The notes under the pieces: model-generated | What the model was told of the DNA's origin: nothing | Database searches by the model: none | Seen by the model: only the letters and a program-made list of their open reading frames with translations | Assembly (NCBI RefSeq): GCF_009863985.1 | Contig: NZ_WEZT01000021.1 | Location: forward strand, 34,969 to 98,968 | DNA length: 64,000 bases | Source of the DNA: Furfurilactobacillus milii | Lineage (GTDB): Bacteria; Bacillota; Bacilli; Lactobacillales; Lactobacillaceae | Direction: 5' to 3' | Shown: piece by piece, positions 1-64,000 of the stretch | How positions within the stretch are numbered: position 1 is the first letter of the stretch | How the letters are laid out: each line of letters begins with the position of its first letter | Made by a program: the position numbers and the translations under genes

Positions 1-97
1 CACTTGAACTAATTAATCAACGACCATTAAAAATACATCATCAACAGACTGCCATTGAAAGATTCCGGGCTTGTTCGGATTAAACTTGTAATTTGCC
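1..97 (+). mobile_element. Right end of an IS30-type insertion sequence
   Basis: Bases 3-83 read in frame as the last 26 residues of a transposase. They contain LELINQRPLKI, close to the LLEINQRPLKI seen in the IS30-type fragment near 14.9 kb. The stop is followed by a terminal repeat (76-97) resembling the end at 14996-15019. The element extends beyond the left edge of the window. It abuts and truncates the ABC exporter gene on the minus strand. Assignment to the IS30 family is inferred from the shared C-terminal motif and end sequence. Confidence 0.7.
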
Positions 98-454
98 AGA
101 TTCAAAAAATTGGGTGTCTAGTTGGAGGATGGACTGATAAAGTTCAGTGCGCAAGTTTGTGATTGCGCCCTGGCTCATGACGCCCATGTAATACGTTGAT
201 ACATAATTTAGAACACCTAAAATGACAGCAGTTCCCAGTAGTCCCACTACGACTACGGTTAACAATTGAATATTATGACGTGGTATTACGTGATCGATGA
301 TAAATTGCGTGTATTGCGGAATAACAAATTCGAGCAATGAAATGATAGTTAGTGCAAAAATGTTGAGAATTAACAACCATCGATGATGCAAGACTTGCCC
401 GAATACAAATTTAAACATTTGTCCAATTGTGACTCTTGATGTCGGTTGAGCCAT
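98..454 (-). pseudogene. ABC exporter, N-terminal fragment cut by an IS
   Basis: Only about 119 residues of a membrane-ABC exporter subunit (MsbA/MdlB-like, type I exporter fold) remain. ATG at 454 is chosen because GGAGGCGAC lies just upstream; an earlier GTG at 475 overlaps that ribosome site. Two hydrophobic segments are visible (about residues 25-47 and 62-85), followed by LRTELYQSILQLDTQFFES, the usual start of the first intracellular loop. The IS end follows at once, so the remaining membrane segments and the whole ATPase domain are missing. Translation would run through the IS end and stop at 80. No transport function is expected. Confidence 0.75.
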
Positions 455-558
455 AGTAATGTCGCCTCCGTTCACAAATAACTATGTTTTTAGTTAATCG
501 CAAACGAAACATAAGACTAACAATTATTACTCCAAGGTTTATGTGACTTAACAAACGG

Positions 559-1026
559 TCATTTTGCTGAATTAACCAGCCATTCCACAATATCGTAAGC
601 ATGTAGGGCATCATATAAGTGAACGTGATGGTTAAAATGAATTTCGACTATCGGTGTTTCTGGATTAAAAGTCGCACCATTGTGCGTATCAAACCACTGC
701 TGAATTTGCGCGTTTGTGAGGTGTTCATTCTCTTGCTTATTTTTCATCATGTCAGCAGGTCGTCGCCAAATAGAGACAGTGGCTTTTGTCTTGACGGTAA
801 AATTTGGTTCACTAATCAGCGCACGCACGGCATCTAAATTATCCATGATGCGATTAATTTGGTGACGTTCTGTGAGCAATTCTTTTACTTCCTCTAAATC
901 TGCATCGGTTGCATAATTTCTCAAAAAGGTACGCATTGTATTGCGGTATGACAAGTAACGTCGATGGTCTTTGTGGGAGTCATTGTATTTTTTTTGAGCT
1001 TTTTTCTGAGCTTCACTGAGTGGCAT
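559..1026 (-). CDS. Conserved hypothetical protein with basic N-terminal helix
   Basis: A 155-residue protein of unknown function. ATG at 1026 is preferred over GTG at 1038, because AAGGTG sits about nine bases before the ATG and overlaps the GTG start. The first 50 residues (SEAQKKAQKKYNDSHKDHRR, then an Arg-rich stretch and DLEEVKELLTERHQ) look like the small helical proteins found in lactobacilli and their phages, which may bind nucleic acid. The C-terminal half has many His residues (HFNHHVHLYDALH) but no motif I recognise. It is followed, on the same strand, by the truncated ABC exporter. Confidence 0.6.
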   Translation of the reverse strand: MPLSEAQKKAQKKYNDSHKDHRRYLSYRNTMRTFLRNYATDADLEEVKELLTERHQINRIMDNLDAVRALISEPNFTVKTKATVSIWRRPADMMKNKQENEHLTNAQIQQWFDTHNGATFNPETPIVEIHFNHHVHLYDALHAYDIVEWLVNSAK

Positions 1027-1047
1027 GACGAGCTTCACCTTTCATTT

Positions 1048-1986
1048 TTAATTCCGTGTATGAATAGCCTCAATGGTCGAGGCCATGCTTGTTTCAAATG
1101 GTGTTTCAATGAGGTGACCATAGTGTTGTTCATACTTCGTACCTGCTAAGTATAACGGATGCTGAGTGAGTGGGTACATTTCTACCATTTCCTTCATATC
1201 AGCATTGAACAGGCCACTGAGTTTTAGCATTGATTTTGTCATTGTCAGGACAGGCTGATGTTCATGGGCGATATGTTTAGCAAGTTTAATAAGGGACTGG
1301 CCGGTAATTCGTTGACCAGGGATATTCCAGACCTGATTGTATGCGTTGTCGTCTAGGGCAATGTTGGTCATCATCTTAGCTGCATCGGGAAGGTAGACAA
1401 ATTCTCTTTCAACATTTTTAGGTCCAATATAAACGGTTGGTTGATGGCGCGTAATGCCAATTAAGGTACTGCCAAGGTAAGTATTTACGCCTGCCGATGG
1501 ACCAAAGTAGTCGGGTAGACGAAAAAGGGCAACGGGCACGGACTGATTAGTTTCGTCGAATAATAGTCGACTTAAGGCAGCTTTAGTATGTCCTTTACGT
1601 GTCATGGGTCTCAGTGGTGCATTTTCAGTTACGTACTTGCCATGGCCCTTGCCATAAGCATATATGCCATCAACAAAAGCAACTTTTGTATGCAGTGCCT
1701 TTGCGGCTGCCATAACAGACTGTGCTAACGGTATTTGCCGCGCAACGGTTTCGTGATATGGAATAGCAGCACATTGAACAATGAGGTCCACGTCTTGGCC
1801 GGCACTAATAATGTCATCGACTTTAAAAACGTCGCCGGTGGCCGATTCTAAATTCGGCCAAAGTGATGAAAGTTTAGACTTTGTTCGTCCAAATACCTTT
1901 ACAGTGATGCCGCGTTGCACGAGTTCATTAACCATAACTTGTCCTGTTCCACCTGTTGCACCCAGTACTAAAACTTTATTTACCAT
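1048..1986 (-). CDS. NAD(P)-binding SDR-like protein (NmrA/epimerase type)
   Basis: A 312-residue atypical short-chain dehydrogenase. The Rossmann dinucleotide motif GATGGTGQ is at residues 9-16, followed by a basic residue (R34) at the end of strand 2 that suggests NADP(H). A YAYGKGHGKY segment near residue 110 is in the place of the catalytic Tyr-x-x-x-Lys, but the spacing is not canonical. That points to an atypical or regulatory member that may act on a sugar, flavonoid or quinone substrate; the substrate cannot be told. It lies 21 bases before the hypothetical gene ending at 559 and may be co-transcribed with it. Confidence 0.75.
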   Translation of the reverse strand: MVNKVLVLGATGGTGQVMVNELVQRGITVKVFGRTKSKLSSLWPNLESATGDVFKVDDIISAGQDVDLIVQCAAIPYHETVARQIPLAQSVMAAAKALHTKVAFVDGIYAYGKGHGKYVTENAPLRPMTRKGHTKAALSRLLFDETNQSVPVALFRLPDYFGPSAGVNTYLGSTLIGITRHQPTVYIGPKNVEREFVYLPDAAKMMTNIALDDNAYNQVWNIPGQRITGQSLIKLAKHIAHEHQPVLTMTKSMLKLSGLFNADMKEMVEMYPLTQHPLYLAGTKYEQHYGHLIETPFETSMASTIEAIHTRN

Positions 1987-2056
1987 TATCAGTGACCCTC
2001 TTTTATTTTGTTAGTCATCAAATGATAGTGCATGTACTATTAAAAAGTCAAATTTA

Positions 2057-2470
2057 TTATAAGTGCTTATAGAAACGTTTTTGATCATGATCATTCACAT
2101 AATTTAGATGTTTATAAAAAAGGTGGGCGTTAGTTCTTTGTTTACCAGAATTAAGCCTCATTCCCTCTATACCGATGCTAACGGCTATTTTCTCTAGTGC
2201 ATGCATCAGAGACTGACCAATGTGGTTTCCTTGAAAGTCCGGCAGAATTGCCAATGCAAGAATACTTAGTAGGGGTCCGTGATACAAAGTTTGGCAATGT
2301 TCAGCATGAATGTAGCCAACGATCTGTTCTTCTCGTTCAGCGACCAGAATAATATCATTAATATGGATGACTTTATGTAATTTTAGTCAAACTGAATGCA
2401 TAGCCAAGTGCGTCTGCGTTGATTTCTGTTAATGCTGCAACGTCAAACAAGACTGCTGAACGAATTTTCA
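2057..2470 (-). pseudogene. GNAT acetyltransferase, frameshifted
   Basis: The N-terminal part starts at ATG 2470 (MKIRSAVLFDVAALTEINAD, a typical GNAT start) and reaches a stop after SLTKIT near 2380. One frame over it resumes as HKVIHINDIILVAEREEQ and continues through LAILPDFQGNHIGQSLMHAL, the acetyl-CoA binding loop Q/R-x-x-G-x-G/A (here QGNHIG), to YKHL at 2057. A short stretch is also missing at the break compared with the family. The gene is either inactivated or affected by a sequencing indel. Upstream GGAG supports the start. Confidence 0.75.
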
Positions 2471-2629
2471 TGATAGTTCTCCTTTTTTGGAGGTATCCGA
2501 TTTATGAAGCCCTTAATATAGGCGTTTCCACGCATCTCAACTGATATGGATGGCAATCTTTAACATTTTGTATCTATTTATAGGTGTATTAGCTTGAACT
2601 TTTATTTGAATGGCATTACAATATCACCA

Positions 2630-2659
2630 TGATATCAAATCAATATTGAATCGATATCG
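2630..2659 (+). promoter_or_regulatory. Candidate operator of the ribbon-helix-helix gene
   Basis: Two 8-bp palindromes of related sequence, TGATATCA and CGATATCG, lie two helical turns apart (about 22 bp centre to centre) directly upstream of the ribosome site of the RHH gene. Paired short palindromes fit dimer-of-dimer binding by Arc/MetJ-type regulators, so autoregulation is a reasonable inference. Confidence 0.4.
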
Positions 2660-2673
2660 AAAGGGGCGAAACG

Positions 2674-3009
2674 ATGGCGGATAAACCGAAGGAAAAACGG
2701 TTCTTGCTAAGACTCGACGAAGATTTGTATGACCGTTTGGCTGCAGCGGCTGATCGTGAAAATCGGAGTGTAAATGCCCACATTGTGACCATCCTTGCAG
2801 CTAGTGCAAAACAGACCACGTTTGAACATCGTCAAATTATTGGCCAAGCAATTGCGGGTAAACAGTTGAATCAAAAGAATGGGTTAGTAGAGTTGTCGGG
2901 GATTTACTATCGCTTTTTGATTGAGAACAACGATCCAGTGGATGCTAAGGCAAGCTACACCGTATTGGAAAGCAATGGCAATATTTTAACGTTAAAAAAG
3001 ATCACGTAG
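2674..3009 (+). CDS. Ribbon-helix-helix protein with small C-terminal beta domain
   Basis: A 111-residue protein. Residues 7-47 (KRFLLRLDEDLYDRLAAAAD, then ENRSVNAHIVTIL) match the Arc-type ribbon-helix-helix DNA-binding fold: one basic beta strand, two helices and the SxNxxI turn. Residues 70-111 are predicted beta-rich, with a pattern (GLVELSG, YRFLIEN, then NGNILTLKKI) that resembles the OB-like C-terminal domain of NfeD proteins; this second assignment is tentative. AAAGGGGCG precedes the ATG. The next gene, 106 bp on, encodes an SPFH protein, the usual partner of NfeD domains. It may repress its own operon through the palindromes at 2630-2659. Confidence 0.75.
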   Translation: MADKPKEKRFLLRLDEDLYDRLAAAADRENRSVNAHIVTILAASAKQTTFEHRQIIGQAIAGKQLNQKNGLVELSGIYYRFLIENNDPVDAKASYTVLESNGNILTLKKIT

Positions 3010-3115
3010 GTTGCCAGTTTTTTTCAGGATTACAGCTTTAGATTTTTGAAAATAGTGAGATGTCGAAACTACGACAACACTGACTAAACTCAGCACATTG
3101 AAGGGGGAAATTATT

Positions 3116-3934
3116 ATGCTTGGATTTAAAATTGTACCTCAAAATAATCAGGGATTAATTGAAACGTTGGGCCGTTACCGCCACAGCGTAGAGTCAGGAC
3201 TGCATTTTTACCTACCGTTTTTCCAAAAGATTCGCAACGTCAGCTTGGCGATGGAACCGTTAGCGCTGCCTAACTACTCCATTATCACAAAGGATAATGC
3301 GGACGTGTCAGCCAGTCTGACGCTTAACTTCCATGTCACTGACGCAGTTAAATACCAATATGAAAACACGGATTCTGTAGAATCAATGGCGCAACTCGTG
3401 CGTGGTCATTTGCGTGACATTATTGGCCGCATGGATTTGAATGAAGCGCTGGGTTCCACGGCTAAAATCAACCAAGAATTGACGTTAGCTATTGGTGATT
3501 TAACCAACACTTACGGCATTAACGTCGATCGGATCAACATTGACGAGCTGACACCATCTAAGGCCATTCAAGCCGCGATGGACAAACAGCTGACTGCTGA
3601 TCGTGAAAAAGTGGCCGCCATTGCTCAGGCTGAAGGGGAAGCCCGCTCGATTCAATTGACGAATAAGGCTAAAAACGATGCATTAATGGCCACTGCTTCT
3701 GCTGAGGCTACTGCCACGCGGACCCGCGCCGATGCTGAACGTTACCGGATTGACACTGTCCAAGCTGGGTTAGCAAACGCAGATGACAAGTACTTCCAGA
3801 ATCAGTCAATCAACGCCTTTTCACAGCTAGCTAATTCCAATGCGAACACGATTGTGGTACCAAACGACGGGGCTGATCAGTTCGGCAAATTGCCAATTGT
3901 GGGCAAACTGTTGGAAAAGGGTGCAAACAATTAG
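3116..3934 (+). CDS. SPFH/band-7 domain protein (prohibitin/flotillin-like)
   Basis: A 272-residue SPFH protein; proteins of this type oligomerise on membranes and organise partner proteins. ATG at 3116 is chosen because AAGGGGGAAA lies 6-12 bases upstream; the in-frame TTG at 3098 precedes that site. Residues 1-160 are the SPFH domain, including GLHFYLPFFQKI, DNADVSASLTLNFHV and a prohibitin-like LRDIIGRMDLNEAL. Residues 165-220 form an Ala/Glu-rich coiled coil (AAIAQAEGEARSIQL). No N-terminal membrane helix is seen, so attachment would be peripheral. It is probably co-expressed with the RHH gene upstream. Confidence 0.85.
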   Translation: MLGFKIVPQNNQGLIETLGRYRHSVESGLHFYLPFFQKIRNVSLAMEPLALPNYSIITKDNADVSASLTLNFHVTDAVKYQYENTDSVESMAQLVRGHLRDIIGRMDLNEALGSTAKINQELTLAIGDLTNTYGINVDRINIDELTPSKAIQAAMDKQLTADREKVAAIAQAEGEARSIQLTNKAKNDALMATASAEATATRTRADAERYRIDTVQAGLANADDKYFQNQSINAFSQLANSNANTIVVPNDGADQFGKLPIVGKLLEKGANN

Positions 3935-3961
3935 CTTGAGCTGTACAAAGAAGATGAGCGA

Positions 3962-4449
3962 ATGAAAATCACCATTCGGCGGCCAATTAGTACTGATCAG
4001 CCAACTGATATTGCTTCGTTATATTACCGTGTTTGGCAAACGGCTTATCGTGATATTTTGCCAGCAGGGTTTCTGAACGCACTTTCTGTGGACAGTTGGC
4101 ATCCTGAAGAACGATGGTCTAACACGTTACTTGCCGTTGATGAACAGAATACAATCTCCGGCGTGTGCACGTTTGGCCCGAATCGTAACGATGACTATCC
4201 GAATACGTCGGAAATCTATTCGTTATATGTTGATGACGGCTGTCGTGGCAAGGGAATCGGTCATGATTTACTAAGCCAAGCGCTTGGCATGATGCCAGAC
4301 AATCGGGACTGCTTTGTCGTTGTGCTTACTGAAAATCGCTCAGCGCGCCACTTTTATAATTCAAACAAAGGGGTGAACCTGAAACGTCGGTGACCAAGTA
4401 TGGTTCAATCAATGAGGTAACGTTGGTTAAAAAGGGCACTAATGCATGA
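3962..4449 (+). pseudogene. GNAT acetyltransferase, frameshifted near its C-terminus
   Basis: Residues 1-135 read as a GNAT N-acetyltransferase: IRRPISTDQPTDIASLYYRV at the start, then SEIYSLYVDDGCRGKGIGHDL carrying the acetyl-CoA loop RGKGIG, then LTENRSARHFYNS. At about 4364, in an A-rich stretch, the frame breaks and an early stop falls at 4393. In the other frame the natural end continues as RGEPETSVTKYGSINEV and stops at 4449. A one-base deletion explains it. The core domain is intact, so residual activity is possible. It starts 28 bp after the SPFH gene. Confidence 0.7.
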
Positions 4450-4525
4450 ATAAAAGTCCGCTTATTCAATAATCAAAATGTGTTAATTTGAATGAAAAAG
4501 TTAGGCTTTAAAAACAAATTTAATT

Positions 4526-4566
4526 GCCTGCTAGCCGCTTACTAATGCGGATAGACGGGCATTTTT
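4526..4566 (+). terminator. Possible rho-independent terminator
   Basis: An imperfect stem (GCC...GGC and CCGC...GCGG) is followed by a run of five T. It lies after the frameshifted GNAT gene and before the acetyltransferase. The stem is weak. Confidence 0.35.
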
Positions 4567-4616
4567 AGATTGTCGGCTTTTGCATGAAAACGGAATTAGT
4601 GCTAGCGTTATACACA

Positions 4617-5224
4617 TGAAAGCAATGAAAACACAACGCGAAATCATGACCGCCGGCGAAAATTATAATCAGTTTGATCCCGAACTGATTGCGCGCCGAG
4701 TGGAAATCCGTCAGCAATTGCAGACGTTAAATGCAGAACCGGACAATGACAAACGTAACCACGGTTTTCAGGATTTGTTGGCAGACAGTGGCCCGCACTT
4801 CTTTGTGGAAAGTAACTTCCGTTTTGATTACGGTTGGAACATTCACATTGGGGATCATTTCTACGCCAATTATGACAATACCTTTTTGGATACGTGTCCC
4901 ATTACCATTGGGAGTCATTGTTATTTTGGTCCAGACGTTGGGCTGTACACGCCAATCCATCCGTTAACGCCTAAAGAGCGGAATGCGGATGTCGAACTTG
5001 GTGCTCCGATTACTATTGGCGATAGTGCTTGGTTTGGCGGTCATGTGACCGTGTTGCCAGGTGTTACGCTGGGAAACAATGTGGTCGTTGGGGCCGGGTC
5101 AGTTGTCACGAAGAGTTTCGGTGACAATGTTGTCATTGCTGGAAACCCAGCAAGAATTATCAAACGTGTGCCTGAGGCTAAATCTTCAGTTGAAGCGGCA
5201 GAATTAAACACACAAAAAGTTTAG
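4617..5224 (+). CDS. Hexapeptide acetyltransferase, maltose/galactoside O-acetyltransferase-like
   Basis: A protein of about 202 residues (from ATG 4617) of the Maa/LacA family, which transfers acetyl from acetyl-CoA to sugar hydroxyls. The N-terminal helical domain (MTAGENYNQFDPELIARR) precedes a left-handed beta helix with hexapeptide repeats (ITIGSHCYFGPDV, ITIGDSAWFGGHVTVLPGV). The catalytic His lies in YTPIHPL, and the acetyl-CoA end motif is VVGAGSVVTKSF with GNPARIIK. Start choice is uncertain: neither ATG 4580, 4617 nor 4625 has a good ribosome site. It ends before a strong terminator and stands alone. Confidence 0.85.
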
Positions 5225-5293
5225 AGTGATCAATCCTGGCAGGTGACTGCGAGGACTGACGTTCATTTGTATATTCGGCGTTAGCCAATTTTT

Positions 5294-5339
5294 AACGCTG
5301 TGCAGGTGGTTCACTTCGGTGTCGGTGCACAGCGTTTTT
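5294..5339 (+). terminator. Rho-independent terminator of the acetyltransferase gene
   Basis: A perfect 11-bp stem (AACGCTGTGCA with TGCACAGCGTT) with a 21-base loop is followed by five T. It separates the acetyltransferase from the BCCT gene. Confidence 0.85.
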
Positions 5340-5416
5340 GTGTGGAAAAGAATTTTAGATTCGCAAAAATAGGCGAGTGTTGTGGCGGGAAACTGCAACA
5401 CAGCCATATCGCGCTC

Positions 5417-5437
5417 GCAGGTGCTTAAAGCGCCTGC
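5417..5437 (+). promoter_or_regulatory. Hairpin just before the BCCT ribosome-binding site
   Basis: GCAGGTGCTT pairs with AAGCGCCTGC to give a near-perfect 10-bp stem with almost no loop (eight pairs in practice). It sits 20 bases before the AGGAGG at 5457-5462. There is no T run, so it is not a terminator. It could protect the mRNA 5' end or affect translation. Confidence 0.45.
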
Positions 5438-5468
5438 TCACGCTCACCCAAAACTTAGGAGGATTATT

Positions 5469-7049
5469 ATTTTAAAGCGTCAGAATGTCGATCGAGCTGT
5501 CTTTGTACCAACCATGATTCTGTTTGGAATCGTGTCCCTGGTGTTAATCATTGGTGGCTCAGCCGTTCAGCAAACGATGAACGCGGTCTTGTCATTTCTC
5601 ACGACGAAAACAGAATGGTTGTACGTCTTGATTTACGTCATCAACTTCATTTTCTTCATGGCGTTAGTGATGTCTAAATACGGGCGCATCAAGTTGGGTA
5701 AGCCTGGTGTTAAGGCTGACTACAACGGCTTCCAGTGGGGGAGCATGGTGTTTGCAACAGGGATTGACGCCAGCATTTTAATGTTGAGTGCCACGGATCC
5801 ATTACAATACCTACAACATCCCGCATTTGGTGCCAAACCATTCTCATCTGCAGCTTATGTTTACGCAAACGTTGTTGGTGAATTTAACTGGGGTCCAATG
5901 GCCTGGATGATTTTCGCCACTGCTACTATTGCGATTGCCTACACGATGCACGTTAAGGGCAAGCACGTTCAACGTTTGAGTGCTGCGATTCCGTTGTTAC
6001 AGGGACCTGGCCGGACACGTCATGTGTTACGTCAACTGATCGACTTTCTGGTTGTCTTTGGGATTATGGGTGGGATTGGCTCATCCATTGGGATGGAAAT
6101 TCCTGTCATTGCCAAAGTTCTGAGCACCATCACTGGTGTGCCAGATAACATTTATTTGAAATTGGCCTTATTCGTTGTTTTGTTCATCTTATTTGCGCTG
6201 ACGGTTTACGCCGGTTTGAATAAAGGCATTAAGAAACTATCAGCATGGCACATTTACCTTGCAATTGGATTCTTAATTATCGTTTTGTTGGTCGGTCCTA
6301 CTTTGAAACTGATCGGCGGCGAGGGGCAAACGTTGGCACTGATGGTTCAACACTTTACCGCAATGTCGTTTAACAAAGCTAATCCTGGTGTAAACAGTTT
6401 TGCGCAACACCAAACCATGTTCTACTGGGGCTGGTGGTTGTCTTACATGCCTGTTATGGGTTTGTTTATCGCACGGATTTCTCGCGGTAAAACCATTCGT
6501 CAGGTCATCGTCGGCATGTTAACGTACGGTGTTGGTGGTTGTTTAAGCTTCTACGCGGTCTTAGGTGGCTACGCATTATGGTTACAACAAACTGGCACGG
6601 TTAACTTAGTTCACATCTTGAACACGCAGGGCCAGGCATCGGTATTGGCTGCGTTGATTCAAACGTTACCGATGAAAATGATTATGTTAGTGATGTTCTG
6701 TCTATCATGTTTCGTTTTCTTGGCAACAACGATTTCATCCTCTGCCTTTATCGTATCTTCGTTCACCAGCCTGAAACTTTCAGGTACCGAACAGCCAACG
6801 CGTTGGAACCGGATGGCCTGGGTAATTATCTTCATCGTCTTCTCACTGGGAATCGTTCTAGTGGGTGGCTTTGAAACCGTGCAAGCGATTTGTACGATTG
6901 CGGGATTCCCGTTGATCTTTGTGGCATTACTATTGCTGCATTCCATTTATCAGTCCGTCATGACGGATCCTTCTGTTCAACGTGCAAACTTGGTCGCACC
7001 GGCCAACGAGCGGCGTGAATGGATGCGTCAACGTTTATCTGAACAATAA
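5469..7049 (+). CDS. BCCT-family transporter (betaine/carnitine/choline)
   Basis: About 526 residues with twelve hydrophobic segments, typical of BCCT carriers that import glycine betaine or related trimethylammonium compounds with H+ or Na+. Family marks are FNWGPMAWMIFA, the GIGSSIGMEIPVIA stretch and the signature WGWWLSYMPVMGLFIARISR before KTIRQ. A perfect AGGAGG at 5457-5462 points to AUU at 5469 as the start. The ORF is open further upstream to GTG 5382, but that start has no ribosome site and would add a basic, non-hydrophobic extension. It is a single-gene unit bounded by terminators on both sides. The exact substrate is unknown. Confidence 0.85.
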   Translation: MLKRQNVDRAVFVPTMILFGIVSLVLIIGGSAVQQTMNAVLSFLTTKTEWLYVLIYVINFIFFMALVMSKYGRIKLGKPGVKADYNGFQWGSMVFATGIDASILMLSATDPLQYLQHPAFGAKPFSSAAYVYANVVGEFNWGPMAWMIFATATIAIAYTMHVKGKHVQRLSAAIPLLQGPGRTRHVLRQLIDFLVVFGIMGGIGSSIGMEIPVIAKVLSTITGVPDNIYLKLALFVVLFILFALTVYAGLNKGIKKLSAWHIYLAIGFLIIVLLVGPTLKLIGGEGQTLALMVQHFTAMSFNKANPGVNSFAQHQTMFYWGWWLSYMPVMGLFIARISRGKTIRQVIVGMLTYGVGGCLSFYAVLGGYALWLQQTGTVNLVHILNTQGQASVLAALIQTLPMKMIMLVMFCLSCFVFLATTISSSAFIVSSFTSLKLSGTEQPTRWNRMAWVIIFIVFSLGIVLVGGFETVQAICTIAGFPLIFVALLLLHSIYQSVMTDPSVQRANLVAPANERREWMRQRLSEQ

Positions 7050-7064
7050 TATTGATATCTTCTT

Positions 7065-7103
7065 AGTCACTTACCTACATTGCTGTTGGTGAGTGACTTT
7101 TTA
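7065..7103 (+). terminator. Rho-independent terminator of the BCCT gene
   Basis: AGTCACTTACC pairs with GGTGAGTGACT (11 bp) around a 12-base loop and is followed by a T-rich tail, 15 bases after the stop codon. Confidence 0.85.
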
Positions 7104-7120
7104 TTTAGGAGCAATGCTCC

Positions 7121-7310
7121 CCGCTTACGGTTGTCCGCTTTTGAACCCTCCTTTGGGACCGGTTCAAGCCCGAAGTTCGCGGTCTTTCACCTCGTCACCG
7201 AGCCTCGTGAACCCATGAGTCTCAGTAACCGTCCTCGGTTGTGAATTCGGATAGACCGCCGAATTCACAACCTTTTCACAGTCGGGTTCAACGCGGACGC
7301 CCTTCAGCTC
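7121..7310 (+). repeat. Structured intergenic repeat, copy A (forward, unpaired)
   Basis: A member of the 190-bp family. The closing stem is GTCCGC...GAACCC with GGGTTCAACGCGGAC. The conserved GGGACCGGTTCAAGCCC and GTCTTTCACCTCG follow, then a CTCG/GAG arm, and a hairpin GGTTGTGAATTC with GAATTCACAACC. Unlike the other six loci I see no inverted partner in the following 250 bp. Confidence 0.8.
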
Positions 7311-7560
7311 ACATCCTTGTCAGTTCGCTTCATTTACGGTAAAAGAACAGCGATTAGGTCAGTATGTTAATATGCTTTTGCTCAAATTTTTTTGCAACCA
7401 TATTATAGAGGCAGATCCTTTAAAAGAAGAACAACCGGTTAGTTGAGTTGACGAACAGTAAAGGTTTAAGAAAGTGTTCCGCTATTGGTGACGTTAGCCA
7501 CTTGTTTCCGTTTGAAAACGCTGGGCTGTGATAAGCTGGGCGCACTTGGAGGGGACAGGA

Positions 7561-9008
7561 TGTATAAAGAAGATTTACTGAACAAACGTGATCGGTTGGC
7601 GTACCGCATTATTTTGGACGTGTATCTGCAGAATGGTGAGACTACGCTAGCAGGAATCAGTCAGCGGCTCCAGACGCCATTGTCCAGTGTTAAACGTTAT
7701 TTGACGGGCTTAGGGCATGATCTGGCACCGTGGACGAGTAGCCGAGAAGTTCGTTTTGAGGTCAACGGCACTAAAGTGATTTTCCAGTTATTAGGAGCGG
7801 TCACAATTGATGAATTGCTTGTCAAACAGCAACTGCAGACGGCCGATAACGTGGTATTACTTAAATTTTTATATCAACACGGACTGCGTTTCCGAGCGCC
7901 TCAATTGATGAACGTTATGCACGTGAGCGAAGCGTCACTATATCGAAAGTTAAAAGTGCTTAACGCGTTGTTAGCGCCATTTGATCTGAAGGTGACAAAC
8001 GGACAGTTGGTTGGCGACTTAAGTCAGTTGCAATTCTTCTATTTTAATTTTTGGCGGACAATTGGAGAACACCTGCCAGCCAGCGATGATTTTGATTTGA
8101 TGAGAAACTGGCTTACTAATGAAGGTTTTCGTTTAGATGACCATCTGGTTGACCGGCTTCAAGATTGGTTAGCCATTGTGCAACATAGCGTGAATAGTCA
8201 GTGGTCATATCGCCGTGAAGCGCCACTAAATAGTCAACGATTGATGCGGCACACATCAATTTTTGAACGTTTGCGAAAAGAGTCCGAATGGCCGGCGACA
8301 AAACGTCAGGCGATGTTGCTGTTCATCTTGTTACACAGTGAGTTTATGTTTACAGATCAGATGTGGCAGTGCCTGTTGTCGACCAAAGAAACATCGATCA
8401 TCAGGTTAGTGCGCTTGGTGACGACCTGTAAACAGGCATTACGTGACGCCTGGTTGGGCGTGCCATTGCCGGGGATGCTCACAGAGCAGCGACTTGCTGG
8501 CATTTTCATTGTGCCAATGGTGACTGTCGGCGATGTACAAATCTTTGATGATGTAAGCTTCCATTATTTCACGAAAACTTTTTTCCGAAGCACTGATCGG
8601 CGAGCGTTTGACCGCGTTCAGTATCAACTGACACACACGAAAAGCGTTTGGATCAATCAATTTGTGCGCCGTCACTGGCCGTATATTGAGCGTCGTTTGT
8701 GGCCTTACTTAGTCGTTCAATCACGGCGGGTGCCACTTCATGTTGGTCTGGCGCTAGGATTTTCGAAGACGGTGACACAGTTTGCCAAACGGGCGTTGAT
8801 GGATATTCTGACGCAAACATTAGCGGTGACCATCAGTGATTATCAGGTCGGGGCAGCATTTGATCTCGTTGTTGTGAATGAACGAACCGCTGCGATGGTT
8901 TCGGATAGAACGGGCACGCCAGTTGAGAAGATCACAGAGTTGGGGACAGAACGGGATTATCGGCGAATCGCACGCCGGTTAAAGGAATTATTAGAAAAAC
9001 GCGATTGA
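7561..9008 (+). CDS. Mga/AtxA-like virulence-type transcription regulator 1
   Basis: A 482-residue regulator. ATG at 7561 is chosen because GGAGGGGACAGG lies directly upstream; the longer frame to 7485 lacks a ribosome site. The N-terminus has two helix-turn-helix regions (about 10-70, ISQRLQTPLSSVKRYLTGL, and 95-150, LMNVMHVSEASLYRKLKVL, as in the Mga HTH domain). The middle resembles PTS-regulation domains, and the end (about 395-480) resembles an EIIB-like fold with RVPLHVGLALGFSKT and YDLVVVNE-type segments. Mga proteins activate surface-protein genes. The WxL gene 325 bp downstream is the obvious candidate target. A paralogue with the same layout starts at 10595. Confidence 0.75.
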
Positions 9009-9333
9009 CCGATAGCGGCATCGTTAGCTTAAATGTTTGCTCAATTAGTGAACGACGCTATGTAGGGTAACGATCGTTTGAAATACAATTTTTCCCGATA
9101 TAACAGGGTTTATTGACGTTAAATTACGGATAAAAGACAGACCTTTGTGGCCTGCTTTTTTTGATTGAAATACTGGCCGAAAGGGGCTCGATGATTGCTG
9201 GGTAAACTTGCTTTTTCACTCATTAATGGTCGTCTCAAGAACCAAAAATGAGCGCGAAAAAGAATGTCTTTCCGATAAAATAAGCAACGTGAATAGCGTT
9301 AGCCGAGGTTTCGCGTTAGGAGGAGAGGATGAC

Positions 9334-10485
9334 ATGACCAGTAACAAACAGTGGCTGGCGATAATGTTAGTGAGTTTAATGACCGGCTTAGTCTTACTGT
9401 CCAATCCAGGTCAAGCGGCACCGGTTTCAGATTCTCAAACGAGTGATCAACAGGCTAGCAGGCAGCAAACGCAAGTCTCACAATCTGCAAATGAATCACG
9501 TTTGCCTGCTGCCGTCATCAGCCAGATGCCTAGTGATGACTCAGTAGCGAGCAGTTCTGCCATTAACGGCAGCAGCATGTCGACGGTTAATCAAGATCGA
9601 TCAGCTGTCATGGATAAAAATGCGGCGACAAGTCGTGCGGTAGCGAGCGCCGGTCTGCCAATTTCGTTTAACATGAAGCCGGTGTCCCGCAACCCAATCA
9701 CGTTTAACGGCAATGATGTCACAGTGCCGATGCTCATGGATATTCCCAGAACCGGGACGGTTAACTTTTACGTGATGTTCTGGTGGGGAATCAATCAGTG
9801 GGTAGGTCGGCAAACGTTCACCAAGACAGGTGTGCAACAGCCAGTTAATTTTGTTATTCCCGCAAACGTCATTCCACGTGATAACTCAATCCATAATGTG
9901 TCGTTATTCGCGACGCATGAATCTGGTCATCAAACGGGATTAATTAATTTAATTCTGTTATCGAACGTTTCTGGCGAGCAGAATGGTGCGCTGAAAGTGG
10001 TGGCGCCTGGCAATATCAATTTTAATCAGGGCCAGGATAAATTGACCGTCGACGAAGCCTGGGGCCATCAATTACCAGCCACGATTGAGGGACCACAAGG
10101 AATTGGTCAAAACGGCGTTGGCGACAATCGTTTGGCGGTGCTGGATACTTATTCCAAAAAGCAGGACTGGACGCTGACCGCAATGACTACACAACCATTA
10201 ACCGGACCGGATCATGAGCCACTCACCAATGCATTATTCTATGCGCGTAATGGCAAGCATCAGCCCATTGAAGGCACCTCAGCGTTGGTGGCAACGAGCA
10301 ATGATTACACTAGCGAAACCGTAAATGATGCCAATAATGTGGTGCGTGGCCGGCAAACTAACATTTCGGGACACTGGAATCGTAACAACGGTCTTTTTCT
10401 AGAAGTGCCGTATGGTATTGGCGGTGGTGAGACGTACAGTACCACCATTACATGGACGCTGACAGCTGGCGTGCCAAATCAATAA
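9334..10485 (+). CDS. WxL-domain surface protein 1
   Basis: A 383-residue secreted protein. ATG 9334 follows GGAGGAGAGG. The signal peptide is about residues 1-28 (WLAIMLVSLMTGLVLLS, cleavage near GQAA). A Ser/Gln-rich linker covers about 29-110, then a beta-rich domain, then the C-terminal WxL domain with DWTLTAMTTQ and, near the end, ITWTLTAGVPNQ. WxL domains bind peptidoglycan non-covalently. The ending GLFLEVPYGIGGGETYS is shared almost word for word with WxL protein 2, so the two are paralogues. It follows its likely regulator and ends at a terminator. Confidence 0.85.
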   Translation: MTSNKQWLAIMLVSLMTGLVLLSNPGQAAPVSDSQTSDQQASRQQTQVSQSANESRLPAAVISQMPSDDSVASSSAINGSSMSTVNQDRSAVMDKNAATSRAVASAGLPISFNMKPVSRNPITFNGNDVTVPMLMDIPRTGTVNFYVMFWWGINQWVGRQTFTKTGVQQPVNFVIPANVIPRDNSIHNVSLFATHESGHQTGLINLILLSNVSGEQNGALKVVAPGNINFNQGQDKLTVDEAWGHQLPATIEGPQGIGQNGVGDNRLAVLDTYSKKQDWTLTAMTTQPLTGPDHEPLTNALFYARNGKHQPIEGTSALVATSNDYTSETVNDANNVVRGRQTNISGHWNRNNGLFLEVPYGIGGGETYSTTITWTLTAGVPNQ

Positions 10486-10499
10486 GCCCCCATTTTACC

Positions 10500-10535
10500 A
10501 AGGCACACTCGCGTATTCGTGTGGGTGTGCCTTTT
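10500..10535 (+). terminator. Rho-independent terminator after WxL gene 1
   Basis: AAGGCACAC pairs with GTGTGCCTT (9 bp), with a partly paired loop and a T run. Confidence 0.85.
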
Positions 10536-10594
10536 ATGTTGAATGGACGGGCATTGAGCCGATGTGAGTTGATTGAGTTAAGGAAGTGAACAAG

Positions 10595-12028
10595 GTGGAC
10601 CGAACTGAATTATTGAATCAGGGTGACCGTCAGGTTTATCGAATTCTTGAGAGTATTTATCTAGCGGATGGTCAAACGAATCGAGCCAATCTCATGCAAA
10701 CGCTCGGTTTATCGCCAGCAACGTTAAGTCGGCATTTACAAAAAGTTATGGAGGATCTTAGGCCAGACATTGATGATGGTGCATTGACGCTGACGTTTGA
10801 CCAAACACAAGTGACGTTTGCCATGCAGGGGAAAATGACGCTGGACGGATTAATGTTTGACCGTCAGGTGTTGCGTTCCGACACGTACCAGATTTATCTG
10901 TATCTTTATCAGCATGAATTCCATTTTCAAGCGTGGCAGTTGGCCAATAAACTGCACCTGAGTGAGAAAACGGCGGCGCGCAAGGTAATCAAGGCGAACG
11001 CGCTTCTCAAGGAATTCAGTTTGACGATTTATCGTGGCGAATTGAAGGGGACCCTATTTCAGGTGACGTGGTTTTACTACAAACTGTTTCGTGAGTTGCA
11101 TGTCACTCCAACGCCAGTGGCTAAACACGATGAGTTGATCAAACGACTAACAGAAAGTGGTCTCAGAATTGACGAGTCAATGACAGACCGGTTAACTCAG
11201 TGGTTATCGGTAATGGATCACATTCAGGTCAACTATGCTCAGTTTAGTGATCAGGTCTCTGCGTTAGATGAACAGCTGACTAATGGCACCAAACTAAGGG
11301 CGGTTGTTGATCGAACGGCGTTGCAATTGACGGAAAGTGAACGCGAGAATTTAACGTTGTTTCTGCTTCTCCATTGTGGGGAAGTCATTGCGGATACACA
11401 GTTAGATGACTGGATCGGCATTACCCGACCTCAAAACCGCGATTTATATGACAATCTGCGTCGGATTCTGTTGCATTTTGCTCATGTTCAGGATATTCAA
11501 CAGATTGTGCACATTAGCGTGGCACAATTGTTTAGTTTGCTGGTGGTCCCCATGATCGGGATCGGCAGTATTGACCACTTTGATGATCTGAGTTTTGACC
11601 ATGCATTAGCTGTGAACATGCCATACGATGGGGTGGTCGCAATGGCGCACTTGAAGGCCACGTTACTGGAAACGACAACTGGGACGATTCACCGCATTAT
11701 TGATGACCACTGGCGTTATTTATCGCAATATCTATTGCCCTTTTACGCGTTATTGACGTCGACCACGCGGCCAACACGCCATATTGGTTTGGCGCTGGGC
11801 ACTAGTCGGGAATTGACTGCATTGTTTGCCAAACGACTAATTAATGTGCTGGAACCAGCTGTTCAAGTGTCTTGGGAACTTTACGATGAACGTCATCATT
11901 ACGATTTAATTGTCGTTAACGAACAAAATCGTCAAACAATTAAAAAGAATCAAAGTTGTTACGAAATTTCAGCGTTGGGCAACGAGAAAGATTTAAAGGC
12001 AATTCTGCAACAAATGGTCGCGGTATGA
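10595..12028 (+). CDS. Mga/AtxA-like transcription regulator 2
   Basis: A 477-residue paralogue of the regulator at 7561 (shared starts RTELLNQGDRQVYRI and KEDLLNKRDRLAYRI). GTG 10595 is preferred because AAGGAAG lies eight bases upstream; GTG 10586 overlaps it. Two HTH segments are visible (LMQTLGLSPATLSRHLQKV and LANKLHLSEKTAARKVIKA), followed by PRD-like helical regions and a C-terminal EIIB-like part (RPTRHIGLALGTSRELTALF). It probably controls the WxL gene that starts 278 bp after its stop. A strong terminator stands between them, so the target has its own promoter. Confidence 0.75.
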   Translation: MDRTELLNQGDRQVYRILESIYLADGQTNRANLMQTLGLSPATLSRHLQKVMEDLRPDIDDGALTLTFDQTQVTFAMQGKMTLDGLMFDRQVLRSDTYQIYLYLYQHEFHFQAWQLANKLHLSEKTAARKVIKANALLKEFSLTIYRGELKGTLFQVTWFYYKLFRELHVTPTPVAKHDELIKRLTESGLRIDESMTDRLTQWLSVMDHIQVNYAQFSDQVSALDEQLTNGTKLRAVVDRTALQLTESERENLTLFLLLHCGEVIADTQLDDWIGITRPQNRDLYDNLRRILLHFAHVQDIQQIVHISVAQLFSLLVVPMIGIGSIDHFDDLSFDHALAVNMPYDGVVAMAHLKATLLETTTGTIHRIIDDHWRYLSQYLLPFYALLTSTTRPTRHIGLALGTSRELTALFAKRLINVLEPAVQVSWELYDERHHYDLIVVNEQNRQTIKKNQSCYEISALGNEKDLKAILQQMVAV

Positions 12029-12056
12029 AGACTAAACGATGAAAGGTGTGGCAAAC

Positions 12057-12096
12057 AAAAAGGTTTAATTCCCGCATATGGGAATTAAACCTTTTT
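12057..12096. terminator. Bidirectional terminator after regulator 2
   Basis: A perfect 17-bp stem (AAAAAGGTTTAATTCCC and its complement) with a six-base loop. A and T tracts on the two sides let it work on either strand. Confidence 0.9.
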
Positions 12097-12305
12097 ACGT
12101 CGGGTATGAATTCGAGACAAATATGGTTCGTAATTGCATGGATCTGACTGTCAGTTAGTAATTTTGCTGGTCGTCAGTAAGTTTGTTAGCTGACTAAAGT
12201 CAAATTACCCATTTATGAAATCATGTTAGTCAAAATTGACCGTTTGTTAACGCCATTAACCAGTACAATTTAATCATTCAATAAAGCGAAAGGAGTAATG
12301 CAGAG

Positions 12306-13925
12306 ATGATACGTTGGCGTCGACTAAGTGTCGTTAGTATGTTGTTGATCATTACGATGCTGCTTGTTACACCCAGTCACCGGATAAATGCGGCCAGTGG
12401 GCCCGTTGTGACCTTTACAACAGGCACACAGGTTAATCCGCAAAAAGTTCAGTTTGTTACGGAAAATGACACGGAGCAAAACGCCACAATAACGTTGAGA
12501 TTGCCATCATCAGTTATTGCTGATACCGGCGATAAAAACACTGTGGCGTTGGACTGGAATGAGCAGTTAACGCAAACCACGCTGTCACTTTCTGCGCATC
12601 AAACGCGACATTGGACGATTGCTGTTAAAACGTTAACGCCGGGTACCGGCACGATCCAGGTGCTTGATAGTCAGCGACATCAATTAGCTACACAGGAGAT
12701 ATCAGTCACGTCAACTCAAAGTAGCGATGTGGCCGCGTCGAACTTGAATGGCAGTGATAAGACCAGCGCGACGGTAAGCGGCAATTCACAAACTGATGTA
12801 AGCGACAGTGAAGGTAGCAGTAACAAAGACCAATCACATGTCCAGCTTCCGACGACTGGGTCAGTCAGCGCCATGAGGTCATCAACTAGTATGTCGACGA
12901 GTAGTTCAAGCAGTTCAAGTTTGAAAACCGATCACGATAATGATTCGAATTCTGATAAGAGCAGTGTTCAAAAGTCAGCTGATCAGACCACCACAGCAAC
13001 GTCCTCGTCGGCTAATCAAGTTCAAGCGCTACAACAATCGAACAATCAACACACTAAGAATATGCCGCAAACTCGGGCAGCTGATGATACTCGTAATCCG
13101 GTGATTGATTATGGTGATCCGCTTGCTGGCAACCGTGTTCATTACACAGGCGGTTCGTTGTCATTACCAGTGTTCCTGACGGCGCCAAAGGCCGGGCGTT
13201 ACTTGGTTTATCTGGAGCTATGGTCCGATAGGTATCAAGGCGTAGATGAAATTGTGATACCGGCAGCAACTAACCGTCAGAAATTTACGGTAACAATTCC
13301 GGCCGAGTATATGCCGCAATATAGTGATCAGCTTTCAGGATTCAATTTATATGTTGGCGATGAAAATAATGATTTTAGTGATCCTCTTCATTATGTATTG
13401 TCAGTTGATGTGCCAAATCAGCCGTCTAACGGTCTTGGTCTGGTGGCGCCGAATGGGATTACATTCAATCCGACCGACGACCCCATTGACGCGTCAACTG
13501 CATGGCATCAAAAACTTCCGGCACGCATTGTCCCAGTCGATAGCGATGCTGTCGGTGCCAACACACTGAGTGTTGTGGATGGACGTGAAGCGATGACTAC
13601 ATGGACATTAACGGTTTCGGCCAGCCAGTCAGATCAGTTAACCGGTGCTGATCATGACGTACTGTTTGATGCGATGCACTATCTGCATAATGGCAGTGAT
13701 TTACCGATTAACAACAACCAGGTTTTAGTTGCGACGCAGGGCGAGTACCCGAGCGAGACCATTCATGACGTTGATTATCACTTGTATTCAACGGTGACAA
13801 ATGTTTCTCAAAACTGGAATACCAACACTGGTTTGTTTTTAGAAATGCCGACTGGCACCGGAGGAGGTGAGGCTTATTCAGGAAGTGTGACATGGCACGT
13901 AACAGATGGTGTCGCAAATAATTAA
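12306..13925 (+). CDS. WxL-domain surface protein 2
   Basis: A 539-residue secreted protein. AAAGGAGT precedes the ATG. The signal peptide covers about residues 1-30 (LSVVSMLLIITMLLVTP, cleavage near INAA). A beta-rich N-domain (31-135) is followed by a long Ser/Asp/Thr linker (about 135-265) and a C-terminal WxL-type domain. The first motif is TTWTLTVSAS; the second reads VTWHVTDGVAN, i.e. W-x-V instead of W-x-L. The linker contains QLPTTGS at about residue 180, a sortase-like pentapeptide with no membrane helix or charged tail after it. The gene belongs to the csc-type cluster and probably depends on regulator 2. Confidence 0.85.
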   Translation: MIRWRRLSVVSMLLIITMLLVTPSHRINAASGPVVTFTTGTQVNPQKVQFVTENDTEQNATITLRLPSSVIADTGDKNTVALDWNEQLTQTTLSLSAHQTRHWTIAVKTLTPGTGTIQVLDSQRHQLATQEISVTSTQSSDVAASNLNGSDKTSATVSGNSQTDVSDSEGSSNKDQSHVQLPTTGSVSAMRSSTSMSTSSSSSSSLKTDHDNDSNSDKSSVQKSADQTTTATSSSANQVQALQQSNNQHTKNMPQTRAADDTRNPVIDYGDPLAGNRVHYTGGSLSLPVFLTAPKAGRYLVYLELWSDRYQGVDEIVIPAATNRQKFTVTIPAEYMPQYSDQLSGFNLYVGDENNDFSDPLHYVLSVDVPNQPSNGLGLVAPNGITFNPTDDPIDASTAWHQKLPARIVPVDSDAVGANTLSVVDGREAMTTWTLTVSASQSDQLTGADHDVLFDAMHYLHNGSDLPINNNQVLVATQGEYPSETIHDVDYHLYSTVTNVSQNWNTNTGLFLEMPTGTGGGEAYSGSVTWHVTDGVANN

Positions 13926-14100
13926 ATTGCTTGAACCAAATAAAAATAACCTGAAAAAGGAGCATTAATATGTCATTATCAACAAAAATTAAACTCTTTT
14001 GATAGATTGTAAAATTAATCCGAACGCTGTTCGGACAAAAAAGATCAGCTTCCTTTAAAATGGTGTTTACCACAAACCCATCTTTTAGGAGCTAGAACAA

Positions 14101-14181
14101 ATGAATAATCGTCCCCGTAAATGTCTCGGATGGAAAACGCCTTATGAAATATTCTTTAATGTAGTGTTGCACTTAATTTGA
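14101..14181 (+). pseudogene. IS30-family transposase, C-terminal fragment 1
   Basis: Twenty-six residues containing NNRPRKCLGWKTPYEIFF, the highly conserved C-terminal motif of IS30-type transposases, then VVLHLI and a stop. It is a different IS30 lineage from the fragment at 14652-15005, so at least two elements contributed to the insert. Confidence 0.8.
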
Positions 14182-14483
14182 CAATTCAAGAGGAAAAAGT
14201 AGTGATGTAGTGGTAAGATGCTAAGTGCGGTTTTAAGCTATCTAGTTTTTCAACAGGCTCAAATCACAGGCGATTCTGTGGTATATCTGTCTGAAGCAAA
14301 CGGTGTATTCGAATGCTTTTATGATTTTAAATGAGAAAAAAATGATAATTGATATTTGTGCTTGACGATAAAAGCTGAAACTGATAATCTAGATAACGTT
14401 GTCAAAAGAGATCACTTAAATGTGAGTCACAAATGGCAGCTATACCAATTTAAAAAACGTCAATAATTAATTCAAATTAATCG

Positions 14484-14512
14484 TTGACAACAAAGACTTA
14501 AATTGATATGAT
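14484..14512 (+). promoter_or_regulatory. Captured rRNA-type promoter
   Basis: TTGACA (14484-14489) and TATGAT (14507-14512) are separated by exactly 17 bp and followed by an rRNA leader-like stretch. It is oriented toward the transposase fragment and the remainder of the WxL gene. Confidence 0.75.
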
Positions 14513-14625
14513 TACTAAGTCGTCTGATATGTACCAATCGCATGAGATGATGTAGATCTTTGAAAACTGAACAACGTTTCGACGAATCAAATGTGTAGGG
14601 TCTTTGAACGAAAGTTCGAAGCAAT
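14513..14625 (+). other. rRNA operon leader fragment
   Basis: It contains GATCTTTGAAAACTGAACAA (14555-14574) and then a GTTTCGACGAATCAAATGTG stretch, the type of sequence found ahead of 16S rRNA genes in lactobacilli. No rRNA body follows: the sequence switches into transposase coding by about 14652. It is inferred to be a piece of an rrn 5' region picked up by an IS event. Confidence 0.65.
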
Positions 14626-14651
14626 TACAATTGTGAAGTCAATTCACTCGG

Positions 14652-15005
14652 ACGACAGCGACTGTTAATGAAGCACTAACTAAGTTCCTAACCACTTTTA
14701 ATGGTCCGGTGCACAGCTTTACTGTGGACCGTGGCACTGAGTTTAGCGGTCTAGTATCATTTGAAGCACAATACGGTATTAAGACCTATTACTGCCATGC
14801 TTATACGCCAGCTGAGCGCGGCAGTAATGAACGATTTAATCGGAACTTACGCTATTTTTATCCTAAGTGGACTTATTTTGAGCACATTAGTGCTCAAGGC
14901 TTGAAAACCACCTTACTCGAAATTAATCAGAGACCACTTAAAATACTTGACTGGCAAACATCTTATCAGATCATGCTGACAAATTTGTCCAAAAATTCGG
15001 ATTAA
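14652..15005 (+). pseudogene. IS30-family transposase, C-terminal fragment 2
   Basis: About 117 residues, starting TTATVNEALTKFL. The second catalytic Asp lies in TVDRGTEFSG and the catalytic Glu in GSNERFNRNLR, so two of the three DDE residues survive; the N-terminal HTH and the first Asp are absent. It ends LLEINQRPLKI...NSD with its stop inside the right terminal repeat. Confidence 0.85.
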
Positions 15006-15810
15006 ATTTGCAATCTACCTTTTCCGCACTTGGCCTTGCTGTAGCAGGTCTTGGCATGTCAGTACCGACAGTTGCGAAGGCCGCACAAACATCAACAGCA
15101 ACTACTCGAGCAACCGTTGCATTTACACAGGATGATCAGACTCCTGAAAACCCGGTTGATCCAGAACATCCGGACCAACCTGGGGACGGGAGTAATCCTG
15201 GTACTGGTAACACAGGTGCCCTAACGCTTGATTATGTTTCAAACTTCAATTTTGGGGTTCACAAGATTTCTCCTTCGCAGCAAACGTACACCGCAACCAT
15301 GGACAATGCGAATAAGTCAGCTAATTTTGCTCAAGTAACCGATAAGCGGGCTGGCGATCCAAAGGGCTGGACTCTTAAAGTGACTGAAAAAGGTCAATTG
15401 CAGAGTGTCCGATCTCAAAAAACTTTGAAAGGCGCTGAAATAAGCTTGACTGACTCACGAGCAGGCAGTGGTCTAGGGCTGTCACCCGACCAAGTGAACG
15501 TGACGGATCAAAAGCTCATGCCAGATAATCAGGCTGTTGTAATGAATGCTTTAGCTGGCAATGGCTATGGTTTATGGACGGACGCTTGGGGGACGAAAGA
15601 TAACCCTGGCGCTAAGTTAACGGTACCAACTGGCGCATATCCTGAAGAAGACGTTTATACAACCAGTTTGAACTGGTCACTGGAAGATATTCCAACTAAT
15701 GGTGGTAACCCAAATTCCCCAACCCCGACGACGGTTCCGGGTGGGGCTCAGGGGGCAGTTAATGCCGACCAAGGTGACTAGCAGAGAATTAATATTTGGG
15801 AGTGAATGAA

Positions 15811-16845
15811 ATGACGCAAAAGAGAATCGGCAAACGTTGGCGGTGGCTACTCGGTCTATTCGTTGCGTTGGCGACCCTGTTGTTTGGCATTCACGTCTCA
15901 GCGGACGGGCTGGCCTTTTCGGTGCAGCCCGTTTTGCCGACTCAACAGGTGAATCAAAAAGTAACGTACTTTGACCTTAAAATGAATCCCCGTGAGGAGA
16001 CAACGTTGGTCGTCAATGTTCACAATAATAAGAAAACACCACTCCATTTGAAAACAGATTTAGCGCAAGCAACGACAAACCTGAATGGGGTGGTGGAGTA
16101 CGGAAAAAATAAGGAACGATTGGACGATAGCGTTCCGGCTGATTTTGCTAAAGTGGTGAAACTGCCTGCCAAACCAATTACGATTGCTCCAAATGGAGAT
16201 GGTCAAGTGCGGATGCAGGTAACCATGCCCAAACACCATTTTGATGGACAATTAGCAGGTGGTCTGACGCTGAGCGATGCAGACGCCGATAATGCAGTGT
16301 CATCATCGAAAAAGCAACAGGCAGTGGCCATTCAAAATCGATATCAATTTGTGGTTGCAATTGTTTTGTGCAACAGCGTGAACAAGGTATCGTCCAAACT
16401 GTCATTAGGAACGGTTAAACCTAAGCAGGTAAATGCTCGTAATGTTGTTAGTGGTGCCATTCACAACGAAACCGCTACTTTTGTTAATCAGTTGAAAGTA
16501 ACGGGTGAAGTCAAAAAGGCGGGTAGTCAGACGGCATTGTATACCACCAAGCAAGTTGGTTATCAGTTGGCACCCAACGCGGTGATGCAGTTTCCGGTAT
16601 GGTTAAAGAATCGGCCATTAAACGCTGGTCGTTATACGCTAACGATAACTGCAGTCGCGCAAAAGAAACGGTGGCAATTTAGCAAGAATTTCAAGGTTAC
16701 AGCACAGAAAGCACATCATTTAAACCGGTCATCCGTTGAGGTAAAACCAGATAATACGTGGCGTAATGTTGCTATCGGGGCCGGCAGCGGGGCTACTGTG
16801 TTAGCTGGTATGTTGGCGTGGGCACTCATTCGGCGGCGCCATTAA
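15811..16845 (+). CDS. DUF916/DUF3324 (CscA-like) surface protein
   Basis: A 344-residue membrane-anchored protein. ATG 15811 follows GGGAGTGAATGAA; the in-frame TTG 15796 would include that site. The signal peptide is about residues 1-32 (WLLGLFVALATLLFGIHVSA). A DUF916 region (FSVQPVLPTQQVNQKVTYFD) and a second Ig-like region (KLSLGTVKPKQ onwards) follow. A C-terminal membrane helix (about 313-338, VAIGAGSGATVLAGMLAWAL) ends in IRRRH. CscA-type proteins sit beside WxL proteins and bind peptidoglycan with them. The partner immediately upstream is the disrupted WxL gene 3, so this complex is probably incomplete unless WxL 1 or 2 substitutes. Confidence 0.9.
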   Translation: MTQKRIGKRWRWLLGLFVALATLLFGIHVSADGLAFSVQPVLPTQQVNQKVTYFDLKMNPREETTLVVNVHNNKKTPLHLKTDLAQATTNLNGVVEYGKNKERLDDSVPADFAKVVKLPAKPITIAPNGDGQVRMQVTMPKHHFDGQLAGGLTLSDADADNAVSSSKKQQAVAIQNRYQFVVAIVLCNSVNKVSSKLSLGTVKPKQVNARNVVSGAIHNETATFVNQLKVTGEVKKAGSQTALYTTKQVGYQLAPNAVMQFPVWLKNRPLNAGRYTLTITAVAQKKRWQFSKNFKVTAQKAHHLNRSSVEVKPDNTWRNVAIGAGSGATVLAGMLAWALIRRRH

Positions 16846-16868
16846 TTGGTTGGCGTCAATAACTTTAC

Positions 16869-16900
16869 GAATTAACGTACTGATGAATTAACGTACTGAT
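16869..16900 (+). repeat. Exact 16-bp tandem duplication
   Basis: GAATTAACGTACTGAT occurs twice head to tail in the gap after the DUF916 gene. It may be a slipped-strand duplication or a regulatory pair; nothing more can be said. Confidence 0.8.
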
Positions 16901-16998
16901 AATGAAGAATTAATGATTTTATTTTAGTGAAAGCGTTCACACACTCGCCTTTATTTGTTACACTATTGATACAGTAAGGAATGAGGAAGTGACCCGTC

Positions 16999-17298
16999 AT
17001 GATAACTAATGTAGAAGATTTTTTACCAGTATTAAAAGGGGTGCTCAGAGGATCATTTAGTGATGACCGTGAGCTAGTTGGTGGCGTTGTTTCCCGTTTG
17101 CAAGATTCTGATACCATTCATTATGGCGTCACCCGTTGGCGAGCAAAAGATACTCAGGATCACGAATTTACATTTAAGAAAAATGAAGATGGTACATTTA
17201 CGTATTTGGTAGATTGTAAAATTAATCCGAACAGCGTTCGGATTAATTTTACAATCTACCATAATCGTTTAATAGATATAACTAGATTACAATTTTGA
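16999..17298 (+). pseudogene. Small hypothetical protein, 3' end replaced by a palindrome
   Basis: GAGGAAGTGA lies upstream of ATG 16999. Residues 1-72 (from MITNVEDFLPVLKGVLRGSF to DGTFTYLVD) look like a genuine small soluble protein with alternating charged and hydrophobic residues and no known motif. From residue 70 the frame runs through the 53-bp IS-end palindrome (17208-17260), so residues CKINPNSVRINFTI and the last few are not native. It may be a truncated gene or a protein with a new tail. Confidence 0.55.
17208..17260. mobile_element. Perfect 53-bp palindrome built from two IS30-type ends
   Basis: Each arm is 25 bases and starts GGTAGATTGTAAAATTAATC; the loop is AGC. The arms match the left terminal repeat of the insert at 14001 and the right end at 15019, in the outward orientation expected of an IS with its whole interior deleted. 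It may be a MITE-like derivative or an excision scar. No target duplication is obvious. Confidence 0.8.
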
Positions 17299-17363
17299 AT
17301 TTTAAATATTCTGTTACAGCGTTGTTAATTTAGTTAAAAGAGAGTAGAAGGTTATTGCTGAAA

Positions 17364-20300
17364 ATGACTGAAAATCGCCTAGGTCGTATTCCCGACACAC
17401 AGAAGCAACATTATAAAATGTATAAGGCTGTAAGCAGTGGCTTTTTGCGGGCTTAACTTTGCTGACCTTTGGGCTAGTCGAGGCAATGACTCAGGATGAC
17501 GTGCATGCCGATCAGACACCGACGACGGTTCAAACACAAACCGGTTCTGCGTCAGCCACTAACACAGCATCTGCTGGTTCCGCGGTTCTTTCGACTGCAA
17601 CCAGTCAGACGCAAACAACTAGTCAAGCAAGCGCCCAAAGTGAACAGAGCGGTAGTCAAACATCGGCTGCTACCTCTGCTTCTTCTGAGACTGCTAAGAG
17701 TGACACAACGGCTAGTCAATCGAGTAAAACGACCGACTCAGAGTTGACTTCCCGTGCAACACTCAGCAACGCAACCAGTGAGACTGTGCCGGCTTCTGCA
17801 CCAGCGCAAACACCCGGTTCAGTAACGAACACATTGATTAATCCGGCTACGCTAGGTTCCCGTGCTACATTAAGTGACGCTACGAGTACAGCAACTTCCG
17901 CTAGTTCAACGGTTAGTGCTAAGCCAGCCAGTTCAGCTAGCCAAACGGAGACAACTTCCGTTAAGACCAACGCGGTAGCCCCAACGACTACTGCCACCAC
18001 GACTGACAAAACTGTTGCTGCCTCAACAGAAACAAAACAGACAACGGTGGCTGACGCAACCAGTGATCAGACTAGTACGGCTTCGCAAAGTTTGACGGTG
18101 GTCAGCGTTGCTGCTGCAATCACTAATGATGAATTGAATACAATCAAGTCTTCCTTGGCTGCCACTAGCCAACCTGCTGAAATCGTTCGTATGGACGAGA
18201 CAACGGGTACTACGGGCGCGACTGGAAGTACTACCGATACTGCAGACACTACAAGTACAGGCACCGTAAGTGCGACACCGTCTAGCGAATACACAGCGGC
18301 GGCTAATGCGGCCGTTACTGCGGCTAATACAGCAGCGACTACTGCCGACAACAATCTGACGACTGTAGACCAAACACTAGCAACCATTAAGGCTACTGCT
18401 GCGTCTGATCCAACGCAGGCCAATGTCACCAACCTGTTGGCTTCGGCAACCGCAGCACAATCTAACGCTAGCGCAGCTGTTACTGCTGCAGAAAATGCAC
18501 TTAAATCTGCTCAAGATTTAGCTGCTTCGGCAGCTTCTGCTGAAACTGCGGGTGATACTACTGCGGCTAGTAACTTTGCTGATGATGTTAAGACACAACA
18601 AACCGCTGCTGAAGCTGCACAAACCACAACGACTGACCAGGTTTCCTCGATAAATGATTTGAATACACAGGTAAATACTCAGGTTGCTAACGACAAAAAG
18701 GTCGCTAGTATCGGACAGTATGTACAAGAAACATCGACGGCTGCAGCTAATCAAAATACATCTAAGGGTGCGTTAAGTGATACAGCTGGTCAAGCGGCAA
18801 CAGCTGCGGGTAAGGATTCACAAAATGGTTCGGTACAATCGGCCAATAATTCTATTCAGGCTGATTTAAATGAAGCAGCCACTGATTCAACTGCTGCGGC
18901 GAATGCACTGGCTGCAGCAAAGATTGCGTCAACTGCGGCAGCGGTATTGGGTTTGAGTTCTGATGCAGCGTTAACGTTTGCAGAAACTGCTTCTAATGAG
19001 GCATCGACGGCTACGTCATTAGCTGATAAGACAGCTCAGGCGCTTGCCAATGCAAAAACCGGCCTCAATAAAATTCAAGGCTGGGTGACAGCAGATAGTA
19101 TTGCGGCCCAGAGTGCGGCTCAGAGCGCCGTTGGTGCGGCTCAGAGTACTGCTGCCGAATTACCAAAAGTCACAAACGCAAATACACAAACCCAAAGTAA
19201 TGTTGCAATTGCCGGATCAATTGCCGGAACCGATTTAAAGAATAAGGATCTTCAGGCTGAAAACACTTCAACTCAGGCTAATGGCACTGATGCTGATGAT
19301 TTGGTTACTAAAGCTCGGGCTGCAAGTACGGCCGCAGAAAGCTATGCCAATCAGGCTGCTAGTGCTGCGGATTTGTATGATCAGGTTGCTGCTAAAAGTT
19401 ATGCAAATTTGGCGGCCGCAGAAAATACGCTTGCTTCTGGCTACACTACCAGTGCTAATTCCCTAGCTAGTGCAACGACTTCGGCTTATGCAAACATCAA
19501 GAGTGTTGTGACTTCTGATAGCACTGCGGCCAGCCAAGCTGCTGATTCGGTTGTTAATACGCACAACTATGCTTCTGGTGTAATGAAAACCGTTAGTGAC
19601 CAGATTAAAGCGATAGAAGATTATGCTTCACAAGTTAATTCTGCGGAAGTTGCAGATCCAGCGCTTGCTTCTAATAGTGCTTTTACTTCAGCACAAGCGG
19701 CATTAAAGTCGGCACAAGATAGTGCACTGGCACAACAAAATGCTGCTAACAATCAGTATGATGTTACGTATCCGTATATGATTAATAACGCGCTTTCAGC
19801 AGCGGCAGAGAATGATGCTGCTTCAGCTAGTTATTTTGGTTATAACGGTGGTAAGCTCCTTAATTCTATGTTTGCTGGTTTCCTCACGAAGACAAACACA
19901 GCTGAATCGGTTGCTAACTCTGCTGCTGAACTCGCCCAAAGTATCTTAATTGTTGATAGTACAATGGCATCGCAACAAGTTACATCCACTCAAATTGCTG
20001 CTGATGATATTAGTAAACGGGTTAGTTCCGCGACATCTGATGTGAATAGTGTAAATAAATATGATAGTCAAGGAATGTCATTAGCCGCTACTGATACTAA
20101 CAACAGTGCCGTTCAGAATTACAGTAAAATATTGTCAGCCAATTCGTTAGCAACGTCGGATATGCAGAGTGGTTTGACTAGTGGTCAATCTACGGCAAAT
20201 TCTCTGCTATCTGCAGCATCCAGCGCAGCCCTTATTAATGATGTTGCCTCGGCGGAACATTATGCTAGTCAGGCTTTACTACTTGCTAGCAATATGGCTG

Positions 20301-23230
20301 AACTGCAAAATAAAATAGATAATAATCGTGACCAGGCGGCTAATACGTACACCCTTCTGTCAAACGCTGTTCACACGGATTCTATTGCTTCTTCTAACTT
20401 CGCCCTATCAGCGGACAGTTCGTCAAAGGTTGTGAGTGGAGTCGCAAATAATGTCGACCCCACAGCCAGCACGAATGCTAATTCTGCTGCACAGTCAAGT
20501 TTAGCTAGTTTAGGTGCGTCAGATACCGAAAATGACAGCGTGCAAAAAGCAATGAAGAGTTTGCAGTCTCTCCAGGGCTCTTTGATTAGTGCAAATTCCA
20601 CAATGCAGAGCTTGAAGACTGCGGCTTCCGTCTATGCCTCAACTGCGGCCAGTGCGGCGGGTTCTAATAATGATGTCAGTTTGGCAAGCCAGAATGCCTC
20701 GGATGCCGCAAAAATGGAAGCTTCGGCAGCGGCTGCTGGAACCAGCGTGACCAATTTAGCCTCGAGTATTGCCGACGGGCTCAAGAAGCTTACGGCTTCG
20801 GTTCAAGCGGATAGTGAGGCAGCAGCAAAATCCTCGAAAGAAGCAGCAAGTCAAGCGACTAGTGCCGGCACAGCAAATACTTCGGCCACAAACGACAACA
20901 CATCTGCACAAGGACAAAATACGTCGGCACAGAATGCGGCTGATAGTGACAAATCGGATGCAGCGGTTCAAAATTGGGCGAAGTCAGCCTCAACACAAGC
21001 TTCAACTGCTGCAAAAGCCGCTTCGGATGCGTCAAGTGCGTTAAACGCTGCCAACAGTTACGCAAGTGCAGCCTCCGATGCAGCCAAGTTGAACGACGCT
21101 AAGGGTGCAAGCACTGCTGCGAGTCAAGCTACTTCGGCTAATAAGTTAGCAAGTGAAGCAGCGACATCGGCTCAAAATGCACTGAGTTCATTAACGGATC
21201 TGAACACTTCGATTACTAACAAGGTTGAAGCTAACTCAAAGGCCGCTGCGAATGCCGCAAAGAGTGCCAACGACGCCGCTACAAGTGCAGCAACTGCCGC
21301 AAGTAGTGCTACGACGGCTACTAGCACATCTCCAACGAGTTCTGCAAAGAGCGATTCAAGTAATGCGGCAGTACAGTCAATGGCTTCGCAGAATAGTGAT
21401 TGGGCAAAAAGCTTGAGTGCTGCTAATTCAACAGCACAGAAAGAAAGTTCCATTGCTCAAAGTTACGCTAGTGCAGCAGATAAAGCGGCAACTACAAACG
21501 ATAGTGCAACTGCAATTTCTGATCGGGACTCTGCAATATCGGCACAAAAAGCGGCTTCGAATGCTGCTACATCGGCTACAGACTTTGCCAAGAGCATTAC
21601 CAATCAGAATACCGCAATTGACAAGCAAGTGAAGGCTGACTCATTAGCCGCTTCTCAGGCTGCCGCTAGTGCCAGTGCTGCAGCTTCCACTGCCAACTCC
21701 AACGCGAGTGCCACGAATTCATCAACGACGAGTGCAAGTAACGCTGCTACTAGTGCAACAAGCGCTGCTAAAACAGATTTGACGAACAGTGCAGTTCAGT
21801 CAATGGACAAGCAGAATCAGGATTCATTGGCAGCATTAAGCGCTCAGGATTCCGCTGCATTATCCGCCGCTTCAGTTGCTAAGAGCTATGCAGATGCTGC
21901 TTCCACAGCGGCGACTACAAACGACAGCGTTACTGCAGCATCTGACAAGGCTTCGGCCGAAAGTGCTGAGAAAGTGGCTGCCAATGCTACAGCTTCTGCA
22001 AACACCTTGTTGGGACAGGTTAACCAAACGAACTCTGCCATCAACAAAGCAGTCAGCATCGATTCCACAGCTGCTAGTTCATACGGTAGCACTGCTACCA
22101 GTGCTGCTACGTCTGCTGATCAGGCTAAGAGCGCGGTTACCAGTGCAACGCAGTCGACACAGCAAAGTGCGACGGTGGCTGCTAGTCAGGCTGCAACGGA
22201 TCAGCAAAATAGCACCGTTCAATCACTTGCTAGTGAAGCTAATTCACTGATGAGTCAGTTGAACAGTACTGAGTCCGCCGCTACTTCTGAAAATCTACTC
22301 GCCAGTGCCGCTGAGTCGAGTGCACTGAGTGCTGCCAAACTGAATGATCCGAAGACGGCCAGTCAGTTTGCTTCAGAAGCTCAGAGTGCCCAATCAGTTA
22401 TCGCTGGCTTGAGTGCCGCAGCTGCTAAGTTTAGAAGTCGGATTGACGCAACGTTTGAGAACATCAACAGTGCGGTTAGCCAGGATCATCACGATGCAAG
22501 TGTTGCGGCCAGCGAGGCTGCTTCCGCCGCATCGAAAGCTGCTAGTGAAGCGTCTGCCGCTCAAAGCGATGCTGAACGGTTAGCAAGTTTGGCTAACCAG
22601 GCACACAGCCAAGGTCAGTCATCACTTGAAAACAAGGCGCAGTCCTTAGTTAACCAGGCTAATAGCGCTGCCAGTGCGGCCGACTCATTAGCCAAACAAG
22701 CTGCTGAGGATGAAGAGCTAGCCAAGCAAGCGTTGGCAGCAAATGATCCAGCACTTGCTAAGAAGTATTCGGACGCCGCTAGCCAGGCGTTAGAACAGGC
22801 AAACAAGTTACGCGAGTTCGCGGACAGTTTGGCTGCGCAAGCTGCTGATATTGAAGCTCAGTTAAAGGTATTGCTACCACCGAAGACGACTGGTGATTCA
22901 ACAGGGAATGGTAATAGTTCAGACCCATCCACAACGGGTAGCTCTTCATCCGTAAATGATGAAATGAGTAACGTTGAAATGAGCAATGACCAGTCATCAA
23001 CAACTAGTACTGGTGTGGCTACAACCGGAGTCAACGGCGCACGTGGTTATAACGGTCAGTTGACTAACGGCAAACAGGCATCATCGCCTGTTAGTCCGCA
23101 GTATGTTGGCCGGCACTTACCAGATACTAACGAAGCGAGTGAACTTGAAGCATTGTTAGGCATTCTTGGTTTAACGACGCTGATTGGTTGGTTTGGTCTT
23201 CGCCGTAAGCATGATTCACTAAAGCATTAA
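17364..23230 (+). pseudogene. Giant Ala/Ser/Thr-rich LPxTG-like adhesin, frameshifted in its signal peptide
   Basis: Restored, this is a 1,955-codon wall protein. ATG 17364 starts MTENRLGRIPDTQKQHYKMYK, the opening of a KxYKxGKxW signal peptide. At 17430 one G is missing (GGCTGTAAG where GGCTGGTAAG is needed), giving a stop at 17453. In the next frame the motif resumes as KQWLFAGLTLLTFGL and stays open to 23230. The body is almost entirely Ala, Ser, Thr, Asn and Gln helices in degenerate units of about 130-145 residues marked by A/S/T-VQ anchors and YASAA...ND segments. The end is HLPDTN, a hydrophobic helix, then LRRKHDSLKH; Asn replaces the Gly of LPxTG. AGAAGG lies 12 bases before the ATG. 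Confidence 0.85.
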
Positions 23231-23249
23231 AATAGGAATATTGAGCATC

Positions 23250-23308
23250 AAAAGACCCATCATCGTTGAATTGTAACAGGTTGTTACAATTACGGTGATG
23301 GGTCTTTT
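23250..23308. terminator. Strong terminator after the adhesin gene
   Basis: An outer stem AAAAGACCCATCA with TGATGGGTCTTTT and an inner stem AATTGTAAC with GTTACAATT form a long hairpin. A and T tracts on both sides suit the convergent gene at 23322. Confidence 0.9.
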
Positions 23309-23321
23309 ATGTGATGACATC

Positions 23322-23540
23322 TTAATCGTTACGAATTTCCCACTGACTGGTTTTAAACGTACACGGTTCCTGCCGGGTGCGGGTGAGGACAAACGCCACG
23401 GCGCCAAGCTGCTGACGTGCGTTTGGCACATAGTATTGTGGCAGGTGCGTTTCCTGATCGGCATCGATCAGAGCAATCGATTCACAATCATTAATAACCT
23501 TCCGGGCTTTCGTTTCACGGTTTACAAGTACAAGTTGCAT
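23322..23540 (-). CDS. Small hypothetical protein
   Basis: A 72-residue protein (MQLVLVNRETKARKVINDCE at the start). GAGGTGA lies six bases before its ATG, which supports it as a real gene. It alternates beta-like strands (QLVLVNRE, SIALIDADQ, GAVAFVLTR) with polar turns and has a single Cys. I recognise no family. It converges on the adhesin terminator. Confidence 0.6.
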   Translation of the reverse strand: MQLVLVNRETKARKVINDCESIALIDADQETHLPQYYVPNARQQLGAVAFVLTRTRQEPCTFKTSQWEIRND

Positions 23541-23731
23541 GTGGAATCACCTCGCGTTCATCATAAGCATAGAACGATGGATCAAAACGTTGCATCAAAT
23601 CATGTCTTCAACATCTTTATTCACGCGTGTTTTGAAATTTGGTTGGTAAGCCTGTTGAACCAGCTCGATTATCGTCAGTGTAGCATGGTTGCAAACGAAG
23701 ATAAAATTGTGTGCCTATTACCAGTCGTCAA

Positions 23732-24310
23732 TTAGTGTGTCAGGATACTCAATTGAGGCCATTTTTGTTGCCACTGTTTGGCGGCCATTCGTTGGTCAAA
23801 AATAGCCATGTGGGCGGCATCCTGTTGGTACATCGGAACAGGACGGCTAATGAAGTTGAGCAGATCGGCCACACCGTGTGGTGCAATCAAACGTAGCTGA
23901 CCGGATTCGTCCAGATAGGCGCCGACACAAGTAGGTGTTTCAACAAAATGACCGATCGCATCGGCAACCGAAGTAAACGGCGGCACATCATTAAAATTGT
24001 GTGTATTCATGTACGCTTCGTTTTTAACCTGCCACTTATATTGTGGCAAACGGTCCTTTAGCTTAGCTTGAATCGGGAGGTTATCTTCATATGGCCGTTT
24101 GGGATCGAAGAACACGACATCAATGTCGGAAGATAGCCGAACCGGTTGATGGCTCAGCACTTGCCACACCGTGTTACGGATACTTCCGGCGGCCAGCGCA
24201 CCTTGTATTAGATGCTGATCGGCAATGGCGTGAAGAATGGTCATTAGGGCTGGAATGTCTTGGATAATATCTAAAATTTGTTGTGATTGTTCATTTTCGT
24301 TTTTCATCAT
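23732..24310 (-). CDS. Nucleotidyltransferase-fold protein (DUF925 type)
   Basis: A 192-residue protein. AAGSIRNTVWQ (about residue 40) followed by SSDIDVVFFDP gives the GS...DxD pattern of nucleotidyltransferase folds, and the layout (TSVADAIGHFVETPTCVG, then PHGVADLLNFISRP) fits the bacterial DUF925/NTP_transf_6 family. The substrate is unknown. It is divergent from the DUF4931 gene and shares a 139-bp intergenic region with a palindrome. Confidence 0.8.
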   Translation of the reverse strand: MMKNENEQSQQILDIIQDIPALMTILHAIADQHLIQGALAAGSIRNTVWQVLSHQPVRLSSDIDVVFFDPKRPYEDNLPIQAKLKDRLPQYKWQVKNEAYMNTHNFNDVPPFTSVADAIGHFVETPTCVGAYLDESGQLRLIAPHGVADLLNFISRPVPMYQQDAAHMAIFDQRMAAKQWQQKWPQLSILTH

Positions 24311-24328
24311 CTCAGTGTAGCACGTTTA

Positions 24329-24357
24329 AATAATTGCACCAGAATGGCGCAATTATT
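24329..24357. promoter_or_regulatory. Palindrome between divergent genes
   Basis: AATAATTGC and GCAATTATT form 9-bp perfect arms, extended by CC/GG across a short centre. Its position between two divergent starts suits a shared operator. Confidence 0.4.
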
Positions 24358-24449
24358 AGACAGATCAATCCGCATCAATGCTGAATATAATGAAATCGCG
24401 GTATAATAATCGAATAATTTACTCTGGCGAGTTGATGTGGAGGAAACAC

Positions 24450-25232
24450 ATGACACAAGAACAACTTTCATTTATTACACATGTTGCGCAAGGAAAACCA
24501 GAAAACATCGTCCATCAGAATGCGGCGTGTCCATTTTGTGATGTAGCGCACCTGACGAACATCTTAGCGCGAGAGGACGACCGAATTTGGCTCGTGAATA
24601 AATTTCGGGTACTGGCCGACACATTGCAAACGATTATCATTGAATCCAGTAACCATACCGGAGACTGGTCGAACTTCGATCAACAGACAGCCGCCGTAAT
24701 TATGGATTTCTCGTTGCGCAAATGGGCAGAGATGCAACGGAATCCTCAATACAAATCTGTGATTATGTATAAAAATTATGGACCACGCTCCGGCGGGTCA
24801 TTGGCTCATCCGCACATGCAGATAATTGGGCTCAATAAAGTGGATGGTTATGCGCACGTGACGGCGGCCAACCTATCCGGCGAAACGTTTTTACAACTAG
24901 GTGACGCCGCGTTGGCCGTGGCAAATGAACCGTTACTAGGTTTTCTTGAATTCAACGTGCGAATTCCCGGGATAAAGGCCGCTGCGGATTTGGCTCAAGC
25001 GGTACGTGTACTGACGCACTATATTCTGACGGATTACTTTCATGGTCGTTGTGATAGTTATAACTTATTCTTTTACAATGCGCACGATGGTGCAATTGTC
25101 TGCAAGGTTGTGCCGCGTTTTAATGCTTCACCACTAAGCGTGGGCTATCTAGTGCCACAAGTTTTTCAGGCGGATCGAATTAATGAAATTGGCCAGGAGG
25201 TAACAGCGCATGCGCACACCTATCTTGAATGA
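24450..25232 (+). CDS. DUF4931 protein, HIT/GalT-like fold
   Basis: A 260-residue protein. ATG 24450 follows GGAGG with good spacing; the longer frame lacks one. CPFCDVAHL near residue 30 resembles a zinc-binding CxxC, and SGGSLAHPHMQIIGL near residue 115 carries the HxH pattern of galactose-1-phosphate uridylyltransferases and other HIT-superfamily nucleotide transferases. The substrate is unknown; these proteins are called DUF4931. The end overlaps the glycosylase-like gene by 23 bp, so the two are translationally linked. Confidence 0.8.
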   Translation: MTQEQLSFITHVAQGKPENIVHQNAACPFCDVAHLTNILAREDDRIWLVNKFRVLADTLQTIIIESSNHTGDWSNFDQQTAAVIMDFSLRKWAEMQRNPQYKSVIMYKNYGPRSGGSLAHPHMQIIGLNKVDGYAHVTAANLSGETFLQLGDAALAVANEPLLGFLEFNVRIPGIKAAADLAQAVRVLTHYILTDYFHGRCDSYNLFFYNAHDGAIVCKVVPRFNASPLSVGYLVPQVFQADRINEIGQEVTAHAHTYLE

Positions 25233-25923
25233 GCACGCTGTGACAATGTTGCAGCGGGATTATCAGGCAAATCTGCCGGACACATTCATGGGTGATTTCG
25301 ATTTATCACCGGAAGACAGCGACTGGCTACTAACAGATAAATTCGCCTTGATGTGTGGGGTGATTGTTGATCAATCCGTTCCCGCAAACAGAGCCTGGCA
25401 ATTACCTAAACGTCTGCGTGATCGGATCGGTGAGCAAAACTGGTCGGCCGCGTGGTTTGCCACACATCAAGCCGATTTATTAACGGCGATTCAGACCAAA
25501 CCCGCATTACACCGTTTCCCCAAAACGATGGCGCAGAATTTAGCTAGCTTGGGTCAAACATTGGTAACGGAAGCGAACGGCGACGCTGAACAATTTATTT
25601 CAACCACTAGTTTCGAAGAGCTGGAGGCCCGTTTGTCACCCATTCATGGCATGGGGCCTAAAAAGGTGAATGCATTAGCACTGATTATCGTGCTAGACTT
25701 AAAGCAGTCACTAACGGGGATGGATAAAAGCAAGTCACTTTTTGACGTCCATTTAGCGCGTATTTTGAGCGATTATTTGCACCGGCCAGCGACGGCAGCG
25801 ATTGCCAATGTCGTTTGCCAACAAATCGATCCGACTATGCCGGCTCGTGCGGCTACTTATCTGTGGCGATTGGATCGTCAACACAGAACGTTAACATCAA
25901 TCATTACGCAGCCCGCTAGTTAA
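25210..25923 (+). CDS. HhH-GPD DNA glycosylase-like protein
   Basis: A 237-residue protein. AGGAGG lies before ATG 25210, inside the preceding gene. HGMGPKKVNAL (about residue 148) is a helix-hairpin-helix, followed by FDVHLARIL with the Asp found at the catalytic place of the endonuclease III superfamily. The lyase Lys and the four iron-sulfur Cys of Nth are absent, so a monofunctional base-excision role is more likely than Nth activity. Coupling to DUF4931 suggests a shared nucleic-acid or nucleotide task, but this is inference. Confidence 0.7.
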   Translation: MRTPILNEHAVTMLQRDYQANLPDTFMGDFDLSPEDSDWLLTDKFALMCGVIVDQSVPANRAWQLPKRLRDRIGEQNWSAAWFATHQADLLTAIQTKPALHRFPKTMAQNLASLGQTLVTEANGDAEQFISTTSFEELEARLSPIHGMGPKKVNALALIIVLDLKQSLTGMDKSKSLFDVHLARILSDYLHRPATAAIANVVCQQIDPTMPARAATYLWRLDRQHRTLTSIITQPAS

Positions 25924-25962
25924 AAAGAACGATAAACGAAATTTATTACTGGAGGCACTAAA

Positions 25963-26457
25963 ATGAAAGTTACACATCGTAGTTTAGTTACGGAACCAGC
26001 TCGCCAATTATTTGGACTCCCATACAAGAAGCAGGAACATGGTTCATACAACTATGCCTGGTTAGACTGGGAAACAACAGATAAGTTTAAGCAATTGGAA
26101 ACCATCAACAAGCCCTTAGACCCTGCCAAAATTGGCCTATTAGTCATTGATGGTGACGAAACAACTTACTGGATTGGCAAATGGTTCCGTAAGGGTCAGA
26201 AGGTGCCAGAAGGCTTCCAAGCGATTACAGTGCCAGAAAGTTCTGCTGCCGTTGCGTGGGTTAACGGCAATCCAGATACTGGCGACTTGTTTGGTCAACG
26301 GGCCATGGAAACAGCCCATCAGGAACTCGTGACTCGTCACATGATGACGGAGGACGACTGGACTAACTTGAAGTATGTCTACGAACGCTACGATCCACAA
26401 CGCTTCCAACCGGAAGAGAATCCGACGACGCTGGACTATATTTTCTATGTGAAATAG
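25963..26457 (+). CDS. Hypothetical protein, possibly GyrI-like effector-binding domain
   Basis: A 164-residue soluble protein preceded by TGGAGG. It is rich in Trp and Tyr (YNYAWLDWETTDKFKQL, YWIGKWFRKG). The order of strands and the central GFQAITVPESSAAVAW resemble GyrI/AraC effector-binding domains. No DNA-binding part is present. Function unknown. Confidence 0.6.
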   Translation: MKVTHRSLVTEPARQLFGLPYKKQEHGSYNYAWLDWETTDKFKQLETINKPLDPAKIGLLVIDGDETTYWIGKWFRKGQKVPEGFQAITVPESSAAVAWVNGNPDTGDLFGQRAMETAHQELVTRHMMTEDDWTNLKYVYERYDPQRFQPEENPTTLDYIFYVK

Positions 26458-26463
26458 TGCTAA

Positions 26464-26660
26464 CTGCCGCTTGCGGTTGTCAGCATTGGAACGCCGCCAT
26501 GGGACCGGTTCAAGCCTCCGTAAACCGGAGTCTTTCACCTCGCCACAAAGCCTCGTGAGGACCGCGAGTCTTTGCGCCTGTCCGTGGTGTAAATTCGAGA
26601 AAACCATTCGAATTAACACCACATTCATGGCCTGGTTCCAATGCTGACGCCCTGCAGCTC
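26464..26660 (+). repeat. Structured intergenic repeat, copy B (forward; pairs with G)
   Basis: Closing stem GTCAGCATTGGAAC with GGTTCCAATGCTGAC; then GCCATGGGACC with CATGGC. The arms are CTCCG/CGGAG, AAAG/CTTT with CTCG/CGAG, and GTGGTGT with ACACCAC. The conserved GGGACCGGTTCAAGCC is intact. It starts seven bases after the preceding gene. Confidence 0.9.
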
Positions 26661-26800
26661 TGTTTAGTTCATTGCTAAAGTGAATCGAATGTGGGCGGTA
26701 GTCTCCATTTAAATTTCACGTTATCTGCGGCGATGACTGTGGATCGAGTGATGTGGAATGGTACTGATTTGTCAGATTATGTTAGTCTTCGGAGAGATGT

Positions 26801-26986
26801 AGCTGGCGGGCGCTGATATTGAAACGGAGTTGTGAAAGTGGCGTTAACCCAGTGGGTTTGCTGGGTTTAGGCCACGGACGAGCTTGAAGACTCGGGTTTG
26901 GAGGCTTCAAGTCGAGGTCGAAGACCGCAACGCGGGCTAAGACCGGTCCCCACAACGGAGTTTCAATATCAGCAACCAGAAGCGGA
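26801..26986 (-). repeat. Structured intergenic repeat, copy G (inverted; pairs with B)
   Basis: Closing stem GCTGATATTGAAAC with GTTTCAATATCAGC. On the minus strand it carries GGGGACCGGTCTTAGCCC and a hairpin whose sequence (AACCCAG/CTGGGTT) is unlike any other copy yet still pairs. It ends 38 bases before the tyrS promoter. Confidence 0.85.
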
Positions 26987-27024
26987 AACATCAGCAATCC
27001 AGGTCAAACTTTTGAAATCCATGG

Positions 27025-27325
27025 TTGACATCAACATCAATCAGTCAGTACAATGACAACAATATTTGATAACGAAAACGTGATCGTTGGTTTCAAAACT
27101 GATAATCAAGTAGTGCCTTCAATCCCTCTCCAGAGAGCCGGTGGTCGTGTGAACCGGTGACATTGAATACGCGAAGTACAGCGTTTGTGATCGTTATCTC
27201 GGCGCACCCCGATACCGGTGAAGAGTGGTTGCAGTGATGCAATAACTTGGGTGGTACCGCGGAATAAATTCGTCCCTTGTCAACTTGGCTAATGTTAGCC
27301 AGTGACGGGGACTTTTTTTGTGCCT
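27025..27325 (+). promoter_or_regulatory. Promoter and T-box leader of tyrS
   Basis: TTGACA (27025) and TACAAT (27049) are 18 bp apart. The leader holds a long stem I, and a TAC triplet (27168-27170) is the probable specifier for tRNA-Tyr. The T-box bulge GGGTGGTACCGCGG is at 27249-27262. The terminator GTCCC...GGGGAC with seven T ends near 27317. Uncharged tRNA-Tyr should favour the antiterminator and raise tyrS expression. Confidence 0.95.
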
Positions 27326-27358
27326 TAATAAACTGAAAAATGAGAAGGAGAATGCAAA

Positions 27359-28612
27359 ATGAATATTATTGATGAGTTAAAGTGGCGTGGTGCAATCAAC
27401 CAAACCAGTGATGAAGAGGGCTTACGTGAATTAACAGACAAGAAGTCAATTGGCTTGTACTGTGGGATTGATCCAACTGGTGATTCAATGCACATTGGTC
27501 ATTTAATTCCGTTTATGATTCTGAAACGGTTCCAGTTGGCTGGGCATAAACCGGTGATCGTTATCGGTGGGGCAACGGGTTCTATCGGTGACCCATCTGG
27601 GAAGAAGTCCGAACGGGTTCTACAAACGATGGACCAAGTGCACCACAACCAAGAAGCCCTGCGTGGTCAAATGGTCAAATTGTTTGGGGAAGACCAATTC
27701 CGGTTGGTGAATAACTACGATTGGTTGTCCAAACTGTCATTGCTGGATTTCCTGCGTGATTACGGTAAGTTGTTCAACGTCAAGACGATGCTGAATAAGG
27801 AAGTCGTTGCTTCACGTTTGGAAGTGGGGATTTCATTTACCGAATTCACTTACCAAATCCTGCAATCCATCGATTACTTAACTTTATACCGTGAACAAGA
27901 TGTGCAATTGCAAATTGGTGGTGGTGACCAATGGGGCAACATCACGGCTGGCTTGGACTTGATTCGTCGTGTGGAAGGACCAGAAACACCAGTCTTTGCA
28001 TTAACAATTCCACTGTTGCTGAAGTCTGACGGGACCAAGTTTGGTAAGTCCGAAGGTGGCAACGTTTGGCTTGATCCTGAAAAAACAACGCCTTACGAAT
28101 TTTACCAATTCTGGTTAAACCAAGACGACAATGATGTTGTGAAATTTCTGAAGTACTTCACGTTCTTGGATGAAGACGAAATTAATGATCTGGCTGAACA
28201 AGTGAAGAAGGAACCTTGGAAGCGGGCGGCACAACGTCGTTTGGCTGAAGAAGTGACCAAGTTTGTTCACGGTGATGCGGCTTTGAAGCAAGCTGAAAAG
28301 ATCACGCAAGCACTGTTCTCCGGTGATGTGAAGGAATTAAGCGCTGACGAAATCGAACAGGGCTTCAAGGCTTTCCCAAGCGTTGAAACGACCGGCGCAA
28401 TTCAAAATATTGTCGACTTTTTAGCAGATAGTGGCATCGAAAAATCGCGGCGGCAAGCTCGTGAAGACGTGACAAATGGCGCCATCACTATTAACGGTGA
28501 CAAACAATCTTCTGTTGATGCAGACGTTGATCCAAAGTCAATGTTTGATGGTAAATTTGTTATTGTACGTCGTGGTAAGAAGCGCTATTTCCTTGCTCGC
28601 GTAAGTGATTAA
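27359..28612 (+). CDS. tyrS: Tyrosyl-tRNA synthetase
   Basis: A 417-residue class I synthetase that charges tRNA-Tyr. The HIGH signature is in DSMHIGHLIPF (about residue 45) and the KMSKS equivalent is KFGKS (about residue 228). YCGIDPTG and GGGDQWGNI are family marks. The C-terminal S4 RNA-binding domain (ITINGDKQ...KFVIVRRGKKRY) covers about 350-417. AGAAGGAG precedes the ATG. Controlled by the T-box upstream. Confidence 0.97.
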   Translation: MNIIDELKWRGAINQTSDEEGLRELTDKKSIGLYCGIDPTGDSMHIGHLIPFMILKRFQLAGHKPVIVIGGATGSIGDPSGKKSERVLQTMDQVHHNQEALRGQMVKLFGEDQFRLVNNYDWLSKLSLLDFLRDYGKLFNVKTMLNKEVVASRLEVGISFTEFTYQILQSIDYLTLYREQDVQLQIGGGDQWGNITAGLDLIRRVEGPETPVFALTIPLLLKSDGTKFGKSEGGNVWLDPEKTTPYEFYQFWLNQDDNDVVKFLKYFTFLDEDEINDLAEQVKKEPWKRAAQRRLAEEVTKFVHGDAALKQAEKITQALFSGDVKELSADEIEQGFKAFPSVETTGAIQNIVDFLADSGIEKSRRQAREDVTNGAITINGDKQSSVDADVDPKSMFDGKFVIVRRGKKRYFLARVSD

Positions 28613-28674
28613 AAAGAAATAATCATTCTCACAAGCCTTTTGTTTGGGTCTTGAAAATAAGTAAGTTTATAATT

Positions 28675-28704
28675 AAGCACGCTATAAATAGTGTGCTTTT
28701 TTCT
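28675..28704 (+). terminator. Rho-independent terminator of tyrS
   Basis: AAGCAC-CTAT pairs with ATAG-GTGCTT and is followed by six T. Confidence 0.85.
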
Positions 28705-28710
28705 TATTGT

Positions 28711-28739
28711 TTGACAAACGTATGTTCGACTTGTAAAGT
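28711..28739 (+). promoter_or_regulatory. Promoter of the OpuC-type operon
   Basis: TTGACA (28711-28716) and TAAAGT (28734-28739) are separated by 17 bp, just after the tyrS terminator. The gene begins 77 bp downstream. Confidence 0.6.
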
Positions 28740-28816
28740 AAATGTTGCGTTTATCAGAACGAGCTGTGAAGTTTGAAAGCACAGAATTTCACATCGGAAA
28801 ACGAGGACTTATACTT

Positions 28817-30349
28817 ATGGATGCTTTTTTTCAAACGCTGGTTGAACGGCGTTCGGCACTGTTAACTGCATTGTGGCAACACATTGAGATTTCACTGGTG
28901 TCACTACTGATTGCGATGGCCATTGCCATTCCATTGGCCATCTGGGCAACGCATCACAAACGCTTTGCAGCGTTTATGTTGCAAATCGCCGGCGTGTTGC
29001 AAACCATCCCATCACTAGCATTATTGGGATTACTGATTCCCATTGTTGGTATCGGAACTGTCCCAGCAGTCATTGCGTTGGTCATCTATGCGTTGCTCCC
29101 GATCTTTCAGAATACATATATCGGGATCGATGACATTGATCCGTCTATTGAAGAGGCTGCTGATGCATTTGGCATGGGGCAAACGCGCAAACTATTTAAG
29201 GTTGAATTACCAATCGCTGCCCCGGTGATTATTTCCGGGGTGCGTCAAGCGCTAGTCATGATTATCGGGACTGCAACGTTAGCTGCCTTGATTGGTGCTG
29301 GTGGTCTAGGGACCTTTATCCTGTTGGGGATTGACCGTAATGACACCGCATTGACGTTAATTGGAGCCATTAGTTCAGCGTTGTTGGCGATTATTTTGAG
29401 TTGGCTCATTAATCGTTTGCAACACATGCGTCCACGCTATCTAATCGGTGGACTGGTTGTTTTGCTGCTCGGTATCGGTGCTGTCGGTGTTGCGAATGCC
29501 GTCCGTCAACCGGCCGATAACATTACGATTGCCGGTAAGCTGGGCTCCGAACCAGACATCTTAATTAATATGTATAAAGACTTGATTGAACAGGATAACA
29601 AACATGTTCACGTCACGTTAAAGCCTAATTTTGGGAAAACGAGTTTTCTGTTTAACGCTTTGAACCACAATCAAATCGATATCTATCCGGAATTTTCGGG
29701 GACTATTTTGGAAAGTTTGGTAAAAAAGCCCCAATCTGATAAGGGATTAACGGCCGATCAAACGTACCAATTAGCACAAAAAGATATGCAGCAACAATTT
29801 AAACTCAGCTACTTGAAGCCAATGTCCTACAACAATACGTTTGCCCTAGCTATTCGTGAACAGGATGCAAAGGCTTGGAATGTTCACACAATTAGTGATT
29901 TGCAGACGGTAGAAAATAAATTGAAACCGGGGATGACACTTGAATTTATTGATCGACCAGATGGTTTGCCAGGTGTGAATAAGACATACGGCTTGAATTT
30001 AAAAGCTCAGTCCATGGAGCCAAAATTACGTTACGAGGCTATTCATAATGGCAACATCAATGTTGTTGATGCTTACTCGACAGATAGTGAATTACGACAG
30101 TATCATCTGACAACGTTGAAGGATAACAAACATTTCTTCCCGTCCTACCAGGGTGCGCCATTAATGAAAACGTCCTTAGCCAAGAAATATCCAGGCGTTG
30201 TGAAGAGTTTGAACAAGCTAGCTGGTCATATTTCTGAAAAGGATATGCAGGAAATGAATTATGAAGTTAATGTCGAAAAGAAGTCGGCTAAAACGGTGGC
30301 CCGGCAATACTTGGTTAGCCATCACTTGTTGAAGGGAGATGCTAAATAA
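28817..30349 (+). CDS. Glycine betaine/choline ABC transporter, permease fused to binding protein
   Basis: A 510-residue fusion. ATG 28817 follows GAGGA. Residues 1-215 form the permease with about five to six helices and the EAA-like loop EEAADAFGMGQTRKLFKVEL. After a further helix (about 205-240), residues 245-510 form an OpuAC-type substrate-binding domain (ITIAGKLGSEPDILINMYKD, later DIYPEFSGTILESL and VDAYSTDSELRQY). This layout is common for osmoprotectant uptake in Firmicutes. Its stop overlaps the ATPase start by one base (TAATG). It supplies osmolyte import together with the ATPase; the BCCT carrier at 5.5 kb may be functionally redundant. Confidence 0.92.
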   Translation: MDAFFQTLVERRSALLTALWQHIEISLVSLLIAMAIAIPLAIWATHHKRFAAFMLQIAGVLQTIPSLALLGLLIPIVGIGTVPAVIALVIYALLPIFQNTYIGIDDIDPSIEEAADAFGMGQTRKLFKVELPIAAPVIISGVRQALVMIIGTATLAALIGAGGLGTFILLGIDRNDTALTLIGAISSALLAIILSWLINRLQHMRPRYLIGGLVVLLLGIGAVGVANAVRQPADNITIAGKLGSEPDILINMYKDLIEQDNKHVHVTLKPNFGKTSFLFNALNHNQIDIYPEFSGTILESLVKKPQSDKGLTADQTYQLAQKDMQQQFKLSYLKPMSYNNTFALAIREQDAKAWNVHTISDLQTVENKLKPGMTLEFIDRPDGLPGVNKTYGLNLKAQSMEPKLRYEAIHNGNINVVDAYSTDSELRQYHLTTLKDNKHFFPSYQGAPLMKTSLAKKYPGVVKSLNKLAGHISEKDMQEMNYEVNVEKKSAKTVARQYLVSHHLLKGDAK

Positions 30350-31374
30350 TGGCAACTACGGTTGATGAAAGCAGCATCAATGAGCTGAAAGACGGCGAAC
30401 CCATCATTCGGTTTGAACATGTTCAGCAGTCTTTTAACGATAATGTTGTGATTCCGGACTTGAACTTAACCATCAACGCCGGCGAGCTGTTTGTCCTGGT
30501 TGGCACTTCCGGTAGTGGGAAAACAACGACCTTGAAAATGGTCAATCAATTGCAGCCTCAGAGTGGTGGCAAGATTTTTATCAAGGATGAAAACATTACA
30601 GATATTGGTTTGCAGGAGTTACGGTGGAACATCGGATACGTGTTACAACAAATTGCCCTATTTCCAACCATGACCGTCGCTCAAAATATTGCGGTCATTC
30701 CCGAGATGAAGGGTGTCAAACGCGAAGAGATTGATGCTACGATTGATCGATTGCTGAATCAAGTTGGTTTGGACCCGAAAAAATATCGAGATCGGATGCC
30801 TAGTGAATTATCCGGTGGTGAGCAACAGCGGATTGGTATCTGTCGAGCGATTGCTTCTGAACCACCAGTTGTCTTGATGGATGAACCATTCTCAGCTTTG
30901 GATCCCATTTCACGCACACAATTGCAGGATCTAGTACTGGATCTTCATGAAAAGCGGCACGACACGATTATCTTTGTGACTCACGATATGGATGAGGCTC
31001 TCAAACTAGGTGATCGGATTGCGGTGATGAGTGAGGGGAAGATTCTTCAAGTGGATACGCCTACAAATATTGCCCAACACCCAGCTAATCAGTTTGTTGA
31101 AGCTTTCTTCTCCCAGAGTGTAGCTCACAATGTGTACGATGTTTATGTTGGGAAGATGGTGATGATGGGCTTTTCTGAATCGGTTTTGCCAGAAGGGCAC
31201 ACTGCGCCAATTGATATTTCATCCGATAAAACGTTAGGCGAGGCATTCGACGACTTGACTAACTGTGAGTATTTACGCGTAGTGGATGGTGACCGTCAAT
31301 TAGGGTTCATCAATGCGCAAAACATTGTCAATTATCTGAGTCAGCGTAAACGTGATGAGGATGAAAATAATTAA
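30349..31374 (+). CDS. opuCA: Glycine betaine/choline ABC transporter ATPase
   Basis: A 341-residue ATPase. Walker A is GTSGSGKTTTLKM, the signature is ELSGGEQQRIGICRAI, and Walker B is VVLMDEPFSALDP, with the switch His in FVTHDMDEAL. The last 90 residues (ISSDKTLGEAFDDL, then YLRVVDGDRQLGFINAQNIV) look like a single CBS-like module, where OpuA/OpuC ATPases sense ionic strength. Translationally coupled to the permease fusion. Confidence 0.92.
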   Translation: MATTVDESSINELKDGEPIIRFEHVQQSFNDNVVIPDLNLTINAGELFVLVGTSGSGKTTTLKMVNQLQPQSGGKIFIKDENITDIGLQELRWNIGYVLQQIALFPTMTVAQNIAVIPEMKGVKREEIDATIDRLLNQVGLDPKKYRDRMPSELSGGEQQRIGICRAIASEPPVVLMDEPFSALDPISRTQLQDLVLDLHEKRHDTIIFVTHDMDEALKLGDRIAVMSEGKILQVDTPTNIAQHPANQFVEAFFSQSVAHNVYDVYVGKMVMMGFSESVLPEGHTAPIDISSDKTLGEAFDDLTNCEYLRVVDGDRQLGFINAQNIVNYLSQRKRDEDENN

Positions 31375-31391
31375 ATAACTAGATTGAAATG

Positions 31392-31446
31392 AAGCGACTT
31401 CATGTGTGTCAATTGCCGGTGGCAAGCGCATAGAGAGTCGCTTTTT
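31392..31446 (+). terminator. Terminator of the OpuC-type operon
   Basis: AAGCGACT pairs with AGTCGCTT across a long, partly structured loop (TTGCC...GGCAA inside), followed by five T. Confidence 0.75.
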
Positions 31447-31575
31447 GAATGCGAAAAATAAATGCAAAAAAAATTTTCAAAACGGTTGTATCCGGATTGA
31501 AAGGTGCTACAATGATGTTGTTGAGAAAGGCGAGTAATCACTCGCTCGACAATTAAAATCAAAGAAGGGATTATC

Positions 31576-31845
31576 ATGTTTGCAACATCATTTTGGATTT
31601 TAGCCGTTTGGTTCGTCATTAACTGCATCTGGACATTCTTTGCAACAAGCAATCAGTCATTGATGAAGACATTTGCATGGATCAATGTCGTCGCAGTTGT
31701 CTGGGGGTTCTGGGTGTACTATGGTGCAGCCAGTGTGGCAAGCTTGTCCGGTTGGTTTGCAGCAGTTAACTGGTTGGCGGTTATCTTGGCCATTGTTCAA
31801 TTCTACTTTGGCTATCGATCCGTTCATTCAGCTAAGCAAGCATAG
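31576..31845 (+). CDS. Small membrane protein
   Basis: An 89-residue protein with three predicted membrane helices (about 4-22, 32-50, 58-78) rich in Trp and Phe (WILAVWFVINCIWTFFA, WINVVAVVWGFWVYYG). AAAGAAGGGA precedes the ATG. Monocistronic, with its own terminator. I do not recognise a family. Confidence 0.65.
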   Translation: MFATSFWILAVWFVINCIWTFFATSNQSLMKTFAWINVVAVVWGFWVYYGAASVASLSGWFAAVNWLAVILAIVQFYFGYRSVHSAKQA

Positions 31846-31895
31846 GTGTTTCACGAGTGATTTTTAATGATTTTATCTAACTGAATAAAAAATAG

Positions 31896-31924
31896 ATGAC
31901 ACGTTTGCGGCGTGTCATTTTTTG
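31896..31924 (+). terminator. Terminator of the small membrane protein gene
   Basis: ATGACACG pairs with CGTGTCAT around a seven-base loop and is followed by six T. Confidence 0.85.
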
Positions 31925-31956
31925 TAACAATTTGCAAAGTGGCTTAAGCGATGAAA

Positions 31957-32133
31957 GGCCGTTGTGCCGATAAGAGACGCCGTTCCGTGGGGACCGGTCT
32001 CAACCCGCAAAGGACGCGGTTTTCGACTTCGATTCTGAGCCACAAACCATCTCAGAAGTCGTCTCACAATACTAAATGGCCAACTTCATGCCATTAAGTG
32101 TTGTCGACACGGAACTTTGTCTCTTACCGTCTC
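31957..32133 (+). repeat. Structured intergenic repeat, copy H (forward; pairs with I)
   Basis: Closing stem GATAAGAGAC with GTCTCTTA; TTCCGTGGGGACC with CACGGAA. The conserved core is changed to GGGACCGGTCTCAACCC. Arm 3 is a different hairpin (CTAAATGGC / GCCATTAAG) shared only with copy J, so H and J form a subfamily. Confidence 0.8.
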
Positions 32134-32307
32134 CACTAGATATGTTTTTTGTGCTTAGGTATGTTCAGAAAATAACGGGACAATGTTGCAAATTAGTCAC
32201 ATTATTTGTGAACTTTTTTCTTAGCAATTAAGCCTCGAATGTCATGGTTTTAAATTTTGTATGGTGCAGCCACGTAATGCAACGGTTGTCCGACGTCTTT
32301 GAGGTAT

Positions 32308-32497
32308 GAGCGGGAGGGCGCCCGTGTTGAAATCGACGGTGATAGTGTTGTTAATTCGGTGGGTTTGCGAATTTACAACACGGGACGGTCTGGAAGACAC
32401 GGTTTAAATGGCTTCCAGGCGAGGCGAAAGACCGTGAACTGCGGGCTTGAGCCGGTCCCACAGACGATTTCAAAAAACGGGCAACCGGGAGCGTAAG
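32308..32497 (-). repeat. Structured intergenic repeat, copy I (inverted; pairs with H)
   Basis: Closing stem GCCCGTGTTGAAATCG with CGATTTC...CGGGC. On the minus strand it carries GGGACCGGCTCAAGCCC, GGTCTTTCGCCTCGCC and a GTGTTGT/ACAACAC hairpin. It belongs to the main subfamily although its partner H belongs to the other one. Confidence 0.85.
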
Positions 32498-32658
32498 ATT
32501 AGTTTCCATATAAAATTTAAATATTATAGGTAACTATGAGATCCAAAAATAATATGTAATAATGGTTTACCGACTAAAAAGACCTGTACTGCAAACGATT
32601 TGACATTTTCGGAGCTCATGAGGTCTGCTATGATAGCAGTAGTGAATTTGGGAAAGTG

Positions 32659-33333
32659 ATGGAAGAAATAATGGCAGATAAAAAAATCCTTGATGAATTT
32701 CCTGATTTAGTGAACGCAAATAAAAACTTAACGCAGAAACAAAAGGATGTTTTGATCGTCAGCATCCAATTATTCGCAAAACAGGGTTACGCCAACACGA
32801 GTACGCGTCAAATTGCTGAGGCAGCGCATCAGTCTGAAGGCACAATGTTCAAACACTTTAAGTCTAAAGCCAACATTTTACGCGAGGCCTTGGATCCTAT
32901 TGTGCGTGAGGTCGTGCCTGATTTGTTAAACGAATTAGCCAGTGAGGCCATTCGCGAACAAACGGATAACATTCATGACTTCTTCGTTTTCTTTGTCCGC
33001 AACCGCATGAAGTTTGCCTCAGACAATGAAGATGCATTGAAAGTATTCCTCAGTGAAATTCTATACAACGCGGATCTACGTGAGCAGTACTTATCGATCG
33101 CGCCAGAGCGCTTCTTGAACTCGTTTAAAACAATTATCAAAGCGGCTCAGGATCGAGGGCAACTCGTCGACTGGCCGTTCCGAATTATTTTCCGTTATTT
33201 GTTGTCTATTTTAGGGAGTTACTTCTTTGATCGCTATATTTTATTTCCGGAGCGAGACTGGGATGATGCGACCGAAGAAAAGTACATGGTCAGTGAACTG
33301 GACAAAACCTTGGCCGTTCATCCGGACGAATAA
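32659..33333 (+). CDS. TetR-family regulator
   Basis: About 224 residues. The start is uncertain between GTG 32656, ATG 32659 and ATG 32671; GGGAAAG lies before the first two. The TetR HTH is at about residues 35-75 (QLFAKQGYANTSTRQIAEAA, then GTMFKHFKSKANIL). The C-terminal ligand domain (FFVFFVRNRMKFASDNED...) is all helical with unknown ligand. It lies 134 bp upstream of the oxidoreductase and antiporter genes on the same strand and may control them. Confidence 0.88.
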   Translation: MEEIMADKKILDEFPDLVNANKNLTQKQKDVLIVSIQLFAKQGYANTSTRQIAEAAHQSEGTMFKHFKSKANILREALDPIVREVVPDLLNELASEAIREQTDNIHDFFVFFVRNRMKFASDNEDALKVFLSEILYNADLREQYLSIAPERFLNSFKTIIKAAQDRGQLVDWPFRIIFRYLLSILGSYFFDRYILFPERDWDDATEEKYMVSELDKTLAVHPDE

Positions 33334-33466
33334 GTTAATTGACACAACGCTGATAGGAGTTTGTTTTTGACCCACGGTTAGAATTAAGACAGAGCATAAT
33401 ACTTTAGTCTCGACGTAAAAATCGGTACACTTTGGTTGCGAATGTTTGAAAGACTGGAGGTAGATT

Positions 33467-34801
33467 ATGACACACGTTGAAACATTAATTATTGGTGGTG
33501 GCCCCGGCGGCTTGGCATTGGCATACGCCCTTAAGGGGGCTGGTCAAACGGTCGCAGTTGCCGAAGAAAATCTGTGGGGAGGCACGTGTCCAAACCGCGG
33601 ATGTGATCCTAAAAAAATCTTATTAGCTGCTGTCGAAGCTAAACGGTCAGCTGAACATATGGATGGGCAGGGCTTAAATGGCGAGCCAACCATTAACTGG
33701 TCAGATCTTATGCGCAATAAGTTTGCCTATACTGACAGTATTCCGGGTGGTACTTTGAGTGGCCTAAAGCAGGCTGCCATTACGACGTTTACGGGCCATG
33801 CACAGTTTGCTGCCGATGGTCACGTGATGGTTGGTAGTGAAGAGGTTGTGGCAGATAAAGTCGTCTTAGCAACGGGGGAACGGCCACGACGGCTGGATAT
33901 TCCTGGTGCGAAATATGTTGGGACGAGTACTGACTTTTTGAACATGCGTGAGTTACCACGTCGGCTGACATTTATCGGTGGCGGCTACATTGCGTTTGAA
34001 TTGGCTGACATCGCTAATGCGGCTGGCGCAGACGTTTCACTTGTTTTGCACAATGACAAACCGTTGCGCGCCTTTCCAGCAGATCTGGTTGCGGACTTAG
34101 TTGCTCAGTTAAAGGCTGAGGGTGTACACATTTATGAGAACGTTGATGTTGCCCAGGTTGATAAAACCGAAGACGGACTGGCGTTGACGGATGGTCACGA
34201 TTTTCAATTGACGACTGATGCCGTGATTGGCGCGACGGGTCGGATTGCTAATGTTGATACGTTGAATCTGGCGGCTGTCGGCGTAGAGGCGGATGCTCAT
34301 GGCGTTCAGGTGAATGATCATTTGCAGACCACTAATCCCAATATTTATGCGCTCGGGGATGTTGTTGCCAAACGAACAGTACCTAAATTAACCCCAGTTG
34401 CTGGTTATGATGCGCGCTATTTAGCCGGACAGTTGACTGGCCAGCAGGTGGACGCACCAATTAGTTATCCAGCCATTCCGACGCTGGTTTTTGGCATGCC
34501 GAAGTTGGCCAAAGTTGGCGTAGATGTGACAGCTGCAACAAAAGAAGCCTCGCTAACCGTGAAAAAGATCGACATGACGCACTGGTACACCTATAACCGA
34601 ATCCATGATTCAGTGGCTAAGGTGACCGTCGTATTGAATGACAAACAGCAACTTGTCGGTGCGACGGTTTTGAGTAGTATCGCCGATGAAATGATTAATT
34701 ATTTAACATTTTTAATCAATCAGCATGCTACAGCCGGTGACTTTGAAAATCAGGTTATGGCTTATCCATCACCTGCCTCAGATATTGATTACCTCTTGTA
34801 A
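33467..34801 (+). CDS. FAD-dependent pyridine nucleotide-disulphide oxidoreductase-like
   Basis: A 444-residue flavoprotein of the glutathione-reductase type. FAD motif IIGGGPGGLALAYAL is at residues 7-21, the redox pair is in GGTCPNRGCDPKK (CxxxxC, about 41-46), the second dinucleotide motif is FIGGGYIAFELADIA, and the FAD ribityl motif is NIYALGDVV. The C-terminal interface ends AYPSPASDIDYLL where true disulphide reductases have HP(T)xxE, so the catalytic His is missing. It may therefore reduce another small substrate or quinone. GGAGG precedes the ATG. It is followed after 18 bp by the antiporter. Confidence 0.85.
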   Translation: MTHVETLIIGGGPGGLALAYALKGAGQTVAVAEENLWGGTCPNRGCDPKKILLAAVEAKRSAEHMDGQGLNGEPTINWSDLMRNKFAYTDSIPGGTLSGLKQAAITTFTGHAQFAADGHVMVGSEEVVADKVVLATGERPRRLDIPGAKYVGTSTDFLNMRELPRRLTFIGGGYIAFELADIANAAGADVSLVLHNDKPLRAFPADLVADLVAQLKAEGVHIYENVDVAQVDKTEDGLALTDGHDFQLTTDAVIGATGRIANVDTLNLAAVGVEADAHGVQVNDHLQTTNPNIYALGDVVAKRTVPKLTPVAGYDARYLAGQLTGQQVDAPISYPAIPTLVFGMPKLAKVGVDVTAATKEASLTVKKIDMTHWYTYNRIHDSVAKVTVVLNDKQQLVGATVLSSIADEMINYLTFLINQHATAGDFENQVMAYPSPASDIDYLL

Positions 34802-34819
34802 AGCAAAGGAGCACAGCCT

Positions 34820-35997
34820 ATGGCGTTTATTGGAACGCTGATTTTAATACTTGTTGCCACAACGATTGCTGGTCACTTTTCCGCACGGGTCGGCATTCCG
34901 GCCGTCATTGGCGAACTCCTCATCGGGATCATTATTGGTCCCGGTGTTTTGAATTGGGTTCATAATAGCAGTGCATTATCTGTATTCGCTAACATTGGGG
35001 TCATTTTGCTGATGTTTATGGCAGGGCTTGAGAGTAATCTTGCCCAGTTAAGAAAGGTGCTGCGTCCAGCGCTGGCGGTGGCGGTGTGTGGTGTCATCCT
35101 GCCAGTTGTTTTAATGGGTGGCGTTAGCCTTGTGTTTGGCTATCACTTTACGGAGGCGCTGTTTATTGGTGTGGTTTTCTCGGCCACATCGGTCAGCATT
35201 TCCGTGGTGGTGTTACGTGAATTTCACGCATTGGACACACGTGCCGGGGCGACTATCCTTGGCGCAGCCGTCGCTGACGATATTATCGGGGTGCTGTTGC
35301 TAAGTTTGATGGTTGCCTTGATTGGGGCGGCGCAGGTGAGCATGGCAACACTAATATGGGGCTTCAATTCTTGTTCCAAGTTGGTTTCTTTGTTGCAGCG
35401 TACTTGCTCGTCAAATGGATTGCGCCGATGCTGATGCGCATTAGTGAACGGTTATTGATTCCGACAGCCCGCACGGTAACGGCTGTGGTTATCTGTTTGG
35501 GAATGGCTTACTTAGCCGAGGTTGTTGGTTTATCTGGGGCGATTGGTGCATTCTTTGCTGGCATTGCCGTTGCCCAAACGCATGTTAAGCAGGTCATCGA
35601 CGACCATATTGAACCAATCAGCAACGCGTTCTTTGTACCAGTGTTTTTCGTTAGCATTGGTTTGAACGTGACGTTTGCACACTTCATTACGTCGTTACCG
35701 TTTATTGTTTTGATGACAATTTTAGCTGTTGTCACTAAATGGTGGGGCGGTGAGATTGGTGCGCGGTTAACGGGCTTCTCAAAAAGTGGTAGCCGGGTTG
35801 TTGGTACGGGGATGGTTGCCCGTGGTGAAATGGCTTTAATCACAGCACAGATTGGCTTTGATGCCCACCTGTTAGCAAACGGACTTTACGTTGACATGAT
35901 TTTTGTAATCGTCTTTTCGACATTGGCCGCCCCACTATTGTTGCGGTGGGCGTTGAGCAAGGACGATTCAACAGCAGTTTCCACATCAGATAAATAA
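34820..35997 (+). pseudogene. CPA2/NapA-type Na+/H+ antiporter, frameshifted
   Basis: CAAAGGAG precedes the ATG. Frame 1 gives about 178 native residues with five to six helices, including GVILLMFMAGLES and the essential Asp pair in AVADDIIGV. Near 35353 the frame shifts: ATLIWGF is out of frame, and one base later MGLQFLFQVGFFVAAYLLVK continues naturally through LSGAIGAFFAGIAVA and MVARGEMALI to 35997. A one-base deletion between ACACTA and ATATGGGG explains it. The two parts together make a normal length of about 392 residues. Alternatively it is a sequencing error. Confidence 0.85.
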
Positions 35998-36017
35998 CCG
36001 TGTATACGCTGAAAATT

Positions 36018-36209
36018 TCGCTTGCGGTTGTCAACAGTGATACGCTCGCCGTGGGACCGGTTCAAGCCTGTAGACCGCAGTCTTTCACCTCGCCGCAGAG
36101 CCTCGATAAAACCTGAGTCTCTGCGACCGTCCGTGCTGTAAATTCGAGTGAACCATTCGAATTAACAGCACATTCACGGCTCGGTATCACTGTTGACGCC
36201 CTCCAGCTG
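36018..36209 (+). repeat. Structured intergenic repeat, copy C (forward; pairs with J)
   Basis: Closing stem GTCAACAGTGATAC with GTATCACTGTTGAC; GCCGTGGGACC with CACGGC. Arms GCAGAG/CTCTGC and GTGCTGT/ACAGCAC. It begins 21 bases after the antiporter stop, in a convergent interval. Confidence 0.9.
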
Positions 36210-36282
36210 ACATAGAAGTTGTAGATTAGGTGCGCCAAGTAATCTGTGATGATTCGGTAAAAACTTTGACTGTTATATGAGT

Positions 36283-36456
36283 GGAGCTGACTTGAAATAG
36301 AGTTCCGTGTCGGACACCACTTAATGGCATGTTTTTGGCCATTTAGTGGTGTGGGACGACTTCTGAGACGGTTTGTGGCTCAGAATCGAGGTAGAAAACC
36401 GCGTTTTTGGCGGGTTGAGATCGGTCCTCATGGAACGGCGTTTCAAGTCAGTGTAA
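36283..36456 (-). repeat. Structured intergenic repeat, copy J (inverted; pairs with C)
   Basis: Closing stem CTGACTTGAAA with TTTCAAGTCAG; TTCCGTG with CATGGAA. Arm 3 is ACCACTTAATGGC with GCCATTTAGTGGT, the H-type hairpin, here longer and fully paired. Its core reads GAGGACCGATCTCAACCC on the minus strand. Confidence 0.85.
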
Positions 36457-36521
36457 CGAGTACGATGTGGTACTGCTGATGTTTCAAATCAGTACAACGG
36501 ACTAAACACAATTAAATACAA

Positions 36522-36580
36522 AAACAAACGACGCGCCGCCTAAACCGAAATTGAAGGTTTAGGCGGCGCGTCGTTTGTTT
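36522..36580. terminator. Very strong bidirectional terminator
   Basis: A perfect 25-bp stem that begins AAACAAACGACGCGCCGCC, with a nine-base loop and A/T tracts on both sides. It ends the Rrf2 gene on the minus strand; the last stem base touches its stop codon. Confidence 0.92.
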
Positions 36581-37052
36581 AATTCTGTTTGTCAACTAGA
36601 TTGATGAAATAACCATGGTCATGCATATCGTTCTTTAGATCGGTCATGGTAAAACGATGGTAGAACTTCCGATAATCGGTATCCGCCAAGGTAAACAAAT
36701 CCGTGAGGGTCTCACCAATGTTTGCTGAAATATCCGTCGCATCCGTGTCGCTTTTGGTTAGGCCCTTGGAATCGCCGGTAATAAATCGGGCGTAACTGAT
36801 CGTTGGTGGAATGGTGAGGTCGTACAATTCACCAACATTCATGTCGGAAAGTGGCCGTTGCAGAAGGTAACCACCGTTTTTTCCCACAGATCCTTCAATG
36901 TAGCCTTGCTTATGCAAGACGGATAAGATGTTACGGATCATCACCGGATTCAGTTGAAGTGACTTGGCGAGTTCAGCACTCGTGATTTTACGTGGTCGAC
37001 TTTCGTCCAAGTAAAGCAGGCTATGGACGGCAACGGAAAAGTCTAATTTCAT
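36579..37052 (-). CDS. Rrf2-family transcription regulator
   Basis: A 157-residue regulator. The winged HTH covers about residues 1-85: MKLDFSVAVHSLLYL, ITSAELAKSLQLNPVMIRNI and GYIEGSVGKNGGYLLQRP are typical of Rrf2. The three Cys that bind an iron-sulfur cluster in IscR/NsrR are absent, so it senses something else. GGAG-like AAAGAGG lies before the ATG. The helicase gene upstream on the same strand ends 50 bp away. Confidence 0.88.
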   Translation of the reverse strand: MKLDFSVAVHSLLYLDESRPRKITSAELAKSLQLNPVMIRNILSVLHKQGYIEGSVGKNGGYLLQRPLSDMNVGELYDLTIPPTISYARFITGDSKGLTKSDTDATDISANIGETLTDLFTLADTDYRKFYHRFTMTDLKNDMHDHGYFINLVDKQN

Positions 37053-37102
37053 GGGAGACCTCTTTCTGGAACGACAATTTCATCAATAGTTAAAAACGAA
37101 TT

Positions 37103-39448
37103 TTATAACTCATGTTCAATGGACAGTAGTTCGGGAGAAACGTGACTAATAACAGGACTTGCTTCACCAATGGTAACTAACGACAAGTGGTGCATCGCAC
37201 GTGACGCAATCGTATAAAGAATTCCGATAGCATCGTCTGTTGGGTAATTGCTGATCGAAACATCGTAGGCGATGACAGAGTCGAACTCGAGTCCCTTTGC
37301 TAAATAAACGGGTAGTACAATGACCCCTTTGGGCAATGTGCGGTCCATATCATTTAGCAGGGTGATGGGAAAGTCACGGTGAAGCTCACGGTAGACTTGC
37401 TGGGCGGTGGTAACGTCCTTCGTTAAGATTGCGACGGTGCCGTACGTATCAAGTTCTGCCTGAACTAGCTCCTTTGTGGCACTGATGGCGTCTTGTTCAT
37501 TATACCGCAATAAAATCCGTGGCAAGTCGCCGGGGCGATTGAACGCTTGAATTTGGTCACCATCTGGCAATAATCCCTTCGCGAAATTGGTGATTGGTAG
37601 CGTGGAACGGTAGCTTCTGCTCAACGTAATCAAGTTTGGCCGTTTGGCATTAAACGCTTGGGCGAGATTGTCCAATAGTTCCTGTGGCCGCTGCATGCGG
37701 TTGAACAAGGCCTGCTCGCTATCCCCAAGAAGGGTGAACTTAGCTTTTGGAAATGCGTGACGGAAGTAGCACATTTGGGTCATCGAATAGTCTTGCATTT
37801 CATCAATGAATAAATAGGCGATACTACGATTTTGACCGCCGCCGGTAATAAGATCTCGCAGATAAAGCAGTGGCACTGCGTCATCTAAACTGATGCGGTG
37901 ATATTCAATGTTTGTGTCGAAATCTTGTTCATGCATGTCCCAGTGATCAGCGTCAACATTTGCGGGTGTTACCGTTTGTAGAAAATGATCGTACTGGCGA
38001 TAAACATCGAGAAAGTAATTATTGAATAATGCGTCATACACTGGCTCGTATCGTTTGCGAACGATTTCTCGCGAAGCAAACTCAACTTCATCGTCGAGCT
38101 CCTTGAACCGGCCAACCCGTTCACCTAGCAAATCGTGATAGTGCTCAGTGTCTAGATTATCGAGTGCTTCGGCGACCCAGTCGTCTTTTGCGTCCGTGCG
38201 GATTCGCCGTTTGAGCTTTTTAATCAGCCTGTTCTTAGTGGCGAGAATTTTACCAGTCGTGCTCATCGTCTCTGGTTGTTCTGCATAAATGGCAGCAATC
38301 GCTTCCTTGGTGAAGAAGAGTGAACCATCAAGGAGGATGTCGTTAAACCGAATGTCCTGGGTCGGAACATGTTTACAATAAGCCGTGACAGCTTTAACAA
38401 ACGCGGTGCTTTCAAGATAGTTACGGACATCACGGAACATTGGATTGGTGTCATCAGCGTCTGATTCGTAGCGTTCAAATAATGTTTGTACGTTGAGACC
38501 TTGCAAACGTTGGGTGAGAAAGTCGTCCAGCGTGACCTGCCGCATGTTTCGTTCCCCTAAACTAGGGAGCACTTCTGAAATGTAGTGACTGAACAAACGG
38601 TTAGGGGAGAACAGGATCATTTGATCGGCTTGCAGTTCACTTTCACCACCGTTACGGCTGTGATAGAGCAAAAAGGCGATCCGCTGCAGAATGGCCGAGG
38701 TCTTACCAGATCCAGCTACTCCTTGAACGACCAATAGATCAGAGCGGGTGTCACGAATAATATCGTTTTGCTCTTTTTGAATGGTAGCGACGATGTTTTG
38801 CATCACTTCGTCGTTTTGTTGTCCTAAAACAGCCTGCAACATTTCGTCACCAACCGTTTCGTTGGTATCAAACATGTTTTTGATCTCGCCATCTTTAATG
38901 GTGAATTGACGTTTCTTCTGTAAATCCGTCGTTTGTTTGCCAGCGGGTGTCGTGTAGGCGACTTTACCGAGTGTGCCGTTGTAATAGATACTGGAAATGG
39001 GTGCCCGCCAATCGTAGACAACAAAGTCCTGTGCTTCGTTGGTGAGTGAAAATGTCCCAATGTATAAAGATTCTGGTTTGGACTCGCCGGCATCCTGAAT
39101 GTCGATGCGTCCGAAATAAGGTGATTCCTTGAGTTGTTTTAAATTGTCGAGTTGTTGACGAATGGTCGCTTCGTTAGTCACGGCCAAATAAACTAATTGT
39201 CGTTGCTGTTGTAGCTGCGCATTGGTTTCCATCGCATCATCGACCTCAAACGTGTTGACTGATGCGTTTTCAGCATAGTTTTTCTGAATGGCGCTCGTTT
39301 CGTGGTGTGCCCGTTCGAATTGTTGCTGATTGTCGACCAACTGGCGGTTGATCTCGTCCATGACTTGGTCTACACGCTGCTGCTCATGCTGTCGTTCTTC
39401 GTTATCCAAATAATTAGCCTCCGTGTGATCAGTGACAAGTCTGTTCAT
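37103..39448 (-). CDS. helD: HelD-type RNA polymerase-associated helicase
   Basis: About 781 residues. A coiled-coil N-terminus (about 1-100, ERQHEQQRVDQVMDEINRQL) precedes DFVVYDWRAPISSIYY, a HelD family mark. Walker A is VVQGVAGSGKTSAILQR (about residue 245), with UvrD-like motifs FIDEMQDYSMTQM and LSRSYRSTLPI and, near the end, KGLEFDSVIAYDVS. HelD clears stalled RNA polymerase using ATP. Start is ambiguous: ATG 39448 with AAGGCG close by, or ATG 39466 with no ribosome site. The 5' flank carries repeat pair D/K. Confidence 0.9.
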   Translation of the reverse strand: MNRLVTDHTEANYLDNEERQHEQQRVDQVMDEINRQLVDNQQQFERAHHETSAIQKNYAENASVNTFEVDDAMETNAQLQQQRQLVYLAVTNEATIRQQLDNLKQLKESPYFGRIDIQDAGESKPESLYIGTFSLTNEAQDFVVYDWRAPISSIYYNGTLGKVAYTTPAGKQTTDLQKKRQFTIKDGEIKNMFDTNETVGDEMLQAVLGQQNDEVMQNIVATIQKEQNDIIRDTRSDLLVVQGVAGSGKTSAILQRIAFLLYHSRNGGESELQADQMILFSPNRLFSHYISEVLPSLGERNMRQVTLDDFLTQRLQGLNVQTLFERYESDADDTNPMFRDVRNYLESTAFVKAVTAYCKHVPTQDIRFNDILLDGSLFFTKEAIAAIYAEQPETMSTTGKILATKNRLIKKLKRRIRTDAKDDWVAEALDNLDTEHYHDLLGERVGRFKELDDEVEFASREIVRKRYEPVYDALFNNYFLDVYRQYDHFLQTVTPANVDADHWDMHEQDFDTNIEYHRISLDDAVPLLYLRDLITGGGQNRSIAYLFIDEMQDYSMTQMCYFRHAFPKAKFTLLGDSEQALFNRMQRPQELLDNLAQAFNAKRPNLITLSRSYRSTLPITNFAKGLLPDGDQIQAFNRPGDLPRILLRYNEQDAISATKELVQAELDTYGTVAILTKDVTTAQQVYRELHRDFPITLLNDMDRTLPKGVIVLPVYLAKGLEFDSVIAYDVSISNYPTDDAIGILYTIASRAMHHLSLVTIGEASPVISHVSPELLSIEHEL

Positions 39449-39493
39449 GACGCCTTGGGGCCTCATGTGAATATAAATAGTTCAATCTAAAAG

Positions 39494-39681
39494 TCCGCTT
39501 CCGGTTGGCGGTGGTGAAAACCGCTGTGGGACCGGATCAAACCTCCTGAAAATCGGAGTCTTTCACCTCGCCTTGAAGCCGAAAACCGCGTCTTCAAGCG
39601 CGTCCGTGTTGTAAATCCGGCCCAAACCGCCGCACTAACAACACCTTCACAGCAGGTTTTCACCACCACCGCCCTCCAGCT
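39494..39681 (+). repeat. Structured intergenic repeat, copy D (forward; pairs with K)
   Basis: Closing stem GGCGGTGGTGAAAACC with GGTTTTCACCACC...GCC; GCTGTGGGACC with CACAGC. Arms CTCC/GGAG, CTTGAAG/CTTCAAG and GTGTTGT/ACAACAC. The core has GGACCGGATCAAACC. Every stem differs from the other copies and still pairs. Confidence 0.9.
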
Positions 39682-39764
39682 ACCACTGTGTTGCCTCAAT
39701 ACACTGAGCCGATGTTCCGTCATTACCTTTTGTGGTAATAGTGGGCACTTGTAACAGTAGTCGA

Positions 39765-39846
39765 GTCGGTCAGGGACAGAGTTTCGAGGGCTTAGACCGT
39801 TCTGGGGGCTAGGCCCGGTCCCATGAAACGGCGTCTCTGACCGACG
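39765..39846 (-). repeat. Structured intergenic repeat, copy K (inverted, internally deleted; pairs with D)
   Basis: Closing stem GTCGGTCAGGGAC with GTCTCTGACCGAC, and GTTTC with GAAAC. Only about 82 bp long: the core GGGACCGGGCCTAGCCCC (minus strand) is kept, and arms 2 and 3 are missing. Confidence 0.75.
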
Positions 39847-39991
39847 GAACGCAGACATTTTATCTAGGGATTGAATTAAACGTCTAAGTGCATCTAAATT
39901 TGTTGGTAACTAAACGCAAACCATTTTATGCGCGAAAAAGGTTTGTGTCAATCATGTTGAATTACAGTTTGTGTGACTGTGAGACTGGGCT

Positions 39992-41337
<1,346 letters not shown>

Positions 41338-41401
41338 TCAGCCGTTAGCCATGCTCGTATAATGGTGACAGCAAGTTTGATGAAGAACGAGGTAACCAAG
41401 G

Positions 41402-42337
41402 ATGGAAAATTTAGCGATTGTCGATTTGGGCTCTAATTCTGTCCGAATGGGTGTCACTCAGATTGAAGATGACGGCTCCTTTAAGGAAGTTCGCCGGATT
41501 AAAGAAGACACCCGTATTTCCGAGGGCATGGGTGCTGAAAAACGGTTGACTAAGGTGGCGATGGATCGGACTATTGCCGCATTGGTTAACTTTAAAAAGG
41601 TTTACGAAAACCTCCCTAATCTGACCGTTCGGGCGATTACTACGGCGGCAGTGCGTCAAGCGGTCAACCAAAAAGAATTCCTTGACCGGGTCAAGCACGA
41701 GGTTGGACTGTCCCTTCAAGTGTTGTCGGGGGATGATGAAGCCTACTACGATTTCTTAGGTGCCATCAATGCGTTGCCATTAGATGACTGTCTCATTTTG
41801 GATACTGGTGGTGCCAGCTGTGAATTGATTCATGTCGCTAAACGGCGGGCAAAGAACTTAATTAGTGTGCCATTTGGCGCCGTTAATTTGTCTGAACAAT
41901 TTCATTTTGGCGACGTCATTACCGCTGGTCATTTGTTCTCGGGTCAAGTATTTGTTCGCAAACGTCTGCAAGATGTTTGGTGGTTGAACGAGGCGATGCA
42001 TTTGCCAATCGTGTTACTTGGTGGGGCAAACCGAACGTTGGCACGAATCAACCGTAAGGCTCAGAAAATGGCCCGTGTTGAAGACATTCACGGGTACCGT
42101 TTGAAAACAGAAACGGTATTCAACACGTTTGATCGCCTGATTTCGAAGAATAACAAACAGCGTCAGGCAATCGATGGCCTTGAATATGACCGGGCTGACA
42201 TTATCGTTGGCGGCATGTTGCCATTAGTTGAGTTAATACAACTGCTTGATTCAGACCGAGTCATTTTCTCAGAAAGTGGTGTGCGTGAGGGCATCGTGTC
42301 CGAGTATGTCAGCAAGCACCCGCGGTATAACGGGTGA
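41402..42337 (+). CDS. Ppx/GppA-family phosphatase
   Basis: A 311-residue protein of the ASKHA fold. The first phosphate loop is AIVDLGSNSVRMGV (residues 4-17), followed by ITTAAVRQAVNQ and the second loop LILDTGGASCELIHV. It hydrolyses polyphosphate or pppGpp in this family, and the size matches short exopolyphosphatases. No ppk gene is in view. GAGGTAACCAAGG precedes the ATG. The HMG-CoA reductase starts four bases after its stop, so the two are coupled. Confidence 0.85.
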   Translation: MENLAIVDLGSNSVRMGVTQIEDDGSFKEVRRIKEDTRISEGMGAEKRLTKVAMDRTIAALVNFKKVYENLPNLTVRAITTAAVRQAVNQKEFLDRVKHEVGLSLQVLSGDDEAYYDFLGAINALPLDDCLILDTGGASCELIHVAKRRAKNLISVPFGAVNLSEQFHFGDVITAGHLFSGQVFVRKRLQDVWWLNEAMHLPIVLLGGANRTLARINRKAQKMARVEDIHGYRLKTETVFNTFDRLISKNNKQRQAIDGLEYDRADIIVGGMLPLVELIQLLDSDRVIFSESGVREGIVSEYVSKHPRYNG

Positions 42338-42341
42338 CCAC

Positions 42342-43622
42342 ATGACTGATGAGGAGAAACAGGCTATGAAAGAGCAGCTTGCTCAATTTCGCCGATTGAC
42401 GTGGCAGCAGCGATTGGCGGTTGCCAGTCAGTTAGGCGACCTAACGACGATTCAGCGACAAATGCTGGCTGATAATGCCAGCGAGGATGATGCCTTGCTG
42501 ACAGAAAACTACTTGACGAGTTATCATTTGCCAGAAGGATTGGCCGCGACTATTCGGATGAACGGACACGACTATCTGGTACCAATGGTAACGGAAGAGC
42601 CTTCTGTCATTGCGGCTGCTAGTTATGGTGGCAAAATGTCCGCCAGCGGTGACGGCATCGTCACGCGGACGGACACGAACTTGCTGATGGGGCAGATTGT
42701 TTTCCAAACGGTGACGGTGGCTGAAATTAGTCGTTTTGTAACGCCCAATGAAGCAAAATTGCTGTCACTGGCTAATCAAGCGCATCCCAGTATTGTTAAG
42801 TACGGTGGCGGCGCCCGCAAACTGCGCGTACGTGCGCTGGGAGAGGGCTTTGTCAGCGTTGATTTGTTTGTCGATACTGGCGAGGCCATGGGTGCCAACA
42901 TTATGAATAGCATGTTGGAGGCTCTCGGCCATCATTTACAAGATGTCCTTGAACAACATCCGGTGATGAGCATTTTAGCAAACGATGGTCAACAGACGTT
43001 GGTCACCGCAGCGGTAAATGTGCCAGTCGCTAATTTAGCAAAGCATAATGCGGCGGTTGGCCTAACCGTTGCCAAACGAATTGTTGCAGCCGGCCAGATT
43101 GCTCAGCTGGATGTTAGCCGAGCAACAACGCATAACAAGGGCATCATGAACGGTGTCGATGCCGTCGTGATAGCGACCGGTAATGACTGGCGGGCCGTTG
43201 AAGCCAGTGCGCATGCGTACGCAGCCAGAGACGGTCAGTATCGTGGCTTGTCTCGTTGGCAGTTGGCTGGTGATCGGTTGATTGGCTCGCTAACGATGCC
43301 GATGCATTTGGGTGTTGTTGGCGGAGCGACGGCATCATTACCATTGGCCAAACTGAATCAGCAGATCCTACAAGTCAAAGATGTTGCTACGTTAAACCAA
43401 CTGACAGTTGCTTTGGGCTTGGCCCAAAATTTGGCAGCGCTGCGAGCGCTTGTCAGCGAAGGCATTCAACAAGGTCATATGCAACTGCAGTACCGCAACT
43501 TAGCAGTCGCTGCAGGTGCGACACCGGAGCAGGTACCGGCTGTGGTCGAAGCGCTCAAAACACACGCTCACCCATCCGCTACCTTAGCCAAAGCAATTGT
43601 CACCAAGCTCAATCAGCAATAA
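42342..43622 (+). CDS. mvaA: Class II (NAD-type) HMG-CoA reductase
   Basis: A 426-residue enzyme that makes mevalonate from HMG-CoA in the isoprenoid pathway. ENYLTSYHLPEGLA (about residue 47) and TEEPSVIAAASYGGKM match class II enzymes. The substrate and NAD parts show DTGEAMGANIMNSMLEAL, THNKGIMNGVDAVVIATGND and the catalytic-side LTMPMHLGVVGGAT. ATG 42342 uses GGGTGA of the preceding gene end as ribosome site. Its presence shows the mevalonate route, which makes the ispE gene at 52.8 kb an orphan of the other pathway as far as this window shows. Confidence 0.93.
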   Translation: MTDEEKQAMKEQLAQFRRLTWQQRLAVASQLGDLTTIQRQMLADNASEDDALLTENYLTSYHLPEGLAATIRMNGHDYLVPMVTEEPSVIAAASYGGKMSASGDGIVTRTDTNLLMGQIVFQTVTVAEISRFVTPNEAKLLSLANQAHPSIVKYGGGARKLRVRALGEGFVSVDLFVDTGEAMGANIMNSMLEALGHHLQDVLEQHPVMSILANDGQQTLVTAAVNVPVANLAKHNAAVGLTVAKRIVAAGQIAQLDVSRATTHNKGIMNGVDAVVIATGNDWRAVEASAHAYAARDGQYRGLSRWQLAGDRLIGSLTMPMHLGVVGGATASLPLAKLNQQILQVKDVATLNQLTVALGLAQNLAALRALVSEGIQQGHMQLQYRNLAVAAGATPEQVPAVVEALKTHAHPSATLAKAIVTKLNQQ

Positions 43623-43645
43623 CTGTTTTAGCGTTTGTGGTAACT

Positions 43646-43834
43646 GTCGCTTCCGGTTGGCGACATTGGAACGCCGTCGTGGGTCCGGTTCAAGCCTGTA
43701 GACCGCAGTCTTTCACCTCGCCGCCGAGTCTCGTGAGAAGCCGAGTCTCCGCGACCGTCCATGCTGTAAATTCGGGACACCACCGAATTAACACCATTTT
43801 CACGACTTGGTTCCAATGTCGCCGCCCTTCAGCT
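43646..43834 (+). repeat. Structured intergenic repeat, copy E (forward; pairs with L)
   Basis: Closing stem GGCGACATTGGAAC with GGTTCCAATGTCGCC; GTCGTGGG with CACGAC. Arm 3 is ATG-TGT-AATTCGG with CCGAATT-ACA-CAT. The conserved GGTTCAAGCC and GTCTTTCACCTCGCCG are present. Confidence 0.9.
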
Positions 43835-43994
43835 GATATAACAGTTTTCAAGCTATGTATAGGTTAATTTACTTTAGATTACAGACAGGCGACGATTTGC
43901 TTATCGGAACAGGCTGTGGTTTTACTGATCTGTAGTTATAGTCGAAATTTATTGGTTACAGGGAGCTAATGTTATTTTCATTAACGTTCACTGT

Positions 43995-44182
43995 AGTTGG
44001 AGGTTGTCCGCGTTGAAAAAACTGTGAAGATGATGTTAATGAAGCGGTTTTTGCTGAATTTACATCACGGACGAACTTGAAGACTCGGTTTTGGAGGCTT
44101 CAAGGCGAGGTGAGAGACCGTGTATTTGCGGGCTCGAACCGGTCCACACAGTGGCTTCAGCGCGGACAACTGGAGACGGAAG
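43995..44182 (-). repeat. Structured intergenic repeat, copy L (inverted; pairs with E)
   Basis: Closing stem GGTTGTCCGCGTTGA with TCAGCGCGGACAAC, and CTGTG with CACAG. On the minus strand: GGACCGGTTCGAGCCC, GGTCTCTCACCTCGCC, CTTGAAG/CTTCAAG and GTGATGT/ACATCAT. Confidence 0.88.
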
Positions 44183-44258
44183 CTTAAAGTAACTAATCGT
44201 AACTTGGTATTAAATGTGAAACCAATAATGAATTTTATGTAGAAATAAAGGAGTAAAC

Positions 44259-45227
44259 ATGGCAGACATTAAATTAGCGCCAGCGGTTCAAACGTTGTTG
44301 GACCAAGTCAACGAGCTATTTCCTGGCACGGTAATGGTCCAGTTCGGTGACAAACACGCCGGTTACGTTCGTGATGATCAGGTTGAACAACATGTGTTAA
44401 AAGACCGCCTGTTGATCTGGGTTGACGATATTACCGCGCCTCAGTATTCAGCGGCTCACGAACTGAGTCACTTGTTGATGTTGTTGCAAGGTTTTCCTCA
44501 GATTGAATTTAACCTCACGTTTGGTGACGATGAGTTGGATGAACAGCTGATGGCCATGTCGACCCAGTTGTTCAATATCGTGAACCATGTGGTGATTTTT
44601 CCAGCCTTGGCTGGTCATGGCTTGATTGACGACAAGGTCAGTGATGAATTTTATAACGGAATTTTTGCGACGATTGATCCTGAACCCGAAACAGGTGCTG
44701 AAGATGACGCACAAAATGCATTACGTTTGCTCGTGTTACTAGATGCACTTGTATTTTACGGGGATGGTATCAGTAAGCATGAAAAGGAATTAGGTACCAA
44801 TTTCCCGAAGACCTATGCAGCCGCTAAAAAGCTGTACGATGTGATGATGGCTAAACAAATCAATACACCGTTTGAGGTTCGGCGGGCACTGGTTCGTTTG
44901 TACAAGGCGTTTGATGAACAATTAACTGATTGGGGTTTGCCAGCGTTGAATAGTACGGCATTCACAACGGTCACAAGCGTATTGAGTGAACGTCAATTGC
45001 GGTTGGAAATGCGCCAGATGTTTGAAATTTTCCATTCTGATTTGAAAGATAAACAGTCAGGAGAACGAGCTTATGTTGCATTGAATCGTTCTGATCGGCA
45101 AAATGCATTTGTGATGACACCGCCTAAGGAAGATGCGGACAGTTCGTCGTTTTTCAAAGAAGTGTATGATACGCCGGTTAAGGATTTCCTCGAGGCGCAT
45201 AACATTAGTTATATCGTGCGGGATTAG
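44259..45227 (+). CDS. Putative zincin-type metallopeptidase, family unknown
   Basis: A 322-residue soluble protein. SAAHELSHLLMLLQG (about residues 66-80) contains an HExxH motif inside a predicted helix, as in zinc metallopeptidases; a third ligand (Glu or His downstream) cannot be assigned with confidence, though the DDELDEQLMAM stretch after it is acidic. No signal peptide. AAAGGAG precedes the ATG. The C-terminal half is helical with no recognised domain. It runs 35 bp before the Sir2 gene. Peptidase activity is inference. Confidence 0.6.
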   Translation: MADIKLAPAVQTLLDQVNELFPGTVMVQFGDKHAGYVRDDQVEQHVLKDRLLIWVDDITAPQYSAAHELSHLLMLLQGFPQIEFNLTFGDDELDEQLMAMSTQLFNIVNHVVIFPALAGHGLIDDKVSDEFYNGIFATIDPEPETGAEDDAQNALRLLVLLDALVFYGDGISKHEKELGTNFPKTYAAAKKLYDVMMAKQINTPFEVRRALVRLYKAFDEQLTDWGLPALNSTAFTTVTSVLSERQLRLEMRQMFEIFHSDLKDKQSGERAYVALNRSDRQNAFVMTPPKEDADSSSFFKEVYDTPVKDFLEAHNISYIVRD

Positions 45228-45261
45228 GTTGGCGTGATTGGCAAACGAAAGGTGGTTCGTG

Positions 45262-45969
45262 ATGACAGAGAATTTGCAAACATTGTTTGATCAAGCACAA
45301 CACATTACGTTTATGACTGGGGCGGGCGTTTCGACTGCTTCAGGCATTCCTGATTACCGGTCCAAGTCTGGACTGTATTCGGCTAAGTTCAAGGGTTTAC
45401 CACCAGAGTACTTGTTGAGCCATGACTGTTTCGTTGATCAGCCTGAAATGTTCTATGATTTTGTGAAAGAGAATTTGTACTTTCCAGATGCCAAGCCAAA
45501 CGTCATTCACGAAAAAATTGCGGCGTTGTGTCAATCAGGTCGGGCCTCATTGATTACCCAAAACATTGATAATCTGGACAGAACAGCCGGTAATGGCCAA
45601 GTTGTTGAGTTTCATGGCAATTTATATTGCTGTTATTGTAGCAAGGACGGCGAACAGGTTGATTGGCACGATTACATGAAATCCATGTATCATGACACAG
45701 ACCACGGGATCATTCGCCCAGACATTGTGTTATATGGCGAGTCTATCTCGGAGTCTGCACTACAGCGGTCCATGGCTGCTATTGAAGCGGCTGACTTGTT
45801 AGTGATTGTTGGTACTTCGTTTAAGGTATATCCGTTTGCCGGGTTGATTAATTACCGTCGGCCCAATGCTAAGCTGATTGTGGTGAATAATGAACCGATT
45901 CCAGCAGGCAGCGTAACGGCTCAATATACCGGCGATGCAGAAACGTTTTTTGCTGGTCTAAAAGGTTAA
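45262..45969 (+). CDS. Sir2-family NAD-dependent protein deacylase
   Basis: A 235-residue sirtuin. ATG 45262 follows AAAGGTGG. NAD-binding TGAGVSTASGIPDYRS (about residue 19), TQNIDNLDRTAG and the catalytic His in VEFHGNLY are intact, as are GIIRPDIVLYGE and VGTSFKVYPFAG. The zinc ribbon is odd: CCYCSKDG gives the first Cys pair, but the second pair expected just before IIRPDIV is absent (MYHDTDHG). Zinc binding may use His/Asp or be lost. The pathway role is unknown. Confidence 0.9.
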   Translation: MTENLQTLFDQAQHITFMTGAGVSTASGIPDYRSKSGLYSAKFKGLPPEYLLSHDCFVDQPEMFYDFVKENLYFPDAKPNVIHEKIAALCQSGRASLITQNIDNLDRTAGNGQVVEFHGNLYCCYCSKDGEQVDWHDYMKSMYHDTDHGIIRPDIVLYGESISESALQRSMAAIEAADLLVIVGTSFKVYPFAGLINYRRPNAKLIVVNNEPIPAGSVTAQYTGDAETFFAGLKG

Positions 45970-46048
45970 ATCAATTGCGTTTTGGGCCGGACTTTCTTAC
46001 AATTAATGTATTAAATGCAGGTGCCATAAAGAAAGTGGGTGACAGAGG

Positions 46049-46369
46049 ATGAATCGTGATGATATTTTTGCCCGGCTTGGGAGTTTACTGTCACAGATGA
46101 AGTGGGTCAATCGACTACAACTATTATTTGATTTCTTAATGTTTTACGGTGCTTGGCAAGTGTTCTTTGGCGCCCAACCAGCAATGCTGTTTGGTGTCGC
46201 CATGCCACGAACGAATGCCGCAATGGTGACCTTCCTGTTTGCGATGATCAGCTGGTCATTTTCTGCCATTCGCAGCAATTACCGGCGTCAGGGATTGATG
46301 TTGATCAGCACATTGAAGGGCAAGACCTTATCTGAAGAAGAAACCAACGTTATTCGTCAGTTTAAGTAA
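46049..46369 (+). CDS. Small membrane protein of unknown function
   Basis: A 106-residue protein with two predicted helices (about 26-45 and 52-72) and a basic, polar C-terminus (SNYRRQGLMLISTLKGKTLS). GTGGGTGACAGAGG precedes the ATG. A terminator follows. No family recognised. Confidence 0.65.
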   Translation: MNRDDIFARLGSLLSQMKWVNRLQLLFDFLMFYGAWQVFFGAQPAMLFGVAMPRTNAAMVTFLFAMISWSFSAIRSNYRRQGLMLISTLKGKTLSEEETNVIRQFK

Positions 46370-46394
46370 CGCTAATCATATTTGAAGATTATTC

Positions 46395-46424
46395 AACGGT
46401 GCCCATAATGGTGGCACCGTTTTT
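46395..46424 (+). terminator. Rho-independent terminator
   Basis: AACGGTGCC pairs with GGCACCGTT around a nine-base loop, followed by five T. Confidence 0.9.
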
Positions 46425-46475
46425 GTTAGAAATTATTGCAAGAACGCAAGAATAGATCAAAAGGGGGACAACGAA

Positions 46476-47324
46476 TTGATTACGATAGGATTATCGACAT
46501 GGACGCGGCATCCACATTTAATTCACGATGAACAGCGTGATGTGCTGTTTTCTGAGTATGCTGGTGTGTTTCCGCTGGTTGAATTGGATACGTCTTTTTA
46601 TGGTGTACCCAGTATTAAGACCGTCACCAATTGGCGCAATCAAGCACCAGATGGCTTTCAGTACATTTTGAAGGCCCATCAGGTGATGACACGTCATGAT
46701 GATGCGAAGTCTGAACAAGTCAGTGATGACGAGCGCTGGCAAACGTTTAATCAATTCCGTCGCGCAGTTGTTCCGTTAGTCAAGGCGGGAATGTTGGCAA
46801 CCGTGTTATTTCAGTTTCCACCGTACTTTACTCGAAACTTAGACCATATTCGTTATCTACGTGACGTGCGGATTCACATGGGCGATTTGCCGATTGCGGT
46901 AGAGTTCCGTGATCCCAGTTGGTATGAAGGTAGTTTGAGCAAGGATGTGTTTGATTACTTGACGAGTCTTAACATGACGTACGTAATTGCGGATGAACCG
47001 AATGATGGCAATCGCGGCGTGCCATTTACACCGGTCGTCACAACGCCAACTGCAGCGTACTTTCGATTTCACGGTCAGAACCGGCGTGGTTGGTTAGATC
47101 ACCAGGGAGACTGGCGTAAGGATCGTACCAATTATCGGTATTCAGATGATGAGTTAGCTCGCTTAGGTGAAGCTGTTAAAACAGTGAGCCAACAGGTTGA
47201 CCAAACGTACGTGATCTTCAACAATAATGGGCATCGAGACGCCGCGGCTAATGCTGAAAGTCTGCGTGATCAACTGGGATTAACGTTTAATGGATTGGGA
47301 CCCACCCAATTAGATTTATTTTGA
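46476..47324 (+). CDS. DUF72-family protein
   Basis: A 282-residue TIM-barrel-like protein of the widespread DUF72 (YunF/YecE) family; its biochemical role is not established. Marks are GLSTWTRHP at the start, VELDTSFYGVPS, LFQFPPYF, AVEFRDPSWY and AYFRFHGQNRRGW. The start is TTG 46476 with AAAGGGGG eight bases upstream; no ATG is in position. It precedes metG. Confidence 0.88.
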   Translation: MITIGLSTWTRHPHLIHDEQRDVLFSEYAGVFPLVELDTSFYGVPSIKTVTNWRNQAPDGFQYILKAHQVMTRHDDAKSEQVSDDERWQTFNQFRRAVVPLVKAGMLATVLFQFPPYFTRNLDHIRYLRDVRIHMGDLPIAVEFRDPSWYEGSLSKDVFDYLTSLNMTYVIADEPNDGNRGVPFTPVVTTPTAAYFRFHGQNRRGWLDHQGDWRKDRTNYRYSDDELARLGEAVKTVSQQVDQTYVIFNNNGHRDAAANAESLRDQLGLTFNGLGPTQLDLF

Positions 47325-47444
47325 GAAATTCTGTTTGATAAACTCCGTAGCCATGCAAAGTGCTATGGTATACTTATTCAGACTAACGAGGTGTTCGTGA
47401 TGCCAAACATTGCGGGCTCGCGAACTAAAGGAGAAGATTTGTTC

Positions 47445-49484
47445 ATGGCAGAAAAAAAGCCGACTTACTACATTACTACGCCAATTTATTACCCGTCTGG
47501 CAAGTTACATATCGGGAATTCATATACGACCATCGCAGTCGATGCCGAGGCGCGTTACCGGCGGTTAATGGGTAACGACGTCTTCTTCCTGACTGGAACA
47601 GATGAACACGGTCAAAAAATTGAAGAAAAAGCCGAATCTTTGGGCAAACAGCCGAAGGAGTATGTCGATGGCATGGCTGACCAGATTAAAGAACTGTGGA
47701 AGTTGCTGGAAATCAGTAACGACAAGTTCATTCGGACAACGGATGAATATCATGAAGTCGCTGTTCAGAAAATTTTCGATCAGTTATTAGCACAAGGCGA
47801 CATTTACAAGGGCCACTATGAAGGCTGGTACTCCGTGGATGATGAGGAATTCTTTACGGAATCCCAATTAGCAGAAGTCTTCCGTGATGAAAATGGTAAA
47901 GTGACCGGCGGGAAAGCACCATCGGGACATGAAGTTGTCTGGACTGATGAAGAATCCTACTTCTTCAAGATGAGTAAGTACGCTGATTGGTTGATGAACT
48001 ACTATAAAGAACACCCAGATTTCATTATTCCAAACACGCGGATGAATGAAATGGTGAAGAACTTCTTGGAACCTGGCTTGGAAGACCTGTCCGTTTCTCG
48101 GACGAGTTACAAGTGGGGTGTGCCAGTTAAAACGGATCCAAAGCACGTGATCTACGTTTGGGTTGATGCATTATCCAACTATATCACCGCCTTGGGATAT
48201 GGTAGCGATGACGACAGCAACTTCAAGAAGTACTGGCCAGCTAATGTTCAAATGGTTGGTAAGGAAATTGTGCGTTTTCACACCATTTATTGGCCAATTA
48301 TTTTGCACGCACTTGGCTTACCTTTGCCAAAGCACGTGGTTGGTCACGGCTGGTTGTTGATGAAGAACGGTAAGATGAGTAAGTCAAAGGGAAACGTCAT
48401 TTACCCCGAGACCCTGGTTCACCGTTACGGACTGGATGCTTTACGGTACTACCTGTTGAAGGCAATGCCATTTGGTAACGATGGTGTATTCACGCCGGAA
48501 GACTTTGTTGACAAGATTAATTATGATTTGGCCAATGACCTTGGAAACTTACTGAACCGGACTGTTGCCATGGTTAATAAGTATTACGATGGGGTCGTAC
48601 CGGCCTTTGAAAGCAACGTTAATGAACCAGATGCTGATCTGGAACAAACGGCTGTGGATACGATTGCCGAATACCACCAGTTGATGGAAAGTCTGCACTT
48701 TGCGGATGCTTTGTCAGCGGTTTGGAAGCTCGTTTCACGCACAAATAAATACATTGATGAAACAGAACCATGGACGTTAGCTAAAAAGGCTAATGATGGT
48801 GATGACAAACGTTTGGCTGCTGCCATGAGCCATTTAGTGGCCAGCCTGCGGGTGATCGCACTGTTGATTCAACCAATCATGACACACGCACCAAAAGAAA
48901 TTTTGACGCAGTTGGGGTTGCCAACGGATGCAGCTAGCATGCAGATCGAGGGATTAAAGATGGCCGACCTGCCGGTTAACACAAAAGTTGTTGCGAAAGG
49001 AACGCCAATCTTCCCACGCTTGGATGCACAAGAAGAAGTCGACTTTATCCAATCACAAATGACAAAGACGGATAAGCAAAAGGGCCGTTCTGCAATGGCA
49101 GCGGCTGCTGATTCTCAATGGGAACCAGAAAACGTCACCCTGAACTTGACGAAACCTGAAATCAAGTTTGATGAATTTGATAAAACAGAAATCAAGGTTG
49201 CTGAAATAAAGTCGGTCAAACCAGTTGAGGGTGCGGATAAGCTATTGCAATTCCGTTTGGACGCTGGCGATCAACAAAATCGGCAAATCCTCTCAGGTAT
49301 TCATGAATGGTATCCTGATTATGAAAAGTTAACTGGTAAGAAAGTACTGGCTGTTACGAACTTGAAACCACGGAAGATGCGTGGTCAGATCAGTCAAGGG
49401 ATGTTGTTGTCGACTGAACGTGATGGCAAGGTGACGCTGGTTATTGTGCCAGACAGCCTGAATAACGGGGATGTTCTGGGATAA
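47445..49484 (+). CDS. metG: Methionyl-tRNA synthetase
   Basis: A 679-residue class I synthetase. ATG 47445 follows AAAGGAGAAG. HIGH appears as [14 protein letters not shown] (about residue 16) and KMSKS as [14 protein letters not shown] (about residue 310). The CP1 region has no zinc CxxC pairs ([13 protein letters not shown]), the non-zinc type. The C-terminal 110 residues (about 570-679, [16 protein letters not shown] onward) are an OB-fold tRNA-binding domain. First gene of the metG-tatD-rnmV-rsmA block. Confidence 0.96.
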
Positions 49485-49509
49485 ATCAATCTCAATAACG
49501 GAGATAAAG

Positions 49510-50289
49510 ATGGAAATTTTTGATTCACACACTCATTTGAATGACGATACCTTTTATGAGGAAGCCGCATCATATAATCAACACGCCGCGGATGCCCATG
49601 TTACACGGATCATGAACGTAGGATCTGACGCCAAACTGAATGAACGCGGGATTGAGCTGGCGCACCGTTATTCAAATATGTGGGCCGCAGTTGGCTGGCA
49701 TCCGGAAGAGGTTGCGACCTATAACGATGCGGTTGAGGAGACCATGATTGGTCAACTGCAGGATAGTCGGGTGATGGCACTCGGCGAAATTGGTTTAGAT
49801 TATCATGTGGATAATCTAGATGCTGTCGTGGGCGATCAAAAACGCATTTTTGCTCGCCAGGTTGATATTGCTAAATCGTTAGGGAAGCCAGTTATCATCC
49901 ACAATCGTGATGCGTTTGCGGATACGTACGCCATTTTAAAAGCGGCAGATATTCGTGACATCGGTGGGGTGATGCACAGCTTTAACGGTGATCCGGAGTG
50001 GCTCAAACGCTTTTTGGATCTTGGTATGGTCGTGTCTTACTCTGGTGTTGCCAGTTTTAAAAACGCGCATGAGGTTCATGATTCTGTTAAACAAACGCCG
50101 TTAGATCGAATGTTGGTGGAAACCGATGCTCCATACCTGACGCCAGAACCACATCGCGGCGAGCAGAATGAACCGGCTAATGTAGCTTTCACGGTACAGG
50201 CCATTGCTAAACTGCGTGAACAGACAGAACTAGAGATTGCGGATGCGACGTTTGCTAACGCGAACCAATTCTTTGGGATTGAAGATTAA
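49510..50289 (+). CDS. tatD: TatD-family metal-dependent DNase
   Basis: A 259-residue TIM-barrel hydrolase. FDSHTHLND (residues 4-12) gives the HxH metal pair; ALGEIGLDYH, IIHNRDAF, GVMHSFNG and MLVETDAPYL supply the other ligands. It cuts DNA 3'-5' in this family. ATG 49510 uses GGAGAT. Its stop overlaps the rnmV start (TAATG). Confidence 0.93.
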   Translation: MEIFDSHTHLNDDTFYEEAASYNQHAADAHVTRIMNVGSDAKLNERGIELAHRYSNMWAAVGWHPEEVATYNDAVEETMIGQLQDSRVMALGEIGLDYHVDNLDAVVGDQKRIFARQVDIAKSLGKPVIIHNRDAFADTYAILKAADIRDIGGVMHSFNGDPEWLKRFLDLGMVVSYSGVASFKNAHEVHDSVKQTPLDRMLVETDAPYLTPEPHRGEQNEPANVAFTVQAIAKLREQTELEIADATFANANQFFGIED

Positions 50290-50837
50290 TGGACAAATTA
50301 AAAGAAGTGCTGGTTGTTGAGGGCAAGGATGATACCAAACGCATTCAGCAGGCTGTAAATGCCGATACGTTTGAGACGAATGGGTCAGCACTCAACAAAA
50401 CGAAACTGGCTCAAATTAAACAATTGCAGGCGACGCGTGGTGTTATTGTGTTGACTGATCCTGATTTCAATGGCGAGCGGCTGCGTAAACTAATTAGTGC
50501 AGCGGTGCCAGATGCTAAGCATGCGTTTATTACGCGCAAGCAAGGCGTACCGGAGAATGCGGGCGGTAGTTTGGGTGTCGAACACGCTGACCCTGCCGTC
50601 ATTAAAGCAGCTTTGCAACATTTGTCTGTCGGTTCGTTAGACGATAAGCCGCTGATCTTTCAGCAAGATTTGTTAGCAGCTGGCTTAATTGGTCAAGCGG
50701 ATTCGCGGCAACGTCGGGAAAAACTCGGTGAGGCGCTGAATTTGGGCTACGTCAACGGCAAGCAGTTGCTTAAACGACTTCAACTTTTTCAAGTAAGCCG
50801 TGAAGATTTTGAAAAGGCAGTTCAACAATTAGATTAG
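50289..50837 (+). CDS. rnmV: Ribonuclease M5
   Basis: A 182-residue Toprim nuclease that matures 5S rRNA. VVEGKDDTKRIQQAV (residue 8) and VIVLTDPDFNGERLRKLI carry the Toprim Glu and DxD. GVPENAGGSLGVEHADP is a family mark. Coupled to tatD by a one-base overlap. Confidence 0.94.
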   Translation: MDKLKEVLVVEGKDDTKRIQQAVNADTFETNGSALNKTKLAQIKQLQATRGVIVLTDPDFNGERLRKLISAAVPDAKHAFITRKQGVPENAGGSLGVEHADPAVIKAALQHLSVGSLDDKPLIFQQDLLAAGLIGQADSRQRREKLGEALNLGYVNGKQLLKRLQLFQVSREDFEKAVQQLD

Positions 50838-50903
50838 TAATGTTGAAAAATCACATTGTTGAGTGCCACACGTTAAAAATATTGAAGTGTTCAAGGAGAC
50901 TAG

Positions 50904-51806
50904 ATGACTGAATCAAAACGGGCCGACCGCCCCGATATTGCTAATCCCGTTCGTACGCGGGCAATTATGAATACGTATGGGATCGCAGTAAAGAAGAGTT
51001 TAGGTCAAAACTTCCTGTCAGACGTTAATATTTTGCACAACATTGTGAGTGCAGCTGACATCACAGATGACGATGATGTCATCGAAGTTGGACCTGGGAT
51101 CGGTGCACTGACAGAGCAATTAGCCCGGTCTGCCAAGCGCGTGCTGGCGTTTGAAATCGACCAGAATTTAATCCCCGTATTGGCGGAAACGTTGGCACCA
51201 TACAATAATGTTGATGTGGTTAATGCTGATATCTTAAAAGTAGATTTGACTAAAGAAATTGCCGAACATCTGCCGGATGCCAAGACTGTTAAAGTGGTGG
51301 CTAACTTGCCTTATTACATCACGACCCCCATTTTAATGGGACTCGTGAGTGCACCAATCGACTTTGCCGCGATTGTCGTCATGATGCAAAAGGAAGTGGC
51401 GGAACGATTGAGTGCTGAGCCTGGAACTAAAGCGTATGGCGCGCTAACGCTAGCGGTTCAATATAAGATGCAAGCACGTCTGGCATTCACCGTCTCAAGG
51501 ACGGCGTTCATTCCCCAGCCAAATGTGGATTCTGCCATCGTTACGTTAACGCCACGCGAACCGCTTGTTGAAAAACCATTCAGCGATGATGCGTTGTTTC
51601 GGTTGATTCGTGGCTGTTTTGCTCACCGTCGCAAGAGTCTTTGGAACAACTTACAAAGTATCTTCGGCAAGGCACCAGCTACAAAAGTTGAACTGCAGGC
51701 GAGTTTGGACGAAATGGCATTGGCCCAGTCCATTCGTGCCGAAAGGTTATCATTAGAGCGGTTCATCGCGTTAACAAACGTTTTACACACGCACAATCTG
51801 TTTTAA
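50904..51806 (+). CDS. rsmA: 16S rRNA dimethyladenosine transferase (KsgA)
   Basis: A 300-residue enzyme that dimethylates two adjacent adenines near the 3' end of 16S rRNA using [18 protein letters not shown], the SAM motif [15 protein letters not shown] and the catalytic [13 protein letters not shown] are all present. AAGGAG precedes the ATG. It lies in the order conserved in Firmicutes. Confidence 0.96.
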
Positions 51807-51896
51807 CTGCTTGAGAGATGTACGGAGTTTCCTCATTGGAACAATTGCAAAAAGTACTTGACCATGATATACTGTTATGCATGTGAGGTGAATTGC

Positions 51897-52136
51897 ATGC
51901 CAGTAACATTACAAAGTATCAAGGCTAAACTGGACGCTAAATTGGGTCAAAAGTTGATGGTTGTAGCTCAGGCAGGTCGCAAAAAGGTGACTAAGCGCCG
52001 CGGCACACTTAAGGAAACGTATCCGGCTGTTTTTGTGGTTGACCTCGACCAAGAGGAGAACTCATTTGAACGAGTCTCTTACAGTTACACTGATGTGTTA
52101 ACTAAAAATATTGAAATTGCGTTCGACGAAGAATAA
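51897..52136 (+). CDS. veg: Veg protein
   Basis: A 79-residue protein. ATG 51897 follows GTGAGGTGA. LQSIKAKLDAKLGQKLMVVA, then RKKVTKRRGTLKETYPAVFV is the conserved Veg sequence. In Bacillus, Veg affects biofilm matrix gene expression; its role here is unknown. Position between rsmA and ispE is conserved. Confidence 0.93.
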   Translation: MPVTLQSIKAKLDAKLGQKLMVVAQAGRKKVTKRRGTLKETYPAVFVVDLDQEENSFERVSYSYTDVLTKNIEIAFDEE

Positions 52137-52158
52137 TCGTCAGCTTAATTTTACGAAT

Positions 52159-52197
52159 GGAGCTCATTTCCTGTGTGGAAATTGGGGCTTTTTTTGT
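52159..52197 (+). terminator. Terminator of veg
   Basis: AGC-ATTTCC pairs with GGAAAT-GGGCT with a small internal bulge; seven T follow. Confidence 0.75.
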
Positions 52198-52230
52198 TTG
52201 GTTTATCATTTAATCTACAACTTAGACGTG

Positions 52231-52424
52231 GCGGGTAGTCCGGTTGTCAACATTGATACGCTCGCCGTGGGACCGGTTCAAGCCGGAAGGATACCGTCTC
52301 TCACCTCGCCGTCAAGCCTCGTGGGAATCCGAGTCTTGACGACCGTCCGTGGTGTAAATTCGAGAGGAGCTTTCGAATTAACACCACCTTCACGGCTCGG
52401 TATCAATGTTGACGCCCTCCCATC
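52231..52424 (+). repeat. Structured intergenic repeat, copy F (forward; pairs with M)
   Basis: Closing stem GTCAACATTGATAC with GTATCAATGTTGAC; GCCGTGGGACC with CACGGC. Arms CGTCAAG/CTTGACG, CTCG/CGAG and GTGGTGT with ACACCAC. One of the most regular copies. Confidence 0.92.
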
Positions 52425-52607
52425 TCGAGTATAAGATCACTTGCTAACGTAAATCACACGAAATGATACGACTACGATTGTAGATAGATTTAAGTTGACA
52501 GGTGACATTTTATATTTGATGAAACGCAAAAGATGGCTCACTTGTAGAAAATCACATCGTGCTCCAATTTCTCCAATGACGTGTACTTATCATTCAACAA
52601 TAATGTG

Positions 52608-52718
52608 AGCTGAAGGGAGTGCGCGTTGAAATCGCCAGTGAAGGTGAGAGACTCCGAACTTTGGAGGCTTGAACGGTCCCCACAGGCGAATTTCAAAAGC
52701 GAACGACCGTAAGCGGCA
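52608..52718 (-). repeat. Structured intergenic repeat, copy M (inverted, internally deleted; pairs with F)
   Basis: Closing stem GCGTTGAAATCGCC with GGCGAATTTCAAAAGC, and AGTG with CACA. About 110 bp; arm 3 is missing and arm 2 is reduced. The core GGGGACCGTTCAAGCC (minus strand) remains. It lies 120 bp before ispE. Confidence 0.8.
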
Positions 52719-52840
52719 GGACATCGCTAGATAATACCTTTTATAAGTGCCGTCAGTGGATTTTACCGCGAGCTGGTGGCGATTATGGGGGGACTGTAAT
52801 ATACTTACGTTATATATTTCGTGGTAGCGGAGGTGATTTT

Positions 52841-53731
52841 ACGGAGACACTCGAAAAGGCGCCGGCCAAGCTTAATTTGAGCCTCGATACACCCTTTCAT
52901 CACCATGATGGCAGTGAAGAATGGGATATGGTTTTAACGTCCGTTGATTTGGCGGATTATGTCGCCGTCAAAACACTGGGCCGCAATGGTCGCATTAAAG
53001 TCACCACAGATAGTGGCTTTTTACCAAATGACCATCGTAATCTTGCTTATCAGGCTGCTCACTTATTGGCGACCACATATGGTCGTAAAGAGGCGATGAA
53101 CATCCATATTGAAAAGCATATTCCGGTCGCAGCTGGAATGGGCGGTGGTTCGTCGGATGCAGCAGCGGTATTGCGAGCACTGAACCGACTATGGGAGCTC
53201 AATTTAGATCAGTCAACTTTGTGTCAATTAGGGTTACAGATTGATGCAGATGTGCCGTATTGCGTTTGCAGTCAAACGGCGCATGTGACGGGGCGCGGTG
53301 AGATCATCACGCAATTACCTAAACTGCCCCCGATGTGGGTGGTGATCGCTAAACCCAAAATCAGCGTGTCAACACCATCGATTTTGCGGCGCATTAACTA
53401 TGCCGAAGTTCAGCATGCGGATACGCACGCACTAGTCGCTGCGATTCAACGGGGCGACTATGATGAGATTTGTGATTCCGTGGAAAACGTATTAACGCCG
53501 ATCACGTCACGGCTTTACCCAACGGTAAATCATCTTAAGGAGCAGATGGTTCGTTTTGGTGCAGATGTGGCCGAAATGAGTGGCACTGGTCCAACGGTGT
53601 TTGGCATCTGCCGTAAACAATCACGGGCTCAACACGTGGCTAACGGTTTGTCAGGTTTTTGTCGGGAAGTCCATGTCGTGCGTCCCGTTAGTTTGCACAC
53701 CGATTTTGCGCAATCATCGGCATCCGTTTGA
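52841..53731 (+). CDS. ispE: 4-diphosphocytidyl-2-C-methyl-D-erythritol kinase, apparent ACG start
   Basis: A 296-residue GHMP kinase. GGAGGTGA (52829-52836) is placed for an ACG codon at 52841, which begins TETLEKAPAKLNLSLD, exactly where family members start M-x-x-x-E-KAPAKINL. The next usable start, TTG 52877, would remove the KAPAK substrate motif. The ATP loop IPVAAGMGGGSSDAAA is intact (about residue 100) and so is MSGTGPTVFG. The usual GYHE near residue 30 is replaced (HHDGSEEWDMV). Many lactobacilli keep ispE although they use the mevalonate pathway; its role there is unclear. Confidence 0.85.
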   Translation, partial: TETLEKAPAKLNLSLDTPFHHHDGSEEWDMVLTSVDLADYVAVKTLGRNGRIKVTTDSGFLPNDHRNLAYQAAHLLATTYGRKEAMNIHIEKHIPVAAGMGGGSSDAAAVLRALNRLWELNLDQSTLCQLGLQIDADVPYCVCSQTAHVTGRGEIITQLPKLPPMWVVIAKPKISVSTPSILRRINYAEVQHADTHALVAAIQRGDYDEICDSVENVLTPITSRLYPTVNHLKEQMVRFGADVAEMSGTGPTVFGICRKQSRAQHVANGLSGFCREVHVVRPVSLHTDFAQSSASV

Positions 53732-53767
53732 AGGTGCTTAAAGAAGAATCAGGTTTGGAGTGATTGA

Positions 53768-54700
53768 ATGAATAAAAAAACGTTAATCAAACGGACTGCA
53801 CTGGCCATTGCTACGAGTTACACGACTTTGATTGGTGCTGGTTACGCAGTTTATTTGCTCGCAACCGGTTGGTCTAACAAGCAAAAATTGGCTGGTCGAC
53901 AGGCCTCGCTTGAGGCCAATACCGACATTGAAAATGAGTGGTTCAAGCATCAAGAACAGTCACCGTGGGCGATTAAAACAGCTGACGGACTAACTTTACG
54001 GGCAACATTTATGTCAAACGCCCACAATACCAATAAAGTAGCTATTTTAGCTCACGGGTTGCATCACTCACGCGAACAAATGATTCCGTACGCCCGGTTG
54101 TTCATGGACGCGGGATACAGTGTGTTAATGCCGGACGCACGTGCACATGGGCGTAGTGATGGTAATGTGATCGGTTTTGGTTGGTTGGATCGAAATGATT
54201 ACCAGCAGTGGATCGACACTGTTATTGCTAACCAAGGTGAGCAAGTTAACATTGTGTTGATGGGCATTAGCATGGGTGCCACAACGGTGATGGCTACAAG
54301 TGGTCAAACGTTGCCGCATAACGTGCGCGCCATTGTTGAAGATAGCGGTTTTCGAAATGTTTTTCAGGAAGGTAAGTTTCGGTTGTGGCATAAGTATCAT
54401 GTGCCTAGCAGCGTGTTGATGCCAATTGCTGATGACTTCGCCAAACGTCAGGCCGGCTATGCTTTTAAAGATGGTGATATTTTAGCTGAGGTGGCTAAAA
54501 ATCATTTACCAATTTTGATGTTTCATGGTGCTAAAGATCAAACGGTGCCGGTTGGGGACGCATACGAGCTGTATGCACGGGCAAATGAACCTAAGCAACT
54601 GATTATTGACGATGAGGCTGCGCATATCTCAAGTATTCGAACGCAACCGAGCAAATATCGTCAAACGCTAACTGATTTTTTAAATCGTTATGTGAAATAA
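53768..54700 (+). CDS. Membrane-anchored alpha/beta hydrolase
   Basis: A 310-residue hydrolase of the YqkD/BAAT-like group. One N-terminal helix (about 12-32, ALAIATSYTTLIGAGYAVYL) anchors or exports it. VAILAHGLHHSREQM gives the oxyanion region, VLMGISMGATTVM carries the nucleophile Ser (GxSxG), MFHGAKDQTVPVGDA the Asp, and DEAAHISS the His. TTGGAGTGATTG precedes the ATG. Substrate unknown. Strong terminator downstream. Confidence 0.88.
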   Translation: MNKKTLIKRTALAIATSYTTLIGAGYAVYLLATGWSNKQKLAGRQASLEANTDIENEWFKHQEQSPWAIKTADGLTLRATFMSNAHNTNKVAILAHGLHHSREQMIPYARLFMDAGYSVLMPDARAHGRSDGNVIGFGWLDRNDYQQWIDTVIANQGEQVNIVLMGISMGATTVMATSGQTLPHNVRAIVEDSGFRNVFQEGKFRLWHKYHVPSSVLMPIADDFAKRQAGYAFKDGDILAEVAKNHLPILMFHGAKDQTVPVGDAYELYARANEPKQLIIDDEAAHISSIRTQPSKYRQTLTDFLNRYVK

Positions 54701-54711
54701 AATGTGTGACT

Positions 54712-54758
54712 AAAAAGGGCCGCTAGAACAAGTGTTATTTGTTCTAGCGGCCCTTTTT
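54712..54758. terminator. Bidirectional terminator between convergent genes
   Basis: A perfect 20-bp stem, AAAAAGGGCCGCTAGAACAA and its complement, with a seven-base loop. It serves the hydrolase and the ABC-F gene. Confidence 0.93.
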
Positions 54759-54783
54759 GGGGGGAATGAAATTGAAAAGACGA

Positions 54784-56247
54784 CTACAAATCACGAAACT
54801 GAGCGAGCAATGCCTCATCAGCAGCTTGACGTTGCGCCGCCGTAATCCGTTTGGTCGCTACCTGATTGGGGTCAATCAGACCGTGAGTAGAAAGCTTTAA
54901 GACGCGAGTCGCGACGTGTGTCACAAATGTTTCATCATGTGAGACAAATAAAACGGTGCCAGGGTACGTGGTTAAAAATTGTTCGAGTGCTGTGAGCGTT
55001 GGTAAATCAAGGTAGTTCGTTGGCTCGTCAAGGATAAGCACATTGGCGTCGCTGAGCAGAACTTTAACCAGTGAAACCTTAACACGTTGGCCGCCGCTAA
55101 GGTTTTGGGCAGGGATATCTAAGGCAGTCGCTTTAAAACCAAATTCAGCCAAGACTGTGCGGACAATAGCGTTGTCCTGACGCGTATGTTCAGTCACGTT
55201 TTGCCAAATGGTAGTGGTTAGATTCAACCGGCTCATATTCTGAGCAAAGTAACCAAATTTAACTGCAGGATTGACGCTGATGGACTGATTTTGGTTGGCT
55301 AAAACGGCGCGAAGCAGTGTCGTTTTACCGACCTGGTTGGGCCCGGTGATGGCGACACGGTCACCAGTGTGGAGGACGAAGTTGACATCGTTTGCCAACG
55401 TTCGGTCGCCTGCCTCCAAGGCCAGATGCTGAATATTGATCGGTGTATGCCGGCCTAGAGTGGCGAACTGTTCCGCCCGTAAGGTAACTGAGGGCTGCTC
55501 AGTGGGTTTGGCAACTGGTGTCAGATGTTCAGCGTGATCCTTCATAACACGCGCTGCTTTGGTCATTTTGCCTTGATTACGGCGTAGTGAGCTTTTCATA
55601 TCCTGGAGCTCGTTACGACTATGATTGTGGGGATTGGGCTTTGTTGTTTTGGCAGCCCGTTCAGTGCGTTTGATAGCGGCGACTTCCAGCTTATGCTTTT
55701 GTTGCTGGTAGTTTCGGAATGCAGCTGCCTGATTATTGCGTTGGGCCGTTTCATTAGCCGTAAAGGCATCATAATTACCGGCAAACGTTGTCAGGGTATG
55801 ATCAGCGAGCGACCAAGTTGTTGTCGTGACAGCATTGAGTAACGTTCGATCATGCGAAATCAGTAGCAAGGTGCCTTTAAATCGGTTGAGCTGGTTAATT
55901 AACCACTGCTGGTTTGTCTCGTCTAAATTAGCGCTGGGCTCATCCAAAATTAACCATTCGGGTTGTTGACGTAAAGCTGTTAAGATAGCGTTTTTAACCT
56001 GTTCACCACCACTTTGCGTGGAAATATCATGCAATTGGTGGACGACAACAGGCGTCGTTTGGCGATCAACGATACCAGCATCAGGGGTCAGCGAGCCAGT
56101 CAGAATATCAATCAGCGTTGTTTTGCCAGCACCATTAGCGCCGATTAGACCGATGCGGTCACCAGGATTAATGACGAGTTGCTCAATATTAAATAATTGT
56201 TGTTGATGCCGTGTTATGGCAATATTTTGTGCTTGAATAACAAACAT
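54784..56247 (-). CDS. ABC-F ATPase, antibiotic-resistance (Vga/Lsa/VmlR) layout
   Basis: A 487-residue protein with two ATPase domains and no membrane segment. Domain 1: Walker A GLIGANGAGKTTLID, signature STQSGGEQ, Walker B LILDEPSANLD. Linker (about 165-245) is long and charged (QQKHKLEVAAIKRTERAAK), as in the P-site tRNA-interaction motif. Domain 2: AITGPNQVGKTTLLR, NLSGGQRVKVSL, LILDEPTNYLD. Such proteins free ribosomes from bound antibiotics or act in translation. AAGGAGTG precedes the ATG. A 290-bp leader with tiny ORFs upstream supports a drug-inducible resistance role, but this is inference and the target drug is unknown. Confidence 0.85.
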   Translation of the reverse strand: MFVIQAQNIAITRHQQQLFNIEQLVINPGDRIGLIGANGAGKTTLIDILTGSLTPDAGIVDRQTTPVVVHQLHDISTQSGGEQVKNAILTALRQQPEWLILDEPSANLDETNQQWLINQLNRFKGTLLLISHDRTLLNAVTTTTWSLADHTLTTFAGNYDAFTANETAQRNNQAAAFRNYQQQKHKLEVAAIKRTERAAKTTKPNPHNHSRNELQDMKSSLRRNQGKMTKAARVMKDHAEHLTPVAKPTEQPSVTLRAEQFATLGRHTPINIQHLALEAGDRTLANDVNFVLHTGDRVAITGPNQVGKTTLLRAVLANQNQSISVNPAVKFGYFAQNMSRLNLTTTIWQNVTEHTRQDNAIVRTVLAEFGFKATALDIPAQNLSGGQRVKVSLVKVLLSDANVLILDEPTNYLDLPTLTALEQFLTTYPGTVLFVSHDETFVTHVATRVLKLSTHGLIDPNQVATKRITAAQRQAADEALLAQFRDL

Positions 56248-56280
56248 GAAATCACTCCTTACAAGTTAACTAGATAGGTG

Positions 56281-56304
56281 TTAAGCGAGAAGAAAATATT
56301 TCAT
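56281..56304 (-). CDS. Leader peptide MKYFLLA ahead of the ABC-F gene
   Basis: A seven-codon ORF with an excellent ribosome site (GGGGAGG, seven bases before the ATG), ending 33 bp before the ABC-F start. It is too short for gene finders. Stalling leader peptides of this kind commonly induce ABC-F resistance genes. Confidence 0.6.
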   Translation of the reverse strand: MKYFLLA

Positions 56305-56323
56305 TTTATAACCTCCCCAGAAC

Positions 56324-56398
56324 GTGCCAAGACAGTCCAGACATGCGGGGAAGCGCACAAAAAAAGAGTCCACCCCCGCAACATGTAACTGCTGGCAC
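56324..56398 (-). promoter_or_regulatory. Large leader hairpin of the ABC-F gene
   Basis: On the minus strand GTGCCA, CAGT, ACATG and GCGGGG pair in order with CCCCGC, ATGT, ACTG and TGGCAC downstream. Its 5' half can instead pair as AGT-CCA with TGG-ACT, which is followed by seven T, a possible attenuator. The competing folds suggest regulation. Confidence 0.5.
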
Positions 56399-56517
56399 TG
56401 AATGAATTCACAACTATCTATTGAAGTGTCTTCGCAGAGGGCAAACGAGACCAATTCCTGTTGTCTTCTGGATATTCGTAGATAAAATTATGAGTTCACT
56501 TAGTTCCAAAACAGTTA

Positions 56518-56529
56518 TTAGTTGCGCAT
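56518..56529 (-). promoter_or_regulatory. Minimal ORF MRN-stop at the start of the ABC-F leader
   Basis: ATG-CGC-AAC-TAA preceded by AAGGAG nine bases upstream, just after the promoter. A three-codon ORF with a good ribosome site may be a stalling or regulatory element. Confidence 0.4.
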
Positions 56530-56577
56530 CGGCGGATCTCCTTAAAAATTTTAGTATTGGTAAATCATTTCGATAAT

Positions 56578-56606
56578 AATGTAACGGTTTTTGGAGCGGC
56601 TGTCAA
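56578..56606 (-). promoter_or_regulatory. Promoter of the ABC-F gene
   Basis: TTGACA and TACATT (minus strand) are separated by exactly 17 bp. Transcription would start near 56571, giving a leader of over 300 bases. Confidence 0.7.
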
Positions 56607-56805
56607 GAAAGAATGCCTTTAGCGTTGGGTTTCAGGATACATAATGTCGAGAAATACTAAGTTTTGTTCAGTTATTTTGATCTCCAAAAGTTCTTATCAT
56701 ATGTGGATATGGATGCTTAAGGTTAATTTTGTGCTCTTAAGAAGAGGTTACGTTCTGAAGTTTACCGATTGCAATTTTTTTGGAGTTTCGGTACACTATT
56801 AAACG

Positions 56806-56816
56806 GTAATCATTAC
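56806..56816 (+). promoter_or_regulatory. Zur-type zinc operator
   Basis: GTAATCATTAC, a perfect palindrome of the core found in Firmicutes Zur boxes (GTAATNATTAC), lies 34 bp before the znuA start. Predicts zinc repression of the operon. Confidence 0.75.
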
Positions 56817-56849
56817 TTTTTACATATTGATTGCAGAAAGGACATTCTT

Positions 56850-57782
56850 TTGCGACAACATAAACGTGGCTTACATATTTTCAGTATTATAGCATTACTC
56901 TTAATCGCATTGACTGTTAGCTTAGTAGTGGATCAACGAAGAATGATTGCGCGAGCTAAACCGACCTCAAAAATTCGCGTGGTAAGTTCACTGGATTTCT
57001 ACGCTCAGGCCGCCAGCGCAGTGCTGGGGCAATATGGTCAGGTGACGGCTGTTATTAACAGCCCTAGCATTGACGCGGAAAGCTTTGAGCCAACGACGCA
57101 CACAGCAAAGCAGGTTGCTAAGGCTGATGTGATCATTGAAAATGGTTTGGGTTATGATGACTGGTTGGGAAAAGTTGTGGCAGCGAATGGCCAGGAGAAG
57201 CGCACCATTAATGTTGGGACAGCTTTGATGCACCGACAGGTTGGCGAGAATCCTCACATTTGGTACAATCCGCAGACGATGCCACGCTTAGTTGCACAGA
57301 TGGTAACACGCTTTTCGCGTTTGCAACCTGAGCATAAAGCGACTTTTAAACGGAATGCCGACCGTTACCTCGAGACACTGTCATCGTGGAAAAAGACGAT
57401 TAAACAGCTAAAGCGGACAGGTCATCATCAAGCGGTCGCTGTTAGTGAGCCGGTGTTCAATGACACATTATCGGCAGTAAATTTAAAAGTCACTGATAAT
57501 CATTTTGCCCGTGCTGTTGAAGAGGGAACCGATCCATCGCCAGCAGACATTGCCAAACTAACGCGTGATTTTAAACAACACAGGGTTGCCTTATGGGTTG
57601 TGAACACGCAGAATTCACAGCCAATTGTGAACTCAATGACCAAACAAGCGCGTCGCTACCACATTCCAGTGGTTCAAGTGACGGAAACGTTGCCGTCCAA
57701 TCAGTCGTACGCACACTGGATGACCAATGAATTGAACCAAGTCAAAACTGCGTTAGAGGAGGACAATCAGCATGGCAAGTAA
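56850..57782 (+). CDS. znuA: Zinc/metal ABC transporter substrate-binding protein
   Basis: A 310-residue ZnuA/TroA-type protein. The start is TTG 56850 with AAAGGA upstream; the longer frame to 56769 would cover the Zur box and lacks a ribosome site. An N-terminal helix (about 9-29) anchors it, but no lipobox Cys is present. NPHIWYNPQTM supplies one metal His. Two other usual His positions carry Glu: DAESFEPTT (usually DPHSFEP) and VSEPVFNDTL (usually H). It overlaps znuC by 11 bp. A Zur box upstream makes zinc the likely substrate. Confidence 0.85.
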   Translation: MRQHKRGLHIFSIIALLLIALTVSLVVDQRRMIARAKPTSKIRVVSSLDFYAQAASAVLGQYGQVTAVINSPSIDAESFEPTTHTAKQVAKADVIIENGLGYDDWLGKVVAANGQEKRTINVGTALMHRQVGENPHIWYNPQTMPRLVAQMVTRFSRLQPEHKATFKRNADRYLETLSSWKKTIKQLKRTGHHQAVAVSEPVFNDTLSAVNLKVTDNHFARAVEEGTDPSPADIAKLTRDFKQHRVALWVVNTQNSQPIVNSMTKQARRYHIPVVQVTETLPSNQSYAHWMTNELNQVKTALEEDNQHGK

Positions 57783-58524
57783 TGAGACGCATCAAAAGAT
57801 TGATCCCAATGATCAACCTGACAGCCAACTAACCGAAGATACCATTATGACCGTGGATAAACTGGGGATGAAGTTTGGTCAAAAAACGGTGTTTCAAGGA
57901 CTCACGTTCACGTTAAAGCGTGGCGAATTCCTTAGCGTACTTGGCGAAAATGGGATTGGTAAAACAACCCTTATACGAATTTTACTCCAACAACTGCGGC
58001 CCACGGCTGGCGAAGTTTCGTTTTTGCCGAGTCGCTCCCAGGTAACGATCGGTTACGTTCCGCAATTTAGAAACGTTGATACCGAGTATCCGTTAACCGT
58101 GAAAGATTTTGTGGGTTTGGCACTACATGATCACTTAACGCCATGGTGGTCTAAACACGAAAAGCAACGCTTGAATCAAGTGTTGCACGAAACAGATTTG
58201 ACGCGAATCGCGCACACACCGCTTGGCCGTGTTTCTGGTGGTGAGTTACAGAAAGCTTATTTGGCTCAAGCTTTGATTCGACTGCCACAGTTGTTGATTT
58301 TGGATGAATCGACTGCCAGTTTGGATAACAACATGAAGTTTGAATTGCTGGACTTGCTTAAACAATATCAGCAGCAAACACAGGCAGCAGTCATCTTCGT
58401 AACGCACGATTTGCCATTAACAAAGAAGTATTCTACCAACTTTTTGTTAATGCAGCCGGGCCCGTATCAACTGGGCACGATTGACGAATTGAACGAAACG
58501 GTACTGGAGGCGGCTCATGCTTAA
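57772..58524 (+). CDS. znuC: Zinc ABC transporter ATPase
   Basis: A 250-residue ATPase. Walker A GENGIGKTTLIRI, signature RVSGGELQKAYLAQAL, Walker B LLILDESTASLD (Ser replaces the usual Pro) and FVTHDLPL. GAGGAGG precedes the ATG inside znuA. Eight bases overlap znuB. Confidence 0.9.
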   Translation: MASNETHQKIDPNDQPDSQLTEDTIMTVDKLGMKFGQKTVFQGLTFTLKRGEFLSVLGENGIGKTTLIRILLQQLRPTAGEVSFLPSRSQVTIGYVPQFRNVDTEYPLTVKDFVGLALHDHLTPWWSKHEKQRLNQVLHETDLTRIAHTPLGRVSGGELQKAYLAQALIRLPQLLILDESTASLDNNMKFELLDLLKQYQQQTQAAVIFVTHDLPLTKKYSTNFLLMQPGPYQLGTIDELNETVLEAAHA

Positions 58525-59314
58525 TTATCCATTTATGCAAAATGCCTTTGCGGCGGGCACATTAATCGCAATTGTCAGCGGTATCGTTGGGGTCTTTGTG
58601 GTCGCTCGAAACATGTCTTTTTTAACACATACATTATCTGAAATTGGTTTCGCTGGGGCAGCTTTCGGATTGTTTGTGGGCTGGACACCATTGGCGGGGA
58701 TGCTATTATTTACCAGCGTCAGTTCTGTCGCCGTTGGTCAATTAAGTAGTAAGGCATCCCGTCGTGAGGCGGCGATTACCTCGATTTCAGCGTTGGCGAT
58801 TGGGCTGGGAATTTTGTTCTTGTCGCTATCAAACCAAAATGCCAGTTCAGCTACAAATATTTTGTTTGGCTCGGTCATTGGGATCAGCCGGACATCTGTA
58901 CTGCAAGTTGCTATTTTAGCCTTGGCAGTGATTGTGGTAATTATGGCGGTGTACCGAAGTTTGAAGTTTGATTCGTTTGACGCTGTCGGAGCGCGGGTTG
59001 CCGGTATTCATGGCACCACACTGGCCATCATCTTTCTGGTTGCATTAGCATTTTCAGTCAGTGTGGCCGCTCAAATCGTGGGCTCCCTGTTAATCTTTAT
59101 CTTGCTTACATTACCTGCTTCTGCGGCAAAATATTTTGCACACGGTGTTGGCAGCATGATTGGCCTAGCCATTCTATTTGCTTTGATTGGTGTGTGGCTC
59201 GGTTTGGCGCTGAGCTACTGGACAAACTGGCCGGTCTCTTTCTTCATTGCCGTCATTGAAGTTCTGTTTTACTTTATTGGTCTGATTTTTAATCGCTTCA
59301 CAGCACGAAATTAA
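58517..59314 (+). CDS. znuB: Zinc ABC transporter permease
   Basis: A 265-residue ABC-3 permease with seven to eight helices. GIVGVFVVARNMSFLTHTLS with EIGFAGAAFG is the family motif, and GSLLIFILLTLPASAAKYFA is also typical. Last gene of the zinc operon; a terminator follows. Confidence 0.9.
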   Translation: MLNYPFMQNAFAAGTLIAIVSGIVGVFVVARNMSFLTHTLSEIGFAGAAFGLFVGWTPLAGMLLFTSVSSVAVGQLSSKASRREAAITSISALAIGLGILFLSLSNQNASSATNILFGSVIGISRTSVLQVAILALAVIVVIMAVYRSLKFDSFDAVGARVAGIHGTTLAIIFLVALAFSVSVAAQIVGSLLIFILLTLPASAAKYFAHGVGSMIGLAILFALIGVWLGLALSYWTNWPVSFFIAVIEVLFYFIGLIFNRFTARN

Positions 59315-59329
59315 AGTGGTATGAGAACG

Positions 59330-59352
59330 GCGTCGGAAACGACGCTTTTTTT
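59330..59352 (+). terminator. Terminator of the zinc transporter operon
   Basis: GCGTCG-GAAA-CGACGC with a GNRA-like tetraloop, followed by seven T. Confidence 0.92.
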
Positions 59353-59456
59353 GTGAGAAGCGCCCAGTAATTACGAACGTTGTGCTATTATTAACCAAGG
59401 AAAGAACGCTTTTTGTCGTTCATTGTGAAATTAAAAATGAGTTGAGGTAGCTAAAC

Positions 59457-60293
59457 GTGAAAGTTAGACGATCAGATCGATTGATTGACATGACGCGCTT
59501 CTTATTGGAACGACCACGGACACTGGTTTCGTTGTCCTTTTTTGCTGAGCGTTACGAGTCAGCCAAGTCATCGATTAGTGAAGATTTAACCATTTTAAAA
59601 CGAACCTTTCAGGAACGTGGAACCGGTTTGTTAGAAACTCTGCCCGGTGCTGCGGGTGGTGCTCGGTTCATTCCGTATATCCTGAAGGAAGATGCTTCTG
59701 AATACATCGATTATTTATGTAAAGAAGTTTCGGACTCCCATCGGGTAATGCCTGGTGGCTATGTTTACTTATCTGATTTATTAGGCAAACCAGAAGTCCT
59801 TCGCCAGATCGGTCGTTTGATTGCGACTCAATATATGAACCAAACCATCGATATGGTATTGACGGTTTCTGTGAAGGGGATTCCGATAGCTCAGGCCGTC
59901 GCAGAACAATTGAACGTGCCGTTTGTCATTGCTCGTCAAGATGGGGCCATCACGGATGGCGCCACGGTCAGTGTGAACTATGTGTCTGGCTCATCAACGG
60001 CCATCGAAAAAATGCAGATTTCCAAACGTGCTCTGCCAGCTGGTTCACGAGTATTGATTGTGGATGACTTTGTTAAAGGCGGCGGTACCATTTCTGGTCT
60101 TGCTAGCTTAGTTCGTGAACTGGATTGTGAGGTTGCTGGGATCACCGTGTTTGGTGAAGGCCGCTTTAATGGCGAACGTCAATCTGAAAACTTTACATCA
60201 TTACTGCATGTTGAAACATTACAAAGTGAATCGGAACCAATTCGGGCCACACCGGGGAACTATATGCACCGTGTGTTTGGCAATGAAAGGTAG
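59457..60293 (+). CDS. purR: Purine operon repressor PurR
   Basis: A 278-residue repressor. The N-terminal winged helix (about 1-75, VRRSDRLIDMTRFLLERP and SISEDLTILKRTF) is followed by a phosphoribosyltransferase-like domain with the PRPP motif VLIVDDFVKGGGTISGL. PRPP binding releases it from pur-gene operators. The start is GTG 59457 with TTGAGGTAG upstream. Its position before glmU and prs (which makes PRPP, its effector) is conserved in Firmicutes. Confidence 0.94.
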   Translation: MKVRRSDRLIDMTRFLLERPRTLVSLSFFAERYESAKSSISEDLTILKRTFQERGTGLLETLPGAAGGARFIPYILKEDASEYIDYLCKEVSDSHRVMPGGYVYLSDLLGKPEVLRQIGRLIATQYMNQTIDMVLTVSVKGIPIAQAVAEQLNVPFVIARQDGAITDGATVSVNYVSGSSTAIEKMQISKRALPAGSRVLIVDDFVKGGGTISGLASLVRELDCEVAGITVFGEGRFNGERQSENFTSLLHVETLQSESEPIRATPGNYMHRVFGNER

Positions 60294-60305
60294 GTAAGTT
60301 TTTCA

Positions 60306-61688
60306 ATGAGTTCGAGAAATACCATTATTCTTGCGGCTGGTAAAGGAACCCGCATGAAATCGAAGCTATACAAGGTTTTACACCGGGTTTGTGGTAAAAC
60401 AATGGTCGATCACGTGTTGACTCAGGTTGAATCGACTAACATGGATCGGATCGTGACGATTGTTGGCTATGGAGCAGATGACGTTCGCAAACAATTGGGT
60501 GACCGCACGCAATACGCAATGCAAAAAGAACAATTGGGTACAGGTCATGCCGTATTACAAACGGCACCATTACTAGGCGACGTTGATGGTGTCACACTGA
60601 TTGTCAGTGGTGATACACCGTTGTTTCGGGCTGAAACACTTCAAAAACTGTTTGATTACCACGAAGCAAAGGGCGATGTCGGCACAATTCTGACATCGAT
60701 TGCGCCCAACCCGACCGGTTACGGCCGGATTATCCGAAATGATATTGGGCTCGTAGAAAAGATTGTGGAACAAAAGGACGCTACATCAGAAGAACAGGCT
60801 GTTAAGGAAATTAATACTGGTGTGTATGTTTTTGACAACAAGGCCTTATTTAATGCACTTCACCAAGTTAAAAACGACAATGCACAAGGTGAGTATTACC
60901 TAACTGATGTCATCGAGATTTTAAAGGCAGCTGGTCAACGGGTCGGCGCTTACCGCATGAGTGATTTCAGTGAATCAATGGGTGTTAATGACCGCAAAGC
61001 TTTGGCAACCGCGACAAAAGTTATGCAACGCCGCATCAATGACGAACATATGGCAAATGGTGTGACCTTTATCGATCCAGATCACACGTATGTCGATGTG
61101 GACGTTAAGATTGGTGCTGACACTATTATTGAACCGAATGTTCAGTTAAAGGGGCACACGGTCATTGGCGAGGATTGTATGATTGGCGCCAATTCCGAAA
61201 TTCGTAATAGTGTGATTCACGATGGTGTCACGGTTACCTCCTCATTCATTGAAGATAGTGACATGGCTGATGGCTCTGATATTGGCCCAATGAGTCACTT
61301 GCGTCCAGATGCTCATATTGGTGAAAACGTTCACCTGGGCAACTTTGTTGAGATTAAGAAAGCGACTATTGGTGCACGGACTAAAGTGGGTCACTTGACC
61401 TATGTCGGGAATGCTCAATTAGGAACGGATATTAATGTCGGCTGTGGCGTTGTGTTTGTTAACTACGATGGTGTTGGCAAACATGAATCTATTGTGGGTG
61501 ACCACAGCTTCATTGGCAGTAATTCCAATTTGGTTGCACCGTTAAACGTCGCAGATCATTCATTCATTGCCGCTGGTTCAACGATTACAAAGGATGTTGC
61601 CCGGCATGACATGGCAATCGCCCGTGAACGTCAAACTAACAAGCCGGGTTACTGGTCAAAATTACCGCATAAACCGGAAGACAAATAG
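60306..61688 (+). CDS. glmU: Bifunctional N-acetylglucosamine-1-phosphate uridyltransferase/acetyltransferase
   Basis: A 460-residue enzyme making UDP-GlcNAc for peptidoglycan. The uridyltransferase domain starts [20 protein letters not shown], with [13 protein letters not shown] and VSGDTPLF. From about residue 250 a left-handed beta helix of hexapeptide repeats holds the acetyltransferase site ([23 protein letters not shown]). It starts 12 bp after purR. Confidence 0.96.
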
Positions 61689-61779
61689 TGCGGATAGTTG
61701 CGTCAAAGTCAGTTAATGAGTACCATTAAGCTATAACAAATGAGTATGAAAAAATTTAATTATCCTTTGTGGAGGGAAC

Positions 61780-62766
61780 ATGTCAACTCAATATTTTGAC
61801 CCCAAACTGAAGATTTTTGCCCTGAATTCAAACCGACCATTGGCAGAAAAAATTGCTAATGAAGTTGGTGTTGAATTAGGTAAAACTTCTGTGGATCGTT
61901 TCAGTGATGGTGAAATTCGCATTAATATCGAAGAAAGTGTGCGTGGGGACAACGTTTATTTGATTCAGTCCACATCAGCGCCCGTTAACGATAATTTGAT
62001 GGAATTGTTGATTATGATTGATGCGCTACGTCGTGCCAGTGCTAATACAATCAATTTGGTTGTTCCTTACTATGGTTACGCTCGTCAGGATCGCAAGGCC
62101 CGTTCACGTGAACCTATCACCGCTAAGTTGGTCGCAGATATGCTTGAAAAAGCTGGTGCGACTCGGTTACTGGCATTGGATCTGCACGCTGCTCAAATTC
62201 AGGGATTCTTTGATATTCCAGTTGACCACATGATGGCAGCACCATTGTTAGCTGACTATTTCATTACGAATCACATTGCTGAACATGCAGTGGTGGTTTC
62301 GCCAGATCATGGTGGGGTGACGCGTGCGCGTGCCTTGGCAGAGTTCCTTAAAGCACCGATTGCAATCATTGACAAACGTCGCCCTCGTGCCAACGTGGCT
62401 GAAATCATGAACATTATCGGTGATGTTAAGGGTAAAAAATGTATCATGATTGATGACATGATTGATACGGCCGGCACGATTACTTTGGGCGCCAAGGCAT
62501 TGATGGATGCGGGTGCAGAAGAAGTTTACGCTTGTTGTTCACACGCTGTGTTGTCTGGCCCAGCGGTTGACCGTTTGAAAGCATCACCATTCAAACAAGT
62601 GGTTGTGACCGACTCAATTAACTTGCCAGAAGAGAAACATTTCGACAAGTTAGTGCAAGTGTCCATTGCACCACTGGTTGGGGATGCAATTCGCCGGATT
62701 AATGAAAACAAGGCTGTTAGCCCGTTGTTCCGGACTCGTTTTCACCGGGATGGGCGTAACAACTGA
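61780..62766 (+). CDS. prs: Ribose-phosphate pyrophosphokinase
   Basis: A 328-residue class I PRPP synthase. [37 protein letters not shown] (ATP loop), [19 protein letters not shown] and the PRPP loop [14 protein letters not shown] are complete. TGGAGGGAAC precedes the ATG. Its product feeds purine synthesis and is the signal for PurR. Confidence 0.96.
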
Positions 62767-62844
62767 TTTTCGATTAGACAAATTAATTTAGTTAGCTTCG
62801 AATAAATGAGAGCAAGATGTAACAGAACTGGCTTGCTCAGCTAA

Positions 62845-62888
62845 AAAACGACGTTCATGGTCTTTTTCCATGAACGTCGTTTTGTGTC
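62845..62888 (+). terminator. Terminator of the purR-glmU-prs region
   Basis: A perfect 16-bp stem (AAAACGACGTTCATGG and its complement) with a seven-base loop and a T-rich tail. Confidence 0.9.
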
Positions 62889-63025
62889 GGACGGGTGAAA
62901 GACTGCGTTCTGGATCGCAGTTGCGGCACTTTTACTAAACGTTAAATTGGCTTTTTATGTTCCAATCCCATCATTTCACCGTCTATATCATAAAATGTTG
63001 AAGTTATTAAGCTTTTCTTTCGATA

Positions 63026-63074
63026 TGTAACAATAATGACATAATCACGTAATTTTTGTTACAAGTGATATAAT
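63026..63074 (+). promoter_or_regulatory. Promoter and possible operator of the lipoprotein gene
   Basis: TATAAT (63069-63074) is a consensus -10 box, with no good -35. Just upstream TGTAACA (63026) and TGTTACA (63057) are inverted, 24 bp apart; they could be operator half-sites. Confidence 0.4.
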
Positions 63075-63106
63075 TTAAGTATCAAAAGGCACAGGAGATT
63101 TGAAAC

Positions 63107-63133
63107 GTGTCAGAGCGGGGGTACATAAAATGA
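63107..63133 (+). CDS. Possible eight-residue upstream ORF (MSERGYIK)
   Basis: GTG 63107 has AGGAG about eight bases upstream. Its stop TGA overlaps the lipoprotein ATG (ATGA), an arrangement for translational coupling. Its own body carries the GGGGG that serves as ribosome site for the lipoprotein. Confidence 0.4.
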   Translation: MSERGYIK

Positions 63134-64000
63134 GCATTCAAACATTTAAGAAAATGATGACAGGTAGTGTAATTTTGGTCAGTACGGTTCTGTTGACTGC
63201 TTGTGCAAGTACTTCTGCGACGACAGTCAGCGAGGGGCATCATTCAGATAGTGTTCGTAGCAGTCGTAAGAGCGACGTAAAGGTTCCTACACGGACGTCG
63301 AATGTTACAACGGTCGCACCTGCTACAACCAGTTTTTCTAGTGATCAGTCTTCATTAGCCGTAACGGGGACAAGTTCATCCGCTTCCGAGACTAGTGCTG
63401 TTTCTGATTCGGACACGACATCATCTAATGTAAGCACCGCATCGACGAGTTCGGCGCAGACTAGTAGCGTTCAAAGTAGTGTAGTACCAAGTAGTTCTGT
63501 TCAAGAAAATTCAATTCAGGGTAGCTCAGTTCAAAGCGGTTCCGTTCAGAGCAGCTCTGTTAAGGGTAACGCAACTCAAACCAGTTTGAGCAAAGTTGCT
63601 TCAGGCACTGTTGCTACGAGCGGTCAACAAGACAGCAGTCGTGTAGCTAATAGCCAACAAGTTAGTCAAGTTACCGGCAATGCAAACGGGCAGAGTAGCG
63701 TTTCTCCGGTATCGAAGACAAGCGGTGAAACAACGCAACAGCCCGTATCGAACAGTAACAGTACGACGAAGGGTAGCGTCACAACTGCGACCTCCGCGAA
63801 TGGGGTTCTGTCGAACTTTAGAAGCCAGATGGGTTACAACGAGACAAATGGCAGTCGTCAATACACCGTTATTAACAACGGGAATGGCACTTACCAAATC
63901 GACGTTCGGACCCAAGCTCCTGATGCAAACATCAGCAATCTGGCCGGTGTTTACACTTACACACCAGCAAACAAAGAAGTAACAACCGTCTTTTCTGGGG
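63130..64000 (+). CDS. Ser/Thr-rich lipoprotein, runs off the window
   Basis: ATG 63130 starts MSIQTFKKMMTGSVILVSTV, then LLTACAS: a type II signal peptide with lipobox LTAC (Cys at residue 25). A Ser/Thr-rich low-complexity region (about 28-230) includes five-residue units of the form SSVQx (SSVQSS, SSVQEN, SSVQSG, SSVQSS). From about residue 232 a folded domain begins (LSNFRSQMGYNETNGSRQYT, YQIDVRTQAPDANISNL), open at the right edge after 290 codons. It is a surface-anchored protein of unknown function; GGGGG lies before the ATG. Confidence 0.85.
   Translation, partial: MSIQTFKKMMTGSVILVSTVLLTACASTSATTVSEGHHSDSVRSSRKSDVKVPTRTSNVTTVAPATTSFSSDQSSLAVTGTSSSASETSAVSDSDTTSSNVSTASTSSAQTSSVQSSVVPSSSVQENSIQGSSVQSGSVQSSSVKGNATQTSLSKVASGTVATSGQQDSSRVANSQQVSQVTGNANGQSSVSPVSKTSGETTQQPVSNSNSTTKGSVTTATSANGVLSNFRSQMGYNETNGSRQYTVINNGNGTYQIDVRTQAPDANISNLAGVYTYTPANKEVTTVFSG

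Follow-up and report, generated by a model that had tools for sequence, protein, structure and literature searches.

A three-codon reading frame and a predicted fused hairpin ahead of an ABC-F gene in Furfurilactobacillus: a probable ribosome-mediated transcription attenuator

Lactobacillaceae matter in food safety reviews of intrinsic drug resistance. In Furfurilactobacillus milii, a gene for an ABC-F protein of the ribosomal-protection type is preceded by two very short open reading frames, uORF1 and uORF2, and by a long stretch of predicted pairing. This arrangement raises the question of whether, and by what means, the leader controls the gene. It was studied in a stretch of 64,000 nucleotides, referred to here as the window. 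The answer put forward is that the leader is likely to be a ribosome-mediated transcription attenuator of an intrinsic ABC-F gene in Furfurilactobacillus, in which a stall on uORF1 would block the terminator and uORF2 would act as a coupler.

The nature of the protein is consistent with such control. It scored 420.9 bits with NF000355, the NCBIfam model of ribosomal-protection ABC-F proteins, against a curated cut-off of 380. The nearest family model, NF000170 for the named Vga family, gave 427.7 bits, under its cut-off of 725, and the protein is therefore Vga-like rather than Vga. Among solved chains, it comes nearest to Vga(A) (7nhl), Lmo0919 (7nhn) and 5zlu, which carries the name of a macrolide efflux protein. 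The protein is Vga/Lmo0919-like and, by analogy with such homologues, may protect ribosomes and confer resistance. The nearest named contigs belong to F. milii (two contigs) and F. rossiae DSM 15814, with protein identities of 97-98%. On the other side, divergent from the ABC-F gene, the frames at 56769-59314 (plus strand) resemble a solute-binding protein, an ABC-transporter ATPase and a permease, of the metal-uptake type by eye.

The features of the leader are collected in Table 1. An earlier note on this DNA had described a consensus promoter ahead of the tiny frames, an MRN frame with AAGGAG, and an MKYFLLA frame with GGGGAGG lying 33 bp before the ABC-F start. All of these were recovered, and the spacing between the end of uORF2 and the ABC-F ATG (56247) is exactly 33 nt. 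A sequence-only model of the SD and uORF1, called R1, was trained on 34 out of 53 different leader pieces and finds a single such leader in the window's genome. The whole-leader fold has a z of -2.97 (100 shuffles). A known Rfam element was rejected as the identity of the leader, as nothing relevant matched: the window gave no match at the gathering score, the segment 56200-56680 only two weak, unrelated matches at E <= 10, and nine related loci tRNA only.

Table 1. Features of the leader and its gene in the window. L009-L012 are the four other Furfurilactobacillus leaders.
Feature	Position	Strand	Basis
Sigma-70 type promoter, TTGACA-17-TACATT	56578..56606	minus	10/12 consensus matches; hexamers alike by eye in L009-L012
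SD of uORF1, AAGGAG, within terminator 5' arm	56538..56543	minus	
uORF1, ATG CGC AAC TAA (MRN), ATGCGCAACTAA	56518..56529	minus	M-R-[N/I] in 73/100 homologous loci; R1 match E 2.4e-5
One long hairpin, 63 predicted bp, ending in U7: predicted fused SL-1/intrinsic terminator, 5' arm = uORF1 ribosome-binding site	56359..56543	minus	Predicted fold; same topology in L009-L012
Terminator 3' arm, CAGTTACATGTTGCGGGGGTGGACTC	56366..56391	minus	
Terminator U7 tract	56359..56365	minus	T6 in L012
Hairpin CUUCCCC...GGGGAGG, predicted to sequester the uORF2 SD in read-through RNA	56312..56353	minus	Predicted unpaired probabilities
SD of uORF2, GGGGAGG	56318-56312	minus	
uORF2, MKYFLLA, ATGAAATATTTTCTTCTCGCTTAA	56281..56304	minus	By position in 5/5 Furfurilactobacillus leaders
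SD of ABC-F gene, AAGGAG	56260-56255	minus	
ABC-F ribosomal-protection gene, 487 aa	54784..56247	minus	NF000355 score; closest solved chains Vga(A) 7nhl, Lmo0919 7nhn

Homologous loci were sought in 397 Lactobacillaceae genomes, the window's included, and 99 of them held an ABC-F match at E <= 1e-60 (101 match rows). One fragment of 78% identity (L013, genome G142) ends at a contig edge and was excluded from all leader counts, giving 100 loci; R1 found no match in that genome, which is 87% complete. L059 and L101 were kept despite short upstream stretches (257 and 233 nt). The conservation of both tiny frames, which the earlier note had proposed as a check, proved uneven. A frame reading [AUG/GUG/UUG]-Arg-[Asn/Ile]-stop, here M-R-[N/I], stands 120-460 nt upstream of the match start in 73 of the 100 loci, and uORF2 is conserved by position within the genus only, with a varying peptide.

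The leaders of Furfurilactobacillus share a peculiar predicted structure; all leader folds described here are thermodynamic predictions. In all five, the 12 nt that precede the U-tract are paired at 10-12 positions with the ribosome footprint of uORF1, and one and the same arm serves uORF1 and the terminator; none of the five shows distinct hairpins for anti-antitermination and termination. An intrinsic terminator, a hairpin followed by U7, is predicted between uORF1 and the gene. The earlier note had seen seven T inside a long pairing region. The tract exists, but it sits at the 3' edge of the stem and not in its middle, which is the proper place for a terminator U-tract. The predicted single hairpin comprises 63 pairs for the window, of which 23 have their 5' side at -17 to +16 of the uORF1 start, and 51 pairs for L012, of which 26 do so. 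Shuffles that kept uORF1 fixed were run for the window, L011 and L012. Taken from 30 nt ahead of uORF1 as far as the U-tract, the folds reached z values of -4.7, -6.6 and -7.5, a stability that 0 of 1000 shuffles attained in any of the three, and the duplex of the two arms alone was matched by 1, 0 and 0 of 1000. Pairing of the footprint at the U-tract is not extremely rare in such shuffles (25, 33 and 1 of 1000). When the footprint was blocked, the predicted energy of the window's fold up to the U-tract rose from -61.1 to -33.7 kcal/mol; in the predicted structure, occupancy of the uORF and the terminated fold are incompatible.

The most distant leader, L012, belongs to a protein of 66% identity and keeps the shape with other letters. 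For instance, the pair at -9 is G-C in the window and C-G in L012. Its upper stem counts 81 nt vs 126 in the window, and 54 of 76 aligned bases are identical. Of the five leaders in the genus, four hardly differ (L009-L011 are close copies), so that the set amounts to only two independent structural observations. Judging from these folds, the sensor stem itself has become the terminator in Furfurilactobacillus, because the arm before the U-tract pairs with the uORF1 footprint and blocking the footprint weakens the fold. A stem of 63 bp is, however, unusually long for an intrinsic terminator, and this counts against the attenuator reading. At 130-176 nt after the uORF1 start, L012 also has a second hairpin, GUCCAUU...AAUGGAC followed by UGUUUUU, which resembles a residual local terminator and is possibly an evolutionary intermediate. 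Outside the genus, 9 of 68 leaders have, besides their local terminator, an extra U-run pairing with the uORF1 footprint at no fewer than 6 of 12 nt (>=6), and the fused form is therefore not wholly unique. In L045 and L080, a U5 run 71 and 94 nt after uORF1 follows a stem of the uORF1 region (10/12 nt), besides the local terminator; this arrangement hints at how the fusion of stem and terminator could arise.

The course of events is inferred, from termination and stalling to the identity of the inducing drugs and the part played by uORF2, and would be as follows. Without drug, a ribosome on the three codons of uORF1 would depart at once; the SD and codons of uORF1 would then pair with the segment before U7, and the one long hairpin would end transcription ahead of the gene. 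The inducers would be drugs that stop ribosomes at initiation or at the first peptide bonds, namely lincosamides, pleuromutilins and streptogramin A. In their presence, a ribosome arrested on the start codon of uORF1 would cover the 5' arm, the terminator could not close, and RNA polymerase would go on to transcribe the ABC-F gene. On the resulting read-through transcript, uORF2 would probably be the first to load ribosomes and would open the ABC-F start region for coupled initiation. A more far-reaching version can be tentatively sketched, although it is rather unlikely. Furfurilactobacillus would have condensed the leader to a direct-occlusion device, in which one giant hairpin is both sensor stem and terminator, no antiterminator exists and one ribosome on the three codons would settle whether transcription goes on; the freed canonical start site would have passed to a new uORF as a second, translational gate, possibly for another drug class.

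Leaders of the other genera allow the logic of the attenuator to be examined comparatively. They look like that of vmlR in Bacillus subtilis, with a first stem-loop (SL-1), a local terminator and a sequestered SD, and the predicted layouts match closely as far as the available excerpt of the vmlR account goes (PMC9226507). A local terminator hairpin with a U-run occurs in 67 of the 68 leaders outside the genus; L086 has no qualifying U-run. RNAalifold consensus folds of the genus labels g16, g38 and g3/g30/g21 were too blurred on their own, and an anchored pairing count was used instead. It covers the 43 leaders, out of 73, in which GGGAU[U/C] occurs just once at 55-125 nt after uORF1. The stretch following the uORF1 codons pairs with this motif in 94% of cells over eight pairs, vs 14-59% when the pairing is slid by -2 to +3; the G pairs in this count are partly set by selection, as the leaders were chosen for the motif. 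Two outer pairs, +8 and +10, are kept less often, in 27 and 23 leaders out of 43. An alternative partner of the element GGGAUURAU is the downstream AUYAAUCCC, present in 36 of the 43 leaders, and its CCC lies by eye opposite GGGGG of the gene's SD. At one position in these 36, all three partners change together: C-G-C in 15, U-A-U in 12, wobble C-G-U and U-G-C in 4 each, and a breaking U-A-G in 1. Such joint change is evidence, from comparison, of two pairings that exclude each other. Thus, the canonical relatives, with the same logic and a three-way covariation, support the attenuator reading.

Two further features were noticed in canonical leaders. In those of g38 (e.g., L033), a recurrent hairpin about 35-70 nt after uORF1, ending in GGGGUGGACUGUC and a U-run, resembles by eye the pause hairpin SL-2 of vmlR. 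In L023 and L032 (g16), whose leaders are displaced to -414 and -427, a frame of 90-92 codons starts at the site of the canonical SD and runs, in a different phase, across the beginning of the ABC-F gene.

The same attenuator might be controlled mainly at the level of translation. Read-through would then be constitutive, and a ribosome stalled on uORF1 would free GCGGGG of the terminator 3' arm for pairing with CCCCGC (56350-56345), exposing the SD of uORF2 and thereby the ABC-F gene. The canonical relatives do possess such an element in the pairing of GGGAUURAU with AUYAAUCCC, and CplR and VmlR have a translational layer according to the excerpts available (PMC10201436, PMC9226507). Upon blocking uORF1, the predicted unpaired probability of the uORF2 SD increases from 0.00 to 0.23 in the window and from 0.00 to 0.28 in L011. 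Nevertheless, it hardly moves in L009 (0.24 to 0.33), L010 (0.14 to 0.16) and L012 (0.18 to 0.24), and the switch is clear in only 2 of the 5 genus leaders. The 63-bp stem, moreover, ends exactly at the U7 tract, and control mainly by translation appears improbable. The competing hairpins of the earlier note fared unequally in this respect: the terminator stem is strongly supported, but the downstream GCGGGG/CCCCGC pairing, which forms only after the U-tract has been transcribed, is weaker and by eye mismatched or weakened in two of the four close genomes (L009, L010).

The second frame has features that could suggest a second sensor. All five genus leaders have it at -55 to -57, with a strong SD, and its SD and start occupy the place of the canonical ABC-F SD, downstream of the CCC element. 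If both uORFs, or either of them, were needed for full expression, precedents would exist in the short hydrophobic leader MsrDL (MYLIFM; PMC10314930) and in ErmB, which requires two leader peptides (PMC8274638), both known here from parts of the accounts. However, the four close genomes encode MKYFLLA, and L012 encodes MKFRTLTVALSLL, with a stop that overlaps the ABC-F SD; uORF2 is thus conserved in place and not in peptide. Among the 94 loci outside the genus analysed for it, 13 have, within the final 130 nt, a short ORF with an SD score of at least 5; by eye, most of these are unrelated, and none is similar in peptide and place. There is little to recommend two sensors. It is more in keeping with a conserved place and an unconserved peptide that uORF2 is probably a translational coupler. 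Short frames in g17 (MQSH, MQ) over the probable ABC-F start were not counted as uORF2. In L031 (g13), where no M-R-[N/I] was found, a uORF MSTAMLLF with the SD GATAGGAGG precedes the ABC-F start, and in the predicted structure this SD is enclosed by the hairpin AAACCU-CUAUC/GAUAG-AGGUUU; this independent arrangement resembles a second uORF.

The case for uORF1 as a translated sensor rests on its recurrence. The tripeptide is MRN in 63 of the 73 loci and MRI in 10, and the runner-up residue pair in three-codon frames occurs in 6 of the 100 loci only. In the controls, M-R-[N/I] appeared in 65 of 10000 mononucleotide shuffles and in 0 of 100 reverse strands, and its recurrence in these sequences is not chance. 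By genus label, it was found in all loci of g1 (5/5), g38 (21/21), g3 (5/5), g17 (4/4), g30 (2/2) and g14 (1/1), in 23/24 of g16, 7/10 of g19, 3/4 of g13, 1/5 of g21 and 1/6 of g29, and in none of the 13 loci of g4, g11, g12, g20, g22, g24, g36 and g37. The 27 ABC-F loci of the 100 without it, among which are near misses such as MCN (L036), MRF (L023) and MKN (L065), count against the attenuator reading. Purine-rich, SD-like stretches precede the frames. The start codon is ATG in 64, GTG in 6 and TTG in 3 loci; arginine is encoded by CGC (41), CGT (27), AGA (4) and CGG (1), and the third codon is AAC (58), AAT (5) or ATC (10), always followed by TAA (73/73). Synonymous variation around an invariant stop points to selection on the translated peptide, although related genomes are not independent. 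Given that these three codons reappear ahead of related genes across much of the family, uORF1 is very probably an antibiotic sensor.

It could be argued that uORF1 is kept only as an arm of the RNA and that its translation is irrelevant, as its codons sit within the stem. This is very improbable in view of the exchange of starts, the AGA among the arginine codons, the AAC/AAT variation, the fixed TAA and the SD-like stretches ahead, and conservation as a mere by-product of pairing was rejected on the codon variation. Furthermore, the frame stays in Furfurilactobacillus while its paired partner has been rebuilt.

The model R1 also speaks to specificity. In the 397 family genomes it gave 69 matches at E <= 2e-4, 68 of them within 500 nt upstream of ABC-F matches. 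The remaining one (G020) lies at a contig end, and the ABC-F gene of that genome begins near the end of another contig. Because leaders of this sort went into the training of R1, what carries information is the lack of any strong match at another gene; weaker matches in the family genomes (E 0.002-0.05) lie elsewhere, with few exceptions. At class level, 37 of 398 genomes, the window's included, had a match at E <= 0.05. The four strongest besides the window's (L147, L149, L150 and L151, of 36 genomes) are not at ABC-F genes: three fall within a long open frame, and one has CTG for the start codon and precedes a gene that is TetR-like by eye. A spread beyond Lactobacillaceae was rejected on these four strongest of the 36 class-level matches; the other 32 are weaker (E 0.01-0.05). 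Least probable of all is that MRN serves not drug control but the sensing of general translation or amino-acid stress, e.g., arginine or asparagine starvation, for although the strong conservation of MR[N/I] means that codon 2 matters, strong R1 matches are confined to the ribosomal-protection ABC-F gene, and VmlR-type tripeptide leaders, in the excerpt available, answer PLSA drugs at initiation (PMC9226507).

The earlier note had likened the leader to peptides that stall on drug-bound ribosomes. For uORF1, a stalling attenuator is well supported, because the frame is deeply conserved in both its peptide and its codons, the predicted terminator is built on its ribosome-binding site and the protein family is the right one. 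For uORF2 as a second drug-sensing peptide the idea found no support, as its place and SD strength are a genus feature and its peptide differs in the deepest member.

Nor is the shortness of the peptides, which had seemed odd, an obstacle in the case of uORF1. According to the portions of the published accounts drawn on here, tripeptides are typical, with MIN, MR[I/M] and MK[L/Q] for VmlR, CplR and VmlR2 (PMC9226507, PMC10201436). The MIN frame controls VmlR through stalling with lincosamides and pleuromutilins (PMC9226507), MR[I/M] is the uORF of the CplR leader (PMC10201436), a three-residue ORF senses lincomycin for Lmo0919 (PMC8079631), and are5sc has the overlapping uORFs MLV and MRS, one of which is translated (PMC12421871). 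B. subtilis vmlR resembles the window in its three-codon uORF in the first stem-loop, intrinsic terminator, SD-sequestering hairpin and PLSA-type ABC-F protein. It differs in having four separate stem-loops, with SL-1 as anti-antiterminator and SL-3 as terminator, whereas SL-1 is the predicted terminator in the window, which also has a second uORF and MRN instead of MIN (PMC9226507). The cplR leader of Clostridioides difficile shares the M-R-x tripeptide, the uORF in a 5' hairpin, a terminator and a sequestered SD; in contrast, its separate terminator hairpin also holds the gene's SD, and the excerpt describes one uORF (PMC10201436). In Listeria rli53/lmo0919, whose product Lmo0919 is closely homologous to the window protein, a three-residue ORF overlaps the anti-antiterminator and lincomycin relieves termination, but the arrangement is of the anti-antiterminator/antiterminator type and the excerpt describes no second uORF (PMC8079631). 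The msrD gene, also of the ABC-F type, offers a stalled ribosome that directly prevents a Rho-independent terminator. Its arrest peptide MYLIFM, however, has six residues and responds to macrolides, and its terminator, of only -7.9 kcal/mol, lies between leader ORF and gene (PMC10314930). Two short leader ORFs, ermBL and ermBL2, also precede the resistance gene ermB, which nonetheless encodes an rRNA methylase under translational attenuation and has a longer leader (ermBL residues to K27 are named) (PMC8274638). In the light of these precedents, the window's leader would belong to a known kind of attenuator.

In a literature consisting mostly of sources outside subscription journals, no published account was found of the MR[N/I] sensor of Lactobacillaceae or of a fusion of sensor stem and terminator. 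MR[N/I] would add to the known tripeptides a sensor present in much of the family. Lincosamide-type drugs are thought to be little context-dependent, and why particular tripeptides are needed is a question raised in the excerpt on cplR (PMC10201436). The conserved arginine at codon 2, combined with a free choice of codons, bears on this question. Finally, the version found in Furfurilactobacillus suggests that the switch can be rebuilt while the sensor stays fixed.
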